NCBI RefSeq assembly: GCF_028291745.1
Contig: NZ_JAQGNQ010000009.1
Span: forward strand, 1 to 64,000
Length of the DNA stretch: 64,000 bases
DNA from: Ramlibacter sp.
GTDB lineage: Bacteria > Pseudomonadota > Gammaproteobacteria > Burkholderiales > Burkholderiaceae_C
Reading direction: 5' to 3'
In this document: positions 1-64,000 of the stretch, one piece after another
Numbering within the stretch: position 1 is the stretch's first letter
Layout of the letters: every line of letters starts with the position of its first letter
Program-made: the position numbers and the translations under genes
The notes under the pieces: model-generated
Databases searched by the model: none
What the model was told of the DNA's origin: nothing
Seen by the model: the letters and a program-made list of their open reading frames with translations, nothing else

Positions 1-862
<862 letters not shown>

Positions 863-880
863 GGGATCGTTTTCGCTAAT

Positions 881-2017
881 TCAGACGAGCAGTTCTTCCT
901 GCGTGACGGTAACGATGCGCCTTTCCGAGCCGGTCTGCACCTCCTGGTCGAGGCGGTGGTTCAGCCGCTGCAGCAGCGCCTTGGGCGCGACTTCGGCGGT
1001 GGGCACCGCCGCCATCACGATGCGAAAGCGCAGGAATTCGGATTTGAAGGCCGGCAGGGGTTCCTTGAGGCCGGCGACCAGGATGCGCCCCGCTACCGTG
1101 GAGGCGGCCTGCCCGGTGGCGACGCCCTCGGCCAGCACGCCGATGCGGGCGTGCGTCAGCCGCGCGGCCACGTCGCCATCGCGCATCAGCGATTCGCGCA
1201 CGCGGATGGCGGCGGCCAGCACCGCGGCCTCGATGGCCTCGGGGCCGAACTCCGCCCCCAGCGCCGGCAGGTTCTCGATGTGCACCACCATCAGCACGCT
1301 CGGATGGCCGTAGCGGCGCGTCAGGTGCCGCGCCGCGAGCACGCGCTCGGCCAGCACCAGCGGCGTGGCCAGTCCCGTGAGGGGATCGACCGTGTTGCGC
1401 CCCTGCACGCGCGCCTGGGTCTCGCCGAAGATGCGGCCGCGCCAGTCGGTGGCGAGATAGGTGCAGGCCGACCACACGGCCAGCAGCGCCGCCACCGCCA
1501 CGGCGTCGTCGAAGCCATTGGGCGTCGCGTCGGCGGCGATGTAGAAGCCGGCCACCATGAGGCAGACCAGGCCCGGCAGCAGCCACCACACCCACGGCTT
1601 GCTTTGCCGCCACGCGCGCACCAGCAGGAGCAGGACAGTGGCCGTCCACAGCGTCATGCCCCCGGCCAGCGCCCACAGGTTGTAGACGGCGCCGACGGCC
1701 AGCAAGGGCAGCACGCCGGCGCTGACGATCAGCAGCCAGCGGCGCACCTGGCGCAGGCCGCCGGCATGGCTCATCAGGTCGAGCAGTTGCAGGCCGGCCA
1801 ACGCGGGCACCAGCAGCAGCACCGCGGGCGGCAGCACCAGCCGCCCGCTGATTTGCGATTGCACCGCGACGACGGCCATCAGCGTCGCCGCTGCATGCAG
1901 CAGCGGCGGCCGCTCGCGATAGGCGTTGGCCTGCAACACGCACAGGAAGACGAGCAGCACCTGGGCGCCCACGAAGGCACCCAGCCAGAGCTGCGCCGGA
2001 TCGATCCTGTCGGTCAT
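881..2017 (-). CDS. Integral membrane protein with degenerate GGDEF domain
   Basis: 378 residues. The first ~190 are hydrophobic with about six membrane segments; the rest is a GGDEF-fold domain beginning at DPLTGLATP, the usual DxLTGLxN entry motif. The active-site loop is lost: where a cyclase has R-Y-GGDEF-x-V-L this protein has R-L-THARI-G-V-L. Neither metal-binding nor catalytic residues remain, so it should not make cyclic di-GMP; a sensory or GTP/c-di-GMP-binding role is possible but unproven. It sits 18 bases upstream of parC and 51 bases downstream of the transglycosylase on the same strand, so it is probably cotranscribed with them. Confidence 0.75.
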   Translation of the reverse strand: MTDRIDPAQLWLGAFVGAQVLLVFLCVLQANAYRERPPLLHAAATLMAVVAVQSQISGRLVLPPAVLLLVPALAGLQLLDLMSHAGGLRQVRRWLLIVSAGVLPLLAVGAVYNLWALAGGMTLWTATVLLLLVRAWRQSKPWVWWLLPGLVCLMVAGFYIAADATPNGFDDAVAVAALLAVWSACTYLATDWRGRIFGETQARVQGRNTVDPLTGLATPLVLAERVLAARHLTRRYGHPSVLMVVHIENLPALGAEFGPEAIEAAVLAAAIRVRESLMRDGDVAARLTHARIGVLAEGVATGQAASTVAGRILVAGLKEPLPAFKSEFLRFRIVMAAVPTAEVAPKALLQRLNHRLDQEVQTGSERRIVTVTQEELLV

Positions 2018-2068
2018 CGGTGCGAGGGGACGGGGCGGCGGCGGCCGCTGGACGTGCGCTTCATCCTC

Positions 2069-2908
2069 TCAGTCGCGGGTGGCGCCGGCGGCAGCGGGCA
2101 GCGCCGCGGTGTCCAGGGACAGGGCAGGCGCGAAGCCGGGTGGCATGTTGCGCCGCGCCAGGCCCGGTGCGGGACCGGGCAGTTCCATGTGGATGCGGCG
2201 CGGCACCGGACCGCCAGGCGCGGCGGCCAGGCGCTGCGGCTTGAGCATGGTGTACAGCTGCATCACGGTCTTCACGTAGTTCTGCGTCTCTCGGTAATTC
2301 GGGATGCGGTTGCCGGCGCGTTGTACCGCACCCTCGCCCGCGTTGTAGGCGGCCAGGGCCAGTTCGAGTTGGCCGGGAAACATGCGGATCAGATCGCTGA
2401 GATAGCGCACGCCGGTGCGGATGTTGATGCGCGGGTCGGTCAGCTTCCTGGCCAGCGGCATCTTGGCGTCGCCGCTCAAGCCATAGCGCTGCGCCGTGGC
2501 GGGCAGCACCTGCATGAGGCCGATCGCGCCCTTGGGCGAAACGGCCGACGAATCGAAGCCGGATTCGGTGGCGATCAACGCCTGCAGCAGTTCAAGCTCG
2601 ATGCCGTGCTCCGCCGCGGCGTCGCGCAGGTGCTGCTTCACCTGCCGGTAGCTGGGCGAGACGTTGAAATACGCGAGCAGCTTGCTGCTGGCGGCTGTCG
2701 GCGCCTGGAGCGCGCGGGGCGTCTGCACGCCCTCGCTGGTGTCGAAGCTTTCGCCGCCGCGAAAGAACAGCGCGTACTGCTCGTCCAGCTTCTCGGCGGC
2801 GAAGTGCGCCACGCCGCGGTCGTCGACGTAGCCCCAGATCTCGGCATGCGCGACGGCGTGTCCGCCCAGGGCGAACGCCAGCACGGCAAGGACGGCCAGG
2901 CGCCTCAT
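2069..2908 (-). CDS. Lytic transglycosylase (SLT domain) with N-terminal DUF4124-like segment
   Basis: Periplasmic peptidoglycan-cleaving enzyme of the soluble lytic transglycosylase fold, 279 residues. A signal peptide covers residues 1-22 (ending AVAHA). A short segment beginning EIWGYVDDRGVAHF resembles DUF4124. The SLT domain spans about 95-235 with catalytic Glu115 in ATESGFDS, the GLMQ motif at 130-133 and AYNAGEGAV near 188. The proline/alanine-rich tail after residue 240 has no recognised domain. The start codon overlaps the stop of the upstream GNAT gene by four bases, which argues for translational coupling. Confidence 0.9.
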   Translation of the reverse strand: MRRLAVLAVLAFALGGHAVAHAEIWGYVDDRGVAHFAAEKLDEQYALFFRGGESFDTSEGVQTPRALQAPTAASSKLLAYFNVSPSYRQVKQHLRDAAAEHGIELELLQALIATESGFDSSAVSPKGAIGLMQVLPATAQRYGLSGDAKMPLARKLTDPRINIRTGVRYLSDLIRMFPGQLELALAAYNAGEGAVQRAGNRIPNYRETQNYVKTVMQLYTMLKPQRLAAAPGGPVPRRIHMELPGPAPGLARRNMPPGFAPALSLDTAALPAAAGATRD

Positions 2909-3459
2909 GCCGGCAGCTCCGCGGCCTGCGCGCGACGCCGCATGAATTCGTCCTGCAGCATGGCCATCACGATCAGCGAGTCGTAGCCCTCCGCGGTCTT
3001 CACGGCCTGGCGCAGTTCGCCCTCGACGACGAAGCCCTCGCCCGCATAGAGCGCCTGCGCACGCGCATTGCTCTTCTTGCTGTCCAGCCAGAAGCGGTGC
3101 GCGCCCAGGTCGTCGAAGGCGATCTTCTTGGCCACCTTGAGGGCCGCGCGGCCGAAGCCCTGGTGCTTGTCGCGCACCACCATGCGTTTGAGCTCCACCG
3201 CGAGGTGCGGATTGCGGCAGCCGATCAGGATCAGGAAGCCGCCGGGCTCCAGGCCCGCACCCGTCTCGATGATGAAGTGGCGAAAGTCCGGAAAGCGGAT
3301 CGCCGCCTCGTGCTGGATGCGCTCCCAGGGCGTGATGAAAGGCAGGTTGGCCGGATCGCGCTCGAGCGACAGCACGAACGCGAGGTCGCTCTGCATGGTC
3401 GGGCGCAGGCGCACGCGCGCGCTGCGAACGGCAGGGACGACGGCGGCGTTCGGTGTCAT
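2905..3459 (-). CDS. GNAT family N-acetyltransferase (RimJ/RimL type)
   Basis: 184 residues from the ATG at 3459, seven bases after the parE stop; a longer reading would overlap parE. The protein has the RimJ/RimL-like opening VRSARVRLRPTMQSD, the acetyl-CoA loop DKHQGFGRAAL and the C-terminal strand NARAQALYAGEGFVVEGELRQA typical of GNAT acetyltransferases. The acceptor substrate cannot be read from the sequence; protein N-termini or amino-group metabolites are usual in this family. It lies between parE and the transglycosylase in a compact minus-strand unit. Confidence 0.85.
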   Translation of the reverse strand: MTPNAAVVPAVRSARVRLRPTMQSDLAFVLSLERDPANLPFITPWERIQHEAAIRFPDFRHFIIETGAGLEPGGFLILIGCRNPHLAVELKRMVVRDKHQGFGRAALKVAKKIAFDDLGAHRFWLDSKKSNARAQALYAGEGFVVEGELRQAVKTAEGYDSLIVMAMLQDEFMRRRAQAAELPA

Positions 3460-3466
3460 GCCCGGT

Positions 3467-5431
3467 TCAGACGTCGATTTCCACCGCATCGCCGTGCAGT
3501 TCCATCAGCTCGCGGCGGGCCGCGGCCTCGCCTTTGCCCATGAGCTTGGTGATCAGCGATTCGGTGCCGATCTGGTCGAACTTGCCCAGTTGCACGGGCA
3601 ACAGGCGGCGCGTATCGGGATTGAGCGTGGTCTCCCACAGCTGCTCTGCGCTCATCTCGCCCAGGCCCTTGAAGCGGCTGATGCTCCATTTGCCCTCGCC
3701 GACGCCTTCCTTGCGCAGCTTGTCGAGGATGGCCGTGAGCTCGCCCTCGTCCAGCGCATAGAGCTTGGACGCGGGCTTCTTGCCGCGCGCCGGCGCGTCC
3801 ACGCGATAGAGCGGCGGCCGGGCCACGTAGACGTTGCCCGAGGCGATGAGCTTGGGAAAGTGGCGGAAGAACAAGGTCAGCAACAGCACCTGGATATGTG
3901 AGCCGTCGACGTCGGCATCGGACAGGATGCAGATCTTGCCGTATCGCAGCCCCGTCAGGTCGGGACTGTCGCTCACGCCATGCGGATCCACCCCGATCGC
4001 CACCGCGATGTCGTGGATCTCGTTGTTGGCGAACAGGCGATCGCGCTCGACTTCCCAGGTGTTGAGCACCTTGCCGCGCAGCGGCAGGATCGCCTGGGAC
4101 CCTTTGTCGCGGCCCATCTTGGCACTGCCGCCGGCGGAATCGCCCTCGACCAGGAAGATCTCGTTGTGCGCGAGGTCCTTGCTCTCGCAGTCGGTCAGCT
4201 TGCCGGGCAGCACGGCAACGCCGGAGCCCTTGCGCTTTTCCACCTTCTGCCCGGCCTTCTGGCGCGACTGCGCCGCCTTGATGGCGAGCTCCGCCAGCTT
4301 CTTGCCGTACTCGACGTGCTGATTGAGCCAGAGCTCCAGCGCCGGCCGCACGAAGCTGGAGACCAGCCGCACCGCATCGCGCGAATTCAGGCGCTCCTTG
4401 ATCTGCCCCTGGAACTGCGGATCGAGCACCTTGGCCGAGAGCACGTACGAGGCGCGGGCGAACACGTCTTCGGGCAGCAGCTTCACGCCCTTGGGTTGCA
4501 GGTTGTGCAGCTCGATGAAGCTCTTGACCGCATTGAACAGGCCGTCGCGCAGGCCGCTTTCGTGGGTGCCGCCGGCGGTGGTGGGAATCAGGTTGACGTA
4601 GCTCTCGCGCACCGGCGCGCCGTCTTCGGTGAAGGCCACGCACCAGGCGGCACCCTCCCCTTCGGCGAAGTTGTCGTTGCTGTCGGCGAAGCCTTCGCCC
4701 TCGAACAGCGGGATCACCGGGTCGCCGGTGAGCGTCTGCATCAGGTAGTCGCGCAGGCCGCCCTTGTATTGCCAGGTCTGCGTGTCCTTCTTCTTCTCGT
4801 CGGTCAGCGACACCGTCACGCCCGGCATCAGCACCGCCTTGCTGCGCAGCAGGTGGGCGAGCTCGTTGAGAGGCAGTGCCGTCGTGTCGAAGTACTTCGC
4901 GTCGGGCCAGGCGCGCACGGTGGTGCCTTGCTTGCGGTCATCCGGACCGGCCTTGCGCAGCTTGAGCTTTTCCTCGACGTCGCCGCCCGCGAACACCAGC
5001 GCCGCAACCTGGCCTTCGCGGTAGCTGGTGACTTCCATCCGCCTGGACAGCGCATTGGTCACCGACACACCGACGCCGTGCAGGCCGCCGGAGAAGCTGT
5101 AGGCGCCGCCCTTGCCCTTGTCGAACTTGCCGCCGGCGTGCAGGCGCGTGAACACCAGCTCGATCACCGGCGCCTTCTCCTCGGGATGCAGGCCGAAGGG
5201 AATGCCGCGGCCGTCGTCTTCGATGCTGACCGAGCCGTCGCCATGCAGCAGGACGCGGATGCGCTTGCCGTGGCCGGCCAGCGCTTCGTCGGCGGCGTTG
5301 TCCAGCACCTCCTGCAGGATGTGCAGGGGGTTGTCGGTGCGCGTGTACATGCCGGGCCGCTGCTTGACGGGCTCCAGCCCCTTCAGCACGCGGATCGAAC
5401 CTTCGGAGTACTCGGACGGTTTGGTGGCCAT
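3467..5431 (-). CDS. parE: DNA topoisomerase IV subunit B
   Basis: ATPase subunit of topoisomerase IV, 654 residues. The start at 5431 (MATKPSEYSEGS) is preferred over an upstream in-frame codon because a purine-rich stretch precedes it and homologues begin here. The GHKL ATPase has catalytic Glu41 and Asn45 in EVLDNAADEA, and the P-loop-like GGLHGVGVS. The TOPRIM domain starts near residue 425 with EGDSAGG (Glu429) and DADVDGSHI, followed by the C-terminal RFKGLGEM region. It heads a minus-strand cluster that ends with parC. Confidence 0.97.
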   Translation of the reverse strand: MATKPSEYSEGSIRVLKGLEPVKQRPGMYTRTDNPLHILQEVLDNAADEALAGHGKRIRVLLHGDGSVSIEDDGRGIPFGLHPEEKAPVIELVFTRLHAGGKFDKGKGGAYSFSGGLHGVGVSVTNALSRRMEVTSYREGQVAALVFAGGDVEEKLKLRKAGPDDRKQGTTVRAWPDAKYFDTTALPLNELAHLLRSKAVLMPGVTVSLTDEKKKDTQTWQYKGGLRDYLMQTLTGDPVIPLFEGEGFADSNDNFAEGEGAAWCVAFTEDGAPVRESYVNLIPTTAGGTHESGLRDGLFNAVKSFIELHNLQPKGVKLLPEDVFARASYVLSAKVLDPQFQGQIKERLNSRDAVRLVSSFVRPALELWLNQHVEYGKKLAELAIKAAQSRQKAGQKVEKRKGSGVAVLPGKLTDCESKDLAHNEIFLVEGDSAGGSAKMGRDKGSQAILPLRGKVLNTWEVERDRLFANNEIHDIAVAIGVDPHGVSDSPDLTGLRYGKICILSDADVDGSHIQVLLLTLFFRHFPKLIASGNVYVARPPLYRVDAPARGKKPASKLYALDEGELTAILDKLRKEGVGEGKWSISRFKGLGEMSAEQLWETTLNPDTRRLLPVQLGKFDQIGTESLITKLMGKGEAAARRELMELHGDAVEIDV

Positions 5432-5440
5432 GGGAGGGGG

Positions 5441-5446
5441 ATTGTA
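5441..5446 (-). promoter_or_regulatory. -10 box of parE
   Basis: The minus strand reads TACAAT ten bases from the parE start, a good sigma-70 -10 hexamer. It leaves almost no untranslated leader. No convincing -35 hexamer stands at the standard spacing. Confidence 0.5.
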
Positions 5447-5656
5447 GTGGCGTCGGCCGCGAAGGCTGTAAATCCATACAGATCGCCGTTGCGCCCTTGG
5501 GCGGCTCACTCAGGCTCCTGCCTTATAGAGTCACTCCCTGCCCCGCTGCAAGCAAGCATTGATACGCGGCCGTCATCAATCGCCCCGGAAGAATTCATCG
5601 CCATTGCCCGCGTCGTTTGCCAGCAGGGGCAAGCGCTTGTCGCTACAGTTCGCCGC

Positions 5657-6877
5657 ATGAACTCGCCGGCCAGGCTTTCGATGACGCAGGTGCTTGCCTG
5701 CGGCGCGCTGATCGTGACGCTCTCGATGGGCATCCGCCACGGCTTCGGGCTGTGGCTGCAGCCGGTCACGCAGGCCCGGGGCTGGGACCGCCAGACCTTC
5801 GCGTTCGCGATCGCCATCCAGAACCTGGCCTGGGGTTTCATCGGCATCTTCGCGGGCATCCTGGCCGACCGCTTCGGCGCCTTCCGGGTGCTGATCGCCG
5901 GCAGCGTGCTGTATGCGCTGGGGCTGGCCGGCATGGCGCTGTCGCCCGATGCCTTCGTGTTCACGCTCACGGCCGGCGTGCTGATCGGGGCGGCGCAGGC
6001 CGGAACCACCTATGCCGTGGTGTACGGCGTGATCGGCCGGCAGATCGATCCGGCCAGGCGCTCGTGGGCAATGGGTGTCGCTGCGGCGGCGGGGTCCTTC
6101 GGCCAGTTTCTGATGGTGCCGGTGGAGGGCTTCCTGATCTCCGGCATCGGCTGGCAGCAGGCGCTGCTGGTGCTGGCCGTCGTGGTGCTGTTGATCGTGC
6201 CGCTGGCGGCGGGCCTGCGCGAGCCGGGCTTCGCTGGCGGCGCGGTGCCGCCGCGGCGCGAACAGTCGGTGGGCCAGGCATTGGGCGAGGCTTTCAAGTA
6301 CCCGAGCTTCCAGCTGCTGATGGCGGGCTACTTCGTGTGCGGCTTCCAGGTGGTGTTCATCGGGGTGCACATGCCCAGCTACCTCAAGGACAAGGGGCTG
6401 TCGCCGCAGGTGGCCAGCTATGCGCTGGCGCTGATCGGCCTGTGCAACGTGTTCGGCACCTACATGGCCGGCACGCTGGGACAGAAACTCGCCAAGCGCA
6501 AGATCCTGGCCGCGATCTATCTCGGGCGCTCGATCGCCATCGCGCTGTTCCTGTGGGCGCCGCTGTCGCCGCTGTCCGTCTATGTCTTCGCCGCCGTCAT
6601 GGGCGTGCTGTGGCTGTCGACCGTGCCACCGACCAATGCCACGATCGCGCAGATCTTCGGCGTGGCCCACCTCTCGATGCTGGGCGGCTTCGTGTTCTTC
6701 AGCCACCAGATCGGCTCCTTCATGGGGGTCTGGCTCGGTGGCCTGCTGTACGACCAGACGGGCAGCTACGACATCGTCTGGTATCTCTCGATCGCGCTGG
6801 GCCTGTTCGCGGCGATCGTGAACCTGCCGGTGCGCGAGGCCCCCATCGCGCGCGCGCCCGCGCCGCAGATCGCCTGA
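5657..6877 (+). CDS. MFS transporter, oxalate/formate antiporter-like (OFA) family
   Basis: 406 residues with about twelve membrane segments in two six-helix halves separated by a charged loop near 190-215. The MFS motif A region is GILADRFGAFRVL after helix 2, and GTLGQKLAKRK follows helix 8. The N-terminal stretch MGIRHGFGLWLQPVTQARGW resembles oxalate:formate antiporter relatives common in Burkholderiales, which usually carry organic anions; the actual substrate is unknown. The start at 5657 is the only ATG placing helix 1 near the N-terminus. A 43-residue membrane peptide follows after two bases. Confidence 0.85.
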   Translation: MNSPARLSMTQVLACGALIVTLSMGIRHGFGLWLQPVTQARGWDRQTFAFAIAIQNLAWGFIGIFAGILADRFGAFRVLIAGSVLYALGLAGMALSPDAFVFTLTAGVLIGAAQAGTTYAVVYGVIGRQIDPARRSWAMGVAAAAGSFGQFLMVPVEGFLISGIGWQQALLVLAVVVLLIVPLAAGLREPGFAGGAVPPRREQSVGQALGEAFKYPSFQLLMAGYFVCGFQVVFIGVHMPSYLKDKGLSPQVASYALALIGLCNVFGTYMAGTLGQKLAKRKILAAIYLGRSIAIALFLWAPLSPLSVYVFAAVMGVLWLSTVPPTNATIAQIFGVAHLSMLGGFVFFSHQIGSFMGVWLGGLLYDQTGSYDIVWYLSIALGLFAAIVNLPVREAPIARAPAPQIA

Positions 6878-6879
6878 CG

Positions 6880-7011
6880 ATGCGAGCGCGGACCAGGAGT
6901 GTCGCCCTCTGGGCCGCCGCCGCTGCGGTGCTCGCGGGCGTCTTCGCGCTCTACACGCGGCCGCAGATGATGGTGGCGCTGGGCGAGATGATCTGGGCCT
7001 GCTTTCGCTGA
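6880..7011 (+). CDS. Small single-pass membrane protein coupled to the MFS gene
   Basis: 43 residues starting two bases after the MFS stop, so almost certainly translated with it. A basic N-terminus (MRARTRS) is followed by one hydrophobic helix (about residues 8-25) and a short tail ending MIWACFR. The size, position and single helix fit a small accessory subunit of the carrier. I recall small proteins of this kind beside MFS genes in Burkholderiales, but function is inferred from position only. It could also be a leader-type peptide without function. Confidence 0.6.
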   Translation: MRARTRSVALWAAAAAVLAGVFALYTRPQMMVALGEMIWACFR

Positions 7012-7020
7012 GGCGTGCGC

Positions 7021-8529
7021 TCAAGCCAGGCGCAGGTCGCCCGGCAGCGCGGCGCTGCGGGCGGCGCGCGACGGCACCGGCGCCGCGTGCACGGAGATCG
7101 TGCCCGCCCGCTCCTCCTTGAACGCCGCCACCGCGCGCACCAGATCCTGGGCGCGGCTGCGCAGGCCGGCCGCCGCTGCGGCCATCTCTTCGACCAGGGC
7201 CGCGTTCTGCTGCGTGGTCTCGTCCATCTGCACCACGGTGGCGGTGACGCCCCCTGCGAGCTGCGCCTGCTCGGTGGTGGCCGTGCTGATCTTCTGCATG
7301 ATCTGCGCCACCTGGTGGATCGCCGCGACCACCTCGGTCATGGTGGCACCGGCCTCGTCCACGAGGGCGCTGCCGCGGTCGACCCGCTCCAGGCTGCTCG
7401 TGATCAGCGTCTTGATCTCCTTGGCCGCCTGCGCGCTGCGGGCCGCCAGGCTGCGCACCTCGCTAGCCACCACGGCGAAGCCGCGGCCCTGCTCGCCGGC
7501 GCGGGCAGCCTCGACGGCGGCGTTGAGGGCCAGGATGTTGGTCTGGAACGAGATGCCGTCGATCACGCCGGTGATGTCGGCGATGCGGCGCGAGGACTCG
7601 TCGATGGCGCGCATCGTCTGCACCACCTGGGTCACCACCTCGCCGCCGCGCGTGGCGACCGCGCTGGCACTGGCGGCCACGTCGCTCGCCTGGCGCGCGC
7701 CGGCCGCGGTCCGGCTCACGGCGGCGGAGAACTCGGACAGGCGGCCGGCGGTCTGCTGCAGGTGGGTCGCGGTCTCGTCGGTCCGGTGACTGAGGTCGCG
7801 CGTGCCACTGGCGATTTCCGTGGCCGCAGACTCCAGGTTCGCGGCGCCGCCACGCACCGCGGACACGGCTTCGTGCATCCGCTTGAGCATGCCCTGCAGG
7901 GCGGTGGCTCCGACCGCCTGCACCGCCACGTCGGCGGCGCCGAGGGCCATGCCGTCGGCCTGATTGACGCGGGCAACCAGCAGTCGCAGTTCTTCGCCTT
8001 CGACCGCCGCCCGCAGCATCTGCACGGCCAGCAGCGATTCCAGTCCGGACTGGAACACGACATAGATCGCGTGCACGGCGAGCTTGGCGAAGTCCGGCGA
8101 GGGCGTGCAGTAGAAGGCGTAGCCGGCCGCCTGGAGGCGATCGAAGACGACGTGCTGCAGTGCTATCAGCGTGGCGCCGAACACGATCACCCGCCAGTCC
8201 AGGTACACGAGCAGGAAGGCGAGCACGACGAACACGCCGAAGTGCGTTTCGATCATCCCGTGCGTCAGCTGGATGTGCAGGATGACCAACGCCATCAGCA
8301 CGAAGGTGAGGATGAAGCGGCTCGCCGTCGTCCCGCGCGCGAGCGCAAACGCGGCCACGGCCAGGCCGGCCAGCACGCCGGTGCCCCACCATGCCGTCCG
8401 CGCCTCGACGAACTGGGCCCCGAGGACCAGGCTGACCGCAGCGGCCAGCGCAATCGAACCCATCATCACGGCATCGCCGAAGCGCGCCCGGGCCCTGCCT
8501 GTCGACCCGGTGTTCCTCGTCGCTTCCAT
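7021..8529 (-). CDS. Methyl-accepting chemotaxis protein with multi-pass membrane sensor
   Basis: 502 residues. The start is the ATG at 8529, preceded by GGAGGT at four bases; a GTG six bases upstream would overlap that site. The N-terminal ~165 residues form about five or six membrane helices instead of the usual periplasmic ligand domain. The C-terminal half is a cytoplasmic MA domain with the conserved hairpin tip GISFQTNILALNAAVEAARA, flanked by methylation-type heptads. No clear HAMP domain is visible. It should couple to CheW/CheA; no other chemotaxis gene is in the window, so this is an orphan receptor. Confidence 0.9.
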   Translation of the reverse strand: MEATRNTGSTGRARARFGDAVMMGSIALAAAVSLVLGAQFVEARTAWWGTGVLAGLAVAAFALARGTTASRFILTFVLMALVILHIQLTHGMIETHFGVFVVLAFLLVYLDWRVIVFGATLIALQHVVFDRLQAAGYAFYCTPSPDFAKLAVHAIYVVFQSGLESLLAVQMLRAAVEGEELRLLVARVNQADGMALGAADVAVQAVGATALQGMLKRMHEAVSAVRGGAANLESAATEIASGTRDLSHRTDETATHLQQTAGRLSEFSAAVSRTAAGARQASDVAASASAVATRGGEVVTQVVQTMRAIDESSRRIADITGVIDGISFQTNILALNAAVEAARAGEQGRGFAVVASEVRSLAARSAQAAKEIKTLITSSLERVDRGSALVDEAGATMTEVVAAIHQVAQIMQKISTATTEQAQLAGGVTATVVQMDETTQQNAALVEEMAAAAAGLRSRAQDLVRAVAAFKEERAGTISVHAAPVPSRAARSAALPGDLRLA

Positions 8530-8666
8530 GCGCACCTCCGTTACTAGTTGTTACGTGGATCCTAAGGGCACTCCTTTCGATCGTGAAGAGGCGCCTCCCC
8601 CTTCTCGGCGGCCGATGTGCCAAATACTCCACAGTCGGGGCGGCCCGGCGATTAAAGTCGCGGCGC

Positions 8667-9479
8667 ATGAACGTCACCCTGATCACCGGCGGCTCCGACG
8701 GCATAGGCGCCGAGATCGCCCGCCAGCTCGCCGCCCGTGGGCGGGACCAGGTCGCGCTGGTGCTCGCCGGGCGCAGCCAGGCCAAGCTCGATGCCGTCGC
8801 GGCACAGTGCACCGCCTCGGGCGCGCAGGTCCTGTGCGTGGCGATGGACGTCGGGGTGGAGGCACAGTGCCGCTCCCTTGTGGCGCAGGCCGTCACGCGC
8901 TTTGGCCGGCTCGACACGCTGGTCAACAACGCCGGCATCTCGGCGCAGGCACTGTTCGAGGACGTCAGCGCGCACGACCTGCACTGGTACGAGGACCTGA
9001 TGCGCGTGAACCTCTGGGGCGCCGTGTGGTGCACCCACGCGGCGCTGCCGCACCTGAAGGCCGCGCGCGGCCGCATCGTCGCGGTCAGCTCGCTGGCGGG
9101 CCTGGTGGGCGTGCCCGGACGCACCGCCTACAGTGCCACCAAGTTCGCCATGGGCGGCTTCTTCGAGGCCTTGCGCAGCGAGCTCAAATCGGCTGGCGTG
9201 AGCGTGACGGTCGCCTATCCGGGCGTGGTCGCCACCCACATCCGCGAGCGTGGCTACAACGCCCGCGGCGAGCCCCTGGGCCGCAGCGGCCTGAAGGAAG
9301 AAGACGCGATGCCGGTGCCGGAATGCGCGGGGCTGATCGTCGCCGGCATGGAGCGGCGCCAGCGCGAAGTGGTGATGACCGCCCGGGGCAAGCTCGGTCG
9401 CTTCCTCAAGCTGCTGATGCCCTCGGTGGTGGAGGAGATGGCGGTGGCGGCCTTGAAGGATGAGGCGCGGCCGCGCTAG
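8667..9479 (+). CDS. Short-chain dehydrogenase/reductase (SDR)
   Basis: 270 residues of the classical SDR fold. The cofactor motif is TGGSDGIG near residue 7, NNAG follows at the end of the fourth strand, and the catalytic set is Ser in SSLAG with YSATK further on. The C-terminal region contains the substrate loop (YPGVVATHIRERG). The substrate cannot be told from sequence; 3-ketosphinganine- or fatty-acyl-type SDRs have similar tails. The reverse-strand chemoreceptor is divergent, with 137 bases between the starts. Confidence 0.88.
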   Translation: MNVTLITGGSDGIGAEIARQLAARGRDQVALVLAGRSQAKLDAVAAQCTASGAQVLCVAMDVGVEAQCRSLVAQAVTRFGRLDTLVNNAGISAQALFEDVSAHDLHWYEDLMRVNLWGAVWCTHAALPHLKAARGRIVAVSSLAGLVGVPGRTAYSATKFAMGGFFEALRSELKSAGVSVTVAYPGVVATHIRERGYNARGEPLGRSGLKEEDAMPVPECAGLIVAGMERRQREVVMTARGKLGRFLKLLMPSVVEEMAVAALKDEARPR

Positions 9480-9495
9480 TGCGAAGGCTGGAGCG

Positions 9496-9522
9496 CCCCC
9501 AGCCCTCCTCCGGAGGGGGGAA
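9496..9522. repeat. Short GC-rich hairpin repeat between SDR and methyltransferase
   Basis: CCCTCCTCCGGAGGG (9503-9517) forms a six-base stem within a C-run/G-run block. Similar blocks occur between many Comamonadaceae genes, and a related one lies at 24290-24385 here. It may also act as a weak terminator after the SDR gene. Confidence 0.45.
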
Positions 9523-9535
9523 GGAACATAAGGAC

Positions 9536-10072
9536 ATGCACGGAACTGAAACACCCTCGCCCTGGATCGTCCGCTTTGCCGGCCTGGTGTCCCCAGGCGG
9601 CACGGTGCTGGACCTCGCCTGCGGGCGCGGCCGCCACCTGCGCTGGTTTGCCGGCCGCGGCCACCCGGTGCTGGGCGTCGATCGCGACGCCGACGTGCTG
9701 GCCTCGCTGCAAGCGATCGGCGAGACCCTGCAGGCCGACATCGAGAACGGCCCCTGGCCGCTGGCCGGCCGCCAGTTCGCTGGCGTGATCGTGACCAACT
9801 ATCTCTGGCGGCCCCTCTTCCCGCGCATCGTCGAAGCGGTCGCGCCCGGTGGCGTGCTGCTGCACGAGACCTTCGCGCAGGGCAACGAGACGGTGGGCAA
9901 ACCGTCGCGGCCTGACTTCCTGCTGGCGCCGGGGGAATTGCTGCGTGCCTATGCCGGCCTGCGGGTGGTCGCGTACGAGGAAGGCTTCGTCGAAGGGCCG
10001 CCCCGCTTCGTGCAGCGGATCGCCGCGGTGCGAGAAACGCCGGCCGCTATACCGCCCCGTTACATGCTCTAG
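9536..10072 (+). CDS. Class I SAM-dependent methyltransferase
   Basis: 178 residues from the ATG at 9536, which has AAGGA and AAGGAC stretches just upstream. The Rossmann methyltransferase motif I is VLDLACGRGRH, with the acidic residue of motif II in VLGVDRDAD. The domain is minimal, as in TehB/UbiG-like enzymes, and the acceptor is not identifiable. An upstream GTG abutting the SDR stop could add 19 residues but would read through the hairpin repeat. Confidence 0.85.
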   Translation: MHGTETPSPWIVRFAGLVSPGGTVLDLACGRGRHLRWFAGRGHPVLGVDRDADVLASLQAIGETLQADIENGPWPLAGRQFAGVIVTNYLWRPLFPRIVEAVAPGGVLLHETFAQGNETVGKPSRPDFLLAPGELLRAYAGLRVVAYEEGFVEGPPRFVQRIAAVRETPAAIPPRYML

Positions 10073-10073
10073 C

Positions 10074-10079
10074 TACAAT
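10074..10079 (+). promoter_or_regulatory. -10 box of dapA
   Basis: TACAAT lies 26 bases before the dapA ATG, placing the likely transcript start about 20 bases upstream of translation. No clear -35 hexamer is seen. Confidence 0.5.
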
Positions 10080-10105
10080 CGCCCATTCCCCGGGAAGAAC
10101 CCCCC

Positions 10106-10993
10106 ATGACACCGATTACAGGCAGCATCGTTGCGCTCGTCACGCCGATGCTGGACGACGGCAACGTCGACTACCCGACGCTGCGCAAGCTGGTCGACTG
10201 GCACATCCAGCAAGGCACGGACTGCCTTGGCGTGGTCGGCACCACCGGCGAGTCGCCCACCGTCGACGTCGAGGAGCACCGCGAGATCATCCGCGTCGCC
10301 GTCGAACAGGCCAACGGGCGCGTGCCTGTCATGGCCGGCTGCGGCGCCAATTCGACGGTCGAAGCCATCGAGCTCGCCACCTATGCGCGCAGGGTCGGCG
10401 CCGACTGCCAGCTGCAGGTCGTCCCCTACTACAACAAGCCGACGCAGGAAGGCCAGTACCGCCACTTCAAGGCCATCGCCGAAGAGACGGGCGACCTTCC
10501 GATCGTGCTGTACAACGTCCCCGGCCGCACGGTTGCGGACATGCTGCACGACACGGTGCTGCGCCTGGCCGAAGTGCCGGGCATCATCGGCATCAAGGAA
10601 GCCACCGGCAACATCGAGCGGGCGCAATGGCTGGTCCGCGACGTGCCCCAGGGCTTCTCGGTGTATTCGGGGGACGACCCCACCGCCGTGGCGCTGATGC
10701 TGTGCGGCGGCCAGGGCAACATCAGCGTGACGGCCAACGTGGCGCCGCGCCAGATGCACGAGTTGTGCGTCGCCGCCATTGCGGGCGATGCGAAGCGGGC
10801 GATGGAAATCCAGCGCCAGCTGATGCCGGTGCACAAGCACCTGTTCGTCGAGGCGAATCCGATCCCGGTGAAATGGGCAATGGCCCGCATGGGCCTGATG
10901 GGAGGCGCGCTGCGCCTGCCGATGACACCGCTGCTGCCGGCCAACGAGGCCGTCGTCGAGGGTGCGCTGCGCGCTGCGGGCCTGCTGGCTTGA
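10106..10993 (+). CDS. dapA: 4-hydroxy-tetrahydrodipicolinate synthase
   Basis: Condenses pyruvate with aspartate semialdehyde in lysine and meso-diaminopimelate synthesis; cytosolic TIM barrel. At 295 residues it is full length. The visible active site includes GTTGESPT (45-52), Tyr136 in LYNVPGRT and Schiff-base Lys164 in GIKEATGN, matching Lys161 and Tyr133 of the E. coli enzyme. It is followed after 29 bases by bamC, an arrangement widespread in beta- and gammaproteobacteria. Confidence 0.97.
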
Positions 10994-11022
10994 GCGCGCG
11001 TGAAGTGAAAAGAGGGGTTTCA

Positions 11023-12099
11023 ATGAAGTTGATCGTGAAGTTCGGCGTGCTCGCCGCGGTGGCGGCGCTGTCCGCGTGTTCCATGCTCGAAGGCGACAAG
11101 ATCGACTACAAGAGCGCAACCAAGGCGCCCTCGCTCGAGGTGCCGCCCGACCTGACGCAGCTCTCGCGCGATTCGCGCTACGTCGTGCCCGGGGGCGCCG
11201 TGTCGGCCAACAGCTACCAGGTCGGGCAGTCGATCCCGGGCCTGCCGACGGCGGCCACCGCGGTCGGCGACGTGCGCATCGAGCGCGCGGGCAATCAGCG
11301 CTGGCTGGTGATCAACCGTCCGGCCGACCAGCTGTGGGGACCGGTGCGCGACTTCTGGCAGGAAAGCGGTTTCCTGCTGACCATGGACCAGCCCAACCTG
11401 GGCATCATGGAAACCGACTGGGCGGAGAACCGGGCCAAGCTGCCGCAGGACTTCATCCGCGGCACGATCGGCAAGGTGCTCGACTCGGCCTACTCGACCA
11501 GCGAGCGCGACAAGTTCCGCACGCGCCTGGAGCGCTCCGCCAACGGCGGCACCGAGATCTTCGTCAGCCACCGCGGCATGCAGGAGGTGTACAGCAACGC
11601 GCAGAAGGACCAGACGGTGTGGCAGCCGCGGCCGGCCGACCCCGAGCTGGAAGCCGAATTCCTGCGCCGCCTGATGGTCCGGCTGGGCGCACCGCAGGCG
11701 CAGGCGCAAGCCGCGTCGACGGTCGCCAGCGACCGGCCGACCTCGCGCGTGTCCGCGCTGAACAACCTGCCGGTGGTGGTGATCGAGGAGCCCTTCGACC
11801 GCGCCTGGCGCCGGGTCGGGCTGGCACTGGACCGCACGGGCTTCACGGTCGAAGATCGCGACCGCAGCCAGGGCACGTATTTCGTGCGCTACGTGTCGCC
11901 GAACCCCGACAAGAAGGAGCCCGGCTTCTTCGGCAAGCTGTTCAGCCGCGAGAAGACGGAACAGCCCCTGAAGTACCGCATCAACCTCAAGACCGAAGGC
12001 CAGACGACGACGGTGTCGGTGCTGAATGCGAACGGCGCGCCCGAGACCTCGGCGAACGCCGGGCGGATCGTTCAGGTCATCGCCGACGATTTGAAGTAG
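11023..12099 (+). CDS. bamC: Outer membrane protein assembly factor BamC (lipoprotein)
   Basis: 358-residue lipoprotein of the BAM complex, which folds beta-barrel proteins into the outer membrane. The signal peptide ends in the lipobox LSAC with lipidated Cys19. Then follow the unstructured BamC N-terminal segment (DKIDYKSATKAPSLEVPPDL, which binds BamD in E. coli) and two helix-grip domains at roughly 90-215 and 240-355. The start at 11023 has AGAGGGG upstream. Its place after dapA is the classical nlpB context. Confidence 0.92.
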   Translation: MKLIVKFGVLAAVAALSACSMLEGDKIDYKSATKAPSLEVPPDLTQLSRDSRYVVPGGAVSANSYQVGQSIPGLPTAATAVGDVRIERAGNQRWLVINRPADQLWGPVRDFWQESGFLLTMDQPNLGIMETDWAENRAKLPQDFIRGTIGKVLDSAYSTSERDKFRTRLERSANGGTEIFVSHRGMQEVYSNAQKDQTVWQPRPADPELEAEFLRRLMVRLGAPQAQAQAASTVASDRPTSRVSALNNLPVVVIEEPFDRAWRRVGLALDRTGFTVEDRDRSQGTYFVRYVSPNPDKKEPGFFGKLFSREKTEQPLKYRINLKTEGQTTTVSVLNANGAPETSANAGRIVQVIADDLK

Positions 12100-12107
12100 G
12101 AGAAAAC

Positions 12108-12140
12108 AAGGCCCGGGCTGTCGCCGCGGGCCTTGCACTT
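12108..12140 (+). terminator. Probable intrinsic terminator after bamC
   Basis: AAGGCCCG (12108-12115) pairs with CGGGCCTT (12127-12134) across an 11-base loop, nine bases after the bamC stop, and is followed by a modestly T-rich stretch. Its right arm abuts the start region of the next gene, which argues against a TTG start at 12133. Confidence 0.6.
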
Positions 12141-12147
12141 CGTTCCT

Positions 12148-12924
12148 TTGATCCGTTTCAAATCATTGGGCAGTGGCAGCTCCGGCAATGCCACGGTGAT
12201 CCAGGTGCGGGCGGGCACGCGCCTGTCGCACCTGCTGGTGGATTGCGGCCTCGGCATCCGCGAGCTCGACAAGCGCCTGGGCGTGGCCGGCATGCTGGCC
12301 GACCAGGTCGATGCGATCTTCATCACCCACGAACATGGCGACCACATCGGCTGCGCGCGCCAGCTCGCGCTGCGCGAGCGCATCCCGGTGTACATGAGCG
12401 AGGGCACCTATGGCGCGATCGGCCGGCCCGACTTCGACGGGCTGCTGCGGCTGGTGTGCGACGGCGAGGTGTTCGAGGTCGGCGGTCTGCAGGTGCGGCC
12501 CTTCACGGTGCCGCACGATGCGCGCGAGCCGCTGCAACTGACCTGTACCGACGGCGCCCTGCGCTTGGGCGTGCTGACCGACCTCGGCCACGTCAGCCCG
12601 CACGTGCTGCAGGAACTCGCGGCTTGCGCGACGCTGCTGCTCGAGTGCAATCACGACGAGGAGCTGCTGATGGCCTCGTCGTATCCAGCCTTCCTGAAGC
12701 GCCGGGTGGCCGGCGCCTATGGCCACCTCGCCAACAGCGCCGCCGCGACGCTCGCGCAGTCGCTGCTGGCGGCGGGCACGCTGCGCCAGGTCGTCGCCGC
12801 GCACCTGAGCGAGCAGAACAACCGGCCGGAGCTGGCGCGCCAGGCACTGCTCGACGCACTGGGCGCCGGCGCGGAGATCCACGTGGCCGACGGCCGCACC
12901 GGCAGCGAGTGGCTCAGCGCGTGA
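12148..12924 (+). CDS. MBL-fold metallo-hydrolase (YycJ/WalJ-like)
   Basis: 258 residues from a TTG at 12148, giving MIRFKSLGSGSSGNATVI, the usual opening of this family. A TTG five codons upstream lies in the terminator stem and is less likely. The dinuclear metal motif HEHGDH occurs in FITHEHGDHIG near residue 60, with further ligands in VLTDLGHVS and LECNHD. YycJ-type proteins are thought to be nucleases or phosphodiesterases acting on DNA, but the role is not settled. The 3' end overlaps the convergent exoprotein gene by 11 bases. Confidence 0.87.
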   Translation: MIRFKSLGSGSSGNATVIQVRAGTRLSHLLVDCGLGIRELDKRLGVAGMLADQVDAIFITHEHGDHIGCARQLALRERIPVYMSEGTYGAIGRPDFDGLLRLVCDGEVFEVGGLQVRPFTVPHDAREPLQLTCTDGALRLGVLTDLGHVSPHVLQELAACATLLLECNHDEELLMASSYPAFLKRRVAGAYGHLANSAAATLAQSLLAAGTLRQVVAAHLSEQNNRPELARQALLDALGAGAEIHVADGRTGSEWLSA

Positions 12925-14551
12925 CCACCGCGCACTGCGTTTCGTTCACCACCACCTTGCGCTGAGAGGCATCGCCCGGATCGGACGGGGCGGCGGCCGC
13001 CAGCGCCGCGCTCGTGCGTTGGATGAAGCCGTCGGTGGCCGCTGCCGGCTCACGCAGCGCCGCCTGCACGGCTTCGGGTTGCGCCTCGCGCGGCACCAGC
13101 GCCACCGCGCTCACGCTGGCCGGATCGAAGGGGTGGCCCGGAAGGCGCCGGGCAGCCGGGTCGTCGCCGCTGCCATTGCCGCGGCCGCCGCTGCTGCCGA
13201 GGGAACCGGGATCGTCGCTGCCATTGCCCTTGCCGCTGTTGCCGCTTCGGTCGGCCCCATTGCCGTTGCCGTCCGCGCCTGAATCGCCCTTGCCCTTGCC
13301 CTTGCCGTCGGTGGTGCTGGCGGGCACAGCCCCGCCGATCACATCGACCGTGCCGCGCACGTCCGGACTGTGCGCGCCGGACACTTCGACCCGCCCGCCC
13401 GCACCGCCGCCCGCACCGCGCGAGAGGATGGTGCCGGCGAAACGCGTGCTCTGCTCGCTCCAGACCACGACCATGCCGCCGTCGCCCCGCAGCGTCGCGT
13501 CCGCCGTGAGCAGCACGCCCTGCTCCACGGCCACCTGGCGCGCGTTGGCCACGCGGCTGTCCTGCCCCTGCCAGCCGCCGCCCACCAGGATCTCGCCGCC
13601 GCCCTTGGCGTGACTCACGTTGATCGTGGCGGGCGCCTTCAGCGTCACCTTGGCGGCGCTCACCAGCACCGAGCCGCCATGCGCCAGCGCGCTGGCCTCG
13701 ATGCTGCCGTCGATCTCGGCCGCGTCGCTGGCCTGCAGCACCACGCGGCCGCCGACGTTGCTCGCGCTGTCCGCCTGCACGACGCCACTGTGCCGCAGTT
13801 GTCCGGCGAAGATCGCCACCGAGTCGCCGCGCAAGGTGCCCAGGTTCACCGCCCGATCGCCCGGCGCCCGCACTTGCATCAGGATGCCTTCCAGCCCGCG
13901 GCCGGTGACTTCGACGCTGTGCCCGGCCGCGAGCACGACATCGCCGGCAATGGCTTGGACGACGGCGCCGCTGTCGGTCTCCAGGTCCGCACCGATCAAC
14001 ACGACGTCGCCATTGCGCGCCAGCACCTGGCCGCGCACTTCGAGCCGGCCGCTGCCGCTCTTGCTGGCGAAGTCGCGATCGCTGTCCTTGCCACCGAAGG
14101 AAAGCCGCCCGGCAATGGCATCGCTGCGGCTCATGCCCAGCGTGCTCGCCGTGAAGCCGGCGGTGTCGATCACCGCGCCCGGTGCGACGGCAATGCCCGC
14201 GGGATTGACCAACACGAGATGCCCGTTGGATCCCAGCGTGCCGGCGATGCTGCTCGGGTCGCCGCCCAGCACCCGGTTGATCGAGAGGCTGGCCGTATTC
14301 GGCTGGGAGAAGAACACCGTGCTGCCGCCCGGCACGCCGAAGCTGCGCCAATCGAGCGCCGAGCGATTGGTGCCGGCGCCATTCGTGGTGACGACGGTCG
14401 TGACATTGCCGGCGGTCTGCACGACCGCGGACCCGTGCAGAGGGCTCAGGCCCGAAGGCTGCGCCCACGCACCGGCAGCAAGGCCGCATGCGCAGGCCAC
14501 GCCGGCAGCACGCCGCACCAGCGAGAGAGGGAAAGGAGCAGGCAAGGGCAT
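12914..14551 (-). CDS. Short filamentous-haemagglutinin-like exoprotein (TPS domain)
   Basis: 545 residues from the ATG at 14551; in-frame starts at 14581 and 14659 are also possible, as none has a good ribosome site. A signal peptide ends near residue 30 (AAGAWA). The haemagglutination-activity (TPS) domain covers about 35-150, with NTASLSINRVLGG and LVNPAGIAVAPG. Beta-helix-like repeats continue to about 400. A Gly/Asn/Ser/Lys/Asp-rich low-complexity linker then leads to an alanine-rich tail. No TpsB pore gene is nearby, and the protein is far shorter than typical TpsA adhesins. Predicted to be exported; function unknown. Confidence 0.72.
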   Translation of the reverse strand: MPLPAPFPLSLVRRAAGVACACGLAAGAWAQPSGLSPLHGSAVVQTAGNVTTVVTTNGAGTNRSALDWRSFGVPGGSTVFFSQPNTASLSINRVLGGDPSSIAGTLGSNGHLVLVNPAGIAVAPGAVIDTAGFTASTLGMSRSDAIAGRLSFGGKDSDRDFASKSGSGRLEVRGQVLARNGDVVLIGADLETDSGAVVQAIAGDVVLAAGHSVEVTGRGLEGILMQVRAPGDRAVNLGTLRGDSVAIFAGQLRHSGVVQADSASNVGGRVVLQASDAAEIDGSIEASALAHGGSVLVSAAKVTLKAPATINVSHAKGGGEILVGGGWQGQDSRVANARQVAVEQGVLLTADATLRGDGGMVVVWSEQSTRFAGTILSRGAGGGAGGRVEVSGAHSPDVRGTVDVIGGAVPASTTDGKGKGKGDSGADGNGNGADRSGNSGKGNGSDDPGSLGSSGGRGNGSGDDPAARRLPGHPFDPASVSAVALVPREAQPEAVQAALREPAAATDGFIQRTSAALAAAAPSDPGDASQRKVVVNETQCAVVTR

Positions 14552-14745
14552 CTTTGCGCTCGCAACGAGTTGCAGAGGCATCGAGTGTTGAAGCTGCGCC
14601 GTGGCGGTGCAGTCAAGCACATGCCGCCACGTGATGTCGGACGTGTCGCACACGCTCACGCGCAGTGCGAACTATTGCGCCGCAAACGTTTCTTGCTGCG
14701 GGACGGGGAATATTCGGGCGCCGACGGCTGTCGCCCGGAGCCCCT

Positions 14746-14774
14746 GAAAAACAAAAAAGCCGCCCGAAGGCGGC
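14746..14774 (-). terminator. Intrinsic terminator of the Ala/Pro lipoprotein gene
   Basis: On the minus strand GCCGCC-TTCG-GGCGGC (14759-14774) is followed by TTTTTTGTTTTT, a textbook Rho-independent terminator about 20 bases after the stop. Confidence 0.92.
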
Positions 14775-14795
14775 TTCGCAAGCAGCTCGAAGAGC

Positions 14796-15053
14796 TTACT
14801 TGCTGGCCGAGGCGGCGCCGGACGCCGAGGCCGCAGCGCTCGAAGCCGAGTCGGCAGCAGCGGAGGCCGAGCCGGCGGCAGCCGAAGCAGCACCAGCGGA
14901 AGCGTCGGCGGCCGGAGCAGCAGCGGGGGCCGGAGCCGGTTCCGGAGCAGCGGCGGGTGCAGGCGCGGGGGCCGGCGCAGCGTCTTCCTTCTTGCCGCAA
15001 GCGGAGAGGGCGACGGCGGCAACCAGCGTGGCCAGAACGAGCGATTTCTTCAT
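14796..15053 (-). CDS. Alanine/proline-rich small lipoprotein
   Basis: 85 residues. The signal peptide MKKSLVLATLVAAVALSAC carries a lipobox (LSAC) with lipidated Cys19. After GKKEDA the mature part is almost entirely Pro-Ala repeats (PAPAPAPAAAP) and then Ala-Ser-Gly repeats, with no folded domain. It may act as a spacer or cell-envelope filler; function unknown. It has its own -10 box at 15164 and a strong terminator, so it is a single-gene, probably well-expressed unit. Confidence 0.75.
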   Translation of the reverse strand: MKKSLVLATLVAAVALSACGKKEDAAPAPAPAPAAAPEPAPAPAAAPAADASAGAASAAAGSASAAADSASSAAASASGAASASK

Positions 15054-15163
15054 TTCAGGTTTCCTTGTAGGGATGGGGACACGTTTCCGGAAATTTGTCC
15101 TGGCGGTGCGAAGCCGCTAGTGACCGAGTGGAGAGGCTCGAGCGCTTTCCAGCTCAGCCAAAC

Positions 15164-15169
15164 ATTATA
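15164..15169 (-). promoter_or_regulatory. -10 box of the Ala/Pro lipoprotein gene
   Basis: The minus strand reads TATAAT in the context CCCGCTATAATG, a consensus -10. The leader to the ATG at 15053 would be about 105 bases, long compared with other genes here. Confidence 0.55.
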
Positions 15170-15213
15170 GCGGGAAGAGTTCACGAATTGGGGTTGTCCC
15201 GTACGGGTGAACG

Positions 15214-15723
15214 CTAAAGCCCAAGTGTAGTCGCCGGAAAGCCCGGCGTTCCCTGGGCGAGCCATGCATTGAGCGACTCGCGCAGCTGCACGCGGCGGTC
15301 GGCTTCGCTGCCGCAATAGCCATTGCTGCGCTCGATGTCGCGGCGTTCCATCACCCATGCCGGAGTCCAGATTGCACTGGGCAGATCGAGCGCATCGGCG
15401 CTGGGACACGCCACCGCCGTGACGATGTGCGACCAGGTGCCGCGCCACTGCACGAAGCGCGCATGCTGGCGCAGCATCGCGTCGTAGCGCTTGGCCAGCA
15501 GCACCATGCGCCGGCCGCTGTGTGCCCAGGCCTGCAGCGACTCGGTCACCGCGCGTTCGCCGAGCGGCCACTCCTCGAAGCTCGCGTCGCTCAGGATGAG
15601 CTCGCGCCAGCCCTCGCGCGCGGCGCAGGCCAGTGCTGCGCGCACGAGTTGGCGAAAGTCCTCGCGGCCTTCGAACCGGCGCGAAGGCAAGGCGTCCGCG
15701 CTGTCGTCCCTGGCTTCACTCAT
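15214..15723 (-). CDS. Conserved hypothetical protein
   Basis: 169 residues. The start at 15723 is fixed by GGAGGT four bases upstream and overlaps the stop of the hydroxylase gene by eight bases, so the two are translationally coupled. The protein is soluble, without signal peptide or membrane segment. The region FEEWPLGERAVTESLQAWAHSGRRMVLLAKRYD suggests a Rossmann-like or phospholipase-D-like regulatory fold, but I do not recognise the family. The pairing with the uL16 hydroxylase gene suggests a link to translation, as inference only. Confidence 0.7.
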   Translation of the reverse strand: MSEARDDSADALPSRRFEGREDFRQLVRAALACAAREGWRELILSDASFEEWPLGERAVTESLQAWAHSGRRMVLLAKRYDAMLRQHARFVQWRGTWSHIVTAVACPSADALDLPSAIWTPAWVMERRDIERSNGYCGSEADRRVQLRESLNAWLAQGTPGFPATTLGL

Positions 15724-16849
15724 CTCCACCTCCATCGGCATGGGCCCAGCCCGCTTCGCACCAGGCCTGCAGCAATTCGCGCGCGCCTGCGCTGGCACCT
15801 GCAAGGTCGCGGGCATCGAGCCGGCGATTGTCGGCCAGCCGGCGCATCAGTGTCGCGTCGCGGCCGGCCGCACGCCAGGCCTCGCCATTGATGAAGACAT
15901 GGCGCCGGTCGTGCAGCATGCGCGTGCGTGCATCGAGCGCCAGCGAGTGCAGGCCACGCGGCGCCGCACCCGGCTCGAACCACACGCTGGCCTTGGGCTC
16001 GGTGAGGTATTCGCCCAGCGCGCGATCGAGCGCCGCGGGATCCTTGAGCGCCTGCGCCACCGCTTCCTGCGCGAACTGCGCGAGCCCTTCGGGGATCGCG
16101 CCGGGCGTCTGCGTCGCCGGCTGCGCCGGGTCGCGGTACAGCCGCCCGGCCGCGTCCTGGGCGGCTTCATCAGCGATGCGCTGCAGCAGCTCGCGCGCGA
16201 GCTCCGCCTGTGCCGGCGCGCGAAAGCCGATGGAGTAGGTCTGGCACTCGCCCTCGGCGATGCCGTCGTGCGCATAACCCGGGGGCAGGTACAACAGGTC
16301 GCCGGGCTCCAGCACGTACTCTTGCTGCGGCTCGAAGTTGGCGATGATCTTCAGCGGGACGTCAGGCTGCAGGGAGAAATCGTCCTGCCGGGCGATGCGC
16401 CAGCGGCGCCGTCCTTGCGCCTGCAGCAGGAACACGTCGTAGCTGTCGAAGTGCGGGCCCACGCCACCACCGTCGGTGGCAAAGCTGATCATCAGGTCGT
16501 CCAGCCGCGCGGCCGGCAGGAAGGAGAAGGCGTGCAACAGTCGATGCGCGGCGGGCTCGTGCAGGTCGACGCCCTGCACCAGCAAGGTCCATGCGGGCTG
16601 CTTGAGCGGCGGCAAGGCACGGCGCTGGAACGGCCCGCGTTGCAGGCGCCAGGAGGAAGCGTCGCGCACGACCAGCCGCGACTCGACCTCGTCGCGGGCG
16701 GCCAGCGCGAACAGCTCGCGCGGGGCCAGCAAGGGCGTGAAGTCGGGGATGGCATTGCGCACCAGCAGCGGCTTCTTCTGCCAGTGGCGCTTCATGAACT
16801 GGGCCGGGCTGAGGCCGCCCAGCAGGGGCAAGGGTCGTGTGGTGTTCAT
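15716..16849 (-). CDS. roxA: Cupin-like 2-oxoglutarate oxygenase, uL16 arginine hydroxylase (RoxA/YcfD)
   Basis: 377 residues from the ATG at 16849. JmjC/cupin-type Fe(II)/2-oxoglutarate oxygenase; YcfD of E. coli hydroxylates an arginine of ribosomal protein uL16. The opening LGGLSPAQFMKRHWQKKPLLVRNA is typical of the family. The iron site shows HFDSYDVFLLQ (His and Asp), with the distal His in LPPGYAHDG. The C-terminal third is the winged-helix dimerisation part. It starts 22 bases from the divergent FKBP gene. Confidence 0.88.
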   Translation of the reverse strand: MNTTRPLPLLGGLSPAQFMKRHWQKKPLLVRNAIPDFTPLLAPRELFALAARDEVESRLVVRDASSWRLQRGPFQRRALPPLKQPAWTLLVQGVDLHEPAAHRLLHAFSFLPAARLDDLMISFATDGGGVGPHFDSYDVFLLQAQGRRRWRIARQDDFSLQPDVPLKIIANFEPQQEYVLEPGDLLYLPPGYAHDGIAEGECQTYSIGFRAPAQAELARELLQRIADEAAQDAAGRLYRDPAQPATQTPGAIPEGLAQFAQEAVAQALKDPAALDRALGEYLTEPKASVWFEPGAAPRGLHSLALDARTRMLHDRRHVFINGEAWRAAGRDATLMRRLADNRRLDARDLAGASAGARELLQAWCEAGWAHADGGGDE

Positions 16850-16871
16850 CGCGAGCTGCGACAATTCTGCT

Positions 16872-17366
16872 ATGGAAATCACACCGCACTGCGTTGTCGC
16901 GCTCACCTGGACCTTGAAGGACACGCTGGGCGAGGAACTCGATCGCCTCGACGAGCCCGTGGAGTTCCTGGTGGGCGGGCGCGACCTGCTGGCCAAGATC
17001 GAGGAAGCGTTGCAGGGCCACGAGCCGGGCGACCGCGTCGACCTGCACCTCGAGCCCGAGGATGCCTTTGGCGACTACGACGAGACGCGCGTGTTCCTGG
17101 AACCGCGCTCGCTCTTTCCGCAGGAGCTCGAAGAGGGCATGACTTTCGAAGGCCTGCCCGCGGGCGCCACCAGCGTCGACGCGCCGACCAACCTGCTCTA
17201 CATGGTGACCGAGATCTATCCCGAACACGTGGTGCTGGACGGCAACCACCCGCTGGCCGGCATCGCCCTGCGCCTGCACCTGAAAGTGGAAGGGGTGCGC
17301 GAAGCCAGCGACGAAGAAACCGGCACCGGCACGCTGGGAACGGGGTTCTTCCGCATCGGGGATTGA
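16872..17366 (+). CDS. SlyD-like FKBP-type peptidyl-prolyl cis-trans isomerase
   Basis: 164 residues. SlyD-type FKBP with an insert-in-flap chaperone domain: MEITPHCVVALTWTLKDTLGEELD, then PVEFLVGG, the flap-inserted segment EPEDAFGDYDETRVFLEPRS, and the closing strand NHPLAGIALRLHLKV. It folds or holds client proteins in the cytosol. Unlike classical SlyD it lacks a histidine-rich metal tail. Its start is only 22 bases from the divergent uL16 hydroxylase start, so each promoter must overlap the other gene's control region. Confidence 0.88.
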   Translation: MEITPHCVVALTWTLKDTLGEELDRLDEPVEFLVGGRDLLAKIEEALQGHEPGDRVDLHLEPEDAFGDYDETRVFLEPRSLFPQELEEGMTFEGLPAGATSVDAPTNLLYMVTEIYPEHVVLDGNHPLAGIALRLHLKVEGVREASDEETGTGTLGTGFFRIGD

Positions 17367-17375
17367 GGCCGGGGG

Positions 17376-17465
17376 ATGTCATCCCGGGCTCGACCCGGGA
17401 TCCACGATCCACGCCGGCGCGCACATGAGTGCTGCATGGATTGCGGGTCCAGCCCGCAATGACAT
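17376..17465. repeat. REP-like palindromic element, copy 1
   Basis: Two hairpins, CCCGGGCTCGACCCGGG and TTGCGGGTCCAGCCCGCAA, are bounded by the inverted ends ATGTCAT (17376-17382) and ATGACAT (17459-17465). The same design recurs at 43974-44100. This family is common between genes of many Proteobacteria. Confidence 0.85.
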
Positions 17466-17473
17466 GCAGGCAT

Positions 17474-17499
17474 GAAAAAGCCCGGCGCTGCCGGGCTTT
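17474..17499 (-). terminator. Intrinsic terminator of the glycine-zipper lipoprotein gene
   Basis: AAAGCCCGGC (17477-17486) pairs with GCCGGGCTTT (17490-17499) over a three-base loop. On the minus strand the stem ends in a run of five T, 18 bases past the stop at 17517. It could also stop plus-strand transcription from the FKBP gene. Confidence 0.88.
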
Positions 17500-17516
17500 C
17501 CAGTGCGCGAGCTGAA

Positions 17517-18005
17517 TCAGCCGCGATAGATCACGCCGTTGTCCACCCGCACGCGGTCGCCCACGCGCAGGTCGCCCGTGGCCGGGACCTCGAAGGTGCG
17601 GATCACGCCCTGGTCCGACTGCATCGTGATGCGGTAGCCGGCCTGCGTCGTCATGCCTTCACGGTTGCGGCCGATCTGGTTGCCCACCGTGGCACCGGCC
17701 ACACCGCCCAGCACCGTGGCCGCTGTGCGACCCGCACCGGCACCGATGGTCGAACCGAGCGCCGCACCGGCCAGGCCGCCGACCACTGCACCGATGATGC
17801 CGCTGGAAGGCGCATTGGTGCCGACCGGCAGGTACTCGATGTTCACGATGCGGCCGTACTCGGTGCCCGCGGTCGGGTACGACGCCACCGGATAGTTGGT
17901 GGTGGCCGGATAGCTGCTGTACGTCGGGCCCATCGGATACGACGAGCAGGCGGCGAGCATGGCCGTGGCAAGGCCGGCGGCGACCAGGGTAGTGATGTTG
18001 CGCAT
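17517..18005 (-). CDS. Glycine-zipper 2TM outer-membrane lipoprotein (SlyB/PcP-like)
   Basis: 162 residues. The signal peptide ends in the lipobox LAAC with lipidated Cys20. A Tyr/Ser/Pro-rich linker follows, then a glycine-zipper hairpin (IIGAVVGGLAGAALGSTIGAGAGR, in two GxxxG runs, about 75-110) and a C-terminal beta domain (YRITMQSDQGVIRTFEV) as in SlyB/Pal cross-reacting proteins. These are envelope-integrity lipoproteins, often induced by divalent-cation stress. Single gene with its own terminator. Confidence 0.87.
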   Translation of the reverse strand: MRNITTLVAAGLATAMLAACSSYPMGPTYSSYPATTNYPVASYPTAGTEYGRIVNIEYLPVGTNAPSSGIIGAVVGGLAGAALGSTIGAGAGRTAATVLGGVAGATVGNQIGRNREGMTTQAGYRITMQSDQGVIRTFEVPATGDLRVGDRVRVDNGVIYRG

Positions 18006-18172
18006 GGAATTCTCCTTGGATTCGAAACGATCAAGTCACATGGCGGCCCCCAACGGCACGCCTTGTACATTCATTGAAGCGAGTCGACGCCATGCGCAGG
18101 TGCAGTCATTCCCGCAGCTTGATGTAGGCGTTCAGCCGACGCCCTGTCGGTGGCGGCGCACGCGCCGCAGCA

Positions 18173-18619
18173 TCAGCTCTTCCCTGTGGAGCCGTAGCCG
18201 CCGGCGCCGCGCTCGGTCGGCGGGAAGTCGTGCACCACGCGAAATGACGCCTGCGCCACCGGCACGATCACGAGTTGTGCCAGCCGCTCCATCGGTTGCA
18301 GCGTGAAGGCGGTGTCGCTGCGGTTCCAGGCGCTCACCATCAACTGGCCCTGGTAGTCGCTGTCGATCAGGCCAACGAGATTGCCCAGCACGATGCCGTG
18401 CTTGTGGCCGAGGCCCGAGCGGGGAAGGATCAACGCCGCATAGCCCGGGTCGCGCAGCCAGATCGCGATGCCGGTGGGCACCAGTTGCCATGCATTGGGC
18501 GCGAGGGTCAGCGCTTCGTCGAGGCAGGCACGCAGGTCGAGGCCGGCGCTGCCGGGCGTGGCATAGGCGGGTAGTTGATCCGCCATGCGCGGATCGAGGA
18601 TCTTCAGGTCGACTTGCAT
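18173..18619 (-). CDS. dut: dUTP diphosphatase
   Basis: 148 residues. Hydrolyses dUTP to dUMP and pyrophosphate, keeping uracil out of DNA and feeding dTMP synthesis. All five trimeric dUTPase motifs are visible: [28 protein letters not shown], the RLAQLVIVP strand, and the C-terminal [10 protein letters not shown] that closes over the active site. It starts seven bases after the coaBC stop, the classical dfp-dut operon. Confidence 0.96.
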
Positions 18620-18626
18620 TCGGTAG

Positions 18627-19838
18627 TCAGGGGGTCATGCGGCGCGCGATTTCGGCGATCAGCTGGCGCGCGCATTCGGCCTTGGAGGCGCGGGGCAGTT
18701 CGACCACGCCCTGCGCGTCGACCAGCAGCATCTGGTTGTCGTCCTGGCCGAAGGTCAGCGGACCGATGTTGCCCACCAGCAGCGGAATGCCCTTGCGTTC
18801 GCGCTTGGCCTTGGCGTGCTTCACCAGGTCGTGGCTTTCGGCCGCGAAGCCGACGCAGAACAGCTTGCCGCTCTGCGCGCGCTCGCTGCGGGCAACGGTC
18901 GCGAGGATGTCCGGGTTCTCGGCAAAGGCCACCGTGGGCGCGCCGCTGGCGTCCTTCTTGATCTTCTGGTCCGAGTGCGTGAGCGGCCGCCAATCGGCGA
19001 CTGCCGCACTGGCGATGAACACGTCGGCCTGCGGCACTTCGGCCTGGGTGGCGGCCAGCATGTCGCGCGCCGACTGCACGTCGAGGCGGCGCACGCCGCG
19101 CGGCGTGGCGAGGCTGACCGGGCCCGCTATGAGCGCCACGTCGGCGCCGGCAGCGCGTGCCGCTCGCGCGATGGCGAACCCCATCTTGCCGGACGAATGA
19201 TTGGTGATGCCGCGAATCGGGTCCAGCGCCTCGAAGGTCGGGCCGGCGGTGATCACCACCTTGCGGCCGGCGAGCAGCTTGGGCTGGAAGAAGGCGACCA
19301 GGTCCTCGAGCAGTTCGTGCGGCTCCAGCATGCGGCCGTCGCCGGTTTCGCCGCAAGCCTGGAACCCGCTGCCCACGCCCAGGATCGTGGCGCCGTCGGC
19401 GGCCAGTTGCCGCATGTTCCGCTGGGTCGCGGGGTGCGCCCACATCTCGCGGTTCATGGCCGGCGCGATCAGCAGCGGCACGCGGTCGATCGGGCGCGCC
19501 AGGCACATCAGCGAGAGCAATTCGTCGGCGGCCCCGTGCACCAGCCTGGCCATGAAGTCGGCGCTGCACGGCGCGATGAGGATGGCATCGGCCTGGCGCG
19601 AGAGGTTGATGTGCGGCATGTTGTTCGCCTCGCGCGCATCCCATTGCGAGCTGTAGACCGGCCGCATCGACAAGGCCTGCATCGTCACGGGGGTGATGAA
19701 CTGCTCGCTCGCCGCGGTCATGACGACCTGCACCGTGGCGCCCTCCTTCACCAGCCCGCGGCACAACTCCGCCGACTTGTAGCAGGCAATGCCACCGGTG
19801 AGCCCGAGGAGGATGTGCTTGCCGGCGAGGTCATTCAT
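18627..19838 (-). CDS. coaBC: Bifunctional phosphopantothenoylcysteine decarboxylase / phosphopantothenate-cysteine ligase
   Basis: 403 residues catalysing two steps of coenzyme A synthesis. The start at 19838 gives [22 protein letters not shown], the flavoprotein (CoaC) opening. CoaC shows APAMNREMW and a downstream substrate-recognition Cys. CoaB begins near 190 with [28 protein letters not shown] and contains the K-x-K-K region (KIKKD). Cotranscribed with dut. The upstream gap holds the unusual repeats at 19852-19951. Confidence 0.95.
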
Positions 19839-19851
19839 GGGCGGGAGTTTA

Positions 19852-19951
19852 ATGACCTCGGCGTTGCGCACCGGCTGACCCGCTGCGCTGATGACTTCGG
19901 CGCTGCGCGCCGGCAGCCCAGACGGCCATTTGTCATCAGCGCAGCGGGTCA
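19852..19951. repeat. 39-bp direct repeat nested with a 20-bp perfect inverted repeat
   Basis: A 24-base unit beginning ATGACCTCGGCG at 19852 recurs with four substitutions at 19891 (period 39). The 20 bases at 19876-19895 (TGACCCGCTGCGCTGATGAC) are the exact reverse complement of 19932-19951. The block fills the gap between the divergent coaBC and pyrG starts. Confidence 0.85.
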
Positions 19952-19986
19952 TGCCGGCCGCGGGCCGTGCCATGGCAGTCATTCTC

Positions 19987-21719
<1,733 letters not shown>

Positions 21720-21720
21720 C

Positions 21721-22575
21721 ATGAAGCTCTGTGGCTTCGACGTGGGCCTGGACCGGCCCTTCTTCCTGATCTCCGGCCCCTGCGTGGTCGAGAGCGAGCA
21801 GCTGCAGATGGACGTGGCGGGCCAGCTGAAGGAGATCACCGCCTCGCTGGGGATCCCCTTCATCTTCAAGAGCAGCTACGACAAGGCCAATCGCTCATCG
21901 GGTGCGAGCTTCCGCGGCCCGGGCATGACGCGCGGCCTGGAGATCCTGGCCAAGGTCAAGCGTGAACTGCACGTGCCGCTCCTGACCGACGTGCACAGCG
22001 AAGCCGAAGTGCCGGTGGTGTCCGAAGTGGTCGACGTGCTGCAGACGCCCGCCTTCCTGTGCCGGCAGACCGACTTCATCCGCGCGGTGGCGCAATCGGG
22101 CAAGCCGGTGAACATCAAGAAGGGCCAGTTCCTCGCCCCCGGCGACATGAAGAACGTGATCCAGAAGGCCCGCGACGCCGCGCGCGAGAAGGGCCTGCCG
22201 GAAGACAGCTTCCTGGCGTGCGAGCGCGGCGCCAGCTTCGGCTACAACAACCTGGTGAGCGACATGCGTTCGCTGGCGATCATGCGCGAGACCGGCGCGC
22301 CGGTGGTGTTCGACGCCACGCACTCGGTGCAGCTGCCCGGTGGCCAGGGCACGAGTTCGGGCGGCCAGCGCGAGTTCGTGCCGGTGTTGTCGCGCGCCGC
22401 GGTGGCGGTGGGGGTGGCAGGCCTGTTCATGGAGACGCATCCCGATCCCGCCAAGGCGCTGTCGGATGGCCCGAACGCCGTGCCCCTGAAGCACATGCGC
22501 GCCCTGCTGGAGACGCTGGTGGAGCTCGATCGCATCACCAAGAAGAACGGCTTCCTGGAGAACCAATTTGTCTAG
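21721..22575 (+). CDS. kdsA: 3-deoxy-8-phosphooctulonate synthase
   Basis: 284 residues. Condenses phosphoenolpyruvate with arabinose-5-phosphate to Kdo-8-phosphate for lipopolysaccharide core synthesis. Visible family motifs: ISGPCVVES at the N-terminus, [12 protein letters not shown] in the substrate site, [18 protein letters not shown] and FDATHSVQ. The next gene overlaps its stop by eight bases. Confidence 0.97.
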
Positions 22576-22858
22576 CGCCTACGTCCTTGCCAATGTCCGC
22601 GTGACCAACCCGCAGCAGTACGAGGAATACAAGCGGCTCTCCACGATCGCCATGAAGGCGCACGGCGCCGAGGTGTGCACGCGCGGCGGCAAGACCGAGG
22701 TGCTCGAAGGCGACTGGACGCCGGACCGCGTGGTCCTGCTGAAATTCCCCTCGCTGGAACAAGCGCGCGCGTTCTACGACTCGCCCGAGTACCAGGCGGC
22801 GAAGAAGGCGCGCGAGGGTGCGGCTGTCATGCGCATGTTGCTCGTGGATGGCGTGTGA
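22568..22858 (+). CDS. DUF1330 domain-containing protein
   Basis: 96 residues from a TTG that overlaps the kdsA stop, so expression is probably coupled. The whole protein is a DUF1330 ferredoxin-like fold: [43 protein letters not shown], and [16 protein letters not shown]. Family members form dimeric alpha+beta barrels; their reaction is not established. The position inside pyrG-kdsA-DUF1330-eno is common in Comamonadaceae. Confidence 0.88.
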
Positions 22859-22875
22859 GCGAGGCAAGCAATTTG

Positions 22876-22970
22876 GACCGCAGATGTCGCAGAAGTGACG
22901 CAGAAAACGCAGAAGAATTCATCTAAGGTTTTTCTGCGACTTCTGCGTCACTTCTGCGAATTCTGCGTTC
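22876..22970. repeat. Palindromic GCAGAAG-type element, copy 1
   Basis: The left half has repeated GCAGAA words (CGCAGAAGTGACGCAGAAAA), the right half their complement (TTCTGCGACTTCTGCGTCAC), giving a long imperfect hairpin that fills the gap between DUF1330 and eno. A second copy is at 41803-41920. Confidence 0.8.
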
Positions 22971-22986
22971 AAGGATTCCAAACTGA

Positions 22987-24288
<1,302 letters not shown>

Positions 24289-24289
24289 G

Positions 24290-24385
24290 CGTGAGCGCCG
24301 CCCGGCCGCCCGCAGGCGCTCGCCCCCTCCGCTCGCGCAGGGGGGTGGAGCAGGCCGCGCAGCGGACCAGCCTGGGGGAGCTTGC
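24290..24385. repeat. GC-rich intergenic repeat between eno and ftsB
   Basis: A 96-base block containing CCCCCT...AGGGGG, able to form a hairpin, and a purine-rich end (GGGGGAG) that doubles as the ribosome site of ftsB. Blocks of this composition are frequent between Comamonadaceae genes. Confidence 0.45.
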
Positions 24386-24661
24386 TTGAATTCCCGGCTG
24401 GTCGCCGCCCTGCTGATCGGCCTGCTGGTCGTGCTGCAGGCGCAGCTCTGGCTGGGCCGCGGCAGCATCGGCGACGTCGCCCAGATGCAGCAGAAGCTGG
24501 ACGAGCAGAAGGCCCGCAATGCGGTGGCGCAACAGGGCAACGAGCAGCTCGCGGCCGAAGTGCGCGACCTGCAGGAGGGCCTCGACACCGTCGAGGAAAA
24601 GGCGCGCTCCGAGCTGGGCATGGTCAAGCCCAACGAGATCCTGGTGCAAATAGTGAAGTGA
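24386..24661 (+). CDS. ftsB: Cell division protein FtsB (septum formation initiator)
   Basis: 91 residues from a TTG with GGGGAG at the right distance. A short cytoplasmic start precedes one membrane helix (LVAALLIGLLVVLQAQLWLG, about 4-23). Then come a periplasmic coiled coil (AQMQQKLDEQKARNAVAQQG to about 70) and the conserved EKARSELGMVKPNEILVQ end. FtsB links with FtsL and FtsQ in the divisome. The eno-ftsB order supports the call. Confidence 0.92.
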   Translation: MNSRLVAALLIGLLVVLQAQLWLGRGSIGDVAQMQQKLDEQKARNAVAQQGNEQLAAEVRDLQEGLDTVEEKARSELGMVKPNEILVQIVK

Positions 24662-25314
24662 AGCGGGTTGCCCTCCTCGGCGCCGAAAGCACGGGCAAGA
24701 GCCGCCTCGCGCAGGAGCTCGCGAGCCATCTCTGCGGGCGCGGCCTGCGCGTGGCCGCCGTGCCGGAGGTGCTGCGCGAATGGTGCGAACGCGAGGGCCG
24801 CACGCCCCGGCCGGAAGAACAGCTCGCCATCGGCCAGGAGCAGGAGCGGCGCGTCGACGCAGCTGCCGCCGATCACGATCTCGTCGTCAGCGACACGACA
24901 GCCTTGCTGGTCGCCATCTACGCCGGCATGCTGTTTCCCGACGGCGCGCTCCTGCGCTTCGCGCTCGAGCGGCAGGCGACCTACGACGCGACGCTGGTCA
25001 CCGGACTCGACCTGCCCTGGATGCCCGACGGACTGCAGCGTGATGCCGCCCAGCCGCGCGAGCAGGTCGACACGCTGGTGCGCTCGCTGCTGCAGTCGGC
25101 GCAGGTGCCTTTCCAGGTGGTGTACGGCAGCGGTGGGCAGCGCCTGCAATCGGCACTGCAAGCCATGGGCGCGGCCGGCGTGTTGCCGGCGGACATGGCA
25201 AGGCGCGCGCCGGATGAAGACACCCGGCGCGCGTGGCACTGGAACTGCGAGAAATGCAGCGACCCGGCTTGCGAGCACCGCCTGTTCACGCAGCTGCGCG
25301 AAGCGCGCGGTTAG
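24658..25314 (+). CDS. AAA-type ATPase / NadR-like kinase domain protein
   Basis: 218 residues from a GTG that overlaps the ftsB stop (GTGA). The P-loop GAESTGKS spans residues 8-15, as in the ribosylnicotinamide-kinase domain of NadR. EVLREWCEREGRTPRPEEQ and VVSDTTALLVAIYAG match that family's Walker-B region, and YDATLVTGLDLPWMPDG its lid. The nicotinamide-mononucleotide adenylyltransferase domain of full NadR is absent. The C-terminus has WNCEKCSDPACEHR, a possible zinc site not typical of NadR. Probable small-molecule kinase; substrate unproven. Confidence 0.75.
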   Translation: MKRVALLGAESTGKSRLAQELASHLCGRGLRVAAVPEVLREWCEREGRTPRPEEQLAIGQEQERRVDAAAADHDLVVSDTTALLVAIYAGMLFPDGALLRFALERQATYDATLVTGLDLPWMPDGLQRDAAQPREQVDTLVRSLLQSAQVPFQVVYGSGGQRLQSALQAMGAAGVLPADMARRAPDEDTRRAWHWNCEKCSDPACEHRLFTQLREARG

Positions 25315-25331
25315 CGCGCGCCGCCGGCAGC

Positions 25332-25589
25332 TTAGTTCTTGTCCTTCTTGGCGGCGGCCTTGCTCTTCTTGGAAGACTTCTTCTTGCTGGAGGCCTTCTT
25401 GGTGCCGGCCTTCATCTCGGAGCCGCCGGAGGCGGTCGCGCCAGCGGAGGTGCCGCCAGTCGCGCCGGCAGTGGTGCCCGCCGCGCCGCCGGTGGCGCCA
25501 CCCGCAGCGCCGGCAGCACCGCCAGCAGCCTGCGCGAACGCGAAGGACACCGCCAGGGTCGTGACGAGGGCAGCGATCAGCTTTTTCAT
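25332..25589 (-). CDS. Small secreted Gly/Ala-rich protein with lysine-rich tail
   Basis: 85 residues. The signal peptide MKKLIAALVTTLAVSFAFAQA is followed by Gly/Ala/Thr repeats (AGGAAGAAGGATGGAAG) and then a strongly basic end (KKASSKKKSSKKSKAAAKKDKN, residues 64-85). No folded domain is visible. The tail resembles histone-H1-like basic tails, so binding to acidic envelope polymers is possible; inference only. It is convergent with the ATPase gene. Confidence 0.72.
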   Translation of the reverse strand: MKKLIAALVTTLAVSFAFAQAAGGAAGAAGGATGGAAGTTAGATGGTSAGATASGGSEMKAGTKKASSKKKSSKKSKAAAKKDKN

Positions 25590-25702
25590 GGTCCAGTTTC
25601 CTTTGAGTTGAAGGGCGACAGCCGCCCTCAGCAAGCAACGCGCGAGCCCCCGGTTCGGGTGACAGGATCTTGCAGAGAGTGCGCGTGAAAACGCGCGTGA
25701 GC

Positions 25703-26611
25703 TCAACCCGGGGCCGACCGCCGCCACTGCTCGCTCGCCGCCAGCGCATCGCGGACGTGGGGCATGGCCTGCACACCGGGCAGCCGATGGCGCGCCGGCA
25801 CCGGCGAACCGCCGCCGACCCAGATCGCCACGTCGGGCGGCAACGCGGCGCGCAGTTGCTCCAGGCCGCGCAGCACCTGCGCCGGATTCGTGCTGGCCGT
25901 GAAGCTCAGGCCGACCACGTCCGCCGCGAACGCCGCGGCCGCGGTGACGAGCTGCGCCAGCGGCACCTGCGCGCCCAGCGAAGTGCAGGCGCAGCCTTGC
26001 AGCGTCAGCAGCACCTGCGCCATCAACAGGCCGAGCGTATGCATCTCCTGCGGCAGCGTCGCCAGCAGCACGCGCGGCCCGCCGACCGGCGCCGGCACCT
26101 GCAGGCGCGCCAGCTGCGCACGCACCACCTGCTGCACCAGCTCGGTATAGAGGTGTTCCTCGTAAACCTCCAGCTCGCCGCGCGACCAGGCCAGGCCCAC
26201 GTTCACGTTCATCGCCGGCATGCGTTCGATCACGAAGCCGGCCAGGCCCAGCGTGCGCACCGATTCTTCCAGCAGGCGCAGCACCGCGGGCGCATCGTGC
26301 CCGCGCAGCGGCGTCAGCACCGGGTCGCGCACGGGCAAGCCCGCGACGGGCTCGCGGTCCTGCGAGAGCGAGCTCAGTTCGTCGGGAGCGAGCCGCACCA
26401 GGCGCCCCGGGCGATGCCCGCGTGCCATCAGGTCGGCAATCAGCCGCAGCTTGCCGATCTGGTCCTGCGGGTAACAGCGTTCGCCGCGGGCATCGCGCCC
26501 CGGCTGCGGGAAACCGTAGCGGCGCTCCCAGATCCGCAGCGTGGCGCGCGCGATGCCGGTGGCCTGTTCCACCGCCGCGATCGGCACTCCCTCGACAGCC
26601 TCGATGCGCAT
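25703..26611 (-). CDS. MerR-type regulator with B12-binding domain, CarH/LitR-like photoreceptor
   Basis: 302 residues. An N-terminal MerR winged helix (about 8-75; IAAVEQATGIARATLRIWERRYGFP) is followed by a helical B12-cap domain (about 100-170) and a Rossmann cobalamin domain (178-285). Trp142, Glu152 and His153 reproduce the Wx9EH cap motif of CarH light sensors, and His191 in EMHTLGL is the expected lower cobalt ligand of the ExHxxG motif. In CarH/LitR, adenosylcobalamin-bound tetramers repress DNA until light breaks the Co-C bond. The target genes here are unknown; no carotenoid operon or photolyase is in the window. Confidence 0.85.
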   Translation of the reverse strand: MRIEAVEGVPIAAVEQATGIARATLRIWERRYGFPQPGRDARGERCYPQDQIGKLRLIADLMARGHRPGRLVRLAPDELSSLSQDREPVAGLPVRDPVLTPLRGHDAPAVLRLLEESVRTLGLAGFVIERMPAMNVNVGLAWSRGELEVYEEHLYTELVQQVVRAQLARLQVPAPVGGPRVLLATLPQEMHTLGLLMAQVLLTLQGCACTSLGAQVPLAQLVTAAAAFAADVVGLSFTASTNPAQVLRGLEQLRAALPPDVAIWVGGGSPVPARHRLPGVQAMPHVRDALAASEQWRRSAPG

Positions 26612-26689
26612 GCCCCATTGTCGCGCTCGGTAGCCCGCATGCGACCCTTCTCATGGCCGAATACAAAGGTTCGCATCGGCCCTCGCGTC

Positions 26690-27658
26690 TTATTGCACCG
26701 TCGATGAAGTCGGCGGCCGGTCGCCGGGCGCCATGAAGATCTGCGCGCTGTCGACGGCGTCGAAGCGGTAGTGCTGGCCGCAGAAATCGCAGCTCACGTC
26801 GATCTGGCCGCGCTCCTGGAGAATACTTTCCGCCTCGTCCTGGCCCAGGCCGCGGATCATGCCCGTGACGCGCTCGCGGCTGCAGGTGCAGGCAAAGCGC
26901 GGCGTCTGCGGGTCGAAGCGCAGGATCTTCTCCTGCCAGAACAGGCGCCGCAGGATCGTTTCGACATCGAGCTGCAGCAGTTCGTCGTGGGTGAGGCTGG
27001 CGGCCAGCGTGCCAATGCGATTGAAGTGCTCGAGCTGTTCGGCCGGATCCATCTCCTGGCCGCCGCCTTCGATGTTCTTCTTGCCTTCGACCGGCAGGCG
27101 CTGGATCAGGATGCCGGCCGCGACCTTCTCGTCGGCGGCCAGCACGAGCCGCGTATCGAGCTGCTCCGACTGCCGCATGTAGTGTTCGAGCACGTGGGCC
27201 AGATCGGGCTGCCCCTCGCCGTAGCTCGCGTTCAGCGGCACCACGCCCTGGTACGCCTGCTGCCCCGGGACGCGGTCCTTGGGATCGAGGGTGATCGCGC
27301 AGCGGCCGCGGCCGTTGACGTTCACCAGCTGCTGCAGGTGGACATCGCCTGCGACTTCGCCCACGACCTTGGCGGTGACGCGCAGGCTCAGGTCGTGCTG
27401 CACTTCGGCGACGGCCACCTTCACCGGCCCCTCGCCGAAGATCTGCATGATCAGTGCGCCGTTGAACTTGATGTTGGACTGCATCAGCACGCCGGCCGCG
27501 GCCATCTCGCCGAGCATCTGCGTCACCGGCCAGGGCCAGGGCGAATGGGAATCGTCGGCCCGGCGGCGCTGCAGGATCTCCTGCCAGGCGTCCGTCAGGC
27601 GCACGATCATCCCGCGCACCGGCAGGCCGTCGAACAGGAACTTGTGCAGCTCGGACAT
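26690..27658 (-). CDS. hslO: Redox-regulated chaperone Hsp33
   Basis: 322 residues. Cytosolic holdase activated by oxidation. The N-terminal domain opens LHKFLFDGLPVRGMIVRL, with AGGILIQRLP in the linker region. The C-terminal zinc switch has Cys257, Cys259, Cys290 and Cys293 in FACTCSRE and CDFC, the intact CxC...CxxC set. Its start overlaps the stop of the gamma-carbonic anhydrase gene (ATGA), so the two are coupled. Confidence 0.95.
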   Translation of the reverse strand: MSELHKFLFDGLPVRGMIVRLTDAWQEILQRRRADDSHSPWPWPVTQMLGEMAAAGVLMQSNIKFNGALIMQIFGEGPVKVAVAEVQHDLSLRVTAKVVGEVAGDVHLQQLVNVNGRGRCAITLDPKDRVPGQQAYQGVVPLNASYGEGQPDLAHVLEHYMRQSEQLDTRLVLAADEKVAAGILIQRLPVEGKKNIEGGGQEMDPAEQLEHFNRIGTLAASLTHDELLQLDVETILRRLFWQEKILRFDPQTPRFACTCSRERVTGMIRGLGQDEAESILQERGQIDVSCDFCGQHYRFDAVDSAQIFMAPGDRPPTSSTVQ

Positions 27659-28179
27659 CAGCCGATCTTCTTTCTCTTGGCGTGGCGACGCGCGTTGTCC
27701 ACGTAGTGCTGCGGGATCGTCTGGAACTTGGCGATCTGCTCGGCGTCGAGGGTGCGGATCGCCTTGGCGGGCGCGCCGACGATCAGCGAGTTGTCGGGGA
27801 ATTCCTTGCCCTCGGTGACCACGCTGCCGGCGCCCACGATCGAATTCTTGCCGATCTTGGCGCGGTTCAGTACCACCGCCTGGATGCCGATCAGCGAGCC
27901 GTCGCCGACGGTGCAGCCGTGCAGCATCACCTGGTGGCCCACGGTCACGTTGTCGCCGATGGTGAGCGGCATGCCGGGGTCGGCATGCAGCACCGTGCCG
28001 TCCTGGATGTTGCTGTTGCGGCCGATGCGGATCTTCTCGGTGTCGCCGCGCACCACGCAGCCGTACCAGACGCTGGCGTTCTCGCCCAGTTCCACCTGTC
28101 CGATCACCTCCGCGTTGTCGGCGACCCAGGCGCCCTCGGCCAGTTGCGGTGCCATGCCGTCCAGTTCGTAGATCGCCAT
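27658..28179 (-). CDS. Gamma-carbonic anhydrase family protein (YrdA/PaaY-like)
   Basis: 173 residues of left-handed beta-helix hexapeptide repeats. The metal histidines of gamma carbonic anhydrases appear in TVLHADPGMPL and VGHQVMLHGC, with RGDTEKIRIG before them. Such proteins bind zinc, and some have carbonic anhydrase or thioesterase-related activity; the reaction here is unproven. The start at 28179 (MAIYELDGMAPQ) has AAGGGA upstream and a -10 box in the shared palindrome at 28199. Confidence 0.9.
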   Translation of the reverse strand: MAIYELDGMAPQLAEGAWVADNAEVIGQVELGENASVWYGCVVRGDTEKIRIGRNSNIQDGTVLHADPGMPLTIGDNVTVGHQVMLHGCTVGDGSLIGIQAVVLNRAKIGKNSIVGAGSVVTEGKEFPDNSLIVGAPAKAIRTLDAEQIAKFQTIPQHYVDNARRHAKRKKIG

Positions 28180-28198
28180 CGTGTCCCTTGGGCAAAAA

Positions 28199-28210
28199 CT
28201 ACAATTGTAG
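28199..28210. promoter_or_regulatory. Bidirectional promoter palindrome
   Basis: CTACAATTGTAG is a perfect 12-base palindrome that supplies a TACAAT -10 box to both divergent genes: plus strand 28200-28205, minus strand 28204-28209. The plus-strand transcript would begin at or next to the ATG at 28213, so that mRNA may be leaderless. Confidence 0.6.
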
Positions 28211-28212
28211 GT

Positions 28213-29007
28213 ATGCCGCTTCGCCAAGAGGCTCTGCAGGCCCTGCGCACCCCGGATCCGCGCGCGAAGGCCGCCGAGACGACAGCCCTGCATGCGCGCG
28301 CCGCGCAACTGTCCATCGAGCCCGCTGCCCCCGCCGACCCCGGCCCCTTGCCCGGGCGGCCGGAGCGCCCGCACCTGATCCATCCCGCCCGCGTGCCCAG
28401 GCGCTCACCCGCCAAACCCGAGGGGCTGGCGGCGCTGCTGCATGCGATCGCGCACATCGAATTCAATGCGATCAATCTCGCGCTCGATGCCGCCTGGCGC
28501 TTCGAAGGCATGCCGCCCGCGTTCCATCACGACTGGCTGCGCGTGGCGGCGGAAGAGTCCTTCCACTTCACGCTGCTGGCCGACCACCTGGCCACGCTCG
28601 GCTACGCCTACGGCGATTTCGATGCGCACGACGGCCTCTGGTCCATGTGCGAGAAGACGAAGGACGACATCGTGGCGCGCATGGCCCTGGTGCCGCGCAC
28701 GCTGGAGGCGCGCGGGCTCGACGCCACGCCGCAGATCCAGCAGAAGCTGCGACAGGTCGGCTCCGCGCCCGCCCTGCGCGCCGTGGAGATCCTCGACGTG
28801 ATCCTGCACGACGAGGTCGGCCACGTGGCGATCGGCAATCGCTGGTACCGCTTCCTGTGCGAGCGCGAAGGGCTCGATCCCCTGGCGCATTACCCGGTGC
28901 TGGTGGAACGCCATGCCGCACCGCGCCTGTACGGGCCGTTCAATCTCGCGGCCAGGCGGGCGGCGGGCTTTGGGGAAGACGAACTGGCGGCATTGCTCGG
29001 TCCGTGA
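28213..29007 (+). CDS. Ferritin-like domain protein (DUF455)
   Basis: 264 residues. A DUF455 four-helix bundle with di-iron-type ligands: HIEFNAINLALDAAWRF, then EESFHFTLLADHL, and DVILHDEVGHVAIGNRWY, providing the E, ExxH and ExxH pattern of ferritin-like carboxylate sites. The biochemical role is not established. The start at 28213 lies immediately after the palindromic -10 box. Divergent from the carbonic anhydrase/Hsp33 pair. Confidence 0.87.
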   Translation: MPLRQEALQALRTPDPRAKAAETTALHARAAQLSIEPAAPADPGPLPGRPERPHLIHPARVPRRSPAKPEGLAALLHAIAHIEFNAINLALDAAWRFEGMPPAFHHDWLRVAAEESFHFTLLADHLATLGYAYGDFDAHDGLWSMCEKTKDDIVARMALVPRTLEARGLDATPQIQQKLRQVGSAPALRAVEILDVILHDEVGHVAIGNRWYRFLCEREGLDPLAHYPVLVERHAAPRLYGPFNLAARRAAGFGEDELAALLGP

Positions 29008-29040
29008 TCCGCATTGCAGCTGCCGGCATCGCGGCGTGGC

Positions 29041-29760
29041 TCACGCGGTCAAGGTCCGCAGGATGTCCGCGTACCAGGCGCAGTTGAGCCCCAGGGATTC
29101 GTCCACGCCCTGCTCGCGCGTGCGCATGTCCAGCCGCGCCGAGTGGATGCCGAGCAGCTTCCAGGGCAAGACGGGGTCGCCGCCCGGGTGCTGCAGCACC
29201 ACGGGCGCGCCGCTGGCGCCGCGGTGCATCCGCGCGTCGGTGAGAAAGTAGCCCTGGCCCTGGAAGCGCACGCCGAAGGCGGAAGCGACCGATGCCTGGC
29301 GCGCCACCGGCAGGTTGTGCAGCGTGTCGTAGAAGCCCAGCGGGAAACCGACCACGAGCGCCGCGGTTCCGATGCCGACCTCTTCCAGTGCCGACTCCAG
29401 ATGGGCGAGCGTGAACGCCCGCAGGACGATGCCCTCGGGCAGCGTATCGCGGGGCAGTTCGATCGCGGCGACGTCGATCTCGCCCCCCGAATCCTCGGCC
29501 TGCCGCCACGCGCTCTTGCCGTCGCGGTACAGCCAGAGCGAGACCACCGCGGAACGCGTCAGGTCCACCGCGTCGGTATGCACCGTGATCTCGACCCGGT
29601 CGGGACGGTGGGCGGTGGGCACGTCGATCAGCACATGGCGGCCGGTCACCAGGAACAGGCGCTCGCCGCGCTCGAAGAAGAAGCCGGTGGCGGCAGTGAG
29701 CGCGCGTTCGCCGTCGAAGGTGGAGACGCGGGCAACGGAGAGCAGGAGTGGTTCCATCAT
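29041..29760 (-). CDS. Trypsin-like serine peptidase domain protein
   Basis: 239 residues; start at 29760 or the adjacent ATG at 29757. It has the chymotrypsin-fold triad: His in FLVTGRHVLID, Asp in IDVAAIELP, and Ser in MHRGASGAPVV, with GFPLGF before the last strand as in DegP-like and uncharacterised S1 proteases. No signal peptide or PDZ domain is present, so it probably acts in the cytosol or is a sensor/housekeeping peptidase of unknown target. A hairpin lies just upstream at 29768. Confidence 0.8.
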   Translation of the reverse strand: MMEPLLLSVARVSTFDGERALTAATGFFFERGERLFLVTGRHVLIDVPTAHRPDRVEITVHTDAVDLTRSAVVSLWLYRDGKSAWRQAEDSGGEIDVAAIELPRDTLPEGIVLRAFTLAHLESALEEVGIGTAALVVGFPLGFYDTLHNLPVARQASVASAFGVRFQGQGYFLTDARMHRGASGAPVVLQHPGGDPVLPWKLLGIHSARLDMRTREQGVDESLGLNCAWYADILRTLTA

Positions 29761-29767
29761 TCAGGGC

Positions 29768-29800
29768 AAGTGGCGCGGCCCAGGAATCACCGCGCCACTT
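29768..29800. terminator. Strong hairpin between the peptidase gene and the GMC remnant
   Basis: AAGTGGCGCGG (29768-29778) pairs perfectly with CCGCGCCACTT (29790-29800). There is no T-run on the minus strand, so it is a stable hairpin that may be a terminator of the former GMC gene or part of the peptidase leader. Confidence 0.45.
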
Positions 29801-29827
29801 TCAGGTGGATGGTAGCAAGCTGCCTGC

Positions 29828-30260
29828 TCACCGAGCGCTCGCCGCCGCTTGCGGTGCCGCCGCGCCCGGCTGCGACCCGGCGCCGCCGTTCGGTGCAGCG
29901 CCCGCCGTCGGCGCGCCGTTCGCCTTGGTCAGCACCGGCAGCAGCACGGTCTGCGGCGAGGCCTTGGCGAAATGCTCGCAGCCATGGCGCTCGCAGAAGC
30001 CGCAGAACATGCAGGTGTTCATGCGCAGCCCCTCGGGATTGGTATAGGGCCGGCTTAGGTTCGCGGAGGGCTGCGGGAACCGGTGGTAGGCCCAGGCCGG
30101 CCGCCGCCTTGCGGAACATCGCGGAGCCGTAGGGCTCCTTTTGCGGCGGGTTGGGATACTCGCGCGAGCGCGCATCTTCGAAGGGATTGCCGCCGGCGAC
30201 CTTGCCGCCCTTCAGGTTGCCCGCCTTGCCGGACACGCCCAGCAAAATCCTTCGCTTCAT
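29828..30260 (-). pseudogene. Remnant of a GMC-family oxidoreductase (frameshifted, truncated)
   Basis: Two consecutive minus-strand frames together encode a middle piece of a GMC flavin oxidoreductase of the gluconate-dehydrogenase-like group. Frame one gives GVSGKAGNLKGGK and GGNPFEDARSREYPNPP (30260 to about 30090). Frame two gives FPQPSANLSRPYTNPEGL, CMFCGFCERHGCEHFAKAS and PQTVLLPVL (to about 29930). One extra base near 30090 separates them; removing it restores LGYHRFPQPSAN. The FAD-binding N-terminus and substrate-binding C-terminus are missing, and the tail after LTKANGAP is unrelated. Decayed and not expected to function. Confidence 0.82.
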
Positions 30261-30327
30261 CCCGTCTCCGTGGTTCGGACAGGGAGCGGATTAGGCGGGA
30301 TGGGAGCGCAGCGTTTGGTAGCCGCAA

Positions 30328-30347
30328 GTCCGACATGCCTGTCGGAC
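30328..30347 (-). terminator. Hairpin downstream of tRNA-Leu
   Basis: GTCCGACA (30328-30335) pairs with TGTCGGAC (30340-30347), 15 bases beyond the tRNA 3' end. No T-run follows on the minus strand, so termination or 3'-end processing is only a guess. Confidence 0.4.
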
Positions 30348-30362
30348 AAATTGAAGCTGAGA

Positions 30363-30447
<85 letters not shown>

Positions 30448-30524
30448 ATCTCAGGAGTCCGGGATTCTATACGCACGAGCTGATCGTTCCTGACGAGTCC
30501 CTGTACCGGCGCTAGCATGCTCGG

Positions 30525-31772
30525 ATGGAAACCAGGCAATGCTGCATTGCCGGCGGCGGCCCCGCGGGCCTGATGCTGGGCTACCTGCTCGCGCGCGCCG
30601 GCGTGCAGGTGACGGTGCTGGAAAAGCACGCCGACTTCCTGCGCGACTTCCGCGGCGACACCATCCATCCCTCGACGCTGAACATCCTGGCCGATCTCGG
30701 CCTGCTCGAGCGCTTCCTCGCCTTGCCGCACCAGGAGGTGAGCGAACTCACGGGCGAGGTCTATGGCGAGGTGGTGACGATGGCCGACTTCCGCCATCTC
30801 CCTGCCGCGCGGCCTTTCCTGGTGCTGGTGCCGCAGTGGGACTTCCTCGACTTCATTGCGGACGAAGCGCGCAAGCTGCCCACGTTCACCTTGCGCCTGG
30901 GTGCCAAGGTCGTCGACGTGTTGCAGGAAGCTGGCCGCGTCACCGGGGTGCAGGTCCAGGAGGGCGAGCGGAGCTACGCCATCGGCGCCGCGCTGGTCGT
31001 CGGCGCGGATGGCCGCCACACCACCGTGCGCGAGGCCGCCGGCCTGCCGAGCGTGGACACCGGCGCGCCCATCGACGTGCTGTGGTTCCGCCTGCCGCGC
31101 AGCGCGAGCGACCCGGCGCGCACCGGCGGCATCATCCAGCCCGGCGCGATGCTGGTCACGCTCAATCGCGAGAGCTACTGGCAGTGCGCCTTCGTCATTC
31201 CCAAGGGCTCGCTGGCGGACCTGCAGGCGCAGGGTCTCGCTGCTTTTCGTGAGCGCGTGGCCGGAACCGCGCCCTTCCTGCGCGACGCAGTCGGCACGCT
31301 GCACGGGTGGGACGACATCAAGCTGCTCAGCGTCCAGATCAGCCACCTGCCGCACTGGTGGCGCGAGGGCCTGCTGTGCATCGGCGATGCCGCGCACGCG
31401 ATGTCGCCGGTGGGCGGCGTCGGCATCAATCTCGCGATCCAGGACGCGGTGGCCGCGGCCAACCTGCTGGCTGCTCCGCTGCGCGCAGGTCGGCTGACCA
31501 GCGCGCATCTGCAGGCGGTGCAGCGCCGGCGCGCCTGGCCCGCGCGCGTCACGCAGCGCGTGCAGGTGGCCGTGCAGAACGAGGTGCTTTCGCCCGTGCT
31601 CGCGCGTTCGCAACAGCCGTCCGGCGTGCCCTTGCCGGTGACGCTGATGCAGCGGCTGCCGCTGTTGCGTCGCCTCACGGCCCGGATGATCGGCATCGGC
31701 GTCCGGCCGGAGCGCGTGCTGCATCCCGACGGTGAACCAGCCCGGCTTCAGGACCGTCCTACACGGATGTGA
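30525..31772 (+). CDS. FAD-dependent aromatic-type monooxygenase (PHBH/UbiH fold)
   Basis: 415 residues. The N-terminal dinucleotide motif is CCIAGGGPAGLMLGYLLARAG; the DG motif is VVGADGRHTTVREAAG near 160; the second FAD motif is GLLCIGDAAHAMSPVGGVGIN near 285. This is the class A flavoprotein hydroxylase layout of p-hydroxybenzoate hydroxylase and UbiH relatives. Hydroxylation or epoxidation of an aromatic or polyketide-like substrate is usual; the substrate is unknown. The next gene starts 82 bases downstream on the same strand, so coexpression with the glycan cluster is possible. Confidence 0.85.
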   Translation: METRQCCIAGGGPAGLMLGYLLARAGVQVTVLEKHADFLRDFRGDTIHPSTLNILADLGLLERFLALPHQEVSELTGEVYGEVVTMADFRHLPAARPFLVLVPQWDFLDFIADEARKLPTFTLRLGAKVVDVLQEAGRVTGVQVQEGERSYAIGAALVVGADGRHTTVREAAGLPSVDTGAPIDVLWFRLPRSASDPARTGGIIQPGAMLVTLNRESYWQCAFVIPKGSLADLQAQGLAAFRERVAGTAPFLRDAVGTLHGWDDIKLLSVQISHLPHWWREGLLCIGDAAHAMSPVGGVGINLAIQDAVAAANLLAAPLRAGRLTSAHLQAVQRRRAWPARVTQRVQVAVQNEVLSPVLARSQQPSGVPLPVTLMQRLPLLRRLTARMIGIGVRPERVLHPDGEPARLQDRPTRM

Positions 31773-31854
31773 GCCGCTTCCTACTTGCTCTTTCCTGCTG
31801 CGGTTGCCTAATCGCGCATTGCGCCGGAGCGGGAACCGGCGACAGGGAGAAGCG

Positions 31855-34578
31855 ATGCGCCTGGTGATCTTCGGCTTGACCGTCAGTTCCTCGTGGGGCA
31901 ATGGACACGCCACCCTCTGGCGCGGACTGTGGCGGGCACTGGCCAGGCGCGGACACCACATCGTCTTCTTCGAGCGCGACGTGCCCTATTACGCCGAGCA
32001 CCGCGACCTCACCGAACTGCCCGGCGGCGAACTGGTGCTGTATCGCGACTGGGCCGACGCGCTGCCGCGTGCCAAGCGCGCGTTGCGCGATGCCGACGTG
32101 GCCATGCTCACCTCCTACTGCCCCGACGGCATCGCGGCGGCGCAATTGCTGGCCGACGGCGCGCCCTCGGCGCTCAAGGTCTTCTATGACCTCGACACGC
32201 CGGTCACGCTGGAGAACGTGCAGGCGGGACGCCCCCTCTCCTACCTTGGCCCGCGGGGCTTGCGCGACTTCGACCTGGTCCTCAGCTACACGGGCGGCCC
32301 CGCGCTGGAACAGTTGCGCACGCAACTGGGCGCGCGCCGCGTCGCCACGCTCTACGGCCACGTCGACCCGCAGGTGCACAAGCCGGTGCCACCGGTCGCC
32401 AACTATCGCTGCGGCCTCTCCTACCTGGGCACCTATGCGACCGACCGGCAGGCGGCGCTGGAACAACTGTTCATCGAGCCGGCGCGGCGCCTGCCCGAAG
32501 AGACCTTCCTGATCGGTGGCGCGCAATACCCGGCCGACTTTCCCTGGACGCGCAACATCCGATTCGTGCGGCACATGCCGCCGCCCGAGCACCCGGCCTT
32601 CTTCTCGTCCTCGCGCCTCACGCTGAACGTCACGCGCAAGGCGATGGCGGAAAACGGCCATTGCCCGTCCGGCCGCCTGTTCGAGGCGGCCGCCTGTGCC
32701 ACACCGGTGGTGAGCGACTGGTGGCCAGGCATCGAGGAGTTCTTCGAGCCCGGACGCGAAATCATCGTGGCGCGCAGCAGCGAGGATGTGATCGCGGCGC
32801 TCTCGCTCCCGGACGCGGAACTCACGCGCATCGCCGCCGCCGCGCAGCAGCGGGTGCTGAGTGCCCACACGTCGGACCGGCGCGCCGTCGAACTGGAGCG
32901 GCTGCTGGATGATGCCCGCGGCGCCAGGCCCGCGACCGCCACCCCTGGCGCCCGCAAGGCCGGTGCCACCTGGGGCATCATCCCGGCCGCTGGCCTGGGC
33001 ACGCGCATCCAGCCACTGGGCTTCTCGAAGGAACTGCTGCCGATCGGCAGCAGCCTGGTCGGGGACGTCGAGCGGCCGCGCGCGGTCAGCGAGTTCCTGG
33101 TGGAACGCATGCTCAATGCCGGCTCCGATCACATCTGCTTCGTGGTGGCGCCCGGCAAGTCGGACATCGTCCAGTACTACGGCTCGAGCGCCCGCTCGGC
33201 CGACCTCTGCTACGTGGTGCAGCCCAAGGCCGGCGGCCTGTGCGACGCGATCTTTCGCGCCAGTTCGCTGGTGCGGACTGAGGACTCCGTATTGGTCGGT
33301 CTGCCCGACACCATCTGGTTCCCCGAGGACGGCTTTGCGGCCTTGCCGGACGACGTGCTCTCCTTCCTGCTGTTCCCGGTCGACCGGCCCGAGGCCTTCG
33401 ATGCCGTGGTCACGGACGAAGCCGGCAACGTGCAGGAGATCCAGGTCAAGCACCCGGATGCCAAGACCAACTGGATCTGGGGCGCCTTCCGCATGCCCGG
33501 CCACGTGCTGCACGCGCTCGATGCACTGTGGCACGAGCGCGGGCGGCGCGACGAGTACATGGGCACCCTGGTCAATGCCTGGATCCAGGGCGGCGGCCGC
33601 GCGCTCGGCGTGCGCCACGGCGAGGCCTATGTCGACGTGGGCACCGTGCACGGCTACCGCGAGGCGCTGAACCTGCTCGGCCTGCGGCAGCGCCGCGACA
33701 CACCACCGGCACCGCAGGTCACGACGATCTGCAGCAACGCCGGCACAGCGATCGCGGCCCTGGCGCCGCCGCCGCTGGCGAGCGCGTCGGGCAGCGGGCG
33801 CCGGCAGTTCACGCGCGGCGACATCGAGGCGCGCCTGCGCGGCCTGGGCGACTGGTTCCAGAACATCGACCTCAATGGCGTGCAGACGGCGCCCGCGCAC
33901 TTCCTGGGCGACTTTCCCGCGATCAAGTGGAAGCGCTTCGCGCATGCGCTGCCGCAGGACCTCACGGGCAAGTCGGTGCTGGAGATCGGCTGCAATGCCG
34001 GCTTCTATTCCTTCGAGATGAAGCGCCGTGGCGCCACTCGCGTGCTGGGCATCGACTTCGATGACTACTACCTGAACCAGGCGCGCTTCGCCTCCGAAGT
34101 GCTGGGGTTCGAGGACGTGGAGTTCCGGCGCCTGTCGGTCTACGACCTGGCCGCGCTGCGCGAGCGCTTCGACATCGTGCTGTTCATGGGCCTGATGTAC
34201 CACCTGCGCCATCCGCTGCTGGCGCTCGACCTGATCCACGAGCATGTCGCCAAGGACTTGCTGGTGTACCAGTCGCTGCAAAGGGGCAGCGCCGACGTCG
34301 AGCCGCTGCAGGAGGATTACGACTTCTGGGAGACGGAGGTCTTCCAGCGGCCCGGTTATCCGCGCATGCACTTCGTGGAGAAGAAGTACTCGCACGACGA
34401 GACCAACTGGTGGATTCCCAACGCGGCCTGCAGCGCCGCGATGCTGCGCAGCGCGGGCTTCCAGGTCCTCGCGCATCCCGAGGAAGAGGTGTTCCTGTGC
34501 AAGCGCATGGAATTGCCGCCCGGGCCCGAAGGCCGACGCGCGGTGTATCCCGCCCGCCGGCCCGCCGCTTCCGCTTGA
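31855..34578 (+). CDS. Trifunctional fusion: CgeB-like glycosyltransferase, sugar nucleotidyltransferase, TIGR04290-type methyltransferase
   Basis: 907 residues. The start at 31855 has AGGGAGA four bases upstream. Residues 1-350: a GT-B glycosyltransferase of the CgeB/Glyco_trans_1_2 type (NGHATLWRGLWRALARRGH, GHCPSGRLFEAAACATPVVS). Residues 372-610: a GT-A nucleotidyltransferase like RmlA/GalU (GIIPAAGLGTRIQPLGFSKE, VGLPDTIWFPEDG, YVDVGTVHGYREAL). Residues 650-890: a CmoB-like SAM methyltransferase (VLEIGCNAGFYSFEMKRRG, GLMYHLRHPLLALDLI) resembling TIGR04290, which I recall as named after a Ramlibacter protein. Proline/alanine-rich linkers join the parts. Predicted to activate, transfer and methylate a sugar within one polypeptide. 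Confidence 0.82.
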   Translation: MRLVIFGLTVSSSWGNGHATLWRGLWRALARRGHHIVFFERDVPYYAEHRDLTELPGGELVLYRDWADALPRAKRALRDADVAMLTSYCPDGIAAAQLLADGAPSALKVFYDLDTPVTLENVQAGRPLSYLGPRGLRDFDLVLSYTGGPALEQLRTQLGARRVATLYGHVDPQVHKPVPPVANYRCGLSYLGTYATDRQAALEQLFIEPARRLPEETFLIGGAQYPADFPWTRNIRFVRHMPPPEHPAFFSSSRLTLNVTRKAMAENGHCPSGRLFEAAACATPVVSDWWPGIEEFFEPGREIIVARSSEDVIAALSLPDAELTRIAAAAQQRVLSAHTSDRRAVELERLLDDARGARPATATPGARKAGATWGIIPAAGLGTRIQPLGFSKELLPIGSSLVGDVERPRAVSEFLVERMLNAGSDHICFVVAPGKSDIVQYYGSSARSADLCYVVQPKAGGLCDAIFRASSLVRTEDSVLVGLPDTIWFPEDGFAALPDDVLSFLLFPVDRPEAFDAVVTDEAGNVQEIQVKHPDAKTNWIWGAFRMPGHVLHALDALWHERGRRDEYMGTLVNAWIQGGGRALGVRHGEAYVDVGTVHGYREALNLLGLRQRRDTPPAPQVTTICSNAGTAIAALAPPPLASASGSGRRQFTRGDIEARLRGLGDWFQNIDLNGVQTAPAHFLGDFPAIKWKRFAHALPQDLTGKSVLEIGCNAGFYSFEMKRRGATRVLGIDFDDYYLNQARFASEVLGFEDVEFRRLSVYDLAALRERFDIVLFMGLMYHLRHPLLALDLIHEHVAKDLLVYQSLQRGSADVEPLQEDYDFWETEVFQRPGYPRMHFVEKKYSHDETNWWIPNAACSAAMLRSAGFQVLAHPEEEVFLCKRMELPPGPEGRRAVYPARRPAASA

Positions 34579-34585
34579 GCCTGGG

Positions 34586-35434
34586 ATGCGAGCCGATTCG
34601 CACCGGGCCGGCACCGCACTGATCGCCGCATTGCGTGCACCCGCGGACGCGCCGCTGCCCGCGATCCCCGCCACCGCGGTCGTGGTGGCGCACCCCGACG
34701 ACGAAGTGGTGGGTGCCGGCTCACGGCTGCCACGCTTGCAGTCGGCGCGCTTCGTGTACGTCACCGACGGCGCACCGCGCGACGGCCGCGATGCGGCCAC
34801 GCATGCGCTCTCGGTCGCGGAGTATCGCGAGGCCCGCCGGCGCGAGCGCGATGCCGCCTTGCAGCTGTGCGGCATCGCTGCCAGCCAGGTGGTGGAGTTC
34901 GGCTGCGTCGACCAGGAAGCGGCGCTCGCACTGGTCGCCTGCAGCCGCCGCCTCGCCGAGGCCTTGGCGCAGTGGGGGACCCAGGCCGTGCTGACGCATC
35001 CCTACGAAGGCGGCCATCCGGATCACGAAGCGGCGGCCTTCATCGTGCACGCCGCGGCGGCGCTGCTGCGCGCGCACGGCCAGCCAGCGCCCGACATCGT
35101 CGAGATGACCAGCTACCACCGGGGACCCGATGGCGTGCGCACCGGCCGCTTCCTGCCGGGGGAGCGCGGCGAGGTGACGGTGGACCTCACAGCGGCGGAA
35201 CTGACGCTGCGCCGTGCGCTGCTCGACACGCACGCCACGCAAAGGCGCACCTTGACCATCTTCCAGGGCGTGACGCAGGAAGGCTGGCGCATCGCGCCGG
35301 CCTATGACTTCCGCCGCCGACCGCACGCAGGCCCGCTCTGGTACGAGCACCTCGGCTGGCCGGTCGACGGCACCCGGTTTTGCGCGCTCGCGGGCGCGGC
35401 GTTGGCGCAACTGGAACTGGAGGCGCCGCTGTGA
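34586..35434 (+). CDS. PIG-L family N-acetylglucosamine-type deacetylase
   Basis: 282 residues. The LmbE/PIG-L zinc motif is VVVAHPDDEVVGAG (His36, Asp39), and the second metal/catalytic motif THPYEGGHPDHEA covers 137-149. The family removes N-acetyl groups from GlcNAc-containing glycolipids or pseudodisaccharides (PIG-L, MshB, BshB). It starts seven bases after the fusion gene and its stop overlaps the following glycosyltransferase start (GTGA). Expected to expose an amine for later acylation by one of the downstream acyltransferases. Confidence 0.9.
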   Translation: MRADSHRAGTALIAALRAPADAPLPAIPATAVVVAHPDDEVVGAGSRLPRLQSARFVYVTDGAPRDGRDAATHALSVAEYREARRRERDAALQLCGIAASQVVEFGCVDQEAALALVACSRRLAEALAQWGTQAVLTHPYEGGHPDHEAAAFIVHAAAALLRAHGQPAPDIVEMTSYHRGPDGVRTGRFLPGERGEVTVDLTAAELTLRRALLDTHATQRRTLTIFQGVTQEGWRIAPAYDFRRRPHAGPLWYEHLGWPVDGTRFCALAGAALAQLELEAPL

Positions 35435-36498
35435 ACCTCACGGTGTTGAGCGTCGCCTATCCGTTCGCGCCGGTCGGGCCCGATTCGGTCGGCGGCGCGG
35501 AACAGGTCCTGACGCAGCTCGATGCGGCGCTGGTCGCGGCGGGCCATCGCTCCATCGTCGTGGCCAGTGCGGGATCGCGCACGCAAGGCGAGTTGCTCGC
35601 GACGCCCGCGGTCGAAGGCGCCATCACGCCGCAGCAACGCGTGCGCACCTGGGCCGCGCAGCGCCGCACCATCGAACGCGCCCTGGCGCAGCAGCACGTC
35701 GACGTGGTCCACCTGCACGGCATCGACTTTCCCGCCTACCTGCCGCCCGAGGGCCAGGTGCCGCTGCTGGCCACGCTGCACCTGCCACCCTCCTGGTACC
35801 CGCCCGAGGTGTTCGCGGGCGTGCGCCAGGACCTGTGGCTGCACTGCGTGTCGCGCTCGCAGCAACAGGCGTGTCCGGCGGGCACGCCGCAGCTCCCCGT
35901 CATCGAGAACGGCGTGCCCGTGCAGGCGCTGCAGGCGCGCTGCCGCCGGCGGCGCTTCGCACTGGCGCTGGGGCGCATCTGCCCGGAGAAGAACGTGCAT
36001 GTCGCGCTCGATGCCGGGCGGCTCGCGGGAATTCCGGTGCTGCTCGGCGGCCAGGTCTTTCCCTATGAGGCGCACGAGCGCTATTTCCACGAGCAGGTCG
36101 TGCCGCGGCTCGATGGCCAGCGGCGCTTCCTCGGTCCGCTGAATTTCCAGCGCAAGCGCCGGCTGCTGTCGGCTGCGCACTGCCTGCTGCTACCGACGCT
36201 CGCGGCCGAAACCAGTTCGCTGGTCGCGATGGAGGCGCTGGCCTGCGGCACGCCGGTGGTCGCGTTTGCCAGCGGCGCGCTCCCCGAGATCGTCGAGCAT
36301 GGCGTCACCGGCTTCCTCGTGCGCGGCACGGCGGAGATGGCCGATGCGATCGCCGCCTGCGACAGCATAGACCGCGAGCGTTGCCGCGCCACGGCGCGCG
36401 AACGCTTCTCCCTGCAACGCAGCATCGCCAGGTATTTCGATGTCTACCAGCACCTTGCCTGCGGCGAGCGCACGGCGACCCGCTGCGCGTACGCCTGA
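35431..36498 (+). CDS. Glycosyltransferase family 4 protein
   Basis: 355 residues from a GTG overlapping the deacetylase stop. The N-terminal GT-B half begins LTVLSVAYPFAPVGPDSVGGAEQVL, with the GGAEQ acceptor loop. The C-terminal donor half has ALGRICPEKNVHVALDA and ETSSLVAMEALACGTPVVAFASGALPE, the EX7E signature. No membrane segment. The GT4 family includes MshA and BshA, which also pair with PIG-L deacetylases. The 3' end overlaps the next gene by 59 bases in another frame. Confidence 0.9.
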   Translation: MNLTVLSVAYPFAPVGPDSVGGAEQVLTQLDAALVAAGHRSIVVASAGSRTQGELLATPAVEGAITPQQRVRTWAAQRRTIERALAQQHVDVVHLHGIDFPAYLPPEGQVPLLATLHLPPSWYPPEVFAGVRQDLWLHCVSRSQQQACPAGTPQLPVIENGVPVQALQARCRRRRFALALGRICPEKNVHVALDAGRLAGIPVLLGGQVFPYEAHERYFHEQVVPRLDGQRRFLGPLNFQRKRRLLSAAHCLLLPTLAAETSSLVAMEALACGTPVVAFASGALPEIVEHGVTGFLVRGTAEMADAIAACDSIDRERCRATARERFSLQRSIARYFDVYQHLACGERTATRCAYA

Positions 36499-37510
36499 GG
36501 CGCCGCTGCTCGCGCAGGCGCTGACCGACGTCGCAGCGCTGCAGCGGCTGCGTCCCGAGTGGGAGGCGCTGTGGTGGCAGGCCCGCGCGGCGACGCCCTT
36601 TCAATCGCCGCAATGGCTGCTGCCCTGGTGTCAGCACGTGGGGCAAGGCAGGCTGGCGAGCGTGGCCTTGCGCTGCCCGGACAGCGGCACACTCGTCGGC
36701 TTCGCACCGCTGTACGTGTACCGCCATCCCGAAAGCGGACAGCGCCACCTGTTTCCGCTGGGCATCGCCACGAGCGACGACCATGACATCCTCGCGCGGC
36801 CTGGCGACGAGGCTCGCGTTCTGCAGGCCCTGCTTGCGCACCTGCAGGAGCAGGGCGATGCCTTCGACGTGTTCGAGCTGCCGCAATTGCGCAGCGAGGC
36901 GTTCGTGCTGCGGCTGGCCGCCCCGCCCGGCTGGCGCCTGTCCATCGCGGAGGACGATGCGCACCCGGTGCTGGCCTGGGAGACAGCACCGGCGATTGCG
37001 CAGGCGCTCGCCGCCAACCTGCGCACCTGCCGCAATCGGGCCGCGCGCGTGGGGACCTTGCAGTTCGAGACCGCCGATGCCGCATCCCTGCCCGCCATGC
37101 TCGAAGCATTGTTCGCGTTGCACACCGCGCGCTGGAGCGAACGCGCGCAAGCCGGTGTGCTGGCCGACGCGGCGGTCCGGGCCTGGCATCGCGCGGCCGC
37201 ACCGCAGTTGCTCGCCGCCGGCATGCTGCGCCTGCAGGGCCTGCGCCTCGATGGCGAGTGGATCGCCCTGGCCCACGTGCTGGCCGATCCCGCGCCGGCG
37301 CATGCGCGCCGCAGCCGCTACTACATCGGCGGTTTCGATCCGCGGCATGCGGCACTCAGTCCCGGCGCCCTGCTGATCCACCACGCCATCGCGAGCGCGC
37401 ATGACGAGGGCGCGAGAGCCTTCGATTTCCTGCGCGGTGCCGAGCCCTACAAATACCGCTGGGGCGCGGTCGACGAGCCCCGACGCGTGTTGCGCCTGTG
37501 GCCGCGGTGA
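36440..37510 (+). CDS. CelD/BcsL-type GNAT (FemAB-like) acyltransferase
   Basis: 356 residues. A double-GNAT fold of the Acetyltransf_6 (CelD/BcsL) group: EWEALWWQARAATPFQSPQWLLPW, SVALRCPDSGTLVGFAPLYVYR, and the C-terminal signature YYIGGFDPRHAALSPGALL followed by DFLRGAEPYKYRWG. Relatives occur in exopolysaccharide and cellulose gene sets and transfer acyl or aminoacyl groups. It overlaps the GT4 gene by 59 bases; a later start would remove some overlap but shorten the conserved N-terminus. Confidence 0.85.
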   Translation: MSTSTLPAASARRPAARTPEAPLLAQALTDVAALQRLRPEWEALWWQARAATPFQSPQWLLPWCQHVGQGRLASVALRCPDSGTLVGFAPLYVYRHPESGQRHLFPLGIATSDDHDILARPGDEARVLQALLAHLQEQGDAFDVFELPQLRSEAFVLRLAAPPGWRLSIAEDDAHPVLAWETAPAIAQALAANLRTCRNRAARVGTLQFETADAASLPAMLEALFALHTARWSERAQAGVLADAAVRAWHRAAAPQLLAAGMLRLQGLRLDGEWIALAHVLADPAPAHARRSRYYIGGFDPRHAALSPGALLIHHAIASAHDEGARAFDFLRGAEPYKYRWGAVDEPRRVLRLWPR

Positions 37511-37513
37511 AGC

Positions 37514-38032
37514 ATGGACGAGCCGCTCGACGCCTTCTCGATCCGGCTGCCGGTGCTGATCCGGCCCTGCGTGGAGGCGGACCTGCCGGCGCTGGACGAC
37601 TTCAGCCGCTTCGTGGCGCACCACGTCCCGGTGCGCGAGCTGTACGAGCAGCATCGCAGCGGCCGCGCGCTGATTCTCGTCGCCGAGGTGAACGGCGCAC
37701 CCGGCGGACAGTTGTGGATCGACCTCGAGCGGCGGCGCGGCGAACTGGCCGGCGAGATCTGGGCGGTGTACGTGCTGCCCGGCCTGCGCGGCCAGGGCAT
37801 AGGCGCACGCATGGTGCGCGCGGCCGAGCAAGCGCTGGAAGCACGTGGCTGCCGCTGGGCACTGCTGGGTGTCGAGGTCGACAACCCGGACGCCCGCCGG
37901 CTGTACGAGCGCCTCGGCTACACCCTGGCGGTCACCACGCCTGCCCCCGAGGCGCCGGAGCCCTCGGCACGCGGCGCCGTCGCCCAGTGGGTCCTCAGGA
38001 AGGCGCTGCGCGCAGCGGGCACGCAGGGATAG
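37514..38032 (+). CDS. GNAT family N-acetyltransferase
   Basis: 172 residues starting three bases after the previous stop. A compact GNAT fold: IRPCVEADLPALDDFSRFV, the core strand AGEIWAVYVLPGLRGQGIG with the acetyl-CoA loop RGQGIG (92-97), and VEVDNPDARRLYERLGY. It ends the five-gene cluster. With an upstream PIG-L deacetylase, acetylation of the freed amine is a reasonable guess, by analogy with MshD in mycothiol synthesis; unproven. Confidence 0.88.
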   Translation: MDEPLDAFSIRLPVLIRPCVEADLPALDDFSRFVAHHVPVRELYEQHRSGRALILVAEVNGAPGGQLWIDLERRRGELAGEIWAVYVLPGLRGQGIGARMVRAAEQALEARGCRWALLGVEVDNPDARRLYERLGYTLAVTTPAPEAPEPSARGAVAQWVLRKALRAAGTQG

Positions 38033-38140
38033 GCGAGGCCCCACGAGCCTGCCGTGACGCGCAGGATGCGCTCGGCCGGGGGTGCAAGCGGACGGGGGAG
38101 GATCGGAGCCATGCGGCGCATTGTCGGCACGCTCCGTGAC

Positions 38141-38164
38141 AGAAAAAAGAAGACCACGGGTCTT
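38141..38164 (-). terminator. Intrinsic terminator of the sigma-factor operon
   Basis: On the minus strand AAGACC-CGT-GGTCTT (38150-38164) is followed by CTTTTTTCTGT. It lies 22 bases beyond the sigma gene stop. Confidence 0.88.
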
Positions 38165-38185
38165 GCGCGGAGGAAGCAGGACGCA

Positions 38186-38884
38186 TCAGCCGCTCACCCG
38201 GCGCAACACCCCCGCCACGATCCGGTCGCAGCGCTCGCCGTCGAAGGAGAACACGTCGCGTTCGGCCACGTCGATGTCCTGGGCCAGCGATTCGCGCAGC
38301 ATGCTGCGCGCGCGGAAGTGGCGCGTCCGCACGGTCGCTTCGGGGATATCGAGGCAACGGGCCGTTTCCTCGACGCTCAGTTCCTCGACGCAGCGCAACA
38401 CGAAGACGGTGCGGAAGGTTTCCGGCAGTTCGTCCAGCTTGCGTTCCAGCACGGCTCGCAACTCCGCACGCAGCAGCGCGCGGTCCGGCCTGTGAGTCTC
38501 ATCGCTGGCCATGGCTGCGTGCTCCTGTTCGTCCGGGCCGCCCAGGCTCACCATGGGCACGATGTTGTCCCGGCGCGCCTGCCGGCGCATGCGGCCAAGG
38601 CACTGGTTCACCACGACCCGCGACAGCCAGGTGGCCAGGCTCGCCTCGCCGCGGAAATTGGCCAGCGACTGATAGGCCGCCAGGTAGGCGTCCTGCAGCG
38701 CGTCCTCGGCCTCGGCGTCGTTGCGCAGCATGGAGCGCGCGACGCGATACAGGCGCCGGTTGTAGCGGCGCATCAGCAGTTCGAAGGCGCCGCTCTCGCC
38801 GGCCAGCACGCGCCGCGCCAGCGTGGCGTCGTCGATATCGGCGGGCAGCGGCGCGGACTGCAGGGGACCCGGGGTGCGCGTCAT
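38186..38884 (-). CDS. ECF-type RNA polymerase sigma factor
   Basis: 232 residues from the ATG at 38884, overlapping the cupredoxin stop. Region 2 is FELLMRRYNRRLYRVARSML with NDAEAEDALQDAYLAAYQSL and the -10 recognition helix FRGEASLATWLSRVVVNQCL. Region 4 is LDELPETFRTVFVLRCVEEL with SVEETARCLDIPEATVRTRH. No anti-sigma gene is adjacent; instead it follows a cupredoxin and a DUF4142 gene. Regulation is probably through an unlinked factor or by transcription; the signal may be envelope or metal stress. Confidence 0.92.
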   Translation of the reverse strand: MTRTPGPLQSAPLPADIDDATLARRVLAGESGAFELLMRRYNRRLYRVARSMLRNDAEAEDALQDAYLAAYQSLANFRGEASLATWLSRVVVNQCLGRMRRQARRDNIVPMVSLGGPDEQEHAAMASDETHRPDRALLRAELRAVLERKLDELPETFRTVFVLRCVEELSVEETARCLDIPEATVRTRHFRARSMLRESLAQDIDVAERDVFSFDGERCDRIVAGVLRRVSG

Positions 38885-39201
38885 CACTGCACCACCAGCG
38901 TTGCCTTCATCCCGGGATGGAAGGTGCAGACGTAGTCGTAGGTTCCGGGCTTGGGGGCGGCGTGCGACCAGCTCTTGCCGGGCGCGATGGCACCGGAGTC
39001 GAACACGCCCTGGGCCGTGGCCGTGTGCGGCACGACGTCCTTGTTGTTCCACACGATGCGGTCTCCGCGCTTGACGGTCACCGTGGCGGGCAGGATCTTC
39101 ATGCCCTCCATCGTGAGGGTATGGGTCTCGGCACGGGCCGCGAACGGGAGCGCCGCGGCCAGCAGCAACACGGCAGGGGGCAGCAGGCTGCGGCGCTTCA
39201 T
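38884..39201 (-). CDS. Cupredoxin (plastocyanin/amicyanin-like)
   Basis: 105 residues. Signal peptide 1-24 (FAARA). A type 1 copper site is complete: His59 (VVPHTATA), Cys92, His95 and Met98 in YVCTFHPGMKATL, the spacing of amicyanin-like small blue proteins. Periplasmic electron carrier or copper-binding protein. One base separates it from the upstream DUF4142 gene, and its stop overlaps the sigma factor start. Confidence 0.93.
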   Translation of the reverse strand: MKRRSLLPPAVLLLAAALPFAARAETHTLTMEGMKILPATVTVKRGDRIVWNNKDVVPHTATAQGVFDSGAIAPGKSWSHAAPKPGTYDYVCTFHPGMKATLVVQ

Positions 39202-39202
39202 G

Positions 39203-39727
39203 TCATTTGCCCAGGGAGGCCTGCAGGTGCTTGGCGTGGTCGAGGTGGGTCGCGATGGCCGGGCGCACCTTCACGATCAGCTCCTTCAGGTCGGCGTTCC
39301 TGGCCGAAGGGATCAGCGTCTTGTCGATGGCGTCGAGCACGGCCTGGTGGTAGTCCACCTCGTGGTCGACGTAGGCCTTGTCGAAGTCGGCGCCCTTGAG
39401 CTTCTTCAGCTTCGCGATGTTCTCCTCGCCGCCCTTCTTGAGACTGTTGCTGGTCTCGCTCGCCTCGGGCTTGACCTTCAGTTTGGTGACCAGAGCGACC
39501 GCCTGCTTGTTGACCGCGCCGTGGTCCGTGATCATCTGCTGGGCGAACTGGTCGACCTCCTTGTTCTTCGACTTGCTCTTGGCCAGCTTGCCGGCGTCGA
39601 TGTCGACCTGGTTGGCGGTCACCACGATGGCGGCGATCTGCGGATCGCTGGGCCCCTGCTGCGCGTAGACGGGAAGCAACGCGCTGGCCAGCGCGGCCAG
39701 CAGGACGGGTTTCATCGTTCGAATCAT
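39203..39727 (-). CDS. DUF4142 periplasmic protein
   Basis: 174 residues. The start at 39727 has AGGAGA seven bases upstream. Signal peptide to about residue 22 (LLPVYAQ), then a ferritin-like DUF4142 helical bundle: IVVTANQVDIDAGKLAKSKS, FAQQMITDHGAVNKQ, and VDHEVDYHQAVLDAIDKTLI with conserved His and Glu. The family is found in envelope-stress operons; its activity is unknown. First gene of the DUF4142-cupredoxin-sigma unit. Confidence 0.9.
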   Translation of the reverse strand: MIRTMKPVLLAALASALLPVYAQQGPSDPQIAAIVVTANQVDIDAGKLAKSKSKNKEVDQFAQQMITDHGAVNKQAVALVTKLKVKPEASETSNSLKKGGEENIAKLKKLKGADFDKAYVDHEVDYHQAVLDAIDKTLIPSARNADLKELIVKVRPAIATHLDHAKHLQASLGK

Positions 39728-39892
39728 CTGGTTTTCTCCTGGGCGCCCGGCGGCACCATGGCGGCACCGTTCACCGGGTCTGCCGGCATAGATGCCACGT
39801 TGCGCGCGTGCGTTCCCGATCGGGCGTGGGGCCGGGCGATGATGCGCCGCCCGGCGGGCAAGCGCACCGGGATAAACCGCAGGCCGAGGCTC

Positions 39893-40873
39893 TCAGTCCG
39901 CCTTGATGCCGGCCGCGCGGATGATGCGCGCACTGCTCTCGGCCTCCGCGGCAATCTGCCGCGCGAACTCGCGGGCGCTGCCGCCGGTGGGCACGTTCTC
40001 GCTGGCCAGCAGGCGCTGGCGCACTTCGCTGGTCTGCAGCGCCGCGTTCACTTCGCCGTTCAGGCGATCGAGGATGCGCGGCGGCAGATCGCCGGGCGCA
40101 AACACGCCGAACTGCGAAGACAGGTTGGCTGCGGCGTAGCCGAGCTCGGCCAGCGTCGGCACCTGCGGCAAGGCGTCCAGCCGGCGCGGAGCGCCCACGG
40201 CCAGCGCGTGCAGCCGGCCCGCGCGGATGTGATCGGTCAGCACCGGCCCGGCGTTGACCGACAGCACCTCGAACTGGCCGCCCAAGGCATCCGTGATCTG
40301 CTGGCCGCCGCCCTTGTAAGGGATGTGCACCATGCGCACCTTGGCCGCGGCCTCGACCTGCTCGAGCATCAAATGGCCCAGCGAGGCCGGGCCCGACGTC
40401 GCCCACCGCACCTTGTCGGGCCAGTCGCGGGCGTACGTGAGCAGTTCGCGGAAGTCGCGCACCGCGGATGCGGAAGTCGCCAGCAGCAGCACCGGCGAGA
40501 CCATCACGCTGGCCACCGGCGTGAAGGCGTGCTCGGCGTCGTAAGGCACCTTGCCCAGCGCCGGACTGATCGTCAGCGGGCTGATCGCCGAGAAGGCCAG
40601 CGTGTAGCCATCGGCCGGCGCCCGGGCCAGCTGGCCCATGCCGATCGTGCCGCTGGCGCCCGCCTTGTTCTCGACCACGAAGGGCTGGCCCATCCGCGCG
40701 GCCATGTGATCGGCCAGCGAGCGCGCCACGAGGTCGCTGATGCCGCCCGGAGGATAGGGAACGACCAGGTGCACCGGCTTCGCGGGCCACGTCTGCGCGC
40801 GGGCGGCAAAGGGCAGCGCGGCCAGGGTCGCGAGTGCGGCGCGGCGCGAGCAGGAAGAAGCAAAGGCTGTCAT
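39893..40873 (-). CDS. Bug-family tripartite tricarboxylate transporter receptor
   Basis: 326 residues from the ATG at 40873 (a GTG four codons upstream is possible). The signal peptide contains SRRAALATLAALPFAARA, with a possible twin-arginine. The Bug fold is clear: VHLVVPYPPGGISDLVARSL, VVENKAGASGTIGMGQLA, and VHIPYKGGGQQITDALGGQ. It binds a carboxylate in the periplasm. No TctA/TctB membrane genes are nearby, so it is an orphan receptor, as usual for the large Bug families of Burkholderiales. Confidence 0.9.
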   Translation of the reverse strand: MTAFASSCSRRAALATLAALPFAARAQTWPAKPVHLVVPYPPGGISDLVARSLADHMAARMGQPFVVENKAGASGTIGMGQLARAPADGYTLAFSAISPLTISPALGKVPYDAEHAFTPVASVMVSPVLLLATSASAVRDFRELLTYARDWPDKVRWATSGPASLGHLMLEQVEAAAKVRMVHIPYKGGGQQITDALGGQFEVLSVNAGPVLTDHIRAGRLHALAVGAPRRLDALPQVPTLAELGYAAANLSSQFGVFAPGDLPPRILDRLNGEVNAALQTSEVRQRLLASENVPTGGSAREFARQIAAEAESSARIIRAAGIKAD

Positions 40874-40895
40874 GGCAAGGCGCACGTGATCGAGA

Positions 40896-41777
40896 CTAAC
40901 CGCGCGGGTGATGCTGCGCGTGCAGCAGCTTCAAACGCTCGCGGGCGACGTGGGTATAGATGGTGGTCGTGGAAATGTCGGCGTGTCCCAGGAGCATCTG
41001 GACCGCGCGCAGGTCGGCGCCGTGGTTCAGGAGGTGGGTGGCAAAGGCATGCCGCAGGGTGTGCGGCGACAGCGGCGCGGTGATGCCCGCGGCCCGGGCG
41101 TGCTTCTTCACGATCACCCAGAACATCGCGCGCGTCATGCCCTGCCCGCGCGCGGTGACGAACAGGTCTTCGGTCTGCTGGCCGGAGAGGATGGCGCCGC
41201 GCGCCTCGGCGAGGTAGCGCTCGATCCAGTCGCTGGCCACCTGGCCGAAAGGCACCAGGCGTTCCTTGCTGCCCTTGCCCAGCACGCGCAGCACGCCTTC
41301 GTTGAGGCCGACGTTGAAGGCCTTGAGCGTCACGAGTTCGCTCACGCGCAGCCCGCTTGCGTAGATCACCTCCAGCATCGTGCGATCGCGCAGTCCGAGC
41401 GGCGTGTCGACCTCGGGCGCGGCCAGCAGTGCCTCGACCTGCGCTTCGCTCAGCGTCTTGGGCACGCGCAGCGGCTGCCGGGCCGATTGCAGGCGCAGCG
41501 TGGGGTCTTCGGTGATCAGCCGCTCGCGCAGCGCCCAGCGAAAGTAGCGCTTGAAGACGGTCAGCCGCCGGTTCGCGGTGGTGGCCTTGCTGTCGGCATG
41601 CCGCGCCGAAAAATACGCGGTGAGATCCGCCTCGCCACTGGCCGGCAACTGCCGCCCGCGCTCGGCCAGCCACCTGGCATAGAGCGTCAGGTCGCGCCGG
41701 TAAGCCGCCAGCGTATTGCGCGACAAGCCCTCCTCAAGCCAGAGGGCGTCGATGAAGGTGTCGATGGCTTCGGTCAT
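40896..41777 (-). CDS. xerD: Site-specific tyrosine recombinase XerD
   Basis: 293 residues. Resolves chromosome dimers at dif with XerC and FtsK. The N-terminal SAM-like domain opens IDTFIDALWLEEGLSRNTLAAY. Catalytic residues: Arg in YASGLRVSELVTL, Lys in GKGSKERLVPF, His/Arg in SPHTLRHAFATHLL, His in LGHADISTTT, and nucleophile Tyr in IYTHV. Length and motifs fit the housekeeping recombinase rather than a phage integrase. A palindromic element lies upstream at 41803. Confidence 0.94.
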   Translation of the reverse strand: MTEAIDTFIDALWLEEGLSRNTLAAYRRDLTLYARWLAERGRQLPASGEADLTAYFSARHADSKATTANRRLTVFKRYFRWALRERLITEDPTLRLQSARQPLRVPKTLSEAQVEALLAAPEVDTPLGLRDRTMLEVIYASGLRVSELVTLKAFNVGLNEGVLRVLGKGSKERLVPFGQVASDWIERYLAEARGAILSGQQTEDLFVTARGQGMTRAMFWVIVKKHARAAGITAPLSPHTLRHAFATHLLNHGADLRAVQMLLGHADISTTTIYTHVARERLKLLHAQHHPRG

Positions 41778-41802
41778 CTAATGAGCGCCGTCGGAAAGCG
41801 GA

Positions 41803-41920
41803 CAACCGGACGCAGAAGACGCAAAAGTTACGCAGAAGACGCAGAAGGACAGCCAATCATTGAATGGATTCTTTTGCGCCTTCCGCGTCACTTCTGCGTC
41901 TTCTGCGTCCGGTAGTTGGC
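41803..41920. repeat. Palindromic GCAGAAG-type element, copy 2
   Basis: The left half CGGACGCAGAAGACGCAAAA with further GCAGAAG words mirrors the right half (ACTTCTGCGTCTTCTGCGTC). Outer ends AACCGGACGC and GCGTCCGGTAGTT are nearly complementary. The centre (about 41848-41870) is AT-richer than its surroundings. Lies between the divergent-from-each-other flanks of xerD (minus) and the second Bug gene. Confidence 0.82.
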
Positions 41921-41936
41921 TGTTTGGCTTTCGGCC

Positions 41937-42908
41937 TTATTCCAGCTTCAGCTTCGCCGTCTCCACCACCTTCTTGTACACGGCGAATTCGGCCTTGATC
42001 TGCTCGCCGAATTGCTCCGGCGTGTTGTTGATGATGATCGAGCCGGTGTCTTCGATGCGCTTGCGCACCGCCGGGTCCTGCAGGGCCTTCTGCACCCCTT
42101 CGTGGATCCTGGCGACGACCTCCCTGGGCAGGCCCTTGGGACCGACGATGCCGTAGTAGGCCAGCCGGTTCACCGGCTCCAGGCCCACCTCCTTGAAGGT
42201 CGGCACGTTGGGCAGTTCCTTCAGGCGCTGCGGCGCGGCGACCACGATCGGCACCAGCCGGCCCTGCTGGATGAAGGGCAGCGTCGAGGGCAGGTTGTCG
42301 AACATGATCGGCACGTTGCCGGCGACCACGTCGTTCAGCGCCGGGCCGGCGCCGCGATAAGGGATGTGCGTGACGAAGGCGCCCGAGAGGCTCTTGTACA
42401 GCTCCATCTGCAGGTGGCCGATGCCGCCCGTGCCCGAGGAGGCGTACGAATACTTGCCGGGGTTCTTCTTGATCTCGGCGATGAAGGACTGGTAGTCCTT
42501 GGCCGGGAACTTGGGATTGACCGCGATGATGTTCGGCGTCGCGGCGATGTTGGTGATCGGCGTGAAGTCGGTCAGCGGGTTGTACGGCGTCTTGGGGTTG
42601 ATCGCCGGGTTGGCCGCCGTCGTGGAGACGGTCGCGATGCCCAGGTTGTAGCCGTCGGGCGCCTGCCGCGCCGTGTCCGCCGCGCCGACCACGCCACCGC
42701 CACCCGCCTTGTTCTCGACCACCACCGCCTGGCCGAGGGCCTTGCCGAGCGGCTCCGCGATCACGCGGGCGATGATGTCGGTGGTGCCGCCCGGCGCGAA
42801 GGGCACGGTCAGCCTGATGGTCTTGTTGGGATACCCCTGCGCGAAGGCGGGCGCAGCGGCAGCCAGGGCCAGGACGCCGGCAGCGGCGATCCAGACGCGT
42901 CGAATCAT
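41937..42908 (-). CDS. Bug-family tripartite tricarboxylate transporter receptor
   Basis: 323 residues. Signal peptide 1-23 ([11 protein letters not shown]). Bug-fold motifs: [56 protein letters not shown], and [13 protein letters not shown]. Periplasmic binding protein for a small carboxylate or related compound; the ligand is not predictable. Clearly distinct in sequence from the Bug protein at 39893, so not a recent duplicate. No transporter membrane genes nearby. Confidence 0.92.
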
Positions 42909-43038
42909 TCGTGTCTCCTCGTTGATGGAATGCGCAAGACGTGCATCCTAAGTGCAGAACGCCGCCGCCCTGCCGCGCGCCGACCGCTCCGGGGGTAAGC
43001 CCTCAGCCGGCCGCAAGCCTTCCGTTATCCTGCGGCCG

Positions 43039-43947
43039 GTGAATTTTCTCCAGCTGCTCGCCCCCGACTTCTCGTTGATTCTTTGCGGCTACCTCGTCTG
43101 CCGCTACACGGCCCTCGACCGCATCGTGTGGGAGCAGGTCGAGAGCCTGGTGTACTTCTTTCTGTTTCCGGTGCTGCTGTTCCAGTCGATCGCCCGCAGC
43201 CCGCTGGACCTGGGCGCCGCCTCGAGCCTGATCGCCGCCGGCCTGCTGCTGGGGGTGGCGGGCATCGCCATGGCCTATGCGGTGCCGCACCTGCCCGGGC
43301 TGCGCGGACGGGTCGACCCGCGCGAACACGCGGGCGCGGCGCAGGTCGCGTTCCGCTTCAACTCGTACATCGCGCTGGCCCTGTCGGAGCGGCTCGCGGG
43401 CGCGCAGGGGCTGCTGCTGATCGCGGTGCTGATCGGGGTGTGCGTGCCGCTGTTCAACGTCGGCGCGGTGTGGCCGATGGCGCGCCATTCGCGCACCGGC
43501 TTCGGCCGCGCCCTGCTGCGCAATCCGCTGATCATCGCCACCGCACTGGGGCTGGCCGCCAACTTTGCCGGGCTGCGGATCCCGCACTGGCTGGAACCGT
43601 CGCTCACGCGCGTGGGTGGCGCCTCGCTGCCCCTGGGCCTGATGGCCGCGGGCGCCGGCATGCAACTGGGGCACCTCGCGCAGCACAAGCTGCTGACGGT
43701 GTCGCTGCTGGCGATCCGGCACCTGCTGCTGCCGCTGACGGCGGCTGCACTCGCCTGGGTCTTTCATTTGTCGCCCACCGAGGCCACGGTGCTGATCGCG
43801 TTCTCGGCCCTGCCGACTGCTTCGAGCTGCTACGTGCTGGCCTCGCGCATGGGATACAACGGCCCTTATGTCGCGGGACTGGTGACGCTGTCGACGCTGT
43901 GCGGGCTGGCGAGCCTGCCGTTTGCACTGGGGCTGCTGCGGCCGTAA
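43039..43947 (+). CDS. AEC-family transporter (auxin efflux carrier fold)
   Basis: 302 residues from a GTG at 43039. About ten membrane helices: the opening NFLQLLAPDFSLILCGYLVCR, the FFLFPVLLFQSIARSPLDL region with the family's conserved Pro in helix 2, and the second half GGASLPLGLMAAGAGMQLG and SALPTASSCYVLASRMGYNG. AEC proteins export or import organic acids (malate, malonate, auxin-like). Substrate unknown; the adjacent Bug receptor gene hints at carboxylates but is on the other strand. Confidence 0.88.
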   Translation: MNFLQLLAPDFSLILCGYLVCRYTALDRIVWEQVESLVYFFLFPVLLFQSIARSPLDLGAASSLIAAGLLLGVAGIAMAYAVPHLPGLRGRVDPREHAGAAQVAFRFNSYIALALSERLAGAQGLLLIAVLIGVCVPLFNVGAVWPMARHSRTGFGRALLRNPLIIATALGLAANFAGLRIPHWLEPSLTRVGGASLPLGLMAAGAGMQLGHLAQHKLLTVSLLAIRHLLLPLTAAALAWVFHLSPTEATVLIAFSALPTASSCYVLASRMGYNGPYVAGLVTLSTLCGLASLPFALGLLRP

Positions 43948-43973
43948 TGGCCTCGCGCTGTCATTCGGCTTTC

Positions 43974-44100
43974 GGATGTCATCCCGGGTTGTTGGATGTC
44001 ATCCCCGGCTGTTGGATGTCATCCCGGGCTTGACCCGGGATCCACCCAGCCGTGGTGCAAGCGCTGTCGTGGATTGCGGGTCAAGCCCGCAATGACATCC
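43974..44100. repeat. REP-like palindromic element, copy 2, with tripled end
   Basis: Same family as 17376-17465: CCCGGGCTTGACCCGGG and TTGCGGGTCAAGCCCGCAA hairpins ending in ATGACAT. The left end GGATGTCATCCCGGG occurs three times at an exact 20-base spacing (43974, 43994, 44014) with small changes. Confidence 0.88.
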
Positions 44101-44116
44101 TTGAAGGCATTCTTCC

Positions 44117-45199
44117 CTAACGCTCAACGCCCAGCGCCCATCCCACATGCTCCCGCACCAGCGCACTCGGGTCCTCCCTGCGCGCCTGCAGCGCCGCCCG
44201 CACCTGCGCATCCTCCTCGCGCCGCAGCGCATTCCCCAGCGCCACCGCAATGTTGCGCAGCCAGCGCTCGTGGCCGATGCGGCGGATCGGGCTGCCCTCG
44301 GTGTGGCGCAGGAACTCCTCTTCCGTCCACGCGAACAACGCCACCAGCGGCTGCCCGACCAGCCCAGCGCGCGGTGCGAAATCCGGCAGCGTGGCCGTGC
44401 GCGCGAACTTGTTCCAGGGGCACACCAGCTGGCAGTCGTCGCAGCCGTAGATGCGGTTGCCCATGAGCGGCCGCAGTTCGAGCGGGATAGTCCCCGCGTG
44501 CTCGATCGTGAGGTAAGAGATGCAGCGACGTGCATCGAGCCGATACGGGGCCACGATCGCGCCGGTGGGACAGACGTCGATGCAGGCGGTGCAACTGCCG
44601 CAGTGATCCGCGACCGGCTCCGTGGCCGGCAGGGCGAGGTCGACGTAGATCTCCCCCAGGAAGAACATCGAGCCGCCCTCGCGATTGAGCACCAGCGTAT
44701 GGCGCCCGCGCCAGCCCTGCCCGCTGCGCGCCGCCAGCTCCACCTCCAGCACAGGCGCCGAGTCCGTGAAGACGCGATGGCCGAAAGGGCCGACGGCCGC
44801 CGCGATGCGGTCGGCCAGTTTCTGCAGGCGCTGGCGCAACACCTTGTGGTAATCGCGGCCCCGGGCGTACAGGGAGACGATGCCTTCACGCGAACTTTGC
44901 AAGCGGTCGAATTCGATCGCCTGCCAGCCCTCGGGTGTGGCGGCCAGGTAATCCATGCGTGCGGTAATCACGGATGTGGTACCCGGCACCAGTTCCGCCG
45001 GGCGTGCCCGGCGTACACCATGGGCCTGCATGTAGGCCATGTCGCCGTGAAAACCCTCGGCCAGCCATGCAAGCAGACCCGGTTCGGCACTCGATAGGTC
45101 CACACCCGCGACGCCGATTTGGGAGAATCCAAGCTCGCCCCCCCAGGCGCGCACCTGCGCCAAGAGAAAAGGAGCATCGAACTGACCGCTGTCGAACAT
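44117..45199 (-). CDS. queG: Epoxyqueuosine reductase
   Basis: 360 residues from the ATG at 45199. Reduces epoxyqueuosine to queuosine in tRNA wobble positions; a cobalamin- and Fe-S-dependent enzyme. The N-terminal DUF1730 region (GFSQIGVAGVDLSSAEPGLL, YARGRDYHKVLRQRLQKLA) precedes two 4Fe-4S clusters in CGSCTACIDVCPTGAI and CDDCQLVCPWN. The C-terminal HEAT-like part (RRIGHERWLRNIAVALGNA) binds tRNA. Divergent from and possibly overlapping tsaE. Confidence 0.95.
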   Translation of the reverse strand: MFDSGQFDAPFLLAQVRAWGGELGFSQIGVAGVDLSSAEPGLLAWLAEGFHGDMAYMQAHGVRRARPAELVPGTTSVITARMDYLAATPEGWQAIEFDRLQSSREGIVSLYARGRDYHKVLRQRLQKLADRIAAAVGPFGHRVFTDSAPVLEVELAARSGQGWRGRHTLVLNREGGSMFFLGEIYVDLALPATEPVADHCGSCTACIDVCPTGAIVAPYRLDARRCISYLTIEHAGTIPLELRPLMGNRIYGCDDCQLVCPWNKFARTATLPDFAPRAGLVGQPLVALFAWTEEEFLRHTEGSPIRRIGHERWLRNIAVALGNALRREEDAQVRAALQARREDPSALVREHVGWALGVER

Positions 45200-45673
45200 C
45201 ACGCGCCGATTGTAGGAAGCGCTTCATCCCCCCTCACCTGGGCGGGTGAGGACGACACGCGCGCGTTCGCCGAACAGCTGGCGGCGCAGCCCGCGCTGGC
45301 CGATGCCTTCATCGCGCTGCACGGCAACCTGGGCGCCGGCAAGACCACGCTGGTGCGCCACCTGCTGCGCGCCCTGGGCGTGCAGGGCCGCGTCAAGTCG
45401 CCCACGTATGCGGTGGCGGAGCCCTACGAGTTGCCGGGCCAGACCGCGTGGCACTTCGACTTCTATCGCTTCGACGATCCGCGCGAATGGGAGGACGCCG
45501 GTTTTCGCGACATCTTCGCCGGCCCCGGCCTGAAGATCGCCGAGTGGCCCGAAAACGCCGCGGGCCTGTTGCCGCTGCCCGACCTCGACATCCACATCGC
45601 GCTGCTCGACGCTGACCGGCGCGCGGTCACGCTGCAGGCCAACACGGCCCGCGGCGCGGAGCTGCTGGCATGA
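45119..45673 (+). CDS. tsaE: tRNA threonylcarbamoyladenosine biosynthesis protein TsaE
   Basis: ATPase of the t6A37 tRNA-modification complex (with TsaB and TsaD). The P-loop HGNLGAGKTTLVRHLLRAL, the switch SPTYAVAEPYE and the Walker-B-like WHFDFYRFDDPREWEDAG are all present. The only standard start in frame is a TTG at 45119, which would make 184 residues and overlap queG by 81 bases. A CTG at 45182 with AAGGAG seven bases upstream would give 163 residues, closer to the family's usual ~155. Stop overlaps the amiC start (ATGA). Confidence 0.88.
   Translation: MGESKLAPPGAHLRQEKRSIELTAVEHHAPIVGSASSPLTWAGEDDTRAFAEQLAAQPALADAFIALHGNLGAGKTTLVRHLLRALGVQGRVKSPTYAVAEPYELPGQTAWHFDFYRFDDPREWEDAGFRDIFAGPGLKIAEWPENAAGLLPLPDLDIHIALLDADRRAVTLQANTARGAELLA
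45169..45184 (+). promoter_or_regulatory. Ribosome-binding site pointing to a CTG start of tsaE
   Basis: AAGGAG at 45169-45174 stands seven bases before an in-frame CTG (45182-45184), while the TTG at 45119 has no such site. This supports a rare CTG start. Confidence 0.4.
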
Positions 45674-47001
45674 AGCGCCGCGCCTTGCTGCAACAGGGCA
45701 GCGTCGTGCTGCTGCTCGGTGCCGCGCAAATCGCGCGCGGTGCCACGGTCCTGGCGGTGCGCCTGTGGCCGGCGCCCGAATACACGCGCCTCACCCTCGA
45801 ATCCGATGGCCTGCTCACCAGCACGCTGCGGCAGGAACCGGGGCGGCTGTCGCTCGACATCGCCGGCCTGACGCTCGATCCCACCCTGCGCGAGCTGGTT
45901 GCCAAGGTGCGTGCCGACGACCCCTACATCGCGGGCATCCGCGTCACCCAACCCGTGCCCGGCACGGTGCGCCTGCAGGTCGACCTGAAGCAGGCGACCT
46001 TGCCGCAGGTGTTCAACCTGCCGCCGGTGGCCGCCTACCAGCATCGCCTGGTGGTCGACTTCTATCCGCCCAAGACGGCGGATCCGCTGGCCGCGCTGAT
46101 CGCCGAGCGCCTGAAGGAAAAGCCCGCAGCCCTGCCGCCCGTGCCGCCGGCACCTGCAGGGGCCGAAGCGCCCGCCGTGGACGCGCTGGGCGAGCTGATC
46201 GCGCGCCAGACCCAACGCGCGCCGCGGACGATGCCGGCCGCCGAAGTCGCACGCCCGGCGCTGGCCATGGCCAAGACCGACCGCCTGATCATCGTCGCGC
46301 TCGACCCTGGCCACGGCGGCGAGGACCCGGGTGCGATCGGCCCCGGCGGCACGCGCGAGAAAGACGTCGTGCTGCAGATCGCCGAACTGCTGCGCGAGCG
46401 CATCAACGCCGTCAGCGTCAAGGGCAGCCCGATGCGCGCCTTCCTCACGCGCGACGCCGACTTCTTCGTGCCGCTGCACGTGCGCGTGGACAAGGCGCGG
46501 CGGGTGCAGGCCGACCTGTTCGTGAGCATCCATGCCGATGCCTTCATGACCCCGACCGCCCGCGGCGCCAGCGTCTTCGCCTTGAGCCAGAACGGCGCGT
46601 CCAGCACCGCCGCGCGCTGGATGGCCGACCGCGAGAACAAGGCCGACCTGATCGGCGGCATCAACATCAAGAGCAAGGACCTGCACGTCTCGCGCGCGCT
46701 GCTGGACATGAGCACCACCGCGCAGATCAACGACAGCCTCAAGCTCGGGAGCGCGCTGCTCGGCGAGATGGGCGCGCTCGGCAAGCTGCACAAGGGGCAG
46801 GTGGAACAGGCGGGCTTCGCGGTGCTCAAGGCGCCCGACATTCCGAGCGTGCTGGTGGAGACGGCCTTCATCAGCAACCCCGAGGAAGAACAGAAGCTGC
46901 GCAGCGGCGACTACCAGGAGCAGCTGGCCGACGCGCTGATCCGCGGGGTCGAGCGCTACTTCTCGCGCAATCCGCCGCTCGCGCGCAGCCGTCCGCTGTA
47001 G
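45670..47001 (+). CDS. amiC: N-acetylmuramoyl-L-alanine amidase AmiC
   Basis: 443 residues. Periplasmic zinc amidase that splits septal peptidoglycan. The signal peptide (KRRALLQQGSVVLLLGAAQIARGA) is Tat-like. An AMIN domain (about 27-135; VRLWPAPEYTRLTLESDG) targets it to the septum. The amidase_3 domain (about 210-430) has zinc and catalytic residues in LDPGHGGEDPGAIG, GTREKDVV, VSIHADAF and LVETAFISNP. Coupled to tsaE by a four-base overlap, a conserved order in Proteobacteria. Confidence 0.95.
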   Translation: MKRRALLQQGSVVLLLGAAQIARGATVLAVRLWPAPEYTRLTLESDGLLTSTLRQEPGRLSLDIAGLTLDPTLRELVAKVRADDPYIAGIRVTQPVPGTVRLQVDLKQATLPQVFNLPPVAAYQHRLVVDFYPPKTADPLAALIAERLKEKPAALPPVPPAPAGAEAPAVDALGELIARQTQRAPRTMPAAEVARPALAMAKTDRLIIVALDPGHGGEDPGAIGPGGTREKDVVLQIAELLRERINAVSVKGSPMRAFLTRDADFFVPLHVRVDKARRVQADLFVSIHADAFMTPTARGASVFALSQNGASSTAARWMADRENKADLIGGINIKSKDLHVSRALLDMSTTAQINDSLKLGSALLGEMGALGKLHKGQVEQAGFAVLKAPDIPSVLVETAFISNPEEEQKLRSGDYQEQLADALIRGVERYFSRNPPLARSRPL

Positions 47002-47110
47002 CCACCCGCGTCAGCCGCATGGCTGGCGCGCGACTCGACCTTTCTGCCTCAGCCGCTCATCCATCTCCTGCACGCGGCCCTGCGGCTGGCCGACACAGCC
47101 CATCAGGCGA

Positions 47111-47204
47111 CTCCTACAGTCCGGCAGCCTCCTTCTACATACATTGGATGCCACAGGTTGCCGCGCCTCTCGCGGTTTTCGGACAAAGAACTGGAAGGTA
47201 TCCC
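47111..47204 (+). promoter_or_regulatory. Duplicated leader, copy 1, with promoter and 5' hairpin
   Basis: CTCCTACAG, TTCTACATACAT (likely -10 TACATA) and AGGTTGCCGCGCCTCTCGCGG (47155-47175) precede the first glycine-zipper gene. The last can form CCGCG-CCTCT-CGCGG. The same ordered set recurs at 47570-47663. Confidence 0.6.
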
Positions 47205-47411
47205 ATGAATACGAAATTCATCGCTGCTGTCGTGACCGCTGCTTCCCTGCTGGGCCTCGGTGGCTGCGCCAACATGGATCGTTCGACCGTCGGTACCGTC
47301 GGTGGCGCCGTGGTCGGTGGCCTGGTCGGCAGCGCCGTCGGTGGCACGGGTGCGACCATCCTGGGTGCCGGCGCCGGCGCCCTCATCGGCAACCAGGCCG
47401 CCAAGCGCTGA
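47205..47411 (+). CDS. Glycine-zipper 2TM small lipoprotein, paralogue 1
   Basis: 68 residues. Signal peptide MNTKFIAAVVTAASLLGLGGC with lipobox and lipidated Cys21. The mature part ANMDRSTVGTVGGAVVGGLV and SAVGGTGATILGAGAGALIG is a glycine-zipper hairpin, ending NQAAKR. Predicted outer-membrane lipoprotein of the osmotically inducible OsmB kind. GGAAGG precedes the ATG. About 80 percent identical by eye to the next gene; tandem duplication including the leader. Confidence 0.85.
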   Translation: MNTKFIAAVVTAASLLGLGGCANMDRSTVGTVGGAVVGGLVGSAVGGTGATILGAGAGALIGNQAAKR

Positions 47412-47435
47412 AGCACCAGCAGGCGCTCGCGCGAG

Positions 47436-47472
47436 CGGGGTCGAGGCGAAAGCTTCGACCCCGTTTGCTTTT
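47436..47472 (+). terminator. Intrinsic terminator after glycine-zipper gene 1
   Basis: CGGGGTCGA (47436-47444) pairs with TCGACCCCG (47455-47463), followed by TTTGCTTTT. It makes the two paralogues separate transcription units. Confidence 0.85.
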
Positions 47473-47569
47473 GCATTCCGACAAATGAATATGCCTGGGG
47501 TGCCTCAGCCAATTCCCGAGCGCCTGCAATGAGGGCTGTGTAGAGACGACAGCGCCTGTCTCGCGGCTC

Positions 47570-47663
47570 CTACAGCCCCGCAACAGCAGCCTTTCTACAT
47601 TCATATGCACAAGGTTGCCGCGCCTCTCGCGGCTGGCGAACAAACAGTTGGAAGGTGATCCTC
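47570..47663 (+). promoter_or_regulatory. Duplicated leader, copy 2, with promoter and 5' hairpin
   Basis: Repeats the copy 1 arrangement: GGCTCCTACAG (from 47565), TTCTACATTCAT (-10 TACATT) and the identical AGGTTGCCGCGCCTCTCGCGG at 47612-47632. Conservation of the hairpin suggests a role in mRNA stability or control. Confidence 0.6.
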
Positions 47664-47891
47664 ATGAAGACGAAGTTCATTGCCGCGGCCCTCACGGCCG
47701 CTTCCCTGATGGGCCTGGGTGGCTGCGCCTCGATGGGCGACCGCCAGACCGTCGGTACCGTTGGCGGAGCCGTGGTCGGCGGCCTCGTGGGTAGCGCCAT
47801 CGGTGGCACGGGCGCCACGATCCTGGGTGCCGGCGCCGGTGCGCTTGCCGGCAACCAGCTCACGAAGCCCGGCCACGCTCTCAACCGCTAA
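47664..47891 (+). CDS. Glycine-zipper 2TM small lipoprotein, paralogue 2
   Basis: 75 residues from the ATG at 47664; a GTG three codons upstream would crowd the GGAAGG ribosome site. The lipobox LGGC is followed by ASMGDRQTVGTVGGAVVGGL and the glycine-zipper hairpin SAIGGTGATILGAGAGALAG, then NQLTKPGHALNR. Same predicted envelope role as paralogue 1. The stop overlaps the convergent dioxygenase beta gene. Confidence 0.85.
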   Translation: MKTKFIAAALTAASLMGLGGCASMGDRQTVGTVGGAVVGGLVGSAIGGTGATILGAGAGALAGNQLTKPGHALNR

Positions 47892-48403
47892 ATCGGGTAG
47901 ATCAGCGAGTTGAGAACCATCTCGCTGTCGTAGATACACGCCCGGCTGGCCAGCTTCAGGCCACTGGGCGTGCGTTCGATTTCGTCGATGTAGCGGCCCA
48001 CGTTGTACACCTCGCTGACCTCGCCCGGCCGCGTGCGGAACACCGCGTAATTCGCCTGCGCACGAAGGCGATTTCCCTCCTGCGCGAGCAACTGCACCGG
48101 CCCCACCACGTGCCGCGTGTAATACGGCCCGTGGTAGATGGTTTGGGTGATTCCGTAGACCCGGTCCTTCATCATCCCCTGGCTTTCCAGATCGATCAGC
48201 GCCAGCGGCAAGCCCCGGTCGAAGTTCTCGCGGGCCTGCACCTTGTAGCGACCCTGCGCGAGAAAGAAATCGGGCCACGCGTCGAAGCGGCGTTCGTCCA
48301 GCGCCGCGCCATAGTCGGCGTTGAAGGCATCGATCTCGCTGCGCAGAAGCAGCATCGCAATGGCATCTTCGCGCGCCCGGCCCATGTCGCTCGGCTCGCT
48401 CAC
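47888..48403 (-). CDS. Aromatic-ring-hydroxylating dioxygenase beta subunit
   Basis: 171 residues of the NTF2-like small subunit of Rieske non-haem iron oxygenases: EIDAFNADYGAALDERRFDAWPDFF, ARENFDRGLPLALIDLESQGMMKDRV, TRHVVGPVQLL and YIDEIERTPSGLKLASRACIYD. It gives structural support to the alpha subunit encoded 58 bases upstream on the same strand. No ferredoxin or reductase gene is adjacent, so electron donors must come from elsewhere. Confidence 0.92.
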   Translation of the reverse strand: MSEPSDMGRAREDAIAMLLLRSEIDAFNADYGAALDERRFDAWPDFFLAQGRYKVQARENFDRGLPLALIDLESQGMMKDRVYGITQTIYHGPYYTRHVVGPVQLLAQEGNRLRAQANYAVFRTRPGEVSEVYNVGRYIDEIERTPSGLKLASRACIYDSEMVLNSLIYPI

Positions 48404-48461
48404 TGGACTACCCTCCGCACTACGCGCTGCGGGACTATTCGCCTTGGGGCGGCCCGGCGGC

Positions 48462-49826
48462 TCATACGCCCATCACCTTGCGCCAGTAGGCGTACATGCT
48501 GCGAATCAACGTCTCGGTCACCATGTGCTCGGTGCCCTGCGTGTCGGTGCCTCCGAGTTCGCACACCGTCTGGCCGTCCTCGCCCCATTGCCGAAAGCCG
48601 TCCTGGCTGTACTGGATCACCTCGCCGTCGTCGGCGCTGACAAAACCGGCCGGGCCGAACAGGTTGGATTGACGCAGGCGCCGGCGCGTCATCTCTTCGC
48701 TGTCGTCGGCAAAGCCGAAGTGCGTCCACACGAAGTCGAAGCTGCCCTCGCCGCGCGGCACGATGTGCCGGGTGGAGAGCGAATTCACCTGCTGCTGGAT
48801 GATGAGGCTGGGGAACAGCGTGATCATGGTGACGCTGGGCGTGATCGGCGTGCCGGGGTTGGCGGGATCGTCGACCGTCCACCAGGGCTCGGGCACCACG
48901 TCGAGCAGGCGGGTGTCGTGCAGGGCCATGTCGGCCTTGAAGCTGGTCACGCCCTGCGTCACGGCCTTGTTCTCGCCACCGTCGTTGCGGCGCGAGATCA
49001 TCACCGCGTGGCGGCCGTGCGCGTCCATCACCATGCGGCTTTTCTGGTCGGCGCGCCACAGGCCGAAGGTGACGAACCAGGTGTGCAGCAGGCCCGGGTG
49101 ATACGGGTCCTTGATGTTCTCCATCATCAGCTTCCAGTTGCCCGGAATGCGCTGGCGGTTGTATCCCAGCAGGGTGAGCTTGCGGCCCGCGAAGATGCGA
49201 GCCAGCCACGGCACGACCTGCGGGCCGAGATAGTCCTCGAGCGATTCCGCCTCCGCGCTGAAAGTGGCGAAGACCAGCCCGTGCAGCACCGCCACGCGCA
49301 GCTTCGTCAGGCCATGCTGCTTCACGTCGAAGTCCGCGGGCATGCCGCCTTGCACGCACGGCTGCCCTTGCCCGTCGACCGCCCGCACGCCGTCCTTGAA
49401 CGGCAGCCCGGCCAGATCGCCATTGAGCTTGTAGGTCCACTGGTGATACGGGCAGACAAAGCTGCGCGCCTTGCCATGCGGCTGCTGGCAGAAGCGCACG
49501 CCCCGATGCGCGCAGCGGTTCTCCACGACGCGGATCCCCGAATTGGGGTCAGGTTCGGATTTCGCAGCAGCTGCGAAATCCGAACCTGACCCCAATTGTT
49601 TGGCGGCGCGGTCGCGGACCATGATCACCTGGCGCTCGCCCACCCAGGTGAGGCGATAGTCGCCGACCTCGGGGATCTCGATGGCCAGGCCGACGTAGCA
49701 CCAGTGCGGGCCGTAGAAGATCTTCTCGAGCTCCTGCCGATACAGCTGCGCGTCGGTATAGGCCCAGAAGGGCACGCGGCTGGAAGCGGCGCCGCTCCAG
49801 CGCGCCAGGGATTCGGGGGCGTTCAT
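48462..49826 (-). CDS. Aromatic-ring-hydroxylating dioxygenase alpha subunit with in-frame palindrome insertion
   Basis: 454 residues. Catalytic subunit of a Rieske oxygenase. The Rieske cluster ligands are Cys105, His107, Cys125 and His128 in CAHRG and CPYHQWTY. The mononuclear iron site shows ENIKDPYHPGLLH in the C-terminal domain. Residues 77-96 (LGSGSDFAAAAKSEPDPN) are encoded by a perfect 57-base palindrome that is not part of the family and lies just before the Rieske motif. The frame is kept, so activity is possible. Substrate unknown; phenylpropionate- or salicylate-type aromatics are usual. Confidence 0.9.
   Translation of the reverse strand: MNAPESLARWSGAASSRVPFWAYTDAQLYRQELEKIFYGPHWCYVGLAIEIPEVGDYRLTWVGERQVIMVRDRAAKQLGSGSDFAAAAKSEPDPNSGIRVVENRCAHRGVRFCQQPHGKARSFVCPYHQWTYKLNGDLAGLPFKDGVRAVDGQGQPCVQGGMPADFDVKQHGLTKLRVAVLHGLVFATFSAEAESLEDYLGPQVVPWLARIFAGRKLTLLGYNRQRIPGNWKLMMENIKDPYHPGLLHTWFVTFGLWRADQKSRMVMDAHGRHAVMISRRNDGGENKAVTQGVTSFKADMALHDTRLLDVVPEPWWTVDDPANPGTPITPSVTMITLFPSLIIQQQVNSLSTRHIVPRGEGSFDFVWTHFGFADDSEEMTRRRLRQSNLFGPAGFVSADDGEVIQYSQDGFRQWGEDGQTVCELGGTDTQGTEHMVTETLIRSMYAYWRKVMGV
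49541..49597. repeat. 57-bp palindrome inserted in the dioxygenase alpha gene
   Basis: Two perfect 27-base inverted arms (49541-49567 and 49571-49597) surround CAG. The outer end reads AATTGGGGTCAGGTTCGG. This AATTGGGGTCAG type of palindrome is, to my knowledge, typical of REP sequences mobilised by REP-associated tyrosine transposases. Its length is 19 codons, so the host frame is preserved. Confidence 0.85.
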
Positions 49827-49909
49827 GGCAGTCTCCTGCCCCCGATCATAGGAAGGCTGCGGAGCGCGGTCCAGCCGCGGCGCAAGCCGCGACGGGCCCG
49901 CGCCGCCAC

Positions 49910-51610
49910 TCAGAGCCGGATCGCCAGGTCGATGATGTTGGCGGGTCCGCCCGCACCGCCGATCAAGGACTGCGATGCATCACCGCTCGTGTTGTTGTAC
50001 AGGGTCGCCGCGCCGGAGCTGAGCGAGATCGTGAACAGCGAGAACGGACCGCTCGTCCCGGTGCGCAAGGCCGCCAGCACGAGGCCGTTGTTGCCGCCCG
50101 CGATGTCGAACCCGGCCGCGCCCGTGATGTCGATGCCCAGCGCTCCCTCGTTCGTCAGCGTGCCGCTGTTGATCGGGCTTTGCTGCACGAGCTGGTCGCT
50201 GGTCTGGTCCAGGTCGTGCAAGCCACCGCCGGCCGTGTGCGCCGCGGCCACGATGGAGGGCACGGTGCCATTCGCGTTGGTGAGGGACGTGTCGGTCGTC
50301 ACCTGGCCCGCCGTGAACACCGTGCCGTTCACGGTCATGCTCTCGGGCACGACACGCAGGTTCTGGCCATTGCTGGTGATCACGCGCAGGCGATCGGTCG
50401 CGGGATTGAAGTCGACGGAGGTGATGGTGCCGTTCAGGCCGGTGAACGGCGCGCTGGTATCCGACGGATCGGCCGTCAGCGTGGCACGCAGCGTCGCGGC
50501 GCCGGTGGTCGCATCGATCGTGTACAGCCGCCCGCCGTCCGTCACGCCGTACAGCAGCTGGTCGGCCGGGCGCACGTCGATGCCGCGCAGCACTTCGCCC
50601 GCCACCAGGCCGGTGACGGCGACGTTGCTCGCGATCGTGTTCGGCGTCGCCGGATTGAAGGACAGCAGCCGGTTGTCGCTGGTCAGGGCGATGGCGACCG
50701 GTGCCGCCACGGCTGCCAATGCGAGGCCGCGGATGGCCTCGCCGCCGGCGATGACGCCCACCCGCGTCGCCGCGGCGCTGGTGGCGCCGAGGTCGATCGT
50801 GTAGAGCGCGACTTGGCCGTTCACCTGCAGGGCGGCGTAGCCGATATTGGTGCGCGGATCGATGTCGAAGCCGTTGCTGGCGTCGGCCGCCACGCCCAGC
50901 GGCACGCCCGCGTCCAGGGTGCCGTTGTTCTGCGGGTTCAACTGGAACAGGCGGCCGGCCGCGACATCGAGCACCTCGAGCTGCGAGCCGGTCGTACCGA
51001 CGAAGGAGTTCGTGTACGCGGCCGCGGTAATCACCGAGCCGGCCGGATTGATGGCGGTGTCGGTGGTGGCCGCGCCCGTGTCCACGTTGACGCGCAGGTT
51101 CTGGCCGGTGTCGCTCACTACCCGCAGGCGATCGTTGAGGGGATTGAAGTCCATGCCGAAGCTGGTGCCGGACAAGGCGGTGAAGGGGTTGTCGTCGTTC
51201 GCAACGGGCCGCAGCGTGGATTTCAGCGTGGCGACGCCGGTCAGCGGATCCAGCGTGTAGATGTTGCCCGCATTCGACAGGGCGTAGAGCGCGCCATCGG
51301 CCGGGCGGCGGTCGATGCCGACGAGGCTTTCGCTGGCGGTCAGGCCGCTGATGGTGGCCGTGCTGAGTTGCGTGCCCGGGCTCGTGCGGTTGAAGGAGAT
51401 CAGGCGTCCCGAAGCCGTGAGCGCCACCGTGTCGCCGAGCGTCGCCGGTGCCGCTGACGGTGCGGGACCCGGCGCTGGCGCAGGGGCCGGTCCTGGCGCC
51501 GGTGCCGGAGCGGGCGCGGCCGGGTTCGAGTTGTCGTTACCGCCGCCGCCGCAGGCAGCCAGGCCGCAGGTGGCGAGGACCAGGGCCGAGAGCCGGATGT
51601 TCCAGTGCAT
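49910..51610 (-). CDS. Lipoprotein with two DUF4394 repeats
   Basis: 566 residues from the ATG at 51610 (GGGAGA four bases upstream). The signal peptide ends in LAAC with lipidated Cys20, followed by a GGGGNDNSN and Pro/Ala spacer. Two tandem DUF4394 domains (about 55-315 and 315-566) repeat the same phrases: [39 protein letters not shown] against [40 protein letters not shown] beta-propeller-like surface protein of unknown function. Confidence 0.87.
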
Positions 51611-51831
51611 GGTGTCTCCCTTGAACGCTGTCTGGAAAGCGCGCTTGCAGAAGGCACGAATGCTTTCATCTCGGAAGGTGTGCCCTCGACGGGAGAGGTA
51701 AACACCGTATCGAACCGTAGCCGAGCGCGTCCACACTGCTTGCGACGGCATCACGTTCCGCCACCGATGGCCAAGGCCCGCCGCGAACATGCGGTAACAA
51801 GCGGCCGGCGCCAAGCACAGCCGCTGGGCGC

Positions 51832-52488
51832 TCAGCCGCGGGCTGCGGCCGCGTTCTTGCGCCTGGCCTTCCACGCGCCGGCCAGCACGAGCAGTCCCGG
51901 CACGAGGATCATCGCCCAGATGATTTTTTCCAGATTCGCCTTCACCCAGGGGATGCTGCCGAAGAAGTAGCCGGCCGTGATCACGCCGCCGACCCACAGC
52001 GTGCCGCCGGTGATGTCATAGAGACTGAACTTGCGGCGCGTCATCTGCGCCACGCCCGCCACGAAGGGCGCGAAGGTGCGCAGGAAGGGCATGAAGCGCG
52101 CCAGCACGATGGTGATGCCGCCGTACTTCTCGTAGAAGGCATGCGCCTGCTCGAACGCGCGCTTGTTGAACAGCCGCGAGTCCTCCCACTGGAACACGCG
52201 CGGGCCGAAGTAGCGGCCTATCGTGTAGTTGCTCTGGTTGCCGAGCACCGCCGCCGCGATCAGCAGCGCCACCGAGAGCGGATAGCTCATGACGCCGACG
52301 CCGCTCATCGCGCCCACCACGAACAGCAGCGAGTCGCCGGGCAGGAAGGGCATGACGACCACCCCCGTCTCGATGAAGATGATCAGGAACAACAGCGCAT
52401 ACACCCAGGCGCCGTAATTCGTCACGAAGTTTTCCAGGTGGCGGTCGACATGCAGGATGAAGTCGACGAGCAGCATCAGCACGTCCAT
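51832..52488 (-). CDS. DedA family membrane protein
   Basis: 218 residues. DedA/SNARE-associated (VTT) domain: FIETGVVVMPFLPGDSLLFVVG near residue 40, then GNQSNYTIGRYFG, and FYEKYGGITIVLARFMPFLRTFAPFVAG with the essential arginines, plus GGTLWVGGVITAGYFFG. DedA proteins flip undecaprenyl phosphate or other polyprenyl/phospholipids across the inner membrane. It is divergent from mutL with 34 bases between the starts. Confidence 0.93.
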   Translation of the reverse strand: MDVLMLLVDFILHVDRHLENFVTNYGAWVYALLFLIIFIETGVVVMPFLPGDSLLFVVGAMSGVGVMSYPLSVALLIAAAVLGNQSNYTIGRYFGPRVFQWEDSRLFNKRAFEQAHAFYEKYGGITIVLARFMPFLRTFAPFVAGVAQMTRRKFSLYDITGGTLWVGGVITAGYFFGSIPWVKANLEKIIWAMILVPGLLVLAGAWKARRKNAAAARG

Positions 52489-52522
52489 GGCGGGGATTAT
52501 CACCGCCCCTAGAATGAGTTGA

Positions 52523-54334
52523 ATGAGTGCCGTCCTGTCCCCCACCCCGCGCCGCCCGATCCGCGAGCTGCCCGACGAACTGGTCAGCCAGATAGCGGCC
52601 GGCGAGGTGGTCGAACGCCCGGCCTCCGTGGTGCGCGAACTGGTGGACAACGCGCTGGACGCGGGCGCGGCGCAGGTCACGGTTCGCCTGCTCGCCGGTG
52701 GCGTGCGCCTGATCGCGATCGAGGACGACGGCTGCGGCATCGCCCGCGAGGAACTCCCGCTGGCCCTGAAGCGCCACGCCACCAGCAAGATCGGCTCGCT
52801 GGCGGACCTGGAGTCGGTGGTCACCATGGGCTTTCGCGGCGAGGCGCTGGCGGCGATCGCCTCGGTGTGCGAGCTGCACCTGCTCTCGCGCACCGCTGGC
52901 CAGGCGAGCGCCTTCCTGCTCGATGCGGGCACCGGCGAATTGCGCCCCGCGGCGCGCGCTACCGGCACCACGGTGGAAGTGAAGGAGCTGTTCTTCAGCA
53001 CGCCGGCGCGCCGCAAGTTCCTGAAGACCGACGCCACCGAGCTGGCCCACTGCCTGGAGGCCGTGCGCCGCCATGCGCTGGCGCGGCCCGATGTCGGCTT
53101 CACGGTGTGGCACGAAGGCAAGCTGGTGGAGCAATGGCGCCCCGGCACGCGCGAGCAACGACTGGCCGATGTGCTGGGCGAAGACTTCCTGGCCGACAGC
53201 GTCGCCATCGACCATCGCGCCGGGCCGCTGCGCATCAGCGGCCGCGCCGGCATTCCGGATGCGGCCCGCTCGCGCGCCGACTGGCAGTTCGCCTATGTCA
53301 ATGGCCGCTTTGTGCGCGACAAGGTGATCGCGCACGCGGCGCGCAGCGCCTACGAAGACTTGCTGCACGGGCAGAAACAGCCGGTGTATGCGCTGCACCT
53401 GGAGATCGCCCCGGAGCGCGTCGACGTCAACGTGCACCCGACCAAGATCGAGGTGCGCTTTCGCGATGGCCGCGAGGTGCACCAGGCGGTGCGGCGCGCC
53501 TTGGAGTCGGCGCTGTCGGCACCGCGCGCGGGCGTGGTGCCGCCAGCGCAGGCGGCGCTACCGATCGCAGCGCCTTCGATGCCGCCGTGGCGGCAGCCGG
53601 CGATTCCCTTCGCGGGCGAGCCGGTGTCGGATCTCGGCGCGCTCTGGGGCAAGGGCCCGGTAGGCTGGGCTGCCGCAGGCACCCCAGCTTCGGCGGCAAT
53701 CGCCGGGGTGCCTGCGGCAGCCCAGCCTACGAACAGCCAGCCCGATCAAACTTGGCCCCTCGGCCGCGCCATCGCCCAACTGCAAGGCATCTACATCCTT
53801 GCCGAGAACGCGCACGGGCTGGTGATCGTCGACATGCACGCGGCGCACGAGCGCATCGTCTACGAGCGCCTGAAGACGCAGATGGACGCGCAGGCGCTGC
53901 ATAGCCAGCCGCTGCTGATCCCCGCCACCTTTGCCGCCACGCCGTCGGAGATCGCCACGGCCGAAGCCGGCCAGGCGACCCTGGAGACGCTCGGCCTGCA
54001 GATCACCCCCTTCACGCCCAGGACCCTGGCCGTGCGCGCGGTCCCCGCCAGCCTGGCGCAGGGCGACGCGGTGGAGCTGGCGCGCAGCGTGCTGGCCGAA
54101 CTCGCGCAGCACGATGCCAGCAGCGTGGTCGAACGCGCCCGCAACGAACTGCTCGCCACCATGGCATGCCACGGCGCAGTGCGCGCGAACCGCAAGCTCA
54201 CGCTGGAGGAAATGAACGCGCTGCTGCGGCAGATGGAAGCAACCGAGCGTTCGGACCAGTGCAACCACGGGCGGCCCACCTGGCGGCAATTGAGCCTGCG
54301 CGAACTGGACGCCTTGTTCCTGCGCGGCCGGTAA
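52523..54334 (+). CDS. mutL: DNA mismatch repair protein MutL with palindrome in the linker
   Basis: 603 residues. GHKL ATPase opening IRELPDELVSQIAAGEVVER, with the catalytic Glu of RELVDNALDAG and MGFRGEALAAIAS. The C-terminal domain has DMHAAHERIVYE, fitting the DxHA(X)2E(X)4E endonuclease motif of MutL in bacteria without MutH, and QCNHGRPTW. The proline/alanine linker (about 335-415) contains a 71-base palindrome at 53660-53730, translated as VGWAAAGTPASAAIAGVPAA. The frame is intact. Confidence 0.95.
   Translation: MSAVLSPTPRRPIRELPDELVSQIAAGEVVERPASVVRELVDNALDAGAAQVTVRLLAGGVRLIAIEDDGCGIAREELPLALKRHATSKIGSLADLESVVTMGFRGEALAAIASVCELHLLSRTAGQASAFLLDAGTGELRPAARATGTTVEVKELFFSTPARRKFLKTDATELAHCLEAVRRHALARPDVGFTVWHEGKLVEQWRPGTREQRLADVLGEDFLADSVAIDHRAGPLRISGRAGIPDAARSRADWQFAYVNGRFVRDKVIAHAARSAYEDLLHGQKQPVYALHLEIAPERVDVNVHPTKIEVRFRDGREVHQAVRRALESALSAPRAGVVPPAQAALPIAAPSMPPWRQPAIPFAGEPVSDLGALWGKGPVGWAAAGTPASAAIAGVPAAAQPTNSQPDQTWPLGRAIAQLQGIYILAENAHGLVIVDMHAAHERIVYERLKTQMDAQALHSQPLLIPATFAATPSEIATAEAGQATLETLGLQITPFTPRTLAVRAVPASLAQGDAVELARSVLAELAQHDASSVVERARNELLATMACHGAVRANRKLTLEEMNALLRQMEATERSDQCNHGRPTWRQLSLRELDALFLRGR
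53660..53730. repeat. Palindromic element inside mutL
   Basis: Perfect 26-base arms (53660-53685 and 53705-53730, outer end GTAGGCTGGGCTGCCGCAGG) around a 19-base loop. It lies in the non-conserved linker and is tolerated in frame. The GTAGGCTGGGC type of end is common in dispersed bacterial repeats. Confidence 0.82.
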
Positions 54335-54375
54335 ACGGCTGAACTTAGCGCCCGGCAGCGGGTCTGCCACTGTTC

Positions 54376-55218
54376 ATGAATCGCCGCCTGCTCTTCACCG
54401 CCATCGCCGCGGCCACCCTGCTCACCGTCGGCTGCTCCAGCCTCGACGCGCGCGAGCGCCAATGGATCTTCCAGCCCAGTGACAACGCCTGGGGCGGCAG
54501 CGCCTCCGAGGCCGAGGGCATGCAGGACGTGTGGATCCCGTTCCACTCCGAGGTCACCGGCGAGGACTCGCGCCTGCACGGCCTGTGGCTGGCGGCGCAG
54601 CAGCATCCCGAGTCCGGCCCGGTGCTGCTGTTCCTGCACGGCGCCCGCTGGAACGTCGAAGGCTCGGCGCCGCGCATTCGGCGCATGCAGGAACTGGGCT
54701 TCTCGGTGCTGGCCATCGACTATCGCGGCTTCGGCAAATCGACGCCCGGCCTGCCCTCCGAGGACATGGCCTACGAGGATGCACGCGCCGCCTGGTCCTG
54801 GCTGGCAGCGAAGTACGGCAAGCGGCCCCGCTACGTCTTCGGCCATTCGCTGGGTGGGGCGGTCGCCATCGACCTGGCCTCGCGGGTGCAGGACGAACAG
54901 GGCGTGATCGTCGAAGGCACTTTCACGTCGATCGCCGACGTCGCCAGCAGCATGAAGTGGGGCTGGTTGCCGCTGGCGCCGCTGATCACGCAGCACTTCG
55001 ATTCGCTCCACAAGGTGGCCAAGGTGCACGCGCCCCTGCTGGTGGTGCACGGGGCCGAAGACACCCTGATCCACAGCGAGCTGGGGCGCCGCCTGTACGA
55101 CGCGGCCCCCGGACGCAAGAAGTTCATGCTGGTCGAAGGCGGCTCGCACTTCAGCACCATGGCCGTGGGCCAGGCGCAGTACCGCGAGGCGCTGGCGCAG
55201 TTCTTCAGCCTGCAGTAG
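54376..55218 (+). CDS. Alpha/beta hydrolase lipoprotein
   Basis: 280 residues. Lipoprotein signal ending TVGC with Cys20. Alpha/beta-hydrolase core: LLFLHGARWNVEG (oxyanion strand), IDYRGFGKSTPGLPSEDMAYED, nucleophile Ser in FGHSLGGAVAIDLAS, Asp in VVHGAEDTLIH, and His in EGGSHFST. Resembles the BEM46/ABHD13-like group of membrane-anchored hydrolases; substrate unknown. The 3' end overlaps the convergent aroD by 14 bases. Confidence 0.88.
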   Translation: MNRRLLFTAIAAATLLTVGCSSLDARERQWIFQPSDNAWGGSASEAEGMQDVWIPFHSEVTGEDSRLHGLWLAAQQHPESGPVLLFLHGARWNVEGSAPRIRRMQELGFSVLAIDYRGFGKSTPGLPSEDMAYEDARAAWSWLAAKYGKRPRYVFGHSLGGAVAIDLASRVQDEQGVIVEGTFTSIADVASSMKWGWLPLAPLITQHFDSLHKVAKVHAPLLVVHGAEDTLIHSELGRRLYDAAPGRKKFMLVEGGSHFSTMAVGQAQYREALAQFFSLQ

Positions 55219-55984
55219 CGCGCTGCAGGACGGAGAGGGCGGCGCGCACGTCCTCGATCGCGATCTGCCCCGGCGCCGAGGCCGACGCACCCACGGCAAA
55301 AGTCAGCGCGGAGCCGAAGACGCCGCCGCACAAGCGGCTCACTGCGCCCAGCCCGCCCATCGCCATGCTGATGACGGGAATATCCAGTTCGCCGCTGGCC
55401 TGCAGCGTGGCCCCGAGCAGCGCGTGCACCTCGCCCATGGATTGCGGCATCACGGCCACCTTGGCGATGTCGGCGCCGAGCTGCCGCGCCTGCGCGAAGC
55501 GCGCCACCAGGTCGGCCGCGCAGGGCGTGCGCTGGAAATCGTGGAACGACAGCACCAGCGGCAGCCCGTGCCGCTGCGTCAGCGCGCGAACGCGGGCGAC
55601 GTCGTCCGCGGCGTTGCTCATCTCGAAATCCATCAGGTCGACGCAGCCGCTGGCCGCCACCGCTTGGTAGAGCGCCAGCACCTGCGGCTCGTCGAGGGCG
55701 ATGGGCTGGCCGCCCTCACGCCGGGCGCGGCGCGTGAACAGGATGGGCACGCCCGCCGCGGCTTCGCGCAAGGCGGATGCCGCCGCGAGCACTTCGGCCG
55801 GGTCGGTGAGGGCGGCGAAGAAATCGACCCGCCACTCCAGCAGGTCGGGGCGCTTGGCGGCCACCGCCTGCGCCTCGGTGATCAGGGCCGCGCGGGTACG
55901 GGCCACCAGCGGCGCGCAGATCGCAGGCAAGCGCCCGCCGGCCAGGGGCTGGCCGCCCAGTGTGATTGCTCGTGCCTGTTGCAA
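55205..55984 (-). CDS. aroD: Type I 3-dehydroquinate dehydratase
   Basis: 259 residues from a TTG with GGGAG six bases upstream. Third step of the shikimate pathway, Schiff-base mechanism. Catalytic His is in VLSFHDFQRTP, Schiff-base Lys in ADIAKVAVMPQS, and the phosphate/carboxylate loop in SMAMGGLGAVSRLCGGVFGS. Opening AICAPLVARTRAALITEAQ is typical. Most Burkholderiales use the type II enzyme AroQ for biosynthesis, so this type I form may serve quinate use or be a second copy. Confidence 0.92.
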   Translation of the reverse strand: MQQARAITLGGQPLAGGRLPAICAPLVARTRAALITEAQAVAAKRPDLLEWRVDFFAALTDPAEVLAAASALREAAAGVPILFTRRARREGGQPIALDEPQVLALYQAVAASGCVDLMDFEMSNAADDVARVRALTQRHGLPLVLSFHDFQRTPCAADLVARFAQARQLGADIAKVAVMPQSMGEVHALLGATLQASGELDIPVISMAMGGLGAVSRLCGGVFGSALTFAVGASASAPGQIAIEDVRAALSVLQRATAG

Positions 55985-56052
55985 GTGCCGCTCCCGCGCT
56001 GGATGCGCGGGCGGATTGTACGAAGCGACCGGGGGGCCAAAGGCCTGGGGTG

Positions 56053-56292
56053 CTAGTTCGAGTGGCCGCCTTGGCCCGCGTCCGCCTGGGGGTGGCTGCC
56101 ACCCTGCGGTTGCTGTTGCTGCTGGGCCGAACCGCCCTCGTGCGACGGGCTCGCTTGCCCAGCCTTGTGGAAGCCGAGTTTGCTCAGCTCCCGCTCGAGC
56201 ATTTCCTTGCGCACGGACATCGGCAGCGACTCCGTGGCCCAGGAGCCTGCGTCGCGTTCGTCGGGTCCGTTGCCGGATCTGGTTCCAGTCAT
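56053..56292 (-). CDS. Small hydrophilic hypothetical protein
   Basis: 79 residues. MTGTRSGNGPDERDAGSWAT is followed by a short helix (MSVRKEMLERELSKLGFHKAG) and a Gln/Gly/His-rich tail (GGSAQQQQQPQGGSH). No signal peptide, no known domain. Probably disordered apart from the helix. Upstream response regulator on the same strand at 56386; no firm link. Confidence 0.5.
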   Translation of the reverse strand: MTGTRSGNGPDERDAGSWATESLPMSVRKEMLERELSKLGFHKAGQASPSHEGGSAQQQQQPQGGSHPQADAGQGGHSN

Positions 56293-56385
56293 GTCGTGAT
56301 TTTAGTCCGCGTGGGCGTGCTGACTGTCGGTAGCGGGGACGTCACGTGGTACGAACTTTCCGACGCATCCAGCCAGCTGAGCAGA

Positions 56386-56772
56386 TCATGGCCCGGAATT
56401 TTCCTGGCTGCTCAAGCCGCCGAGCCAGCCGATGAACTCGCCGGTCTGGCCCTTGTCGAACACCGCATCGGCGCCCAGGTCCAGGCAGTGCTGCCGCACC
56501 CCCGGCGTCGCGTAGCTGCTGAACACGACGATCCGCCCGCCACCGGGGTCGGCCTTGGCGCGGCGGATCACATCCATGCCGGCGCCCTGCTCCAGCACGA
56601 GATCGACCACGGCCACGTCCCACCCGCCGCGGTGCTCGTCGAGCCACAGCTTCGCTTCCGCTTCGGTTGGCGCGGCGCCCACGATCGTCAAACCACCAAT
56701 GGACGAGAACAGGTCACCCAGCAAACCACGCATGCGCTGCAGGTCTTCCACAAGGAACACCCTCAGTTCCAC
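56386..56772 (-). CDS. Single-domain response regulator, paralogue 1
   Basis: 128 residues, receiver domain only. Acid pocket Glu9-Asp10 in VFLVEDLQRM, phosphoacceptor Asp57 in VAVVDLVLEQGAGMDV, Ser in VVFSSYATPG, and Lys in DAVFDKGQ. No output domain, so it acts by protein contact or as a phosphate sink. It aligns residue for residue with the receiver at 59092-59487. No histidine kinase is adjacent. Confidence 0.92.
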   Translation of the reverse strand: MELRVFLVEDLQRMRGLLGDLFSSIGGLTIVGAAPTEAEAKLWLDEHRGGWDVAVVDLVLEQGAGMDVIRRAKADPGGGRIVVFSSYATPGVRQHCLDLGADAVFDKGQTGEFIGWLGGLSSQENSGP

Positions 56773-56898
56773 CCACTGCTCCTCGAAATTTCACTGTGAC
56801 CATTGTCCGCCTGGGGGCACCTTTGCGGTGAACGGTGAAACCATTTGCACGCGGGCCGCGTGATCGACGGGGAGCTGGTCTCTGCTACTCTCGACCGG

Positions 56899-57837
56899 AT
56901 GTCCACCGATGCGCTGCCCGCCCTGGTGGCGCTCGCCGGGCCGACCGCCTCCGGCAAGAGCGCCGCTGCGCTGCTGCTGGCCGAGACGCTGGACGCGGAA
57001 ATCGTCAGCGTCGATTCGGCACTGGTCTATCGCGGCATGGACATCGGCACCGCCAAGCCCACGGCCGAAGAGCGCGCGCGCATCCCCCACCACTTGATCG
57101 ACATCCGCGATCCCGCGCAGGCCTACAGCGCCGCCGAATTCGCGGCCGATGCCCAGGCGCTCGTGCGCGCGATCCGCGAGCGCGGCCGGCGCGTGCTGCT
57201 GGTGGGCGGCACCATGCTGTACTTCAAGGCGCTGTTCGAAGGACTCGCGACCATGCCGGCGGCCGATGCCGAGGTGCGCGCAGCCATCGCGGCCGAAGCC
57301 GCGCACGCGGGCTGGCCGGCGCTGCACGCGCAACTGGCGGCGGTGGATCGCGTCACCGCCGCGCGGCTCGCGCCCCACGACGCCCAACGTATCCAGCGCG
57401 CGCTGGAAGTCTGGCGCGTGAGCGGCCAGCCCTTGTCGCATTTCCACGCGCAGGCGCAGGCCGCGCCGGGGCTGCGTCCCGATCTCTTCCTCTCGCTCGA
57501 ACCCGAGGATCGCGGCTGGCTGCACACCCGCATCGCGCAGCGGTTCGACGCGATGCTGGCCGCAGGCTTGCTCGACGAGGTGCGGCAACTGCGCGCGCGT
57601 GGCGACCTGCATGCCGAGTTGCCCAGCATGCGCTGCGTGGGCTATCGGCAGGCATGGGAAGCGCTGGACCACGACGAGCCGGTGGCCGCGCTGCGCGAGC
57701 GCGGCATCGCCGCCACCCGGCAGCTCGCCAAGCGCCAGCTCACCTGGCTGCGCGGCCTGCCCGAGCGGCGCGTGATCGCCTGCGACGCGCCCGATGCCCT
57801 GCAACGCGTGCTGCGCGCCGCCGGGGTGGCCGCCTGA
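56899..57837 (+). CDS. miaA: tRNA dimethylallyltransferase
   Basis: 312 residues from the ATG at 56899. Prenylates A37 of tRNAs reading UNN codons. The P-loop is [38 protein letters not shown] and [18 protein letters not shown] follow; the substrate site has [14 protein letters not shown], and the C-terminal part [13 protein letters not shown]. Its stop overlaps the next ATG (TGATG). In many Comamonadaceae miaA follows mutL; here a hydrolase, aroD and a regulator intervene. Confidence 0.96.
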
Positions 57838-58481
57838 TGCTGCAGGTGCAGGGACTGGCCAAGCGCTATGGCGAGGTCGCGGTGTTCCGCGACGTCTCGC
57901 TGCAGGTCGCTGCGGGCGAGTTCGTGGCGATCGTCGGCGAGTCCGGCGTGGGCAAGTCGACGCTGCTCAATTGCATGGCCGGCCTCGACGTGTGGCAGGA
58001 AGGCCGCGTGCTGGTCGACGGCACCGACCTCGCCACGCTCGCCGACGAGGGCCGCGCGCTGCTGCGGCGAGCCAAGCTGGGTTTCGTGTTCCAGGCCTTC
58101 CACGTGCTGCCGCACCTGGACGTGTCGCAGAACGTGGGGCTGCCGCTGTTGCTGCTGCAGCGGCCCGATGCGAGCCGGGTCGCGGCGATGCTGCAGGCGG
58201 TCGGCCTGGAAGGATTGGGTGCGCGCTTGCCGCAGGAGCTGAGCGGCGGCCAACTGCAGCGCGTCGCGATCGCACGCGCCCTGGTGCACAGACCGAAGCT
58301 GTTGCTGGCCGACGAGCCCACGGGCAACCTGGATCCGGCGACCGCGGCGCGTGTGATGCAAGTGCTGCGCGGACAGGCGCGCGAGAGCGGCAGCGCGCTG
58401 GTGCTGGTCACGCACTCGGCCGCGGCCGCGCAGCAGGCGGATCGCGTGCTGCAGTTGCGAAGTGACGGGATTGCAGAGTGA
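57837..58481 (+). CDS. ABC transporter ATP-binding protein (AttE/YbbA/LolD-like)
   Basis: 214 residues. A complete ABC ATPase: Walker A GESGVGKST near 37, Q-loop FVFQAFHVLPHLDVSQNVGL, signature LSGGQLQRVAIARAL, Walker B LLLADEPTGNLDP, and switch His in VLVTHSAAAA. The MacB/LolD-type sequence matches FtsX-like permeases. The likely partner permease is at 60524, separated by genes on the other strand; together with the AttH-like gene at 63037 they form an AttEFGH-type system. Confidence 0.9.
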   Translation: MLQVQGLAKRYGEVAVFRDVSLQVAAGEFVAIVGESGVGKSTLLNCMAGLDVWQEGRVLVDGTDLATLADEGRALLRRAKLGFVFQAFHVLPHLDVSQNVGLPLLLLQRPDASRVAAMLQAVGLEGLGARLPQELSGGQLQRVAIARALVHRPKLLLADEPTGNLDPATAARVMQVLRGQARESGSALVLVTHSAAAAQQADRVLQLRSDGIAE

Positions 58482-58519
58482 TCCCGGCCGCACCGCTCGC
58501 GTGTGTGCGAGCGATCAAG

Positions 58520-59095
58520 TCATCCCGGTGACGTCAGCCCCAGCTTCTGCGCCAATTCGGCCGTCGGCACCGCGCCGTCGATCGTCACCAGTTCGCCGCT
58601 CTGCGCGTTCTTGCCGATGATCGTCGGGACGCCGCCGAAGCCGAAGGCGGTGAGCAGTTGCGTGTTCTGGCGCACCGCCTGCTTCTGCGCATCGGCCACG
58701 CCCATCGCGGCTATGCCGCCTTGCTGCTGGCGCACCGACGCTTCGTTCTGCTCCATGCTGGCGACCGGGTCGGCGGCAGCGAGGATGGCTGCGCCCTGGG
58801 CGACGCTCTTGTCCCCCAGCAGGCCCACCGGAATCCAGACGAAACGCGCTTGCGGCTTGAGCGGCTTGGCGGCCTCCCACAGGGCGGCGCAGTGCGGGCA
58901 CTGCGCGTCGAAGAAGACGTAGACCACGCGCGCGCTCATCGTCGAACCGACGTTGAAGCCCTTGGCGTCCGCCGCGATGCGTTCCAGCGAAACGGGGGCC
59001 GACGGCTGCGCCGCAGGCTTGTCGCCCCCCTCCTTGCCGCAGGCGGCCAGCAGCATGGCAGCCGTGCTGGCAGCCAGCAGGACGCGGCGCTTCAC
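58520..59095 (-). CDS. DsbC/DsbG-like thioredoxin-fold lipoprotein
   Basis: 191 residues. Lipoprotein signal ending LAAC with Cys19. Thioredoxin-fold part from about residue 45: VVYVFFDAQCPHCAALWEA with the CPHC redox pair, and the cis-Pro loop GFGGVPTIIGKN. DsbG/DsbC-type disulfide isomerase or reductase of the periplasm, but without the N-terminal dimerisation domain. Its start overlaps the stop of the response regulator upstream (ATGA), an unusual pairing. Confidence 0.87.
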   Translation of the reverse strand: MKRRVLLAASTAAMLLAACGKEGGDKPAAQPSAPVSLERIAADAKGFNVGSTMSARVVYVFFDAQCPHCAALWEAAKPLKPQARFVWIPVGLLGDKSVAQGAAILAAADPVASMEQNEASVRQQQGGIAAMGVADAQKQAVRQNTQLLTAFGFGGVPTIIGKNAQSGELVTIDGAVPTAELAQKLGLTSPG

Positions 59096-59487
59096 GGCGT
59101 GGCGGTGGCTTCGAGGCCACCGATCGAGGAGCAGTACTCCATGAATTCGCGGGACTCCGATTTGAGGAAGACGGCGTCGGCACCCAGCCGCAGGCAGTGG
59201 TCGCGGATGCCGTCGCTGGCGTAGTCGCTGAACACCACGATCTTGCCGCCATGCTCGCGCGCGCAGCTGCGCGCCTGCGAGACCACGCCCATGCCACTGC
59301 CCTGGTCCAGCACCAGGTCGATCACCGCAAGATCCCAGGCGCCGGGATGCTCGGAGAGCCAGAACTTGGCCTCGGCCTCGGTGCCGCTGGTGCTGGCGAG
59401 GCTGAAGTCGCCCACGCCGGCCAGCAGGTCCGTGACGATGCCTTGCATGTGCACCATGTCCTCGACCAGAAATACGCGAACGCTCAC
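59092..59487 (-). CDS. Single-domain response regulator, paralogue 2
   Basis: 131 residues from the GTG at 59487 (AAGG eight bases upstream; a GTG three codons earlier lacks spacing). Receiver domain only: Glu9-Asp10 in VFLVEDMVHM, phosphoacceptor Asp57 in LAVIDLVLDQGSGMGV, Ser in VVFSDYASDG and Lys in AVFLKSES. Shares most core residues and the TEAEAKxWL helix with the regulator at 56386. Cotranscribed with the DsbG-like gene. Confidence 0.9.
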   Translation of the reverse strand: MSVRVFLVEDMVHMQGIVTDLLAGVGDFSLASTSGTEAEAKFWLSEHPGAWDLAVIDLVLDQGSGMGVVSQARSCAREHGGKIVVFSDYASDGIRDHCLRLGADAVFLKSESREFMEYCSSIGGLEATATP

Positions 59488-59536
59488 CGGCGACACCTTC
59501 TCTTCGTCTACAGCATCCGGGATTCTAGTTGCGCCC

Positions 59537-59788
59537 TCACGAGCGCGCCTGCACCTGTTCCAGCAGTTCGGATACCTCCTCGAGCTCCTCCGCCGCCTGC
59601 TGCATTTTCTTCTCCAGCGCGGCGTTCTGCCGGATCGCCCAGGCGACGTCCCCCTTCTTTACGTGCGCGGGCAACTCGCGCTCGAGCGCCCCGTGCGTGA
59701 GACCGAGTTCGGCGCTGGCGACTTCGAGGTCGCGCTGGACCTGGTCGGTCCGGGAGCGGGCGGCGTCGAGTTGCGACTCCTGGTCCAT
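59537..59788 (-). CDS. Small coiled-coil hypothetical protein
   Basis: 83 residues, fully hydrophilic. Two helices with heptad pattern: DQESQLDAARSRTDQVQRDL, and ALEKKMQQAAEELEEVSELL near the C-terminus, joined by PAHVKKGDVAWAI. No known domain. AAGGAAA precedes the ATG. It lies directly upstream of the response-regulator/DsbG pair on the same strand, 49 bases away, so coexpression is possible. Function unknown. Confidence 0.65.
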   Translation of the reverse strand: MDQESQLDAARSRTDQVQRDLEVASAELGLTHGALERELPAHVKKGDVAWAIRQNAALEKKMQQAAEELEEVSELLEQVQARS

Positions 59789-60008
59789 TGGCTTTCCTTT
59801 TCTTTAGACGTCGCCAAGCGTAGAGGCGGACCGAAGCCGGGGCCGTCGGCCGATGTGACACGCGCCGGGTCGGAAGCGCCCGCATGCACCGCGCGCGCCG
59901 AACCGTACGCGCGTAGTCGCACCACAAGCACAGCTACCGCCGTTCTCCTACAAGGCATGGCGCGCCCGCTCACGATCATGTAGTGCCATTCACCAAGGAG
60001 AACGAACG

Positions 60009-60485
60009 ATGGCAACCCGTGCCCCGAAAGATGCTTGCGACCTGCTCGACGCCGACCACCGCGCGGTCAAGAAGATGTTCAAGGAGTACGAGGAACTGAT
60101 GAACGCGCGCGGCCGCAGCGTCCCGCAGAAGAAGATGGACCTGGCCCGCCAGATCTGCCACGAGGTGACGGTGCATGCGCAGATCGAGGAAGAGATCTTC
60201 TACCCGGCCTTGCGGGCCGTTCTGAAGGACACCGACATGCTGGCCGAGGCGCAGGTCGAGCACCAGTCCGCCAAGGACCTGATCGCGCAGCTCGAAGGCG
60301 CAAGCGAAGCCGACGAGATGTTCGACGCCAAGGTCACCGTGCTGGGCGAGTACATCGACCACCACGTGAAGGAAGAGCGCAACGAAATCTTCCCGAAAGC
60401 CCGTTCGGCCCGCAAGCTGGACCTGATGGCCATGCGCGATGATCTGATGGCGCGCAAGGAAGAACTCATGGGAGAGACCGCCTAA
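60009..60485 (+). CDS. Hemerythrin HHE domain protein
   Basis: 158 residues. Hemerythrin-like four-helix bundle with di-iron ligands: LLDADHRAVKKMFKEYEEL (His), ICHEVTVHAQIEEEIFYPAL (His, Glu), EAQVEHQSAKDLI and YIDHHVKEERNEIFPKA. Binds oxygen, NO or serves in iron/oxidative stress. AAGGAGAACGAACG precedes the ATG. The gene stands alone on the plus strand just before the FtsX-like permease, 38 bases away. Confidence 0.93.
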   Translation: MATRAPKDACDLLDADHRAVKKMFKEYEELMNARGRSVPQKKMDLARQICHEVTVHAQIEEEIFYPALRAVLKDTDMLAEAQVEHQSAKDLIAQLEGASEADEMFDAKVTVLGEYIDHHVKEERNEIFPKARSARKLDLMAMRDDLMARKEELMGETA

Positions 60486-60523
60486 GCACGCGTGGTCGTC
60501 GGGGACGCGGGCACAATCGCCCG

Positions 60524-63040
60524 ATGCTCGCGCTCCTCGCCACCTACTCCTGGCAGGAAGTCCGCCATCATGCGTGGCGCAATGCCACCGCCGTGCTCGC
60601 CGTCATGCTCGGCGTGGCGCTGGCTTTTTCGGTTCACCTGATCAACGCCTCGGCGCTCGACGAGTTCTCCAGCGCCGCCCGTTCGGCCGGCGGCCAGCCG
60701 GACCTGGAACTGCGCGCCATCCAGGGCGCGATGGACGAATCCCTCTACGCGCGCGTCGCCACCGATCCCGAGGTGCGCACCGCCAGCCCCGTGCTGGAAC
60801 TGCAGACCCTGGCCATCGCGCGGGACGGCACGCGCGTGGCCTTGCGCGTGCTCGGCATCGATGCGCTCGTCGCCGGCAGCGTGGCGCCCGACCTGCTCCC
60901 CGTTCCGGCCGAGGGCAGCGAGCGCCTGGCCGTGCTCGCGCCCGATACCGTGTTCCTCAACCGGGCTGCGCAGGCGCTGCTGCCCGCCGGCCGCGTACAG
61001 GTGCAGGCCGGCCTCGCCCTGCGCACGCTGCGCGTGGCCGGCAGCACGCGCACCGGCGGCGGGCCGCTGCTGGTGATGGACATCGCCGCCGCGCAGGACC
61101 TGTTCGCGCGCGACGGCCAGCTCACCCGCATCGACCTGCAGCTGCGGCCGGGCGTGGCGCACGCGGACTGGTTGCGCCGGCAACGATTGCCCGCCGACGT
61201 GCAGGCGGCCGAGCCGGGCGACGCGGGCCGGCGCGTGAGCCAGCTCTCGCGCGCCTATCGCGTGAATCTCACCGTGCTCGCGCTGGTCGCCTTGTTCACC
61301 GGCGCCTTCCTCGTGTTCTCGGTGCTGGCCCTGAGCGTCGCGCGGCGCGCGCAGCAACTGGCGCTGCTCGGGGTGCTGGGTCTGACTGCACGCCAGCGCC
61401 TGCAACTGGTGCTGGCCGAGTCCGGCGTGCTGGGGCTCGTCGGCAGCGCACTGGGCATCGCCCTCGGTTCGGCGCTGGCCGCCGCGGCGCTGGCGCTCCT
61501 TGGCGGCGATCTCGGTGGCGGCTACTTTCCCGGCGTGCAGCCGCGGCTGCAGTGGAACGGACTGGCGGCCGCGGGTTACGGCGGCCTGGGCCTGGCCGCA
61601 GCGATCGTCGGCGGCTGGCTGCCGGCGCGCAATGCGGCACGGCTGCCGCTCGCGCAGACGCTCAAGGGCCTGGGCACGGCGCTGCCGCGCGGCCGGCGCC
61701 ACCTGCCCGGATGGCTGATGCTGGCCGCCGCCGGCTTGCTGGCGCTGCTGCCTCCGATCGCGGGCATCCCGCTTGCGGCCTACATCTCGGTGGGGCTGCT
61801 GCTGGTGGGCGGCATCTCGGTGCTGCCCGGGGCGGTCGGTGCGCTGTACGACCGGCTCGCGCCTTACGTGGCGAATCGCCTGTTGCCGCTGCTGGCCGTG
61901 GAGCGCGCACGGCGCGTGCGCGAGAGCGCGGCCGTCGCGGTCAGCGGCGTGGTCGCGGCCCTGTCGCTGGCGGTCGCCTTGACCGTGATGGTGGCGAGCT
62001 TCCGCCAGTCGGTGGCCGACTGGCTCGACGTGCTGCTGCCCGCGGACCTCTACCTGCGCACCAGCAACAGCACGGCGGCCGGCGACACCGCCTTCCTGCC
62101 AGCGCCACTCGTGCAGCAACTCGCGCAGGTGCCCGGCGTCGCGCGCATGTCGACCCTGCGCGTGCGCAACCTGCTGCTCGATCCGGCGCGGCCTCCGGTG
62201 ACGCTGCTCGCGCGCACCGTCGGCCATGCCGGCAAGACGCTGCCGCTGGTGGGCGAAGCGGTGGCCGTGCCCGCCGGCGCGGTGCCGGTGTACGTCAGCG
62301 AGGCGATGGTCGACCTGTACGGCGCGCGCCGCGGCCAGCCGCTGCACCTGCTGGAGCCGGCGCTCGGGCCCGGCCCCTTCGTGGTGGCCGGTGTATGGCG
62401 CGATTACGCGCGGCAGGCCGGCGCCATCGCGATGGACCAGCGCGACTACCTGCGCCTGACCGGCGACGCGCGCGTGAACGACGCGCAGATCTGGCTGGCG
62501 CCGGGCGCCTCGGCCGACGACGTGCAGGCGCGCGTGCGTGCCCTGGTGGCGCGCACCAGCGGCGACCCCGGCCTGATCGAGTTCGCCTCGGCGGCGGACG
62601 TGCGGGCGATCTCGCTGCGCATCTTCGACCGCAGCTTCGCCGTCACCTACTGGCTGCAGGCGGTGGCGATCGCGATCGGCCTGTTCGGCGTGGCGGCGAG
62701 CTTCAGTGCGCAGGTGCTCGCGCGGCGCAAGGAATTCGGGCTGCTCGCGCACCTCGGGCTCACGCGCCGGCAGATCCTCACCGTGGTGGCCGGCGAAGGC
62801 GCGGCGTGGACTTTCATCGGCGCGCTGGCGGGTCTGGCCTTGGGCCTCGGCGTGGCGCTGGTGCTGGTGCACGTGGTCAACCCGCAAAGCTTCCACTGGA
62901 CGATGGACCTGCTGCTGCCCTGGGCGCGCCTGATCGCCCTATGCGCGGCGGTGGTGATCGCGGGCACGTTGACGGCCTGGCTCGCCGGCCGCGCGGCCGC
63001 GGGACGCGATGCCGTGCTGGCCGTGAAGGAGGATTGGTGA
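60524..63040 (+). CDS. FtsX-like ABC transporter permease (AttFG/YbbP-like)
   Basis: 838 residues. Two FtsX-type halves: an N-terminal helix (AVLAVMLGVALAFSVHLINA), a periplasmic domain, three helices near 245-375, four more at 395-490, a second periplasmic domain to about 700, and three C-terminal helices (FGVAASFSAQVLARRKEFGL). Length and layout match the fused AttF-AttG permease and E. coli YbbP. Its stop overlaps the start of the AttH-like gene (GTGA). The ATPase partner is probably at 57837. Confidence 0.9.
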   Translation: MLALLATYSWQEVRHHAWRNATAVLAVMLGVALAFSVHLINASALDEFSSAARSAGGQPDLELRAIQGAMDESLYARVATDPEVRTASPVLELQTLAIARDGTRVALRVLGIDALVAGSVAPDLLPVPAEGSERLAVLAPDTVFLNRAAQALLPAGRVQVQAGLALRTLRVAGSTRTGGGPLLVMDIAAAQDLFARDGQLTRIDLQLRPGVAHADWLRRQRLPADVQAAEPGDAGRRVSQLSRAYRVNLTVLALVALFTGAFLVFSVLALSVARRAQQLALLGVLGLTARQRLQLVLAESGVLGLVGSALGIALGSALAAAALALLGGDLGGGYFPGVQPRLQWNGLAAAGYGGLGLAAAIVGGWLPARNAARLPLAQTLKGLGTALPRGRRHLPGWLMLAAAGLLALLPPIAGIPLAAYISVGLLLVGGISVLPGAVGALYDRLAPYVANRLLPLLAVERARRVRESAAVAVSGVVAALSLAVALTVMVASFRQSVADWLDVLLPADLYLRTSNSTAAGDTAFLPAPLVQQLAQVPGVARMSTLRVRNLLLDPARPPVTLLARTVGHAGKTLPLVGEAVAVPAGAVPVYVSEAMVDLYGARRGQPLHLLEPALGPGPFVVAGVWRDYARQAGAIAMDQRDYLRLTGDARVNDAQIWLAPGASADDVQARVRALVARTSGDPGLIEFASAADVRAISLRIFDRSFAVTYWLQAVAIAIGLFGVAASFSAQVLARRKEFGLLAHLGLTRRQILTVVAGEGAAWTFIGALAGLALGLGVALVLVHVVNPQSFHWTMDLLLPWARLIALCAAVVIAGTLTAWLAGRAAAGRDAVLAVKEDW

Positions 63041-64000
63041 TCCGCCGGCGTCCGCTGCTCGCTGCCCTGGCCTGCGGTCCGGCCGCCTGGGCGCTGCCCG
63101 CAGCGCACCTGCAATTCCCCGCGGACCACGGCGCCCATCCGGCGTCGCGCACCGAGTGGTGGTACATCACCGGGCACGCGGAGCAAGGCGAGCGCAGGTT
63201 CGGCTTCCAGGTCACCTTCTTCCGCTCGCGGGTCGCGCAGACGCAGGACTTGCGATCGCGGTTTGCCGCCAAGCAGTTGCTGTTCGCGCATGCGGCGGTC
63301 ACCGACCTTGCGGGCGGCAGGCTGCTGCACGACCAGCGGATCGCGCGGGCCGGCTTCGGCATCGCCGAGGCCGCGCAGGACGATGGCCGCCTGCGCTTGC
63401 ACGATTGGACGCTGGTGCGAGAGGGTGACACGTGGCACGCGATGGTGCCTGCCAGCGGCTTCGCGTTCGACCTGCGCTGCGCGGCGACGCAACCGGTGCT
63501 GCTGCAAGGCGAGCAGGGCCTCTCGCGCAAGGGGCCCTTGCCGAAGAACGCGAGCTACTACTACAGCCAGCCACAACTGGCGGTGGCCGGCACGCTCTCG
63601 GTGCAGGGTCGCCCGCTCGCGGTCACCGGCAAGGCGTGGCTCGATCATGAGTGGAGCGACGAGTACCTGCCGCCGGAGGCGGTGGGCTGGGACTGGCTCG
63701 GCATGAACCTGGACGACGGCGGCGCCCTCACCGCCTTTCGCCTGCGCCGCGCCGACGGCAGCACGTTGTGGGATGGCGGCTCCTTTCGCAACGCAGAAGG
63801 CGCCCTGCATGTGTCGCTCCCCGGCGAGACCGAGTTCCGGCCGCAGCGGCGCTGGAGCAGTCCGCTCTCCGGCGCGAACTACCCGGTCGAATGGACGCTG
63901 CGCACGCCGGCGGGCGTGCACACCGTGCGGGCGCTGATGGACAACCAGGAGCTCGACAGCCGCAGCTCCACCGGCGCGATCTACTGGGAAGGCCTCTCGG
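63037..64000 (+). CDS. AttH/CrtC-like lipocalin-domain protein (partial, C-terminus outside window)
   Basis: Starts at a GTG overlapping the permease stop; 321 residues are visible before the right edge. A signal peptide (RRPLLAALACGPAAWALPAA) precedes the AttH/carotenoid-1,2-hydratase-like double lipocalin domain: HPASRTEWWYITGHAEQGER, RFGFQVTFFRS, KNASYYYSQPQLAVAG, LDHEWSDEYL with GWDWLGMNLDDGG. In AttEFGH systems this is the periplasmic component that likely binds a lipid-like cargo. Confidence 0.9.
   Translation, partial: MIRRRPLLAALACGPAAWALPAAHLQFPADHGAHPASRTEWWYITGHAEQGERRFGFQVTFFRSRVAQTQDLRSRFAAKQLLFAHAAVTDLAGGRLLHDQRIARAGFGIAEAAQDDGRLRLHDWTLVREGDTWHAMVPASGFAFDLRCAATQPVLLQGEQGLSRKGPLPKNASYYYSQPQLAVAGTLSVQGRPLAVTGKAWLDHEWSDEYLPPEAVGWDWLGMNLDDGGALTAFRLRRADGSTLWDGGSFRNAEGALHVSLPGETEFRPQRRWSSPLSGANYPVEWTLRTPAGVHTVRALMDNQELDSRSSTGAIYWEGLS

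Follow-up and report, generated by a model that had tools for sequence, protein, structure and literature searches.

A gene cluster of Ramlibacter sp. as the putative extension module of a two-locus pathway for a methylated inositol-based oligosaccharide

Do five adjoining genes of Ramlibacter sp., which encode between them seven sugar-modifying domains, constitute a pathway, and if so toward what product? The genes lie in a 64,000-nt stretch of genomic DNA (the window), and an earlier reading of the sequence alone had taken them to contain everything needed for a small decorated glycoside or a surface-glycan cap. Judged from gene content, the window instead holds only genes that extend a larger pathway, and the core locus of that pathway is found in this genome on another contig, C92.

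Gene content of the window and of its partner locus

The proposed arrangement of five plus-strand genes separated by short gaps or overlaps (31855-38032) and carrying seven domains was confirmed by the reading frames and by profile searches; no internal stops were found in genes 1-5, and the codon-position GC of the window genes is coding-like (0.78/0.55/0.86 for gene 2, read in phase). Gene 1 (31855..34578, ATG, 907 aa) is a trifunctional fusion, consisting of a CgeB-type glycosyltransferase (31855..32949; PF13524 at residues 204-348, 134.9 bits versus a gathering score of 25), an RmlA-like sugar-1-phosphate nucleotidyltransferase (32974..33672, residues 374-606; PF00483, 34.7 bits) and a TIGR04290 methyltransferase (33823..34500, residues 657-882; 373.8 bits versus a curated cut-off of 300). 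The nearest solved relatives of the second domain, aligned in a set of 14, are RmlA, and those of the third are EvdMO1 and CmoB-type enzymes. Gene 2 (34586..35434, ATG), which follows after 7 nt, encodes a PIG-L type N-deacetylase (PF02585, 66.4 bits), its motifs AHPDDE and HPDH being invariant across 9 aligned sequences and its membership of the PIG-L family clear. Gene 3 (35431..36498, GTG), a GT4 glycosyltransferase (PF13692, 65.6 bits), overlaps gene 2 by 4 nt and is itself overlapped by 59 nt, as also in L008, L011 and L013, by gene 4 (36440..37510, ATG), a PF13480 (CelD/BioF2-like) transferase (99.8 bits). Gene 5 (37514..38032, ATG), a GNAT acetyltransferase (PF00583, 66.4 bits), begins 3 nt further on. 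All of these scores are above the curated cut-offs, including those of the four models (TIGR04290, PF13524, PF02585 and PF13480) proposed earlier as a check of the domains; for genes 2 and 3 the Pfam scan was carried out on slightly longer reading frames than the final gene calls. No sigma-70-like promoter was found by consensus in 31700-38300, and comparison with PHROGs gave no informative match.

The naming of TIGR04290 after a Ramlibacter locus, put forward in the sequence-only reading, agrees with the model name, meth_Rta_06860, which fits R. tataouinensis and is presumably taken from Rta_06860 of that species. TIGR04290, to which the window domain belongs, and TIGR04295, with which proteins of related loci are annotated, are named families for which we know of no assigned product. 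Literature searches found no paper naming either family, and nothing on combinations of the cluster's enzymes or under S. meliloti locus tags (the tags were guessed); the cluster is not described in the accessible portions of PMC9658432, PMC3164672, PMC8877191, PMC5237526, PMC10315480, PMC2912261, PMC6180224 and PMC6599016.

Profile searches of the same genome identified on C92 three CgeB proteins, a TIGR04290 methyltransferase, a GT4, a Gfo/Idh and an ADH dehydrogenase, two epimerases and the inositol-phosphate synthase Ino1, together with a glycosidase (GH)-like protein, a phosphatase and a third epimerase. The claim that the window has everything needed is thus not supported, since most of the pathway, Ino1 included, is on C92; for this reason we discarded the view that the five genes are complete in themselves. 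Ino1 occurs in 16 of the 59 genomes of the genus, which are exactly those with cluster matches, and the window-type locus in 10 of the 59, all of them among the 16 (hypergeometric P = 1.3e-7, a value that ignores shared ancestry). Across the phylum TIGR04290 is over its cut-off in 10 of 299 genomes; TIGR03450 is matched (E 1e-60) in 9 of these 10, versus 27 of the 299 overall (P = 9.5e-10, again ignoring shared ancestry). Genome G265 has TIGR04290 and no TIGR03450 match anywhere, while 18 of the 27 genomes with a TIGR03450 match have no TIGR04290 over cut-off.

The two dehydrogenases are absent from the loci in which the radical-SAM protein TIGR04295 is present. When the halves of the GH-like protein were swapped, its Pfam scores rose only slightly (19.4 to 21.7, 18.9 to 20.9 and 23.5 to 24.7 bits), and the Foldseek and VIA-align matches of its model are mostly other TIM barrels, a pattern compatible both with circular permutation of this protein and with its absence.

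Proposed pathway and the role of gene 4

On balance we favor a scheme in which two loci would jointly build a methylated inositol-based oligosaccharide, genes 1-4 serving as the module that extends it; that inositol is the root of the glycan we infer from Ino1 and from weak model matches of the dehydrogenases. Ino1 would make inositol phosphate, from which a histidine phosphatase would free inositol, and the two dehydrogenases would adjust the ring. The GT4 and CgeB1-3 would then build an oligosaccharide on the inositol from nucleotide sugars supplied by the epimerases, and the core TIGR04290 enzyme would O-methylate it. The nucleotidyltransferase domain of the window would activate one more sugar phosphate, to be transferred by the fused CgeB4 and methylated by the fused methyltransferase; the three-domain fusion of gene 1 tells which activation, transfer and methylation steps go together. 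The second GT4 (gene 3) would add an N-acetyl-amino sugar, which PIG-L (gene 2) would deacetylate, leaving a free amine to be acylated or aminoacylated by the Fem-like product of gene 4.

The last step depends on the identity of gene 4, which had been described as a CelD acyltransferase. The predicted structure has a FemX-like tandem fold whose best matches are FemX-type transferases, ahead of CoA acyltransferases, and therefore simple acetylation is not assured; no solved relative was found by sequence. The overall fold is the same as that of Sbb17 and Sba18, aminoacyl-tRNA-dependent synthases solved with streptothrisamine (PDB 9wqx, 9wqy), a likeness in fold only; the putative acceptor of gene 4, an amino sugar, would be in keeping with it. 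L054-L058 have GT4 and gene 4 with no PIG-L match, so that the gene 4 enzyme may work without prior deacetylation of an amine.

Nature and use of the product

The absence of flippase, polymerase and lipid-carrier genes, already remarked upon in the sequence-only reading, was upheld by Pfam and hydropathy within the cluster. In 12 loci, scanned with a basic gene caller that got some strands wrong, every protein with at least 3 TM segments lay outside the cluster, and there was none among the 18 cluster genes of the genome itself or the 40 annotated cluster genes of L067-L069. Since there are no export or polymerase genes in the cluster, the pathway probably yields a glycoside that is soluble or capped.

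The main rival is that the two loci make or decorate an inositol-bearing surface glycan, for example the cyst exopolysaccharide, with flippase and polymerase genes located elsewhere in the genome; we regard this as a minority possibility. Nucleotide-sugar enzymes, glycosyltransferases and decorating enzymes are shared with Wzx/Wzy or ABC surface polysaccharide clusters, but the latter have a flippase, polymerase, initiating transferase or exporter, and within this cluster neither Wzx nor Wzy was seen, nor any initiating transferase, ABC exporter or protein with multiple membrane passes. The name CgeB, which derives from a Bacillus spore-coat protein, is in keeping with a surface role. According to a study of R. 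tataouinensis, the cyst exopolysaccharide contains pentoses and amide-bound lysine and is O-methylated, acetylated and succinylated, with mention of a possible glucosamine signal, but its published repeat unit lists no inositol (PMC9658432). As described there, the internal standard for GC was myo-inositol, so that the sample's own inositol could not show by GC (PMC9658432).

As to use, the alphaproteobacterial promoters of the cluster look like general-stress (EcfG) promoters. The published consensus GGAAC-N17-20-GTT is matched upstream of operons in 11 of 25 regions, at 9 of the 12 alphaproteobacterial loci tested (L054-L058 being one genus, L014 and L060 being left out, and the ino1 starts of L055 and L057 being set by hand from congeners), and missing at the other 3; shuffled regions gave a mean of 0.33 and a maximum of 3 of 25, and the motif's own background is 0.02 per 200 nt. 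This was the third form of the motif, tried after a strict and a looser one; the strict form, GGAAC-N16-17-CGTT, occurred upstream of ino1 in L069 only. None of 15 upstream regions of Ramlibacter (Comamonadaceae) loci has the EcfG motif, so that the lineage of the window itself gives no sign of stress control. Given the general-stress-like promoters in alphaproteobacteria, protection against drying or osmotic stress is the most likely role of the product. Plant galactinol and raffinose-family oligosaccharides and O-methyl inositols are inositol-based, stress-linked sugars that would work alike, the comparison being by product type only.

More tentatively, the product might represent a new kind of glycan tied to stress. 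This methylated inositol pseudo-oligosaccharide would involve up to four CgeB enzymes and a circularly permuted glycosidase-like core enzyme, would occur (probably by transfer) in bacteria of several phyla, the model symbiont S. meliloti among them, and in the window version would bear an amino sugar with a tRNA-derived amino acid on it. Related gene sets are found in S. meliloti, Bradyrhizobium, Azospirillum, Roseomonas, Ramlibacter and soil Verrucomicrobia; a pathway so widespread, with a probably inositol-containing product and stress-type promoters, would imply a protective sugar in many bacteria that nobody has looked for.

A secreted or antibiotic-like pseudo-oligosaccharide, in the style of an aminocyclitol or streptothricin, appears improbable: no resistance, exporter or aminotransferase gene was noted in the cluster, and the occurrence in several phyla and the stress-type promoters of alphaproteobacteria suit a physiological role better. 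Less probable still is a mycothiol-like low-molecular-weight thiol. The near-mycothiol-type inositol phosphate synthase (given 536 bits by the INO1 model for mycothiol), the GT4, the PIG-L deacetylase (whose profile matches MshB at 25 bits) and the N-acyl-type transferase recall the Ino1-MshA-MshB-MshC-MshD pathway, GT4, PIG-L and GNAT being the parallels of MshA, MshB and MshD. However, the scores are all below cut-off (MshA 47.8/462.5, MshC 287.7/485.1, MshD 38.8/163.1, INO1 536/638), for which the mycothiol pathway was rejected; gene 2 has no NCBIfam match at E 0.001, and the clusters add epimerases, a nucleotidyltransferase, four CgeB enzymes and methyltransferases, the last two of which have no place there.

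Conservation across genomes

That the five genes are chance neighbors with no common pathway, the outcome expected if their homologs lay apart in other genomes, can be practically dismissed for genes 1-4, which stay neighbors elsewhere, other phyla included, as befits the dedicated pathway claimed at the outset, and with order and fusions kept in Ramlibacter; it finds support only in gene 5, which is not conserved. CgeB, nucleotidyltransferase and methyltransferase adjoin one another in all 9 other Comamonadaceae loci; the latter two are fused in 10 of 10 loci, window included, with CgeB joined to them in 3 of the 10. PIG-L, GT4 and gene 4 come next in 6 of the 9 loci having enough flank. Gene 5 is present in 1 of 43 loci and missing from the 42 others, including 5 other Comamonadaceae loci that bear gene 4; owing to this distribution it is probably a bystander outside the pathway. 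An upstream FAD oxidoreductase and a downstream ECF sigma gene are likewise confined to the window among the 43 loci. One methyltransferase query in the locus searches was an L007 sequence translated in the wrong frame.

Four conserved CgeB groups, each spread across lineages, are recognized in a tree of 55 rows out of 108, from 20 loci, to which the program attached a warning that long branches meet; the window CgeB belongs to the fourth. One L021 row, assigned to this group by best BLAST hit, is placed beside CgeB1, and its label costs two changes on the tree; L021 was left out of the methyltransferase tree as a long branch.

Core and extension parts lie side by side in Verrucomicrobia, one alphaproteobacterial MAG, Bradyrhizobium and one further genus; within the stretches compared they adjoin in L014, L015, L016, L018, L019, L020, L054-L058 and L069. 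Core-only versions are found in Sinorhizobium meliloti, Roseomonas, Azospirillum and other Ramlibacter, the S. meliloti gene set being located on a megaplasmid (in strain 1021, ino1 is at about 255 kb of pSymB).

Window genes and their partner locus

The five genes of the window (31855-38032, plus strand) are as the sequence-only reading had described them: gene 1 is a three-domain frame, and genes 2 to 5 encode PIG-L, GT4, PF13480 and GNAT proteins. Gene 1 is one reading frame of 907 residues, in which a CgeB-like glycosyltransferase, a nucleotidyltransferase (NTP) and a TIGR04290 methyltransferase (MT) each score above the curated cut-off; the conserved G-x-G-[TS]-R loop of the nucleotidyltransferase is intact, as are the AHPDDE/HPDH motifs of PIG-L. 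Downstream, on the minus strand (38186-39715), lie an ECF sigma factor gene unmatched at the other 42 loci of our survey, a small gene, and a DUF4142-like gene.

The window's own assembly, G000, consists of 148 contigs, with the window on C88. A search of these contigs with gene 1 led to C92, where three stretches of CgeB type lie together with another TIGR04290 at 8.9-13.0 kb. The run on C92 comprises TIGR04290, CgeB1, CgeB2, CgeB3, GT4, Gfo/Idh, a zinc dehydrogenase (ADH) and two epimerase/dehydratases, with Ino1 divergent; past Ino1 are a glycosidase-like protein and a histidine phosphatase, with a third epimerase farther along. Three of these proteins score below the cut-offs of their nearest models: Gfo/Idh (inositol 2-dehydrogenase, 104 bits vs 355), the zinc dehydrogenase (scyllo-inosose 3-dehydrogenase, 94.6 vs 450) and Ino1 (TIGR03450, 536 vs 638). 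The split between this core and the window is real, because congeneric genomes with long contigs have the two loci far apart, at 0.72 and 1.68 Mb in G338 and at 2.37 and 1.23 Mb in G311.

Gene 1 was matched at E 1e-60 in 16 of 59 genus genomes, and C92-type Ino1 in the same 16. Ten of these, and no others, carry a window-type locus (best matches 68-100% identity), the remaining 6 having the core type only; the probability of finding Ino1 in 10/10 by chance is 1.3e-7, uncorrected for shared ancestry. Across the phylum, TIGR04290 exceeds its cut-off in 10 of 299 genomes; TIGR03450 is matched at E 1e-60 in 9 of these 10 vs 27/299 overall (p = 9.5e-10), 18 genomes having the latter match and no TIGR04290 over cut-off. 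The tenth TIGR04290 genome, G265, lacks any TIGR03450 match at that threshold across its whole sequence.

Modules, fusions and distribution

Our survey covered 43 loci, all retrieved via gene 1 or TIGR04290, a sampling that stand-alone modules would escape. Three combinations were recognized: the core; the core with CgeB4/NTP; and both with GT4 and gene 4 (13 loci). PIG-L accompanies the last in 8 of the 13 (window, L008, L011, L012, L013, L014, L020, L036), and had no match in L054-L058, from one alphaproteobacterial genus, though GT4 and gene 4 are present there. ADH occurs in 18 loci, Gfo/Idh in 16, and TIGR04295, a B12-binding radical-SAM protein, in 4 (L021, L060, L068, L069). Since TIGR04295 never shares a locus with ADH or Gfo/Idh (some loci being cut by contig or fetch ends), the data suggest two chemical routes to one step.

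The NTP-MT fusion is found in 10/10 Comamonadaceae loci and in 0/11 loci from elsewhere in which both were assessable; just three loci (the window, L008, L011) have CgeB joined to it too. In the CgeB tree, with some caveats on rows and long branches, the four types form separate groups spanning lineages, and thus the window CgeB is the fourth of a set, not a recent duplicate. In the tree of methyltransferases, the window type clusters with sequences of other taxa, apart from the genus's C92 type, which forms its own branch.

Relatives of gene 1 were found at 14 loci of the genome contigs collection, in Ramlibacter, another Comamonadaceae MAG, an alphaproteobacterial MAG, Chthoniobacterales/Spartobacteria, a Gemmatimonad and an Acidobacterium. 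The order in the Verrucomicrobia L015, L016 and L020 is Epi2-(Epi1)-ADH-GT4-CgeB3-CgeB2-CgeB1-Ino1-CgeB4-NTP-MT-glycosidase-like, with no Epi1 match in L016 and with PIG-L, GT4 and gene 4 following in L020; L014 has a similar gene set. PIG-L, GT4 and gene 4 are absent from L039 (G338; R. tataouinensis if so identified). Among 72,556 plasmid records, 132 match the window methyltransferase domain at E 1e-40; Bradyrhizobium sp. 195 has both parts, and S. meliloti 1021 pSymB, Roseomonas mucosa and Azospirillum argentinense carry the core alone.

Upstream motif and proposed product

The published general-stress (EcfG) motif, GGAAC-N17-20-GTT (PMC6599016), was sought in 25 regions from 12 alphaproteobacterial loci, each covering the 200 nt before an operon start. 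It occurs in 11/25 regions and 9/12 loci, L067, L068 and L061 having none. Upstream of ino1 it lies at -69 in L054-L058 (5/5, one genus), -73 in S. meliloti and -75 in Bradyrhizobium. Markov resampling of the regions (400 sets) yielded 0.33 on average and 3 at most; of eight control five-letter cores, seven gave 0 and one gave 3. Comamonadaceae upstream regions gave 0/15. SMb202, inositol and glycosyl do not occur in the main text of the S. meliloti sigma-factor paper (PMC6180224).

The cluster is of the carbohydrate biosynthetic kind, and its protein families are already known; no paper on TIGR04290, TIGR04295 or the combination of its enzymes was found among the open-access papers searched. 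With gene content, fusion, partner locus, conservation and co-occurrence as observed, we favour a methylated inositol oligosaccharide made from the two loci, whose substrates, step order, location and use we infer. The window would contribute a sugar that is activated and methylated, along with an amino sugar bearing an amide. Our confidence is slightly lowered because of G265 and the Ramlibacter regions devoid of the EcfG motif. The main rival, which we consider less likely, is a surface glycan bearing inositol. The cyst EPS of R. tataouinensis is reported to contain O-methyl, acetyl, succinyl and lysine (PMC9658432). Since myo-inositol was the added internal standard in the GC described there, that method cannot exclude inositol of the sample's own; inositol does not occur in the main text of the genome paper (PMC3164672).

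Other companions of the cluster

The clan-A glycosidase-like protein (~310 residues; C92:19649-20530, start in L007 19649; L044:17886-18821; L054:10278-11210; L016:12628-13551) is conserved, with a mean identity of 72% over 18 sequences, and begins at its own WNEPN motif. Its C-terminal part (197-294) aligns to PslG 21-129 with 8 bits, weak alone, and its N-terminal part (3-152) to PslG 132-300 with 20 bits; this swapped order is the signature of a candidate circularly permuted TIM barrel. The predicted structure (pLDDT 79) has eight strands.

A DUF1003 gene lies close to the cluster at five loci in two phyla (L015 16141-16635; L020 730-1239; L066 35784-36257; L068 10535-11014; L069 3415-3948), with weak matches also in L048 and L050; in Paracoccus yeei it adjoins ino1. 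Found with the alphaproteobacterial cluster is a protein of ~580 residues (L054 4007-5755; L066 28420-30087; L067 8441-10201; L068 21775-23529); neither Pfam nor NCBIfam gave a match for its L054 copy, and the gene is often divergent from ino1.
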